Virus record (IMG/VR): IMGVR_UViG_3300030110_004035
Location: 9,853 to 36,061 of that record
Reading direction: 5' to 3' (one strand)
Source: a virus
DNA length: 26,209 nt
Shown here: positions 1-26,209 of the stretch, one piece after another
How the letters are laid out: every line of letters begins with the position of its first letter
Numbering within the stretch: the first letter of the stretch is position 1
Notes under the pieces: generated by a model
The model's input: only the letters and a program-made list of their open reading frames with translations
What the model was told of the DNA's origin: nothing
The model's database searches: none
Made by a program: the position numbers and the translations under genes

Positions 1-236
1 GCAAGAGCCTTAATACGAGAATCGGGGAAGATTGGTAGAAATACAAGGCAGGTAAAAACAAGCATAGCAATAAGACTAACCCAAGCCATTCGTCTCTGTG
101 CATCAGCCTTCTCCTCCTGCATCTCCATTTCTTCAATCTTGGCTATAGCAGCCATTTCCTCATCTGTCACAATTCCATCTCCGTCTAAATCATACTTATT
201 GTACTCGGAGTCTTTTTGTAGCTTCTTCTGTGCCAT
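1..236 (-). CDS. EF-hand membrane protein, 3' end outside window
   Basis: The 78 visible residues begin MAQKKLQKDSEYNKYDLDGD. A canonical 12-residue EF-hand calcium loop runs from D16 to E27 (D16, D18, D20, I22, T24, E27 at the six ligand positions). A charged stretch rich in Glu, Met and Lys follows at about 28-49. One hydrophobic segment, about A51-F70, is a probable membrane helix. The ATG at 236 was chosen because it is the first start after the upstream stop, 5 nt downstream of the gp51-like frame; the ribosome binding site is weak. It is the last visible gene of the minus-strand late block. I recall small EF-hand plus transmembrane proteins of this style in marine T4-like phages, but their function is not established. 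A role in lysis or envelope interaction is only a guess. The C-terminus lies outside the window. Confidence 0.8.
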   Translation of the reverse strand, partial: MAQKKLQKDSEYNKYDLDGDGIVTDEEMAAIAKIEEMEMQEEKADAQRRMAWVSLIAMLVFTCLVFLPIFPDSRIKAL

Positions 237-241
237 CTATG

Positions 242-364
242 TTATCCATTTTGCTGTTCGTTGACTTTTTGTACATGGTCAAGTAGCATTTCAAAATAAA
301 TGTCACGTTCAAAAGGGTATAAATTTTCTATCTCTGTTATACTGTATTTATGATGCTGAGCCAT
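242..364 (-). CDS. gp51-like short frame (40 aa), probably the -1 frameshift extension of gp26
   Basis: A 40-codon frame reading MAQHHKYSITEIENLYPFER, then DIYFEMLLDHVQKVNEQQNG. The core (TEIENLYPFERDIYFEML) is an acidic, aromatic helix-like motif. It resembles the short proteins placed beside gp26 in marine T4-like phages and labelled baseplate hub assembly catalyst gp51; T4 gp51 itself is much longer (about 249 aa). The ATG at 364 has no visible Shine-Dalgarno sequence. The frame stays open upstream through the end of gp26 (no stop until 458-460) with no ATG, GTG or TTG in between. It is in the -1 frame relative to gp26, and a perfect slippery heptamer at 418-424 joins the two. I therefore think it is mainly made as the C-terminus of a gp26 fusion. 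The name gp51 is tentative. Confidence 0.62.
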   Translation of the reverse strand: MAQHHKYSITEIENLYPFERDIYFEMLLDHVQKVNEQQNG

Positions 365-411
365 GCTGAATATCTGTTGATAATAGACAGCCAGTGTTAT
401 ATGACTCAGCC

Positions 412-1113
412 CTATGAGAAAAAATCGTTTATACCTTGTAATACCTTCTTCTTTGTTTTAGTTTTACCATCAAGTTTAACTTTATACTTAACTTCCAACT
501 TTACTTTTGGCATTGCTTCAAAGTACTTTTGGATTTGAGCAAATGCATCTGCTGGAAATGAATTTATAAATTCTTCTTGTTCCTCTTGAGTAAAATCTTT
601 CATCTCTAGAGTTTCTTCATCATTATATACTTTAGCAATACATCTGGATATCATATCTAACGATGTTTCTAATCCACTTTCACCTTCCATAGCTAAAAGA
701 TCACCATAGTTTGGATATCTCATTTCAATACTTACGAGATCATTTAACTTGATCAATGATTCTTGTTCAGTGATTGCACACTCAACATCATTAAGATCAA
801 TCTCAATCTCTTCATATTTTTCAGTATCGTCATCAAAAACATTTACTTTTGCAAGATCAGAAACACTGTTTGCTCTCAGCTTCAAGAACAAGTATTCCGT
901 ATCAAAGCTAGTTAAGTTACTAATATCATAATCAATAACACAATTGTTTAGTACTTGAGTAATAGCATCCACGAAAACATTTGGTTCACCTGACTCCTGA
1001 GCCATCAGAAGTATCTTTTCTTCTTTCACAAGAAAAGGTCTGTACTTGATACTCTCTTGTGTTGATGGTACTGTCAGATCAAATGTAGGATGGTCAATCT
1101 TAGGTAGACCCAT
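412..1113 (-). CDS. 26: Baseplate hub assembly protein gp26-like
   Basis: A 233-aa acidic protein starting MGLPKIDHPTFDLTVPSTQE. It matches the T4 gp26-type baseplate protein family (T4 gp26 is about 208 aa). Recognition rests on the N-terminal P.IDHPTF...VPS..... Y RPFLVKEEK layout, which these proteins share with other phage tail chaperone-like proteins, and on position in the late tail cluster. In T4, gp26 acts in assembly of the baseplate hub. The start at 1113 is supported by GGAGATAAATT just before the ATG. The C-terminus is basic (KVKLEVKYKVKLDGKTKTKK) and ends in a Phe-rich sequence that overlaps a -1 slippery heptamer, so a longer fusion product is likely. It lies 16 nt downstream of gp54. 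Confidence 0.8.
   Translation of the reverse strand: MGLPKIDHPTFDLTVPSTQESIKYRPFLVKEEKILLMAQESGEPNVFVDAITQVLNNCVIDYDISNLTSFDTEYLFLKLRANSVSDLAKVNVFDDDTEKYEEIEIDLNDVECAITEQESLIKLNDLVSIEMRYPNYGDLLAMEGESGLETSLDMISRCIAKVYNDEETLEMKDFTQEEQEEFINSFPADAFAQIQKYFEAMPKVKLEVKYKVKLDGKTKTKKKVLQGINDFFS
418..424 (-). other. Putative -1 programmed frameshift site (T TTT TTC) in gp26
   Basis: On the minus strand the gp26 codons are GAT TTT TTC TCA TAG, with the stop at 414-412. T TTT TTC fits the X XXY YYZ slippery rule in the correct gp26 frame. A one-base backward slip places the ribosome on TTT TTT, then CTC ATA GGG CTG. That frame stays open for 18 codons before the ATG of the 40-aa gp51-like frame and ends at 242. 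The fusion would be 290 aa: 232 gp26 residues, 18 junction residues and 40 gp51-like residues. Frameshifting of this type joins lambda G and T and similar tail assembly genes. I found no convincing stimulatory structure by eye. Confidence 0.6.
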
Positions 1114-1129
1114 AATTTATCTCCATAGT

Positions 1130-1963
1130 TTAAAATAATTTTTGTCCACCAGCTAAGTTTAATGCTTGTAACACTGTTGATGCTGGTGTTGAACTTGCTA
1201 GTCTATTAATAACACCCAATCCGTTTCTAATGCTAGCTAAGAAACCTCCAGAAGTAGATGTGTTGACATCTGGGCCTTCAAGAGTGTTCATTGTATAGTA
1301 TCTGTATGTAAAGTTAATAGCTACTGAAGCAAATGAATCGTTTTCTGCCCAAGCTAGTGATACATCTCCAATTTGCATTGGGAATGCTTCATGTAGTGTA
1401 TATTTTAAAAAGTTGTTATGTGTTTGGTCATACAATAGGATATCAATAGTAGAAATGTATTGATCTCTGAATCCAATGTTGAACAATGGAACTCCTCTTT
1501 GAGATGATGCTCCTTCTGATCCTTTCGTTCCATTTGTATAAAATAAATATTCAAACCACTCGTTAAAATATGTAAGAGGTTGGCCATTGTTACCAACAAA
1601 GAAAGTTAAAGTAACATCTGGCATAACAGCACCTGTTATTCTTCTATCTTCTGTTCCATAACCAAGACGTCTGTGAGGTTGAACTGTTATCATTTTACCA
1701 GGTAACGTAGCTGAGCTAACCAGGAACTTAGAAGGTTCATCCCTATTTTCTGTTATACATAATGGATTGGTACATTGAACAAGAAATAGATTGGGTCTCA
1801 TCAACCCATTAGTTTCAGTTATCTGTGACTTTAATCTTTGTACATTAAACTGTGCTTGTGCACCATCTCGGCCTCTACCAGTAATGCCATCAAAAGCATT
1901 CAGAGCAGTGTTTATACCACCTAGTCCGGTTCTAATATTATTAACTATATTGTTAAAAGCCAT
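1130..1963 (-). CDS. 54: Baseplate-tail tube initiator gp54-like
   Basis: A 277-aa protein related to T4 gp54 (about 320 aa), the tube-like protein on which tail tube polymerisation begins above the baseplate hub. The central part, about residues 55-215 (PNLFLVQCTNP...FLVSSATLPGKMITVQPHR...RRITGAVMPDVTLTFFVG...WFEYLF), has the alternating hydrophobic pattern of the gp19/gp54 tube fold, including the SATLPG loop and the aromatic WFEYLF helix. The first 40 residues and last 45 residues are Gly/Ala/Ser-rich and low in complexity. The ATG at 1963 directly follows the TAA of the preceding 182-aa gene, so translation is probably coupled. gp48, its partner at the baseplate-tube junction, lies on the opposite strand at 2973. 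A swap of the gp48/gp54 names is possible but less likely given lengths and motifs. Confidence 0.77.
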   Translation of the reverse strand: MAFNNIVNNIRTGLGGINTALNAFDGITGRGRDGAQAQFNVQRLKSQITETNGLMRPNLFLVQCTNPLCITENRDEPSKFLVSSATLPGKMITVQPHRRLGYGTEDRRITGAVMPDVTLTFFVGNNGQPLTYFNEWFEYLFYTNGTKGSEGASSQRGVPLFNIGFRDQYISTIDILLYDQTHNNFLKYTLHEAFPMQIGDVSLAWAENDSFASVAINFTYRYYTMNTLEGPDVNTSTSGGFLASIRNGLGVINRLASSTPASTVLQALNLAGGQKLF

Positions 1964-2512
1964 TTATATCTTACCTATTGTGTCACTAAACACTTTACCC
2001 TTTGAACTACCAGAAAATCTTTCCGTTGGTAGGAAAATAGCCAGATTCCATTCATCAGGATACACTTGCACAAATCTAGACTTTATATGGCTATTTAGAT
2101 ACCTTTTGATACATGGTTTATAGTATTTAAGTCTTGAAGCCATTGCAATTGCTTCTCCTACACTATTATCTGTCATACGGTCAAATAATCTAGCTCTAAG
2201 TAAAGGAGGAAGATAGTGAAGATTCATACCATAGAAACCATCTGATGTTCCTCCAGTATAAAAGATAAGAGGAAACCTATCAAAGTATGGTAGCTTAGCT
2301 TTGGTCTTAGCATCATATATAAACATATTTAAAGTACCAGGGTTTGGTCTAGCAGACAACCTGGTCTTATTATCTGGGTCAGGTCTCAATAATCTACCAG
2401 GAGATATTGATCTATCCAAATTAGTACGAAGCCAATCTCTAGCATCAGCTGCATTATTTCTAATCTCAGCCGGTGCTCTGTTAAGAAGATCCGTAAAGAT
2501 ATAACTTGCCAT
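1964..2512 (-). CDS. Conserved T4-type virion protein beside gp4 (possible gp2 DNA end protector homologue)
   Basis: A 182-aa protein beginning MASYIFTDLLNRAPAEIRNN. The conserved-looking core at about 60-118 reads GTLNMFIYDAKTKAKLPYFD, RFPLIFYTG and GFYGMNLHYLPPLLRARLFD. I recognise this LPYFDRFPL...GMNLHYLPP pattern from T4-like marine phages, where it has been labelled variously as DNA end protector (gp2) or as a structural protein. In T4, genes 2, 3 and 4 are neighbours and act in head completion and tail joining, and here the gene is one base from gp4 (shared A of TAATG at 2512). The family-level match is fairly firm, the function is not. A gp3-type tail completion protein is the main alternative. 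Confidence 0.6.
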   Translation of the reverse strand: MASYIFTDLLNRAPAEIRNNAADARDWLRTNLDRSISPGRLLRPDPDNKTRLSARPNPGTLNMFIYDAKTKAKLPYFDRFPLIFYTGGTSDGFYGMNLHYLPPLLRARLFDRMTDNSVGEAIAMASRLKYYKPCIKRYLNSHIKSRFVQVYPDEWNLAIFLPTERFSGSSKGKVFSDTIGKI

Positions 2513-2955
2513 TAGACACCTAATTCTTTCTCTGTCATTATTTTAAACTTCCAACCTCTATCCTTGCAATATTCGTTAGCAGCTTTCCACTTTGCTTCGT
2601 TAACTCCCCAAGTCTTAACCTCATTCAAGTACCTTCTACTTATTCTACCAGTCTTAGTTTTGTTTTTGTTCTTAATATCTGGCGGCCTCGTTTGTTTATA
2701 AGGTTTAACTTCAATAAGGACACATCCACCAGTTTTTCTTTTGATCCAAAAGTCTGGAAAGTATCTATGCACTCTACCATCGATTGGACTCTTATAAGGT
2801 ATACAAAACTCTTCACTTGCCCACCGAAGGATGTCCTTATGTTCATCTAAATAGATCATAAGTTTGAGCTCCCACGAACTCCTATAAATAATATTAGTGG
2901 GATCCCCGTTATATTTATTCGGGTGTTTTGGTTTGTATTTGCCTTTGTAACTCAT
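2512..2955 (-). CDS. 4: Head completion protein gp4-like, PD-(D/E)XK nuclease-like
   Basis: A 147-aa protein beginning MSYKGKYKPKHPNKYNGDPT, very close in style to T4 gp4, which completes the filled head before tail joining. It shows a PD-(D/E)XK-like active-site layout: E29 in SSWELK, D68 in RYFPDFWI, and E82-V-K84 in LIEVKPYKQ, followed by a basic KNKNKTKTGRISRR stretch. The start at 2955 is chosen because MSYKGKYKPK matches the T4 N-terminus; an in-frame ATG at 2994 would add 13 residues and overlap gp48 on the other strand. A TATAAATA octamer on this strand ends 5 nt upstream of the ATG, so a transcript from it would have almost no leader. It is the first gene of the minus-strand block and overlaps the next gene by one base. 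Confidence 0.83.
   Translation of the reverse strand: MSYKGKYKPKHPNKYNGDPTNIIYRSSWELKLMIYLDEHKDILRWASEEFCIPYKSPIDGRVHRYFPDFWIKRKTGGCVLIEVKPYKQTRPPDIKNKNKTKTGRISRRYLNEVKTWGVNEAKWKAANEYCKDRGWKFKIMTEKELGV
2883..2890 (+). promoter_or_regulatory. T4-late-promoter-like octamer, plus strand, upstream of gp48
   Basis: An exact TATAAATA on the plus strand, inside the gp4 gene, 83 nt upstream of the gp48 start. Transcription from it would enter the long plus-strand baseplate operon beginning at 2973 with a leader of about 75 nt. It is oriented correctly for the divergent arrangement and pairs with the octamer at 2961-2968 on the other strand. Chance occurrence is possible in AT-rich DNA. Confidence 0.35.
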
Positions 2956-2960
2956 GAGGA

Positions 2961-2968
2961 TATTTATA
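2961..2968 (-). promoter_or_regulatory. T4-late-promoter-like octamer, minus strand
   Basis: Read on the minus strand, these bases are TATAAATA, the T4 late promoter -10 consensus (used with gp55 sigma and the gp33/gp45 system in T4). They sit in the 17-bp gap between divergent gp4 and gp48. With T4 geometry the transcript would begin at about 2955, the A of the gp4 start codon. The exact match and divergent location support a promoter. The AT-rich context and absent leader count against it. Confidence 0.35.
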
Positions 2969-2972
2969 AGAG

Positions 2973-3962
2973 ATGACTGCATTCGGAAGATCATCAGTTA
3001 AAAGAGCAGAGACAGCTCAATCTATTGCTGATGCAAAAGCAGCAAGTAGATTCAGTGGAGATTACTTTGTATATCCACAAGACTTGTCTGCAGATTATTG
3101 TTTTTCAATTAAAATGCAAAGTTATAAGTTTGCTGTAAAAAAAGAAAAACAAACAGAAGTAGGTACTCATTATTTTTTACCTATACCTTCATCAATTACT
3201 GATAACTTTGGTATAAATTATACAACACCCGAGTTAGGTGCTATTGGAGGAGCTATTGCTGCAGCTGGAATGGCTGTAGGTCAAAATTTAGCTGCTGCTG
3301 GTTCTGCTAGAGAAATGGGTACAGCTTTTACTAAAAGTGTTGCAGGGTTAGCTTCTAGTGCTATGGATGCTGCTAAACAAGCTGATGGTGGTTCTGTATT
3401 AGCAGCTGTAAATGCAGCTGTTGGTGGTGAAGGAAAGGTTGGTGGAACATTGAGTGCATTCTTAGGAGAGGTTCCAAACCCTAACGTAACAGCTTTCTTC
3501 AAGGGTGTTGAGTTAAAGAACCATTCATTTACTTGGGAGTTGTATCCTCAATCTCAAGAAGAATCAAAAACTTTACATAACATGATTAACAAGATGAGAA
3601 TGGATTCGTTACCAGAGAGAGTAACTAAAACTGTTTCTACAAGCACAGACAAAGATGCAAAAAAAGCTAAGATATCTCCATTTTTAAAATATCCAATGGA
3701 AGCTCATGTTTCAATTACTACTAGAGGTGCTCAGAATACAATAATTTTTAAGCCAGCTTTTATTACAACACTTAGTGTTAACTATGCACCAAATGGTCCA
3801 GCATTTTTAGAAAATGGACAACCAGCTGGTGTAACTCTTACATTAGGATTCAAAGAGCAAGATATCTGGACTAAAGGTGATTATGGTAGTACTGGTGCAA
3901 ATGAATCATCTGGTGCAGCCAGAGAAATGGGCTTGACAGCCCAAAACGGTATCTCCACTTAA
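2973..3962 (+). CDS. 48: Baseplate tail tube cap gp48-like
   Basis: A 329-aa protein (T4 gp48 is about 364 aa) beginning MTAFGRSSVKRAETAQSIAD. In T4, gp48 sits on the hub and, with gp54, forms the platform for tail tube assembly. Residues about 45-75 (DYCFSIKMQSYKFAVKKEKQ, then HYFLPIPSSITDNFG) and about 168-285 (FKGVELKNHSFTWELYPQSQ, then ESKTLHNMINKMRMD) have the gp48/tube-like pattern; HSFTWEL.PQS.EES..L and YPMEA are typical of this family in marine T4-like phages. A long Ala/Gly-rich segment at about 88-160 interrupts the two halves and looks like a helical insertion. ATAAGAG precedes the ATG. It is the first gene of the plus-strand block. Confidence 0.77.
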   Translation: MTAFGRSSVKRAETAQSIADAKAASRFSGDYFVYPQDLSADYCFSIKMQSYKFAVKKEKQTEVGTHYFLPIPSSITDNFGINYTTPELGAIGGAIAAAGMAVGQNLAAAGSAREMGTAFTKSVAGLASSAMDAAKQADGGSVLAAVNAAVGGEGKVGGTLSAFLGEVPNPNVTAFFKGVELKNHSFTWELYPQSQEESKTLHNMINKMRMDSLPERVTKTVSTSTDKDAKKAKISPFLKYPMEAHVSITTRGAQNTIIFKPAFITTLSVNYAPNGPAFLENGQPAGVTLTLGFKEQDIWTKGDYGSTGANESSGAAREMGLTAQNGIST

Positions 3963-3973
3963 TAGAGGTTTTA

Positions 3974-4498
3974 ATGCTTACTACATTTTTTCCACAAACA
4001 ACATTTAAAGGTAGATCAATTGTTGATATCACCAAGAATGTGAAACTAGGTGAGATAATTGGTAACCAAGCATTTACTTTACAAAATTTTACTGTTAAGT
4101 ATGACCAAAGACCAGAAGATGTTGCATTCAATTACTATGATGATGTTAAGTTAGGTTGGCTGGTTTTATTACCAAATGTTTTTCTTGATCCTTATTATGA
4201 ATGGCCTTTATCACAAAGAAACTTTGAATCGTGGATGAAAAAGAAATATGGTAGTTTAGCTGCAGCTCAAGCAGAAATATTATTTTATGAACACACATCT
4301 AAGAATATAACAATATCAAAAGATACCTTTGATCACAATGCTTCTTTATCTTACATTAATGGTGGTGACTATAGTTCTGTTGATGCGCTCACATATTACG
4401 ATAGAGTTAATGATAACAAGAAACATATTAAACTTATAGATAAAGGTTTTGTTCCATCAATAATATCACAGCTGAAAGACTTGTTTCCGGATAGTTAA
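3974..4498 (+). CDS. 53: Baseplate wedge protein gp53-like
   Basis: A 174-aa protein (T4 gp53 is about 196 aa) starting MLTTFFPQTTFKGRSIVDIT. The diagnostic segment is RPEDVAFNYYDDVKLGWLVL, then LPNVFLDPYYEWPLS (about residues 47-80). It aligns by eye with the T4 gp53 section RPEELAHAIYGD..LYWVLL..N..YDPYYGW. In T4, gp53 joins wedges to each other and to the hub late in baseplate assembly. The C-terminal part (about 85-174) is less conserved. AGAGG, 5 nt before the ATG, gives a good ribosome binding site. The stop is one base from the next start. Confidence 0.85.
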   Translation: MLTTFFPQTTFKGRSIVDITKNVKLGEIIGNQAFTLQNFTVKYDQRPEDVAFNYYDDVKLGWLVLLPNVFLDPYYEWPLSQRNFESWMKKKYGSLAAAQAEILFYEHTSKNITISKDTFDHNASLSYINGGDYSSVDALTYYDRVNDNKKHIKLIDKGFVPSIISQLKDLFPDS

Positions 4499-4499
4499 T

Positions 4500-5834
4500 A
4501 TGGTTGATATACCCAGTGTACCAAATGTTCAACAACTTTCTATTGTTGCTGTAGATGCTACAGGGCAGCTTGTTGAAATAGATGACTTGTCAGATCAATA
4601 TATTAACTGTGTATTAAAGCAAAGTTTATTCTCACCTGAAATACATTTAGTAATTACTCTTTCAGAATCTAAGGGTTCGTTGACTAGATTTAATAAAGTT
4701 GGATATCAAGGACAAGAGTTTGTATTTCTAAAGTTTACAAATAGTTTAGATACAGATCAAGAAAATCTAATCACTATGCAATTTTGGGTTGAAAAGATAT
4801 CAGGGATTAATGTTGAACAATCAAAACAATCATCAGCATTTATACTTCATTGTGTATCTAAAGAAGGGTTGATAAATGGTATACAAGGTGTAAATCAATC
4901 TTTTAATAGTACATATACAGATGCTGTAGAGAAAATTTTTCGAAACTATATTGAAGTACCTACAAAGGGATACTTTAAAAGTTTACAATCACAAAATTTT
5001 TGGACAATACCTTCTTATACTAAGCCACCTGAATCACCAAGTGATATAACAAATAAATTTATTGTACCTGGATTGAATCCATATAAAGCTATTGAATTTT
5101 GTGCAAGAAGAAACTATGAGCGATATGGTCAAGAAAAATATAAAGGTGCTTCATGGAGTTTTTATGCTGATTGGAACCATACTTTTCGTTTTGAAAATCT
5201 TGAGCATCTTATAAAACAAGGAAAAGAAGATCCAATTGAGTTGTATATGGCAGCATTACCAGATAGTTCTGAATCAAATCCAGAAGATAAAATTAAAGAA
5301 ATGAATAAAATAGAACCTCTGGATAATAGATACAATACATTTGAAGGTGTATATCATAATACCGTTACAGCTGTTGATTACTATGGAAAACGATGGAAGA
5401 ACACTAGTTTTAATATTATTGGTAATGAAAGTGAATTTCAAAAACTTGGTAAAAGAATTGCATTAGATAAAGATTGGCTAAACACTTTTGTAAAAGATAG
5501 TCAACACTCACAGTTATTTTTTAAAGATACAACAAAGTTTAATGCCCCTGCATCACAAAACTATGAAGATATTCTTACAAAAAGAAGATATTTCTTTTCA
5601 AGTTTATACAATACGAGATGTGAGATCATATTAGAAGGTAGAAATGATATAACTGCTGGGCAAGTGGTAAACATAGACATGCCAGAAGCATCTGCTAATG
5701 AAGATGAACCAACAAGAGCAGAAACAAAATTCAGTGGATATTGGTTAATTGATTCTGTAGTTCATTCGTGGAGCCAAGCAGAACATAATACAAGATTGAC
5801 ATTACTTAAAGATACACCAACCAACGTAGGATAG
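4500..5834 (+). CDS. Baseplate hub protein, gp27-like
   Basis: A 444-aa protein beginning MVDIPSVPNVQQLSIVAVDA. T4 gp27 (391 aa) is the trimeric hub ring that holds the gp5 spike. The N-terminal half shows the hub barrel pattern (SLFSPEIHLVITLSES...FVFLKFTNS...LITMQFWVEKI...SAFILHCVSKEGLING), and the middle contains the phrase PGLNPYKAIEFCARRNYERY typical of hub proteins that recruit a spike. The C-terminal half (SSLYNTRCEIILEGRNDITAGQVVNIDMPE...SGYWLIDSVVHSW) matches the second barrel and the xxGxWLVxxVxH motif of gpD/gp27-like hubs. Its place directly before gp5 and after gp53 supports the call. Direct sequence identity to T4 gp27 is probably low, so the symbol is left blank. Confidence 0.72.
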   Translation: MVDIPSVPNVQQLSIVAVDATGQLVEIDDLSDQYINCVLKQSLFSPEIHLVITLSESKGSLTRFNKVGYQGQEFVFLKFTNSLDTDQENLITMQFWVEKISGINVEQSKQSSAFILHCVSKEGLINGIQGVNQSFNSTYTDAVEKIFRNYIEVPTKGYFKSLQSQNFWTIPSYTKPPESPSDITNKFIVPGLNPYKAIEFCARRNYERYGQEKYKGASWSFYADWNHTFRFENLEHLIKQGKEDPIELYMAALPDSSESNPEDKIKEMNKIEPLDNRYNTFEGVYHNTVTAVDYYGKRWKNTSFNIIGNESEFQKLGKRIALDKDWLNTFVKDSQHSQLFFKDTTKFNAPASQNYEDILTKRRYFFSSLYNTRCEIILEGRNDITAGQVVNIDMPEASANEDEPTRAETKFSGYWLIDSVVHSWSQAEHNTRLTLLKDTPTNVG

Positions 5835-5837
5835 AAC

Positions 5838-7325
5838 ATGACGACACTTAATGAGTCAACAGATACATTACAATCACTTCAACACTTTGTTGGTGTTGTT
5901 GAGGACCGTAATGATCCTTTGAGTCTTGGAAGATGCCGTGTGAGAGCTTTTGGTATTCACACAGAAGACAAGGCTATGATTCCAACTGAAGACTTACCAT
6001 GGGCAACTCCTGTTATGCCATTCAACAGTGCTTCTATTAGTGGTATTGGTATAAGTCCAACTGGACCTGTTGAAGGTACATGGGTTGTTGGAATGTTTCT
6101 TGATGGCATTCACATGCAACAACCTATTATTCTTGGAACATTAGTTGGTCAACCAATGGAGAAGTTATCTAGTGGAGTTGGCTTTTCTGATCCTTCTGGT
6201 AGATATCCTAAAGAGAAATATCTAAAACAAAGTGATGTAAACAAACTTGCAAGAGGTGAAGCAGCTTGGGGTGAAGAATCGTTAGCTCAAAAACAAGTAG
6301 GAAGATCAACTGAAATACCAACAGCTGTACCTCCAATTGTTGAGGAAGTTAGACCTCTTGATACAGCGCAAGAGATAATGTTAGGCAAGGGTCCAAAATT
6401 TGATAAAACAGGTGCGCCAATTGGACATCCAAAGGATAATGTGCATGCACCTCCTGGAACTTTTTATTTTAGAAACAGATGGGATGAACCTAATCCTAGA
6501 GTTGGAGGACAAGGAGGTAGTACAAGTTTCATTGACGATGAAGCCAAAGGACAGCCTTGGGAAGGTAGATCTGGAACACCTCCAAACAAGTCTGCATATC
6601 CTCTTAACCATACCTACACTACTGAGTCTGGTCATGTTATGGAATATGATGACACAGAAGGTGCAGAGAGAATCCATCAATACCATATGAAAGGTACTTT
6701 CTATGAGATACAACCTGATGGATCAAGAGTTACAAAAGTAGTTGGGGATGATTATGAGATCTTTATGAAAGGTAAGAATGTAGTTGTCGAAGGCAATATG
6801 AACCTTACTGTAAAAGGAGATGTTAGATTATTTGTAGAAAAGAATTTATATCAAGAAGTAAAAGGTGATTATCATTTACGTGTAGATGGTGATATGGTCA
6901 CTAAGATTACTGGTAATGAACAAAAGGTTATACTTACTAACAAAGCTACACAGATTAATGGTAACAGAAGTACGAGAATAACTGGCAATGATAAACATGA
7001 GACAGTTGGTGATACAGCAAATTTATACAAAGGTACATCTAATACAATTCATCAAAACAACGTTGATTTGAACATTACTGGATTTGAAAGAAGAAAAATA
7101 TCTAAGTCGTTTACTTGTTCTACTGCTGGTAATACTAACTTTGTTGTTGGTAGTAACTATAATGTCAAAGCAGTAAGTAACGTCAATATTCATACAGAAT
7201 CTGGTTTAAACATGGATTCATCTGCAGATACAACTATTGATACACCAACTAACTTCTTAGTAGGTACAAACACAAAACCTGGCCAAGCTACTGTTGAAGC
7301 TGGTAGAATAGACTTAAACCCATGA
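5838..7325 (+). CDS. 5: Baseplate central spike gp5-like, no lysozyme domain
   Basis: A 495-aa spike protein. Residues about 12-105 form an OB-fold domain as in T4 gp5 and VgrG (VGVVEDRNDPLSLGRCRVRA, LPWATPVMPF, GTWVVGMFLDG, QPIILGTLVG). A linker region follows to about 262, then GHVMEYDDTEGAERIHQYH. Residues about 290-480 form a beta-helical spike of short strands alternating with Gly/Asn turns (GKNVVVEGNMNLTVKGDVRL, GDYHLRVDGDM). T4 gp5 (575 aa) has a lysozyme domain between OB-fold and helix; here that interval holds only a Pro/Gly-rich linker with no Glu-Asp-Thr lysozyme motif. The protein forms the membrane-piercing needle. TAGGATAG precedes the start. Its stop overlaps the next start as ATGA. 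Confidence 0.85.
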   Translation: MTTLNESTDTLQSLQHFVGVVEDRNDPLSLGRCRVRAFGIHTEDKAMIPTEDLPWATPVMPFNSASISGIGISPTGPVEGTWVVGMFLDGIHMQQPIILGTLVGQPMEKLSSGVGFSDPSGRYPKEKYLKQSDVNKLARGEAAWGEESLAQKQVGRSTEIPTAVPPIVEEVRPLDTAQEIMLGKGPKFDKTGAPIGHPKDNVHAPPGTFYFRNRWDEPNPRVGGQGGSTSFIDDEAKGQPWEGRSGTPPNKSAYPLNHTYTTESGHVMEYDDTEGAERIHQYHMKGTFYEIQPDGSRVTKVVGDDYEIFMKGKNVVVEGNMNLTVKGDVRLFVEKNLYQEVKGDYHLRVDGDMVTKITGNEQKVILTNKATQINGNRSTRITGNDKHETVGDTANLYKGTSNTIHQNNVDLNITGFERRKISKSFTCSTAGNTNFVVGSNYNVKAVSNVNIHTESGLNMDSSADTTIDTPTNFLVGTNTKPGQATVEAGRIDLNP

Positions 7326-8611
7326 TTGATCCAACAGAATTTGCAAGTAAGTTAGCTAACAGTGGTGTAGATAATCTACTCCAAGACATTGCTAATAAAA
7401 CAAAAGAAAAAATGGCTGCAGTTGAAGCACTTGATATAGCTGCTGGTGCACCTTCTGATCTCTTTGCAGTAACTGATGATGCATTTAACACTATCAAAGG
7501 AGCTGGTGAAGGATTACTTGCACAAGCTGAAGCCTTAAAACCTAACCTTCCAAGTTTACAAAGTATGATGGGTGATGTGCTTGGTGATGCAAAAGGTTTA
7601 GCTGGAGATGCAGCTTCTCAGCTTGGATCTCTTATAGACGCAGCTGGTGGTGCTGCTGCAGGAATACCAAGTTTGGATTCTCTTAGTAGTGCTGCATTAG
7701 GTTCATTACAAACTCCTGATTTAAGCGGTATAGGAGCATTACAAGGTGCAATAGATGGAGCTGCAAGTAATGTACTTGGTACAATTCAAAATGCAGCTGG
7801 AGGTTTACAATCTGCTTTTACTACTTCTTCAGTTGCTGGTGCTGCTGCAGGAGGATTTGATCCAGGAAAGATGATACCAAACATTCAGTTTAAAACTCAA
7901 GCTGTTTTTGATGCAGCTGGTATACAAATTGGTGAAGAGATAATTCCAATAAAATTAGGATCTCCTGCAATCGTACCTGTTCGAGATTCAAAAAACGAAG
8001 CTCCACCACAACCAATATCTTTACAACAAGTAACTAAGACACTAACAGCTGCTGTAGATACAGGTTTAAGAGTAGCTACTAAGATGACTACTATAAATAC
8101 TTTTGATGGACCTGTAACTACTGATATTGTATTTGATAAAGGTACAGGTGAGAATATTGTTTATGAAACACAAATTGATGAAGATGGTGCACCAGTAATG
8201 GTACCATCTGGCTTTGCATCCCAAGCTGACTTTGAAGCTGCATATTCACAAGCTCGTCAATCAGCCACATCTGCAATGCAAGCTACAACTGGTATATTGA
8301 AACAAGCAGTTCCAGAAGTTAACAAAGCGTTCCAAGGTGCAGCAAAAACTTTAAGTGGTATTGCTTCATCGGCTGCTAAATCTGCTGCAGCTCCTGGTAA
8401 AGCTATAAGCAGACAGATAGATCCTATAACTGGTGTACCTGTTGATAGTGCAAATGCTTTGAATATTGTAAATAATTTGGCAAAGGAATTAGAAAAAGCT
8501 GGACCAAAACTAAAAGATGAGATTCAAGGACAATTTGATTTCTTAGATCAGTTAGGTGAAAAATTAAATAGAGTTCCAACAAATCAAGCAGATATGGATG
8601 AGGTTTTATAA
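7322..8611 (+). CDS. Unrecognised Ala/Gly-rich virion protein between gp5 and gp25
   Basis: A 429-aa protein I do not recognise. Residues about 1-190 are Ala, Gly, Ser and Leu rich and look like amphipathic helices with Gly breaks (AAGGAAAGIPSLDSLSSAAL). Residues about 195-300 form a more compact, beta-rich part with hydrophobic strands (AGIQIGEEIIPIKLGSPAIV, then TTDIVFDKGTGENIVYETQI). Residues about 305-429 return to Ala-rich helix and end with an acidic coiled-coil-like segment (LAKELEKAGPKLKDEIQGQF). The start overlaps the gp5 stop (ATGA), so the two are translationally coupled, and gp25 begins right after the stop. This context suggests a baseplate hub or tail-tip accessory protein, possibly a tape-measure-like or spike-associated component. 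I see no PAAR motif and no signal peptide. Confidence 0.75.
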   Translation: MIDPTEFASKLANSGVDNLLQDIANKTKEKMAAVEALDIAAGAPSDLFAVTDDAFNTIKGAGEGLLAQAEALKPNLPSLQSMMGDVLGDAKGLAGDAASQLGSLIDAAGGAAAGIPSLDSLSSAALGSLQTPDLSGIGALQGAIDGAASNVLGTIQNAAGGLQSAFTTSSVAGAAAGGFDPGKMIPNIQFKTQAVFDAAGIQIGEEIIPIKLGSPAIVPVRDSKNEAPPQPISLQQVTKTLTAAVDTGLRVATKMTTINTFDGPVTTDIVFDKGTGENIVYETQIDEDGAPVMVPSGFASQADFEAAYSQARQSATSAMQATTGILKQAVPEVNKAFQGAAKTLSGIASSAAKSAAAPGKAISRQIDPITGVPVDSANALNIVNNLAKELEKAGPKLKDEIQGQFDFLDQLGEKLNRVPTNQADMDEVL

Positions 8612-9031
8612 ATGTCTAAGGTAGGACTAACAACAGAAGTAACAACTAAAACAAACTTTTATTCAGATTTGTTTAATGACTTTTCTCGTCATGCACAAAC
8701 TGGTGAGTTGAATAGAAAGACAAATGAAAATGCTGTTAAGCAATCTGTTAGGAATCTTTTGCTTACAAACAAAGGTGAGCGTCTTTTTCAACCTACAGTA
8801 GGTTCTAATCTCAAAGCTCTGTTGTTTGAGAATGCTACCCCTTTTATTAATCAAATGCTACATGACTATATTTTAGAAACAATAGATAACCATGAACCAA
8901 GAGCTGAGTTTTTATATGCAGATTTAAGTTTTGATCACGATCGTAATTCTGCAAACATTGACGTTACATTTAGCATCATAAATACCGGTGTGCAAGCTAC
9001 ATTACCACTGTTTATAGAGAGGACTAGATAA
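8612..9031 (+). CDS. 25: Baseplate wedge protein gp25 (GPW/gp25 family)
   Basis: A 139-aa protein, close to T4 gp25 in size (132 aa). It carries the family signature at about 40-75: AVKQSVRNLLLTNKGERLFQ, then PTVGSNLKALLFE. This is the R..LLT..GER.F.P..G..L...LFE pattern shared by T4 gp25, P2 W and type VI TssE. A beta-strand pair near the end (FLYADLSFDHDRNSANIDVT, then FSIINTG) is typical too. gp25 binds gp6 and seeds sheath attachment at the baseplate. It starts directly after the stop of the previous gene. Its TAA overlaps the gp6 start by one base (TAATG). Confidence 0.93.
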   Translation: MSKVGLTTEVTTKTNFYSDLFNDFSRHAQTGELNRKTNENAVKQSVRNLLLTNKGERLFQPTVGSNLKALLFENATPFINQMLHDYILETIDNHEPRAEFLYADLSFDHDRNSANIDVTFSIINTGVQATLPLFIERTR

Positions 9032-10845
9032 TGGCTGCCAATACAGAATTTTCGGTTGCCAACTTAGAGTTTGATACAATTAAGTCAAATTTGCAAACCT
9101 TTATGGAAGGTCAAGCAATATTTGCTGATTATAACTTTACAGGCTCTGCTTTGAGCACATTGTTGGATGTTCTTGCATACAATACATATTACAATAACGT
9201 ATACTTAAATCATGTTGCAACAGAGATGTTTTTGGATAGTGCACAACTGAGAGATAGTGTATATTCAATTGCAAAGACGCTCAACTACTTACCAAGATCA
9301 TATAGATCATCTGTAGCATTTATCAACATAGATGTCAACCCTACTTCTAATCCTCATAGTATTACTATTCCAAGACTAACAGCCTTCACATCTACAGTTG
9401 GTGATAACACATATACGTTTTCAACTAATACTGATATAACAGTATTTGCAAACAATAGTTACTTAGCATCTAATGTTGCAATATATGAAGGCGAAATCAT
9501 ACAAGAAGCATTCCTAGTTTCAAATACTTCACCTAACACCCAGCAATTTATAATTAATAACTTTGATGTTGATGTAACTAGTTTAACGTGTAAAGTACGT
9601 ACTTCAAACACGGATAGTACAAACAGTGAGTACACTAGAGCTAACAGTCTATTTGGTTTAACAGCTACAAGTAATGTATTCTTTGTTGAACCTTCTACTA
9701 ATGGTACATATAAAGTAGTATTTGGAAACGGTACATTTGGAAGAAACTTAGCAAACAATAACCTGGTTGAGTTAACATATAGAGTATCTTCTGGTACTGA
9801 TCCAAATGGAGCTAATAGTTTTTCTGCCTCTTCTGTAGCTGGAGAACCAGCAACTATATCATTGGTTTCAAGAGCTACTAATGGTGATGAATTCCAAGAC
9901 TTAGATGACATTAAGTTTGCAGCTCCAAGAGCATTAGCAGTTCAAGAAAGAGCTGTTACTAAAGAAGATTACATAACATTAGCTAAAAATGAATTTAGTG
10001 ATATTACATCAATGCATGTCTACGATGGTGCAGATGAACCAACTCCACAATTTGGTGTAGTTAAGTTAGCTGTAAGAAGTGCATCTTTTGATAATCTTCC
10101 ATCAGTTCTTAAAACTCAAATAGTTAACTTCTTAAAACCTAAGATGCCAATTGGTGTAAGAGCTGAAGTAATAGATCCAGACTATATTAATGTTGTAGTA
10201 GATTCAACAGTTAAATTTGATAAAAATGCTACTTTAAAAACATTAGGTGAAATACAAACATTAGTTTCAGATGCTATTGTTACATTCAATTCTGATAATC
10301 TTAATAAGTTTGATTCAACCCTTCGTAAAAGTAAGTTAGTTGAAAAGATTAATGAAGCTGATCTATCTATTGTAAGTAATGAAATGACGGTAAGGATTAG
10401 AAAGTCTATAGGTCCACAAGCTGGTGTTTCATTTACTAAAACATTAGAGTTTAACCAACCACTAAAAGCTGATAACCCTGTAGATGAGTTAACACAAGAT
10501 ACTCATATTGGTAAATCAACACCTGCGCTATCTTCAGAAGTATTTGTATACAATAGTATCGAAGGAGCTTCTTTGAGAGATAATGGTGCTGGTGTGTTAC
10601 AAGTTGTTACTGTTTCAGAAGATGACTTGGTTATATTGGCTCCTGATATTGGTACAATTAATTATGAAACAGGTTCAGTAACTGTATCTAACTTGGTTAT
10701 TACATCGTTTGCATCTGGAGCTACATCAGGCAACTTAAAAGTGTTTGTAAGGCCAGTTGATCCAGATGTCTTTGGTGCTCGAAATGATCTTGTGTTAATC
10801 AGACCTCAAGATACAACAATTACAATCAGAGAGTTGAGATTGTAA
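9031..10845 (+). CDS. 6: Baseplate wedge protein gp6 (gpJ-like)
   Basis: A 604-aa protein (T4 gp6 is 660 aa). The N-terminal region, about residues 8-95, reads EFDTIKSNLQTFMEGQAIFA, SALSTLLDVLAYNTYYNNVY and AQLRDSVYSIAKTLNYLPRS. This is the family's helical core, in which most myoviruses have L.d..ay...y......E.fl.tA. Residues about 290-345 (AAPRALAVQERAVTKEDYIT followed by LAKNEFSDITSMHVYDGAD) match the gpJ motif at which domain III starts. The C-terminal part after about 490 is beta-rich. gp6 dimers link the six wedges into the inner baseplate ring and contact gp25, gp53 and gp7. Starts and stops overlap both neighbours by one base (TAATG), indicating coupled translation. Confidence 0.92.
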   Translation: MAANTEFSVANLEFDTIKSNLQTFMEGQAIFADYNFTGSALSTLLDVLAYNTYYNNVYLNHVATEMFLDSAQLRDSVYSIAKTLNYLPRSYRSSVAFINIDVNPTSNPHSITIPRLTAFTSTVGDNTYTFSTNTDITVFANNSYLASNVAIYEGEIIQEAFLVSNTSPNTQQFIINNFDVDVTSLTCKVRTSNTDSTNSEYTRANSLFGLTATSNVFFVEPSTNGTYKVVFGNGTFGRNLANNNLVELTYRVSSGTDPNGANSFSASSVAGEPATISLVSRATNGDEFQDLDDIKFAAPRALAVQERAVTKEDYITLAKNEFSDITSMHVYDGADEPTPQFGVVKLAVRSASFDNLPSVLKTQIVNFLKPKMPIGVRAEVIDPDYINVVVDSTVKFDKNATLKTLGEIQTLVSDAIVTFNSDNLNKFDSTLRKSKLVEKINEADLSIVSNEMTVRIRKSIGPQAGVSFTKTLEFNQPLKADNPVDELTQDTHIGKSTPALSSEVFVYNSIEGASLRDNGAGVLQVVTVSEDDLVILAPDIGTINYETGSVTVSNLVITSFASGATSGNLKVFVRPVDPDVFGARNDLVLIRPQDTTITIRELRL

Positions 10846-13526
10846 TGCCAGTTCTAAACGACATTGAAGATTTTTTATCACCACTCATAGAGCAACAATT
10901 CCCTGAAACATTCAGAGATGATGGACCTTTACTTGTGGCGTTTGTAAAGGCTTATTATGAATACTTAGAACAATCTACAAAGTCATTAGGATATTCAAGA
11001 GACTTAATACAATATACAGATCCAGATCAACTTGCTGGTGATTTTATAAAACATTTTAAAGAAACATATCTGTTTAGTATACCAGAAGAAACAACAGTTG
11101 ATACTGGTTTCTTAGTCAAACATATACTTGATTTGTACAGGTCAAAAGGATCTAAGAGAGCTATAGAGCTCTTTTTTAAGTTAGTGTATGGTAAGAATGC
11201 TAATTGCTATATTCCTAATGAATACTTATTGAAGGCATCTGATGCTGAGTTTGTTACTCCAAGGTATTTGGAAATGTATACATCAAACACATCAGCATTG
11301 CAAGCCTTTCTCGGTAACGAAATAACTGGTGAAACATCTGGTGCTACGGCATATGTAAACTCTATTATTACAACTAATGTTCAAGGTACACTACTTGTAA
11401 TAATGTACTTAGATCAATTGAGTGGAGAGTTCATTGGTAATGAGTTAATTATAGAGTCAAGTGGTACTTATAGATTAAGGTTAAACGGTTCATTATCTGG
11501 TATCACATTCAGTGATGGTGGAAACAATTACAGTATTGGTGATGAACTAATAATAAAGTCAACTGCAAATACATCTACAGAAGGTAAAGTTAGAGTACTA
11601 ACAACTGCAAATGGTACTGGTGTTCCAAATATATCTAAAAAGCAAGGTGGTTCTGGTTACAGTTCAAACAGTGCTATATCTAATGTTATTATTAGTGAAA
11701 CTACTTTACAAGTAAACAACATTAGTAATACTTTTGTAAATGCTGTATTTGATGATGCAAACACAACTCACCCTCTTGAAACACGTCCAGCAAATACATT
11801 CCAGTTGTTTGAAACCATTTACTCACCAAGAGTTTCATTGACATTTACATCTTCTAGTAACACTTTTGTTAACACTGTTAATGTTACATCATATGTTGTT
11901 GGAATTAACTCTACCGGTAGTGTTATTGCAAATGGAAGAGTGTCTTCAATAACAACAACTAACTCGTCAGTATTTTCTAATGGTTCAATGATTGTATATG
12001 AAAATACAGGAACCTTTTCTGCTGGTGTGGTTAAGTTGAGATTTGAGGAACAGAATGCAGTTAATGCAGACTTCTCATCTTTTACTAATAATTGGGCTAC
12101 TGGTACATTCGTAGGTATGAGAGGAAACAATGTTGGTATTACAGCTAACAATGTGTTGTGGCCTGCCGAACCTCAAGGATTTGTTAAAGGTGATACATCA
12201 AATACATATGCAGATATAATTGGAAATAGATCGGGATCTGGTGCTAATGTAACTATTAATTCCGTTGGTAATGCTGTAAGTACTAATGTTTATACAGACT
12301 TTATTAGTGGTACTAATAGTGGTAGTGTTTTATTCCTTGATACAAAACTTAATGGAGCTAACAGTAATGTTGCATCTGCTGGGTATGGTTTTTCTAAGAC
12401 ACCTTCAGCAGGTCTTGATGATGTTATTGATAAATCTCTTTCATTTCAAGATGAATCATTAGGTGAAGTATCTGATCTTACATTGATTAGTTCTGGATCT
12501 GGATACACTGCTGATCCAATTGTATTAGTACAAAATAAATTTGTAGATGGATTTCATCAAAAAAATGTTGAAATAACATACAATAACAGAGCTGGTACTA
12601 CTATTGAAGAAGGTGATATGTTCAGGCAATACAAAGCCTTAGACACACAAACTTTAACATTTAGTACTACTACAGCCAATAGTTTTTCAGTTGGAGAAGG
12701 TGTTGTACAAGTTCTCAACTCAACAGTAAACAACTTTGCAACCATTAGAAGTATTCCAAACACATCTGCATTGGTTTTAGGAAACATTATACAAAAAACA
12801 AACGGTAGTAACTTTTACAATACTGGTCATGAAGTTACATTTAACAATAACACAGTGACTGGATTTTTATCTGGTCATACTACAAGTACTGTTACTGTTC
12901 AATCCAATACATCTGAAAATGCAATGTCTGTTGGTAAAGTACTTAGTAGTAATCAATCCAATAGTTCCATGACACTAAGAGTTCACTCCATTGAAAATGA
13001 CTTTTTTATCTCTTCTACTACAGCTGAACGTCTACAATCAAACAATAATTCTAAGTCAGTCAATGTGTTGAGTGTAACAGAAGATGGTAATAACTATGAT
13101 AGATTTGTTAAGACTGGTGTAAATGGTAATGTTTTTGCAAATGTTATTGTTGGTGTAGGATTGATTGACACAGTGGAAATTATTGATTCTGGTTTAAGAT
13201 TCAAAGAAGGTGAAGACCTTACCTTTAGAATTGGAAAGACAGTACAAGCTGTTGAAGGAACTGCTAATGTAAATGGTACAGGTATTGCAACAGGATATAA
13301 TAGAACCAGAAGTGGTGTTCTTGGAGAGAAGTACTTTATTCCAGACAACAACTTTTACCAACAGTTCTCATATCAAGTACTATCTGAATTCGAGCTAAAT
13401 AAATATGAGAAAATCCTTAAAGAAGTTACTCACACTGCTGGGTATAAACTTTTTGGTAAGGCTCAACTTGAACTGTGGCAGAATGTCGCAACTACTATTG
13501 CTAACTCTAATATAACTCAGGCATAA
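10845..13526 (+). CDS. 7: Baseplate wedge protein, gp7-like
   Basis: An 893-aa protein. Residues about 1-150 (IEDFLSPLIEQQFPETFRDD, LLVAFVKAYYEYLEQ, FLVKHILDLYRSKGSKRAIE) match the N-terminal helical domain of gp7-like wedge proteins, which pair with the gp6 dimer. The rest is a long run of beta modules rich in Thr, Asn, Ser and Gly with recurrent Gly-x-Tyr turns: DGGNNYSIGDELII near 226, GGSGYSSNSAI near 268, SGSGYTADPIVLVQ near 548. The last 60 residues (NNFYQQFSYQVLSEFELNKY, then TAGYKLFGKAQLELWQ) contain the FYQ.FSY....E......Y.......HTAG..LFG ending that I associate with this family. T4 gp7 is 1032 aa and very diverged. The gp6-gp7-gp8 order supports the name. Confidence 0.72.
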   Translation: MPVLNDIEDFLSPLIEQQFPETFRDDGPLLVAFVKAYYEYLEQSTKSLGYSRDLIQYTDPDQLAGDFIKHFKETYLFSIPEETTVDTGFLVKHILDLYRSKGSKRAIELFFKLVYGKNANCYIPNEYLLKASDAEFVTPRYLEMYTSNTSALQAFLGNEITGETSGATAYVNSIITTNVQGTLLVIMYLDQLSGEFIGNELIIESSGTYRLRLNGSLSGITFSDGGNNYSIGDELIIKSTANTSTEGKVRVLTTANGTGVPNISKKQGGSGYSSNSAISNVIISETTLQVNNISNTFVNAVFDDANTTHPLETRPANTFQLFETIYSPRVSLTFTSSSNTFVNTVNVTSYVVGINSTGSVIANGRVSSITTTNSSVFSNGSMIVYENTGTFSAGVVKLRFEEQNAVNADFSSFTNNWATGTFVGMRGNNVGITANNVLWPAEPQGFVKGDTSNTYADIIGNRSGSGANVTINSVGNAVSTNVYTDFISGTNSGSVLFLDTKLNGANSNVASAGYGFSKTPSAGLDDVIDKSLSFQDESLGEVSDLTLISSGSGYTADPIVLVQNKFVDGFHQKNVEITYNNRAGTTIEEGDMFRQYKALDTQTLTFSTTTANSFSVGEGVVQVLNSTVNNFATIRSIPNTSALVLGNIIQKTNGSNFYNTGHEVTFNNNTVTGFLSGHTTSTVTVQSNTSENAMSVGKVLSSNQSNSSMTLRVHSIENDFFISSTTAERLQSNNNSKSVNVLSVTEDGNNYDRFVKTGVNGNVFANVIVGVGLIDTVEIIDSGLRFKEGEDLTFRIGKTVQAVEGTANVNGTGIATGYNRTRSGVLGEKYFIPDNNFYQQFSYQVLSEFELNKYEKILKEVTHTAGYKLFGKAQLELWQNVATTIANSNITQA

Positions 13527-13528
13527 AG

Positions 13529-15298
13529 ATGACAGAGAGAATATATAAAGAATTCAATGTACACGGAGCAAGACAGCTAGTTGAATCTGTCACGGAAGCA
13601 GCTAATGATATGTACTATGTGTTTACAAGTAAACACACAGCGTTTACAGAATCAAGTACGCCTACACCAAGTTTATCGATAAGCAATTCAGTATTCCAAA
13701 CGTATGATGAGATGTTGTTTGGTAAACAAGTTACAAGTAGTGATATTTCACATGGTATAGAAAATTGTACCTGGTCTAACAATACAACATACTATCCATA
13801 TGATGACCAAGATGCAAACCTTTATACTAAAAAATATTATGTTGTTACTCAAGAGGGTTCTGATTATCATGTTTGGAAATGTATTGATAACAATAGTAAT
13901 ACTGCTTCAAACTCACAACCATTATTTTCAGACGTATCGGCAAGTCTAAGTTCATTGTATATAAAGAGTGCTGCTGATGGATATCAGTGGAGATTCATGT
14001 ATACAATTCCACAAGCTACCTATAATAAATTTACATCTAATAACTATATTCCTGTAGTTGCACATGCTAATGCTGTTGCAAATGCTATTAATGGTGCTAT
14101 TGATCAATACTTCGTATCAAACAGTGGTAACAATTACAATGAGTTTGCTAATGGAGCTGTAGTATCTTCAACTAATACAACTCACTTCAAAATTACATCA
14201 ACTGACTTTACTTTATCTGGAAACAATGATTTTTATAACAACTGTTCAATATATTTTACTGCTGGTGTGGCAAACGGTGAGATTTCTAAAATCTCAGATT
14301 ACGTATCAAATTCTTCTGGCAAGCATCTTACTATTGCTACTGCTTTGTCTGGAGCCCCAGATAGTACAAGCCGCTATGAGATTACTCCAACAGTAACCAT
14401 ATCTGGGGATGGATCTAACGCTGTTGCAAGAGCATTAATTAACACATCAACCAATACAGTTGCTAATATTCAAATCTTACAAAGAGGAGCTGGATATACA
14501 TATGCTAATGTAAGTATTGAAGCTAACAACATGGCTTCTGCTAACCTAGCAGCTGCAAGAGCTGTAATTGGTCCTTTTGGTGGACACTCAGCTGATCCAA
14601 AGAGTGAGTTAGATGCAAAATATGTTATCATAAGCACCGACTTTGCCAATACAGAATCAAGTAACATACAAACAGATAATGATTTTAGAACAGTTGGATT
14701 GTTAAAGAATCCTTACTATGCTAATGTTCAAGTAACAATTGATGCGCCATCTGCAGAGTTTACAGTTGGTGAAATAGTAACACACACTACAACTAGTGCA
14801 AAAGGATATGTTCAAGCTGCTAATACAACTAAGCTAGAGCTGTCTAATGCGTATGGTCATTTCTCTACTACAGGAAATGTTACCGGTGATGATTCCGGAG
14901 CAAGTGCAAACCTTACTGCATTCCTTGTCAACGGTAAAGATACTGCAAGATCAAATTCACATTACTTCCAGCAAACACATAAGTTTGAACATAACTTAGT
15001 AACAGGAACTGCTTTTACTGAAGATGAAACAGTTGAACAAACAACTACAACAGCCAATGGTACAGTCTATCAAAGCAACAATACACACACATCTTTGACG
15101 ACTGTCAGAGGTACCTTTGGTGCTTCAAACAGCTATATAGTAACAGGGGATACTTCATCCGAAACTGTACGTTTCAAAAACAGCATTCCACCAGACTTAG
15201 TTAGAGGATCAGGAGAAGTTCTACTCTTGAAAAACGTTGAAGCTGTATCGAGATCAAACACTTTAACCGAAACAGTTAAGCTAGTACTAAAATTTTAG
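13529..15298 (+). CDS. 8: Baseplate wedge protein, gp8-like with C-terminal extension
   Basis: A 589-aa protein. The N-terminal 190 residues look like gp8: ANDMYYVFTSKHTAF, a YDEMLFGK region, TWSNNTTYYPYDDQDANLYT, YYVVTQEGSDYHVWKCIDNN and SAADGYQWRFMYTIP. The Y.V..C.DNN and GY.W.FMYTI pieces are characteristic of gp8 homologues in marine T4-like phages. T4 gp8 is only 334 aa, so about 250 residues are extra. The extension is beta-rich with a QRGAGYTYANVSIE turn near 316 and two GE.V...TT.A.G.V modules near 415-440 and 500-515. In T4, gp8 sits on the wedge beside gp7 and gp10. Start: ATG at 13529, directly after the gp7 stop, with AGG-type pairing only. Confidence 0.8.
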   Translation: MTERIYKEFNVHGARQLVESVTEAANDMYYVFTSKHTAFTESSTPTPSLSISNSVFQTYDEMLFGKQVTSSDISHGIENCTWSNNTTYYPYDDQDANLYTKKYYVVTQEGSDYHVWKCIDNNSNTASNSQPLFSDVSASLSSLYIKSAADGYQWRFMYTIPQATYNKFTSNNYIPVVAHANAVANAINGAIDQYFVSNSGNNYNEFANGAVVSSTNTTHFKITSTDFTLSGNNDFYNNCSIYFTAGVANGEISKISDYVSNSSGKHLTIATALSGAPDSTSRYEITPTVTISGDGSNAVARALINTSTNTVANIQILQRGAGYTYANVSIEANNMASANLAAARAVIGPFGGHSADPKSELDAKYVIISTDFANTESSNIQTDNDFRTVGLLKNPYYANVQVTIDAPSAEFTVGEIVTHTTTSAKGYVQAANTTKLELSNAYGHFSTTGNVTGDDSGASANLTAFLVNGKDTARSNSHYFQQTHKFEHNLVTGTAFTEDETVEQTTTTANGTVYQSNNTHTSLTTVRGTFGASNSYIVTGDTSSETVRFKNSIPPDLVRGSGEVLLLKNVEAVSRSNTLTETVKLVLKF

Positions 15299-15307
15299 AG
15301 GAAAGAA

Positions 15308-18300
15308 ATGTCAAATTCTCTTGATACCAATTTAAATACAACTCCATACTTTGACGATTATGCTGCCAATAGCCAGCATCATAGAGTACTGTTTAAGCCT
15401 TCTGTTCCAGTTCAGGCAAGAGAGCTAACACAACTACAAACTATTCTTCAATCCCAAGTTGAAAAGTTTGGTGATAACATTATTAAGAATGGTAGTATTG
15501 TTAGTGGTTGTTCATTTACTACAAGCAAAATTAACTTTGTAAAATTAACCGATAGAGATTCAAGTGGTGATACTTATGTAATCACAGATTTTGCAAACGG
15601 ATATACAGTACACGCTTCTTCAAATTTGACTTTCCAAACTATAGATACAAAATCTGGTTTTGAGATTACAAATCCAGATTTGAACACATTGTATGGTAGA
15701 TATATCAATTCAGGAAATTCTAGTGGAGTTCAAAAAGATGAATTTGCTCCTGGTGATACAATTATATTCTACCCTTCTAATGGACAAATATCTAATACAT
15801 TTACTATCAATGACGGTGGTGCTGCTTATACAAATGGTGACGCCTTGGTATTTGCCTCACAAAGAGGTATCAATGCAACTGCTAATGTAACTACAAATAG
15901 TACTGGAGGAATCACAGCTGTAACATTGATTACAGCAGGCCAAGATTATAGATACGATGATATTCCAGCTGTCACCGTAACATCATCTGGTGGTAGTGGT
16001 GCTAACATCTCAGCAACAATTAACTCAACAGCTTCACTTGTTATTGCAAATACTACGTTTAACAGAACTGGTGATGATAGCTTTAATTTTAACACGGTAG
16101 GGCAAACTTTAAGAGTTACAGTTTCTGATGGTATCATTTATCAAAAAGGCCACTTTGTTGATGTATTTGCACAAGGTGTTCAAGTAAAGGATTATGATCA
16201 CAGGCCTAATAACTTCTCAGTTGGTTTTACAACTACTGAATCAATTGTTAACAGCTCAGCTAATAGTTCATTATTAGACAACGCTGCTGGATTCAATAAT
16301 GAGAATGCTCCTGGTGCAGATAGATTAAAATTAACTCCTACACTAGTTAGCAAGTCAAATGCAGATGCTGCTGCAGCAAACAACTTCTTAACATTAATGA
16401 AATTTACAGATGGCCGAGCACAAGTAATTAAAGAAGACACACAATTTTCAAAACTTGGTGAGGAGTTGGCAAGAAGAACATATGAAGAAAGTGGCGACTA
16501 TGTTGTTAGGCCTTTTTCATTTACTACAGAAGACTTAGAAGGTAATAGTACGTTTGATCACGTCGTTGTTGGTGCTGGTAAAGCATACGTAAAAGGTTAT
16601 CGTAATGAGATGAGAACAGCTGGTCGTATAAGAATTAGAAAAGGTTTAGATACAGCTAACGTTGAAAATGCTACAGTAAGTCAAAGTTATGGTAACTATA
16701 TTATTGTTGATGAATTCTTAGGTTCATTTGATTTCAACACAGGTGCAGAAGTTAAGTTACTAGACACAGCTGGTAACAGAATATCAACATGCCCAGCTGG
16801 ATCAGCTGAAACAGTTCCGTCCACAAATACTGCTACTGCTGTATCTGGATCCGCGCCTACTTACTCTGGTACTATTATTGGTACTGCAAGAGTCAGATCA
16901 GTAAAGTACGAAGATAATACACCAGGTACATCAAGTGGACAATATAGATTATATCTCTTTGATATACAAATGAATCAAGGTAGAGCTTTCTCATCAACAA
17001 GAGCCATTTCTTATTTTACTGGATCTAATGCTGGTGTTGGTTTTGCTGATGTAGTTCTTAGAGATGGTGCTGCTAGACTAACAGATACTAATTTAAGAAA
17101 GTTCGTTATTCCTCTTGGTGTAAAAGGTTTAAAAACATTTAACCACAAAGCAGCAAACGAAGGAACATATACGTATAGTACTATTTCAACAGGTACTGTT
17201 GCAACAAATGGTACAGTACAAATTGCTCTATCTGGCAACCAGATATTTGATTATACAGCAAGTAGCTATCTGTCTTCTGATGAAGAAAATGATTTCATCA
17301 TTGTTGCAAACAATTCTTCTGCTCAGACAGTTACGTTAACTGGTACAGTATCTACTAGTGGTAATGTTGTTACTGGTTCTGGTACATCATTTACAGCTGA
17401 GTATCAAGTTGGAGATACAATTAGAGTTACTGATGCTCAAGATGAATTGATTACTGGTATTACAAATGGTACACATCTAACTACTCTACAAGCATTTACT
17501 TCTTCTGTTAGTGGTAAAGCACATAGAAGATTATATGTTGCTGATAAATCTATTCATTTACAAAACAATACTGCAGCTAATGTTCAAATCAGTTCTGACC
17601 AAGGTACTGCTACACTCAACATAACTCGTGGTAAGAATCTTGAATCAACACTACCAGTTGTAATTAAACACAATGTTCAAAAACGTGAGTCATTACAAAG
17701 AAACAAAACGCTTTCAGCAAACACATATGTAAAAGTAAATTGTGCTACTAATGCAAAAACATCAGTAGGTCCTTGGAGTTTAGGTATTCCTGATGTGTTT
17801 GATATTCAAAAGGTATATGTAAAGTATGATAACTTTACAAGTATTGAAGCTGATGCTAATGATCAAACAAGTCAGTTTGAGTTAATTAGAAATCAACAAG
17901 ATGGATTCTATAACTTATCTAAGTTAAAACTCAAGCCAGATGCATCTAATACTACAATTAATAGCACAGCTAGAATTCTTGTTAGCCTTAGGAGCTTCCA
18001 AAATAGTGGTAGTGGATTGGGTTACTACTCAGTTGATAGCTATCCTATTGACGATGATACTGATACACTTCCTGTTGATAAAATTAGAACAGAAGACATT
18101 CCTATCTATTCTTCTCCACTAGACGGTTCTACTGTTGATCTAAGAGATGCTATTGACTTTAGACCTCATGCTGCTAACACAGCTAATACAACAAACGCTA
18201 CAACAGCTGCTGCAGCTACAACGAACCCAGCTAACACTGTTTCGTTTAGTGGTGAGCAATACTTTGCTGCTCCTGGTAAGAGAATGACAGTTGATTATCA

Positions 18301-21300
18301 ACACTTCTTACCAAGAATAGATAAGATTGTATTATCACCTCAAGGATATTTCCAAGTTGTTGAAGGTCAGTCTGCTGGACGTCCTGTTCCTCCACAAGAC
18401 TTACCAAATGCAATGACACTTGCAATTGCACAAATACCTGTCCATCCTTCTTTGCCAAGTAAAACTGCACAAGAAAAAGCAAGATTAGATTATCAATACA
18501 AATTAGTTAATAAGCAGCAACGTAACTTCACAATGAAAGACATTGGTCAAATTGATCAAAGCGTCAAGAAATTACAATATTATACATCTTTGAATTTATT
18601 GGAACAACAAGCTGTTGATTTGGTGATCCCATCTGCTGCAAATACTTCTCTTGAGAGGTTCAAAAACGGAATACTTGTTGATAATTTCTTAGATAAAACT
18701 GTTGCATCATTAGTTGATAGTGAGTTTAAAGCCGGCTATGATCACGCTGCAGGTGTATTGCAAACTAGACAAAGAAACAATGTTATTGACATTACACCAA
18801 ACAGTCATGCTAATACAGTCAAAACTGGTAATCTTATCACTTTAGATTATGAGCATGTGGCTCAGTTTGAACAACGATCTGCTACAAGAACAAGAAACTC
18901 TGCTGAGTTTTATTGGAGATATAAAGGTAGAATAACACTATTCCCTGACTATGATAACTTTATGGATGTTAGACATCCTCCATCAAATGACTTTCACGTC
19001 GAGTTAGATTTAACACAAGGTACAAGAAGTCTATTAGATAGTATTAAAGACATTGAAGCAATTCAAGAGCCTCGCACAGATGTTATTGGTGATACTTCTT
19101 CAACGTCTAGTTTAGGTACAACAACAAATACTACAACCTCTGTAAGATCACAACCGGTTAGTGGTGGTACTAATGCTGTACAAACTACAGCTGTAGAAAC
19201 AGTTGAGAGTTTTGAAACTATTAGAACAATTACTAGACAAAGTAGTCAAAACCAATTTAACACTCAAGAAGTTAATAACACTCAAACAGTTGGTGAATTT
19301 GTTAGAGATATATCTTTCAACCCATTCATCAGAGAACAATTTATTTATTTCCATGCAACTGGTGTAAAACCAAACACTAGACATTATGTTTATTTTGATT
19401 CTAAACAAGTTGATGCACAATGTCAACCAGCTACTGTTGATGCTGATGATACAATAGAAGCAGCAAACTTCCGTACAACAGGAGCACTAGGTGACGCTAT
19501 AACATCAACTGCTGATGGTGAATTGTTCGCACTGTTCCATCTACCTTCTAGAACATACCCAGTTGGTGAAAGAGAACTTGTTGTTTCTGATAAAAGTACA
19601 ACAGACGCTGCATTACGTAGTACAATGTCTTCAGCTGGTGGAACATTCAATGCTTACAATTTTGGTATTGATAAATCTAGCATTCAACTTACTACTAAAC
19701 AATTGAATGTTTCTAAGTCAAGAGTTGTTACAGGAACATCTGTTGAGACTAGTGCAACAAGAAGTGCAAGATCCCAAACAGCTACATCATCAGCAGTGGT
19801 TGGGTTTACTCCTAATCCTCCACCTTCTCCTCCTGTTCCAGTGAGGGCACCAAATGTTGACCCAACGTCTCCAGAACTTAATCAGCGAGGTGATGACTCA
19901 ATTGGTGATGGAGATGATGGAGATGGTGGTGATGATCCAATATCACAGACTTTCATTATCAAAGATCAAGATGATGATGTAGGAATGTATATTACCAAAA
20001 TGGATCTATATTTTCAATCTAAAGATTCAAACCTTGGGGTAACTGTTCAACTTAGAACAACAGAAAATGGATTCCCATCATCTAAAATTATGCCTTATGG
20101 TGAAGTTCATTTAAGATCTGCTGATGTAAATGTAAGTACAGATGGCACAACAGCTACTACTGTTACATTTCCTTCACCTGTCTTTGTTGCTGCTCAACAG
20201 GAATATTGTTTTGTGGTTATGCCTGATGGTAATAATCCTAACTATAATCTCTGGGTTAGAAAAACTGGAGAAGCTGATAAGACAACAGGAACTATATTGA
20301 ACAGAGATGGTTTTGATGGTATTATGTTCTTATCTTCTAACAATAGAGCTTGGAAACCATTCCAGGATGAAGATATTAAGTTTACCATTTATCGAGCTAA
20401 CTTTTTATCAAGACAAGGTACAGTAGATTATCAAAACCATGATATGGAGTTCTTTACACTGTCTAGTATTAATGGTAACTTTACACAAGGTGAGAGAATC
20501 TTTAAGTACGACAATAGTGCAAACATTACTGGTAATGTAGCATTTAGTTCAACAAGTGAAACAGTAACTGGTACAGGAACAGCTTTCTCTACAGACTTAG
20601 CTGTTGGCAACTTCATTGCTCTAACAAATGGTACATCCCACTCTGTCAGAAAAGTTACAGCAATTGCAAACAATACAAGTTTAACAGTTCAAGGTTTCCC
20701 TGACATTACAGTTTCAAGTGGTGATGCTCAATTGACTCCTTCTGCTGAAGTGTTTTATTACGAACAAACAGATCAGTTAAAAACAATGCACGCTGCTTTG
20801 TCAACAGCAACTAATTCAACATTCTTATTCAATAACACAAGTGTTATTATTGGATCTGATAGTGAAGCAAACGCTACCGTTACAACAGTTGATGATCTTA
20901 ATGTAACGGCATTTGATAACTTGATGTATAAGATTGAGCCTTCTGGAACACAAATTGTACAGTTTGCTCAATGTAATACTGCTTCAGGTCAAACTTCAAA
21001 CACTGCTTATCCAATGAACAATAGAAACAGATTAAAAGAAGTTGGTATTATAAAGAGTCATTCTAATGAAATTGTAACTGGTACTGGTAAGTCTTGGAAA
21101 CATGTATTCCAATTCAATACAGACCATTCAAAAGTCTCACCTGTTATTGACGACTCTGTAAGTAATATTTTAAGGGTTGAGAACTTAATTAACAATAGTA
21201 ACACAAATGAGCATTTACCTCAAACTGGTAATGCAACAGCTAAATATGTGTCAAAAGTTGTTACTCTTGATGATGGACTAGATGCAGAAGACTTAAAAGT

Positions 21301-21895
21301 TTTTCTAACTGCAACTAAACCTGGTGCTGCTGAGATTGAAGTTTATGGTAGAGTATCTCACGAACTAGAGAGCGATCCGTTTATTGACAGGCATTGGACA
21401 AAGCTAACACAAGTTGGTACTGCTCAACAAACTGCTGCTGAAGTAGATGAGTTCTTAGAGTTTGAATATGAATTACCTGCTACACCTCCTTCAACTGCAT
21501 TGGTTGGTAAAGGGTTAGCAGATGCAGCTAACAACTTAATTGCAACAACAGACACACAAGCATCTGCACTTGAAGTTGGTGATCTTGTAAAGATTGTTAA
21601 CACATCAGCTTCTATTGACTATCAAATTGAAACAGTTACAGCTGTCAATAGTACAGTTATTACAGTTGGTAATGACATTAGTTTTGATAACACACAAGCA
21701 GATTTGTTTAAAATTGATACACCACAAACAGCATTTAAGGATCCACAAAATTCTAAGATTGCAACTTATTACAACTCAGCACAGAATAAGTTTGATACTT
21801 ACAAACAATTCCAATTGAAGATTGTAATGTTGAGTAACAATGCTGCTAGAGTACCTAGAATACAAAACTTTAGAGCTATAGCAACGAGTATTTGA
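15308..21895 (+). CDS. Giant DUF4815-type baseplate/tail fibre structural protein, 2195 aa
   Basis: A 2195-aa protein with an excellent ribosome binding site (AGAGGAAAG). Its N-terminus (YFDDYAANSQHHRVLFKPSV, VQARELTQLQTILQSQVEKFG, IIKNGSIVSGC) is the DUF4815 hallmark. After this come a Gly-Tyr turn module (about 170-235), a central helical and beta part with repeated DLRDAIDFRPHA and YFAAPGKRMTVDYQHFLPRI motifs (about 955-1020), and a Pro-rich then Asp/Gly-rich hinge at about 1502-1548. A conserved DPISQTFIIKDQDDDVGMYI region with TKMDLYFQSKD follows, and then a C-terminal beta part. A small module of the type V.TGTGT.F...L.VGN.I occurs near 680, 1741 and 2088. It occupies the T4 gp9-gp10 position, so I infer a large baseplate-periphery protein to which fibres attach. 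It is not a recognised enzyme. Confidence 0.88.
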   Translation: MSNSLDTNLNTTPYFDDYAANSQHHRVLFKPSVPVQARELTQLQTILQSQVEKFGDNIIKNGSIVSGCSFTTSKINFVKLTDRDSSGDTYVITDFANGYTVHASSNLTFQTIDTKSGFEITNPDLNTLYGRYINSGNSSGVQKDEFAPGDTIIFYPSNGQISNTFTINDGGAAYTNGDALVFASQRGINATANVTTNSTGGITAVTLITAGQDYRYDDIPAVTVTSSGGSGANISATINSTASLVIANTTFNRTGDDSFNFNTVGQTLRVTVSDGIIYQKGHFVDVFAQGVQVKDYDHRPNNFSVGFTTTESIVNSSANSSLLDNAAGFNNENAPGADRLKLTPTLVSKSNADAAAANNFLTLMKFTDGRAQVIKEDTQFSKLGEELARRTYEESGDYVVRPFSFTTEDLEGNSTFDHVVVGAGKAYVKGYRNEMRTAGRIRIRKGLDTANVENATVSQSYGNYIIVDEFLGSFDFNTGAEVKLLDTAGNRISTCPAGSAETVPSTNTATAVSGSAPTYSGTIIGTARVRSVKYEDNTPGTSSGQYRLYLFDIQMNQGRAFSSTRAISYFTGSNAGVGFADVVLRDGAARLTDTNLRKFVIPLGVKGLKTFNHKAANEGTYTYSTISTGTVATNGTVQIALSGNQIFDYTASSYLSSDEENDFIIVANNSSAQTVTLTGTVSTSGNVVTGSGTSFTAEYQVGDTIRVTDAQDELITGITNGTHLTTLQAFTSSVSGKAHRRLYVADKSIHLQNNTAANVQISSDQGTATLNITRGKNLESTLPVVIKHNVQKRESLQRNKTLSANTYVKVNCATNAKTSVGPWSLGIPDVFDIQKVYVKYDNFTSIEADANDQTSQFELIRNQQDGFYNLSKLKLKPDASNTTINSTARILVSLRSFQNSGSGLGYYSVDSYPIDDDTDTLPVDKIRTEDIPIYSSPLDGSTVDLRDAIDFRPHAANTANTTNATTAAAATTNPANTVSFSGEQYFAAPGKRMTVDYQHFLPRIDKIVLSPQGYFQVVEGQSAGRPVPPQDLPNAMTLAIAQIPVHPSLPSKTAQEKARLDYQYKLVNKQQRNFTMKDIGQIDQSVKKLQYYTSLNLLEQQAVDLVIPSAANTSLERFKNGILVDNFLDKTVASLVDSEFKAGYDHAAGVLQTRQRNNVIDITPNSHANTVKTGNLITLDYEHVAQFEQRSATRTRNSAEFYWRYKGRITLFPDYDNFMDVRHPPSNDFHVELDLTQGTRSLLDSIKDIEAIQEPRTDVIGDTSSTSSLGTTTNTTTSVRSQPVSGGTNAVQTTAVETVESFETIRTITRQSSQNQFNTQEVNNTQTVGEFVRDISFNPFIREQFIYFHATGVKPNTRHYVYFDSKQVDAQCQPATVDADDTIEAANFRTTGALGDAITSTADGELFALFHLPSRTYPVGERELVVSDKSTTDAALRSTMSSAGGTFNAYNFGIDKSSIQLTTKQLNVSKSRVVTGTSVETSATRSARSQTATSSAVVGFTPNPPPSPPVPVRAPNVDPTSPELNQRGDDSIGDGDDGDGGDDPISQTFIIKDQDDDVGMYITKMDLYFQSKDSNLGVTVQLRTTENGFPSSKIMPYGEVHLRSADVNVSTDGTTATTVTFPSPVFVAAQQEYCFVVMPDGNNPNYNLWVRKTGEADKTTGTILNRDGFDGIMFLSSNNRAWKPFQDEDIKFTIYRANFLSRQGTVDYQNHDMEFFTLSSINGNFTQGERIFKYDNSANITGNVAFSSTSETVTGTGTAFSTDLAVGNFIALTNGTSHSVRKVTAIANNTSLTVQGFPDITVSSGDAQLTPSAEVFYYEQTDQLKTMHAALSTATNSTFLFNNTSVIIGSDSEANATVTTVDDLNVTAFDNLMYKIEPSGTQIVQFAQCNTASGQTSNTAYPMNNRNRLKEVGIIKSHSNEIVTGTGKSWKHVFQFNTDHSKVSPVIDDSVSNILRVENLINNSNTNEHLPQTGNATAKYVSKVVTLDDGLDAEDLKVFLTATKPGAAEIEVYGRVSHELESDPFIDRHWTKLTQVGTAQQTAAEVDEFLEFEYELPATPPSTALVGKGLADAANNLIATTDTQASALEVGDLVKIVNTSASIDYQIETVTAVNSTVITVGNDISFDNTQADLFKIDTPQTAFKDPQNSKIATYYNSAQNKFDTYKQFQLKIVMLSNNAARVPRIQNFRAIATSI

Positions 21896-21896
21896 T

Positions 21897-22112
21897 ATGG
21901 TTGAAAGAGTAAGATATGTAACAGATGAACCCACACTTCATCGTGATGCTAGCAACATGGCTCTTATAAATACTGATAAGAGTGCTTTTGCTTTGTATAA
22001 GGCTAAGCGATCTGATGCTAATAAGACACAAAAATTACATAATGATGTTGAACAATTAAAGTCGGATATAAGTGAAATTAAAAATCTGTTACAGAATCTA
22101 GCTAGAGGATAA
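21897..22112 (+). CDS. Small coiled-coil virion-associated protein (71 aa)
   Basis: A 71-aa protein, MVERVRYVTDEPTLHRDASN through AALINTDKS-type sequence, then a charged helix at about 38-68 (KRSDANKTQKLHNDVEQLKS, DISEIKNLLQNLARG) with a clear heptad-like Leu/Val/Ile spacing. I expect a coiled coil that oligomerises, perhaps trimeric like its fibre neighbours. Small proteins ending in this kind of helix occur near the tail fibre genes of marine T4-like phages, but their function is not known to me. The start is one base after the preceding TGA and the stop is one base before the following ATG, so translation is coupled. I do not assign a function. Confidence 0.75.
   Translation: MVERVRYVTDEPTLHRDASNMALINTDKSAFALYKAKRSDANKTQKLHNDVEQLKSDISEIKNLLQNLARG
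21965..21972 (+). promoter_or_regulatory. Possible late-promoter octamer upstream of the S74 fibre gene
   Basis: An exact TATAAATA inside the 71-aa gene, 142 nt upstream of the fibre gene at 22114. A late promoter here would let the fibre genes (22114 onward) be made independently of the long baseplate transcript. Evidence is the octamer alone. The DNA is AT-rich and the same octamer occurs inside other genes, for example at 8092-8099. Confidence 0.2.
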
Positions 22113-22113
22113 C

Positions 22114-22773
22114 ATGGCAAAGACATCTTATTTGGGAGCAAACGTAGCAACCGCGACTGATACCTTTAGAGAGTGGATCAATAGAACTAATCAATTGGTC
22201 TATGATGCTGGTACAATCGTTGTTACTGTTGGTGCTGTTTCTACCCCAAATTCAACAAACCATACAATTACTTCTGGCAACGGTTATGTCAACGGAACAT
22301 TTTCTGCTAATACACTAGCAGTTACTCAGGTTCTCAGAGGGGGAACTGTTCCTACCGCAGGAGTATTAACTCTCGGTTCTAATGTTCATCCTTCTGCAAA
22401 TGTGACTCATGAGATTGGTAATACAACCATGATGATGGGTAATGGATACTTTAAGAATATTATTAGTGCTGGTGATGTTGAAGCTAATTACTCTTCAGAT
22501 AAGAGATTAAAAATTGATTTGCAACAAATGGAAAATGCTCTTGAGGTTGTGAAAAACATAAATGGATATATGTTTAAGTGGGATACAGATGATGAGAAAA
22601 ATGGAAAAACAGACCTGGGTGTTATTGCCCAAGAAGTCCAAAAAGAGCTACCGTTTCTTGTGTCTACAAATGGAAATGGCAATCTCGCCGTCAAGTATCA
22701 GTCGTTGATTCCTTTATTAATCGAAGCAGTTAAAGAGCTGAGTAACCGGATCGAAGAACTGGAGAATAAGTAA
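22114..22773 (+). CDS. Short tail fibre with self-cleaving S74 intramolecular chaperone
   Basis: A 219-aa protein in three parts. Residues 1-35 (TDTFREWINRTNQLVYDAG) form an attachment helix seen in marine phage fibres. Residues about 36-125 are a short Thr/Asn/Gly-rich beta region. Residues about 127-219 are a Peptidase_S74 chaperone domain: SSDKRLKIDLQQMENALEVV, INGYMFKWDTD, LGVIAQEVQKELPFLV, and the helical end KYQSLIPLLIEAVKELSNRI. In this family a Ser-Lys dyad cuts at the Ser after the fibre trimer has folded; S128 and K133 have the expected +5 spacing. After cleavage the mature fibre would be only about 127 residues, very short. The start at 22114 has AGAGGATAAC. The stop overlaps the next start (TAATG). 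Confidence 0.9.
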   Translation: MAKTSYLGANVATATDTFREWINRTNQLVYDAGTIVVTVGAVSTPNSTNHTITSGNGYVNGTFSANTLAVTQVLRGGTVPTAGVLTLGSNVHPSANVTHEIGNTTMMMGNGYFKNIISAGDVEANYSSDKRLKIDLQQMENALEVVKNINGYMFKWDTDDEKNGKTDLGVIAQEVQKELPFLVSTNGNGNLAVKYQSLIPLLIEAVKELSNRIEELENK

Positions 22774-23066
22774 TGCCATTAAAAGTTGCAGGTGTAACGA
22801 TTGTTAACGCTGCTGCAAATATACAAGTAGCAACGTTACCAGATACAGGAATCACTACAGGAAATTTTGGAAATACAACATTTGCTTTAACAGCAAACGT
22901 CACTGATAGAGGCCTTGTTAATGCAATTACTTCTGCTGAAATAACAAAAACTTCTAGGAACTTTGAAGCCTCATCAAACAACGACTCATCGTATGTTGTC
23001 TACGTAAGTACCTCCGGTCCATCCGGAGGGGCTAATGGGGATATCTGGTACCAGACGTATAGCTAG
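22773..23066 (+). CDS. Small structural protein (97 aa) with Gly-rich GDIWYQ tail
   Basis: A 97-aa protein starting MPLKVAGVTIVNAAANIQVA. It is Ala/Thr/Val-rich and beta-like through about 70, with no signal peptide or membrane segment. The last 20 residues (SGPSGGANGDIWYQTYS) resemble the short Gly-rich GDIWYQ-type ends I associate with small fibre or tail proteins of marine phages. It follows the S74 fibre with a one-base overlap and precedes the large repeat fibre with only 12 nt between, so the three are probably one expression unit. A candidate tail fibre accessory or adaptor. Function unknown. A 7-bp hairpin lies within its last 20 codons. Confidence 0.77.
   Translation: MPLKVAGVTIVNAAANIQVATLPDTGITTGNFGNTTFALTANVTDRGLVNAITSAEITKTSRNFEASSNNDSSYVVYVSTSGPSGGANGDIWYQTYS
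23011..23029 (+). repeat. Perfect 7-bp GC-rich inverted repeat near the end of the 97-aa gene
   Basis: CCTCCGG (23011-23017), loop TCCAT, CCGGAGG (23023-23029). This is a strong hairpin in otherwise AT-rich DNA, 50 nt upstream of the large fibre start. No T-run follows, so it does not look like an intrinsic terminator. It encodes part of a Ser-Gly-Pro-Ser-Gly-Gly stretch and may simply reflect that. A role in mRNA stability or partial attenuation is possible. Confidence 0.4.
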
Positions 23067-23068
23067 GA

Positions 23069-23106
23069 AGAGTCTTAGATGTCGACTTCGTACGCACCAA
23101 GACTCT
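23069..23106 (+). promoter_or_regulatory. Inverted repeat enclosing the start codon of the giant fibre gene
   Basis: AGAGTCTT at 23069-23076 is perfectly complementary to AAGACTCT at 23099-23106. The 22-nt loop contains the ATG at 23079. The left arm includes the last bases of the ribosome binding site AGGAAGAG (23065-23072). Folding in mRNA would hide part of that site, so the stem could damp or time translation of the fibre. Eight perfect pairs with a 22-nt loop is a moderate structure and chance cannot be excluded. Confidence 0.4.
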
Positions 23107-26100
23107 ACGCAAAAGAATATGCTGGAGGAGACAGAGTTTTCGAGGTGTCCTATACGGGACAACGAACTCGTACTCCTTTCATCGTATACACTAATGCGTT
23201 CCATGGATTCTATAATGGATTCCAAGGTGTCTATACGAACACACGTACATCTACTCTTGCTTGGCAATCAAACTTTGCAGGCACATATGTAAAATCATAT
23301 GAAGGCTTTCTCAATTACAACTCAATTGATACTGCCACATACACTAAGAACTATGACAAAGCTAATGTAAACTTTGCTGGTACTAAAGGTTATCAAAAAG
23401 AATATGCTTCTGCAACTAAGCAACCAGATAGTATCTGGGCTGATGCAAACGTATTTGCAAACTATTCTGGTTCTTATAGTGCAGAAGTAAACTATTCAAG
23501 GATAGTAAACTTCCAAGGTGTTGGTGGATATGATGGAGCTGCTTATACAGCTACTTACACAAACTATCAAAACTATGTTCCAACATATAGTGGTTTTATT
23601 GGGTTTGTAGGATATACAAAAGACTATGTTGGTACCATTAGTTACAATAAAGATTATCAAAAGACATATGTTGGTACTACAATATACCAAGCAGAATGGC
23701 AACGGACTTATACAAAAGCGTATACCGGTGTAGGTGAGTATGTAGGACAGTACACAAAAGTTTACACTGGTTTAGCAGCTTACAATGCTGGCCCTTGGGT
23801 TGGTGCAACTAGTTTTGTGGCATTCAATAAAGAGTATGGTGGAGCTATTGCATACCTCAATGCAGCAGGTGAAGGTTTTACTGGCTTTGTAGATTACGTA
23901 AAAACATATCAAGCTGTAAGATTTTGGACTACAGAAGTAAACTATACAAAAGTTTGGGATGGTAATTATATAGGAGCAAAGGACTATCTCAAAGATTATG
24001 TTGGCCGAGCTTCATATGCTGCAGATGAAAACTTTCATAAGACATACACTAAGACATATCAAACAGATGGTACCTTTTCAAAAATATGGCAAGGACAGCT
24101 TGCTTTTGAAGGACAAATAAGTTATGATGGAGCAGTGTATACTAAAACTTATGAAGGTGATAAAGATTATGCGGCTCTAACAAATTTCTTAGGAGGTGTA
24201 TCATACACTGGTACATATAGAGGTTTAGGTGATTCCTATAGAGCAGCTGCATATGCTAAGGATTATGAAAAACTATATGTTGGTGATTACACCAAAACAT
24301 ATGAAAAGAATTGGGTTAAGACGTATGAGAAAGATTACGTTGCTGCTTACAATAAAGACTATTTAAAGAACTATGTTAAGTTGTATCAAGGTGAGTATGC
24401 ACAAACATATCTCAAATCATATCTTAAAGACTACGTTGCTACTTACACCAAGAACTGGGTTAAGTTATATGAAAAGGCATATGATAAAACATACGAAGGT
24501 TCTTTTGATGGCAACTATGTAAAAGACTATACAAAGGTATGGAGTAAGAACTACGTTAAGACTTTTACAAAAGCCTGGGTTGGTGTTTACAATAAAGATT
24601 ACGTAAAAGCATATGATAAGATATATGAAAAAGTGTGGTCTAAGAACTATGATAAGATTTATGTTGGTCCTGTTTTCTATGGTGGCTTTGCTCATGGAAG
24701 TCAGACTACTAACTATACAAAGATATGGACAAAAGATTGGGGTGCTTCCTATACAAAGATATGGGAAAAAACATATACGAAAGCATACGAAGGATCCTTT
24801 GATGGCAACTATGATAAAGACTATGTAAAAGATTACACAACAGTTTATCAAAAGACTTACACGAAAGCCTGGGTAGGAGTATATACAAAAGAGTGGGTCA
24901 AAGGTTACGAGAAAGACTATGTAACAACTTACGACAAAGCCTGGGTTAAATCATATGATGAGTCATGGGCTAAGGATTGGATCAAAGCCTATACTGCTGC
25001 ATATGATCAAGTTTGGAATAAAGATTATGTTGCAACATACGTCAAAGCATATGAGAAGAACTACGTAAAAGATTATGTTGCTACATACAACAAAGATTGG
25101 GTTAAAGCATACGATAAGAACTGGATCAAGACTTACTCAAAAGATTATGGTAAGACTTGGAACAAAGACTATGTTAAAAACTATGATACAGAATATGAAA
25201 AAGCATGGTCCAAAGCATATGTCAAAACATACACAGGAGAATACACAGGTAGCTTTGTTGGTGTATATCAAAAAGCATATGGTAAGTCTTGGGTTGGTGT
25301 ATATGAAAAAGACTACAATCAAACGTATGAGAAGGACTATGTTGCTGCATACGGTAAGTCATGGGTTGGTGTTTACAATAAAGACTATGTAAGAGTTTAC
25401 CACAATCCATATGAAGACTTTAACACAACTGTGTTGATGTTGAATGCTGAAGTACCAAACGCAACAGATGGTGATACAGAGATAATAGATCTGTCTGATC
25501 AGGGTAACCATGTAACCACAGTACATGGTAGTGCAGCAAAGAGTACAGATCAAAAGAAATTTGGTTCTGCTTCATTAGAAATTCCAAGTAGTGGATCAAG
25601 TGGCCTTACAATCAACTTTTCTGATGATGATTTTAATTTTGAGAACGAAGACTTTACAATTGAATTCTGGTTAAGAGCTCCTGGTACAAACAACGCAACA
25701 ATCTTAGAAGCATATGATTCATCTGACAATAGTGTCAAGTGGGCCATTAGAGGTAACAATGCATCAAGTCCAAGTGAGATAATATTCTACGAAGGTACTA
25801 ATGCAAGACTTACAGCCAATGACAACAGCCCTTGGTCGGCTGGTACATTTAACCATGTTGCAATTGTAAGAATAAGCAATACAATTAAAGTATACATCAA
25901 TGGTACTGCTGATGCTACAACATACACAACTGCGGCTAACTTAACAGGTGCAAATAGATTAGTAATTGGTAACAGACGTGACTTGGGTGCATCTATTGGT
26001 GGCTTCATTGACGATCTTAGAATAGACAAAGCCAATGGTAAGTATACTGGTAACTTCACTGTCACAGATAATGAAACAGCTAACGAACAAGTTAACACAG

Positions 26101-26209
26101 ACGATTGGCAGTCATTCCAAAAAGCATGGGTTAAAACTTACTCAAAAGATTATACAAAAGATTGGGTTAAGGCATATGGAAAGGCTTGGGTTGGCGTTTA
26201 TGAAAAAGA
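23079..26209 (+). CDS. Giant aromatic tetrapeptide-repeat fibre with inserted LamG lectin domain (3' end outside window)
   Basis: The frame is open from the ATG at 23079 (ribosome binding site AGGAAGAG, 6 nt spacing) to the window edge, 1043 residues with no stop. Residues 1-391 are Tyr/Trp/Phe-rich, with aromatics mostly 4 or 6 apart (YTKDYVGTISYNKDYQKTYV). Residues 392-531 are 35 perfect tetrads and 546-777 are 58 more, all of the form aromatic-x-K/G-x. Residues about 781-1000 form a LamG/concanavalin-like lectin fold: FTIEFWLRA near 859, WSAGTFNHVAIVRISNTIKV near 919, FIDDLRI near 976. Tetrads resume at 1013. I saw no cysteine. Position after the S74 fibre and the lectin domain suggest an adhesin or tail fibre. 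I know no named family for the repeat. No trimerisation or chaperone domain is visible because the C-terminus is missing. Confidence 0.9.
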   Translation, partial: MSTSYAPRLYAKEYAGGDRVFEVSYTGQRTRTPFIVYTNAFHGFYNGFQGVYTNTRTSTLAWQSNFAGTYVKSYEGFLNYNSIDTATYTKNYDKANVNFAGTKGYQKEYASATKQPDSIWADANVFANYSGSYSAEVNYSRIVNFQGVGGYDGAAYTATYTNYQNYVPTYSGFIGFVGYTKDYVGTISYNKDYQKTYVGTTIYQAEWQRTYTKAYTGVGEYVGQYTKVYTGLAAYNAGPWVGATSFVAFNKEYGGAIAYLNAAGEGFTGFVDYVKTYQAVRFWTTEVNYTKVWDGNYIGAKDYLKDYVGRASYAADENFHKTYTKTYQTDGTFSKIWQGQLAFEGQISYDGAVYTKTYEGDKDYAALTNFLGGVSYTGTYRGLGDSYRAAAYAKDYEKLYVGDYTKTYEKNWVKTYEKDYVAAYNKDYLKNYVKLYQGEYAQTYLKSYLKDYVATYTKNWVKLYEKAYDKTYEGSFDGNYVKDYTKVWSKNYVKTFTKAWVGVYNKDYVKAYDKIYEKVWSKNYDKIYVGPVFYGGFAHGSQTTNYTKIWTKDWGASYTKIWEKTYTKAYEGSFDGNYDKDYVKDYTTVYQKTYTKAWVGVYTKEWVKGYEKDYVTTYDKAWVKSYDESWAKDWIKAYTAAYDQVWNKDYVATYVKAYEKNYVKDYVATYNKDWVKAYDKNWIKTYSKDYGKTWNKDYVKNYDTEYEKAWSKAYVKTYTGEYTGSFVGVYQKAYGKSWVGVYEKDYNQTYEKDYVAAYGKSWVGVYNKDYVRVYHNPYEDFNTTVLMLNAEVPNATDGDTEIIDLSDQGNHVTTVHGSAAKSTDQKKFGSASLEIPSSGSSGLTINFSDDDFNFENEDFTIEFWLRAPGTNNATILEAYDSSDNSVKWAIRGNNASSPSEIIFYEGTNARLTANDNSPWSAGTFNHVAIVRISNTIKVYINGTADATTYTTAANLTGANRLVIGNRRDLGASIGGFIDDLRIDKANGKYTGNFTVTDNETANEQVNTDDWQSFQKAWVKTYSKDYTKDWVKAYGKAWVGVYEK
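24252..24671 (+). repeat. 35 uninterrupted 12-nt units encoding aromatic tetrads (block 1)
   Basis: Residues 392-531 divide exactly into 35 tetrapeptides, for example YAKD, YEKL, YVGD, YTKT, YEKN, WVKT. The first position is always aromatic: 28 Tyr, 5 Trp, 2 Phe. The third is Lys in 26 of 35 and otherwise Gly, Ala or Gln. There is no phase slip in 420 nt. At DNA level the copies are diverged, so the repeat is kept by selection on protein rather than being a fresh expansion. Confidence 0.92.
24495..24884 (+). repeat. Segmental duplication inside the tetrad array (98-residue spacing)
   Basis: EGSFDGNY followed 24 residues later by TKAWVGVY occurs at 24495-24590 and again at 24789-24884, with the same internal spacing. 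The two copies are 294 nt apart (98 codons) and the DNA is also similar (gaaggNtcNtttgatggcaa). The interval therefore looks like a higher-order repeat unit that includes the 14-residue break between blocks. Confidence 0.7.
24714..25409 (+). repeat. 58 uninterrupted 12-nt units encoding aromatic tetrads (block 2)
   Basis: After a 14-residue break (VFYGGFAHGSQTTN), residues 546-777 divide exactly into 58 tetrapeptides: 41 begin with Tyr, 15 with Trp and 2 with Phe. The third position is Lys in 37. Longer word repeats are embedded: WVGVY recurs, and YGKS-WVGV-Y occurs twice near the end. The block runs directly into the LamG domain. Confidence 0.92.

Follow-up and report, generated by a model that had tools for sequence, protein, structure and literature searches.

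An aromatic tetrapeptide repeat in giant, probable tail-fibre proteins of uncultured phages

Uncultured tailed phages encode a family of giant proteins, judged to be tail fibres, with a repeat in which every fourth residue is aromatic over hundreds of residues. The repeat was found in the window, that is, the whole stretch of 26,209 nucleotides analysed here (positions 9,853 to 36,061 of IMG/VR record IMGVR_UViG_3300030110_004035). It lies within an open reading frame, ORF A, that has no stop codon up to the end of the window, where the virus record (36,061 bp) also ends. The protein itself would be of a known kind, a receptor-binding fibre of a phage; what sets it apart is a repeat that has no name and, in its lineage, an unusual loop insertion. 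The features of ORF A and of two neighbouring open reading frames are collected in Table 1.

Table 1. Features of the fibre region, in window coordinates.
Feature	Position	Strand	Remarks
2,195-aa ORF between baseplate-wedge and fibre genes	15308..21895	+	phrog_358, a large family of unknown function
ORF upstream of ORF A, similar to C-terminal ends of tail fibres, including long-tail-fibre distal subunits	22114..22773	+	PHROGs 8215, 5668, 1699
ORF A, 5' portion of the gene for a giant, probable tail-fibre protein	23079..26209	+	1,043 residues, open at contig end
N-terminal region with irregular aromatic spacing	23079..24251	+	residues 1-391; kept in relatives
Repeat block 1, 35 strict aromatic-x-K-x units	24252..24671	+	residues 392-531
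14-residue interruption VFYGGFAHGSQTTN after YVGP	24672..24713	+	motif also seen between the blocks of relatives
Repeat block 2, 58 strict units	24714..25409	+	residues 546-777; Y778 also in phase
LamG / concanavalin A-like domain	25617..26024	+	residues 847-982; PF13385 (Laminin_G_3), 67.1 bits vs cut-off 27.6
Start of repeat block 3	26115..26209	+	from residue 1013; cut by contig end, continues in relative L003

In the 93 units of blocks 1 and 2, the first place is occupied by Tyr (69 units, or 70 with Y778), Trp (20), or Phe (4), and Lys stands at the third place in 63 units. The original prediction, made from the letters of this DNA, had given the same unit counts, residue tallies, and coordinates, and had stated that no unit breaks phase within a block. 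These statements are accurate; in 2,000 shuffles of the block residues (24.9% aromatics), the longest in-phase run had a mean of 4.0 and a maximum of 9. The VFYGGFAHGSQTTN break that separates the two blocks shifts the phase by 2. The predicted boundaries are correct for the strict blocks, but they cover only a small piece of the protein. In relatives, phase is kept without slip over up to 243 units.

The residue at the third place was surveyed in a Lys-rich set of 196 unique blocks (7,370 units), in which place 1 is Tyr, Trp, or Phe by definition of the blocks. Place 3 is Lys in 61% of these units, Gly in 16%, and Ala in 8%. The proportions are 68% Gly and 29% Arg in Phage C48C1, and 44 ORFs of the B type described below, taken from a separate scan, have 74% Gly. 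The constant rule is therefore aromatic-x-[K/R/G]-x, with an aromatic residue every four residues and a basic or small residue at place 3. The positively charged face that had been predicted is not a general property: since the place-3 residue differs between lineages, such a face is lineage-specific and mostly balanced by Asp and Glu. Indeed, because these acidic residues occupy places 2 and 4, the net charge is only about +0.14 per unit. Autocorrelation over the same 196 blocks gave no convincing octapeptide or longer period. Of the offsets from run to run, 309 are even and 152 odd, a bias in keeping with a beta structure, but related sequences share these offsets.

At the DNA level, 89 of the 93 units are distinct and their mean pairwise identity is 0.47. 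Between the window and its closest relative, viral contig L003, the repeats are 84% identical, with identities of 94.6% and 92.5% at places 1 and 3 vs. 74% and 76% at places 2 and 4, respectively, and synonymous sites are almost saturated. Each of the five changes at place 1 replaces one aromatic residue by another, whereas places 2 and 4 are free to vary. The repeat pattern is thus maintained by protein-level selection, as had been proposed from the divergence of the DNA copies. One could otherwise imagine a 12-bp tandem repeat kept by slippage and devoid of meaning for the protein, and length does change in whole units. When relatives are aligned, their repeats show 117 indels, 89 of which span a multiple of four residues, vs. 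5 of 18 elsewhere, an excess that is partly a consequence of the strict phase itself, and the related arrays of L006 and L009 differ in their repeats by 4- and 9-unit indels only. However, this explanation is already contradicted by the substitution pattern, the aromatic residues being kept in highly diverged units despite near-saturated synonymous sites, and a tandem-repeat finder detected no 12-bp array in the block. We regard it as extremely improbable.

Profile searches against Pfam, NCBIfam, and the characterised PHROGs gave no named repeat family for the blocks, in agreement with the original prediction; sub-threshold Pfam matches were to BNR (E 0.23) and YsdD (E 3.3). A weak match of the repeat region (E 8e-7) to PHROG 15773, a family of unknown function without a described repeat, is probably compositional. 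A description of an aromatic tetrapeptide repeat was not found in the literature; the pelagimyophage host recognition cluster occupies a comparable genome position, and the passages describing it do not mention such a repeat (PMC7029224).

The repeat is carried by only one of 50,697 phage records, that of Phage C48C1, and a protein search of 84,980 prokaryote species, represented by one genome each, gave no relative; in both cases, low-complexity filtering may hide some. Matches obtained by tblastn in a "structural protein" of Synechococcus phage S-RIM2 and in Vibrio phage F23s1 correspond to VTGN- or TYSTLIPG-type repeats without an aromatic ladder, and the remaining matches in phage records are false or limited to LamG. 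The S-RIM2 protein (L377:384-6122) has unrelated VTGN/LTGN tetrapeptides with Val or Leu at the repeating place and might be an analogue. Among the prokaryote DNA-pattern matches listed, ORFs with runs of at least 8 units are all unrelated low-complexity sequences, such as YFKS repeats in a DPANN archaeon. The latter case (KA27; L161:160-708) is an ORF of 183 residues with near-perfect YFKS repeats that looks like low-complexity DNA; no relation to the phage repeat is shown.

Upstream of ORF A lie gp6, other baseplate-wedge genes, a hub/lysozyme gene, and the tail-fibre C-terminus ORF, which together form a T4-like cluster. ORF A hence has the position of a tail-fibre gene within a tail-fibre/baseplate cluster. 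The gp6 protein of the window is only 35-36% identical to those of Pelagibacter phage HTVC008M, Caulobacter phage Cr30, and Sinorhizobium phages, and the lineage is therefore a deep T4-like one. The cyanophage marker psbA was not found in seven related records, all of which may be fragments.

The complete gene is present in L003. It encodes 3,297 residues, which comprise 22 runs totalling about 480 units, as well as a LamG domain and, at the C-terminus, a domain of the GP38 type, and ORF A is 87.6% identical to its first 1,042 residues. The LamG domain is located between repeat blocks. In the comparison of the window with L003, the LamG region (residues 820-995; window 25536-26063) has a synonymous divergence of 0.18, vs. 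0.59 for the N-terminal flank and 1.24 for the repeats, which suggests recent recombination at the level of the domain. Such recombination, together with the very large differences in length and composition between relatives, would suit a host-range diversification cassette, in which the repeat ORFs and the array inserted in the adhesin (see below) change fast by unequal recombination and vary the adhesin surface rather than its reach. Places 1 and 3 are, however, conserved, so that most change falls in places 2 and 4 and in length. We consider a diversification cassette improbable.

GP38 (Pfam) is the adhesin that tips the long tail fibres of T2-type phages. Six relatives with an intact C-terminal domain match PF05268 (GP38) with 29-52 bits (cut-off 25), and the head half of the domain in L003 does so with 36-42 bits. 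The C-terminal domain of complete homologues also matches phrog_2056, annotated "tail fiber protein; host specificity." An AlphaFold2 model of the domain from relative L132, of modest confidence (pLDDT 49), has the beta-helix and polyglycine-II sandwich of this fold. When compared with the PDB using Foldseek, the model retrieved only gp38 of phage PP01 (E 1e-5) and of Salmonella phage S16 (E 7e-3). Fold comparison gave Z scores of 12.4 to the former (9V85) and 12.3 to the latter (6F45), the next row being at 4.6. In a profile comparison (E 8e-6), the octaglycine of the domain falls on that of S16 gp38, a helix at residues 151-158 (glycine-rich motif 3, GRM3). A sequence-only search of the PDB with the GP38 domain missed gp38, which was recovered by Pfam, by profile comparison, and by fold search. 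As the window ORF is cut before this domain, its presence there is predicted from the 88% identical L003 protein.

Taken together, a tail-fibre gene position and a C-terminal adhesin in complete homologues make a fibre that reaches the host surface, as had been proposed, well supported. Gene order and domains likewise indicate that ORF A is probably present in the virion as a tail fibre.

The GP38 domain exists in two versions. In lineages other than that of the window (L132, L007, L065, L049, L022, L139, and L140), it is intact, with 120-143 residues after the octaglycine. In the window's clade (L003, L107/L005, L012, L028, L079, and L138), the domain is split right after the octaglycine by arrays of 111-259 of the tetrapeptide units; 962-1,455 residues then follow the octaglycine, and the second half of the domain resumes after the array. 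The same insertion site is found in several diverged contigs, which makes a single assembly error unlikely. On the S16 gp38 alignment, this site is the segment just after the GRM3 octaglycine helix. In PP01, loop-B (Q161-V170), in the region of the insertion, is one of five putative receptor-recognition loops (PMC12892980), and in S16 the variability of the distal loops tracks host range (PMC6851490). Judging from alignment and numbering, the loop that holds the array would correspond to PP01 loop-B.

In relatives whose contig spans both genes, a second repeat gene, B, starts within about 40 bp downstream of ORF A; in L003, it follows within 10 bp. When complete, B proteins begin with a sequence of the PLKI...GLQEM type, contain 12-664 units, and share a constant ending (LWVRTA and variants). 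Within the B gene of L003 (L003:18731-21163), a 26-residue super-repeat (six units plus two residues) occurs several times and is followed by an unbroken run of 79 units. A short version of B (355-420 aa, 17-34 Y-x-G-x units) with an LWVRxA-type end is present in many viral contigs (L280, L283, L287, L331, L345, and others). CDS0201 of Phage C48C1 (OQ984149, Kyanoviridae), a "hypothetical protein" of 3,347 residues, is a homologue of B.

In the mechanism that we propose, ORF A would be a single-polypeptide receptor-binding protein of the tail fibre of a T4-like phage, whose C-terminal GP38-type polyglycine adhesin would contact the host receptor. The aromatic-x-[K/R/G]-x units would form a regular, extended, and ordered structure, probably rich in beta strands, with each unit filling an equivalent site. 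The repeat would then act as a length-adjustable spacer that keeps the adhesin and the LamG domain apart from each other and from the anchored N-terminus. In the window's clade, the second array, which leaves and re-enters one loop of the adhesin, may extend or present this loop. Taken as a whole, the reading of ORF A as a tail-fibre receptor-binding protein of a T4-like phage, with a GP38-type C-terminus and a repeat acting as an ordered, length-adjustable spacer, seems to us reasonably probable.

The repeat could also be a flexible, low-complexity adhesive tether, in which aromatic and basic residues set at even intervals would stick directly to one another or to polysaccharide of the cell surface, as in other sticky proteins rich in Tyr and Lys. 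The repeat is nearly devoid of Pro and Cys, any array length is tolerated (see the range in B proteins), and the array inserted in the adhesin, having both ends in one loop, could well be a flexible or hairpin-like extension. Residues 388-640, modelled with AlphaFold2 as a monomer together with six relatives, gave a pLDDT of only 28.6, a value at which the helices of the model are meaningless. However, a monomer prediction of low confidence from seven sequences is not evidence of disorder, and a phase free of slip over 243 units, together with purifying selection at places 1 and 3, exceeds what a pattern of stickers needs. A tether of this kind appears unlikely, and we infer that an extended ordered spacer is the more likely of the two. 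A broader proposal, which we put forward only tentatively, is that Ar-x-[K/R/G]-x is a new class of repeat, extending up to 243 units, that would form a new ordered fibre, have its length changed in whole units, and be graftable into a loop of a polyglycine adhesin, which it would project from the tip of the fibre.

In uncultured phages of this group, the two tandem fibre genes take up as much as about 18 kb. An ordered repeat, if confirmed, would be a new motif for building fibres by a very simple rule, of use to structural biologists and in protein design, and the loop insertion is a natural experiment on the extension of a phage receptor-binding tip. The family also accounts for a set of giant "hypothetical proteins" and provides a signature by which the receptor-binding genes of uncultured phages can be recognised.

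Comparison with known systems shows both shared and distinct features. Collagen-like (Gly-x-y) and other named fibre repeats have in common with the present one a long regular repeat in a fibre. Unlike the collagen-like Gly-x-y, it has a period of 4 with an aromatic first place, Gly making up only 5% of block residues, and has no match in Pfam or NCBIfam. The LamG_3 domain (residues 847-982) is shared with phage baseplate and tail proteins, for example baseplate wedge proteins of Synechococcus phage ACG-2014f; in ORF A, however, it is a small insert between repeat blocks and the rest of the protein has no match to these proteins. C48C1 CDS0201 resembles B by its PLKI...LQE N-terminus, its aromatic tetrapeptides, and its ...LYVRVA C-terminus. 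It differs from the window protein by Gly or Arg in place of Lys at place 3 and by many units with a non-aromatic first place; stretches of S/T-R-T-S type lie between its aromatic units (L013:1617-11657). Finally, the C-terminal ~340-430 residues of ORF A homologues share their fold, octaglycine helix, and glycine-rich motifs with gp38 of T2-type phages (S16, PP01). T2-type gp38 is a separate cap seated on the gp37 trimer, whereas here the adhesin forms the C-terminal end of a giant repeat protein, in ORFs that reach 3,297 residues. The domain thus appears to work like gp38, to which it is homologous, without the whole of ORF A being a gp38. A further difference from T2-type gp38, seen in the window's clade, is that one adhesin loop holds a whole repeat array.
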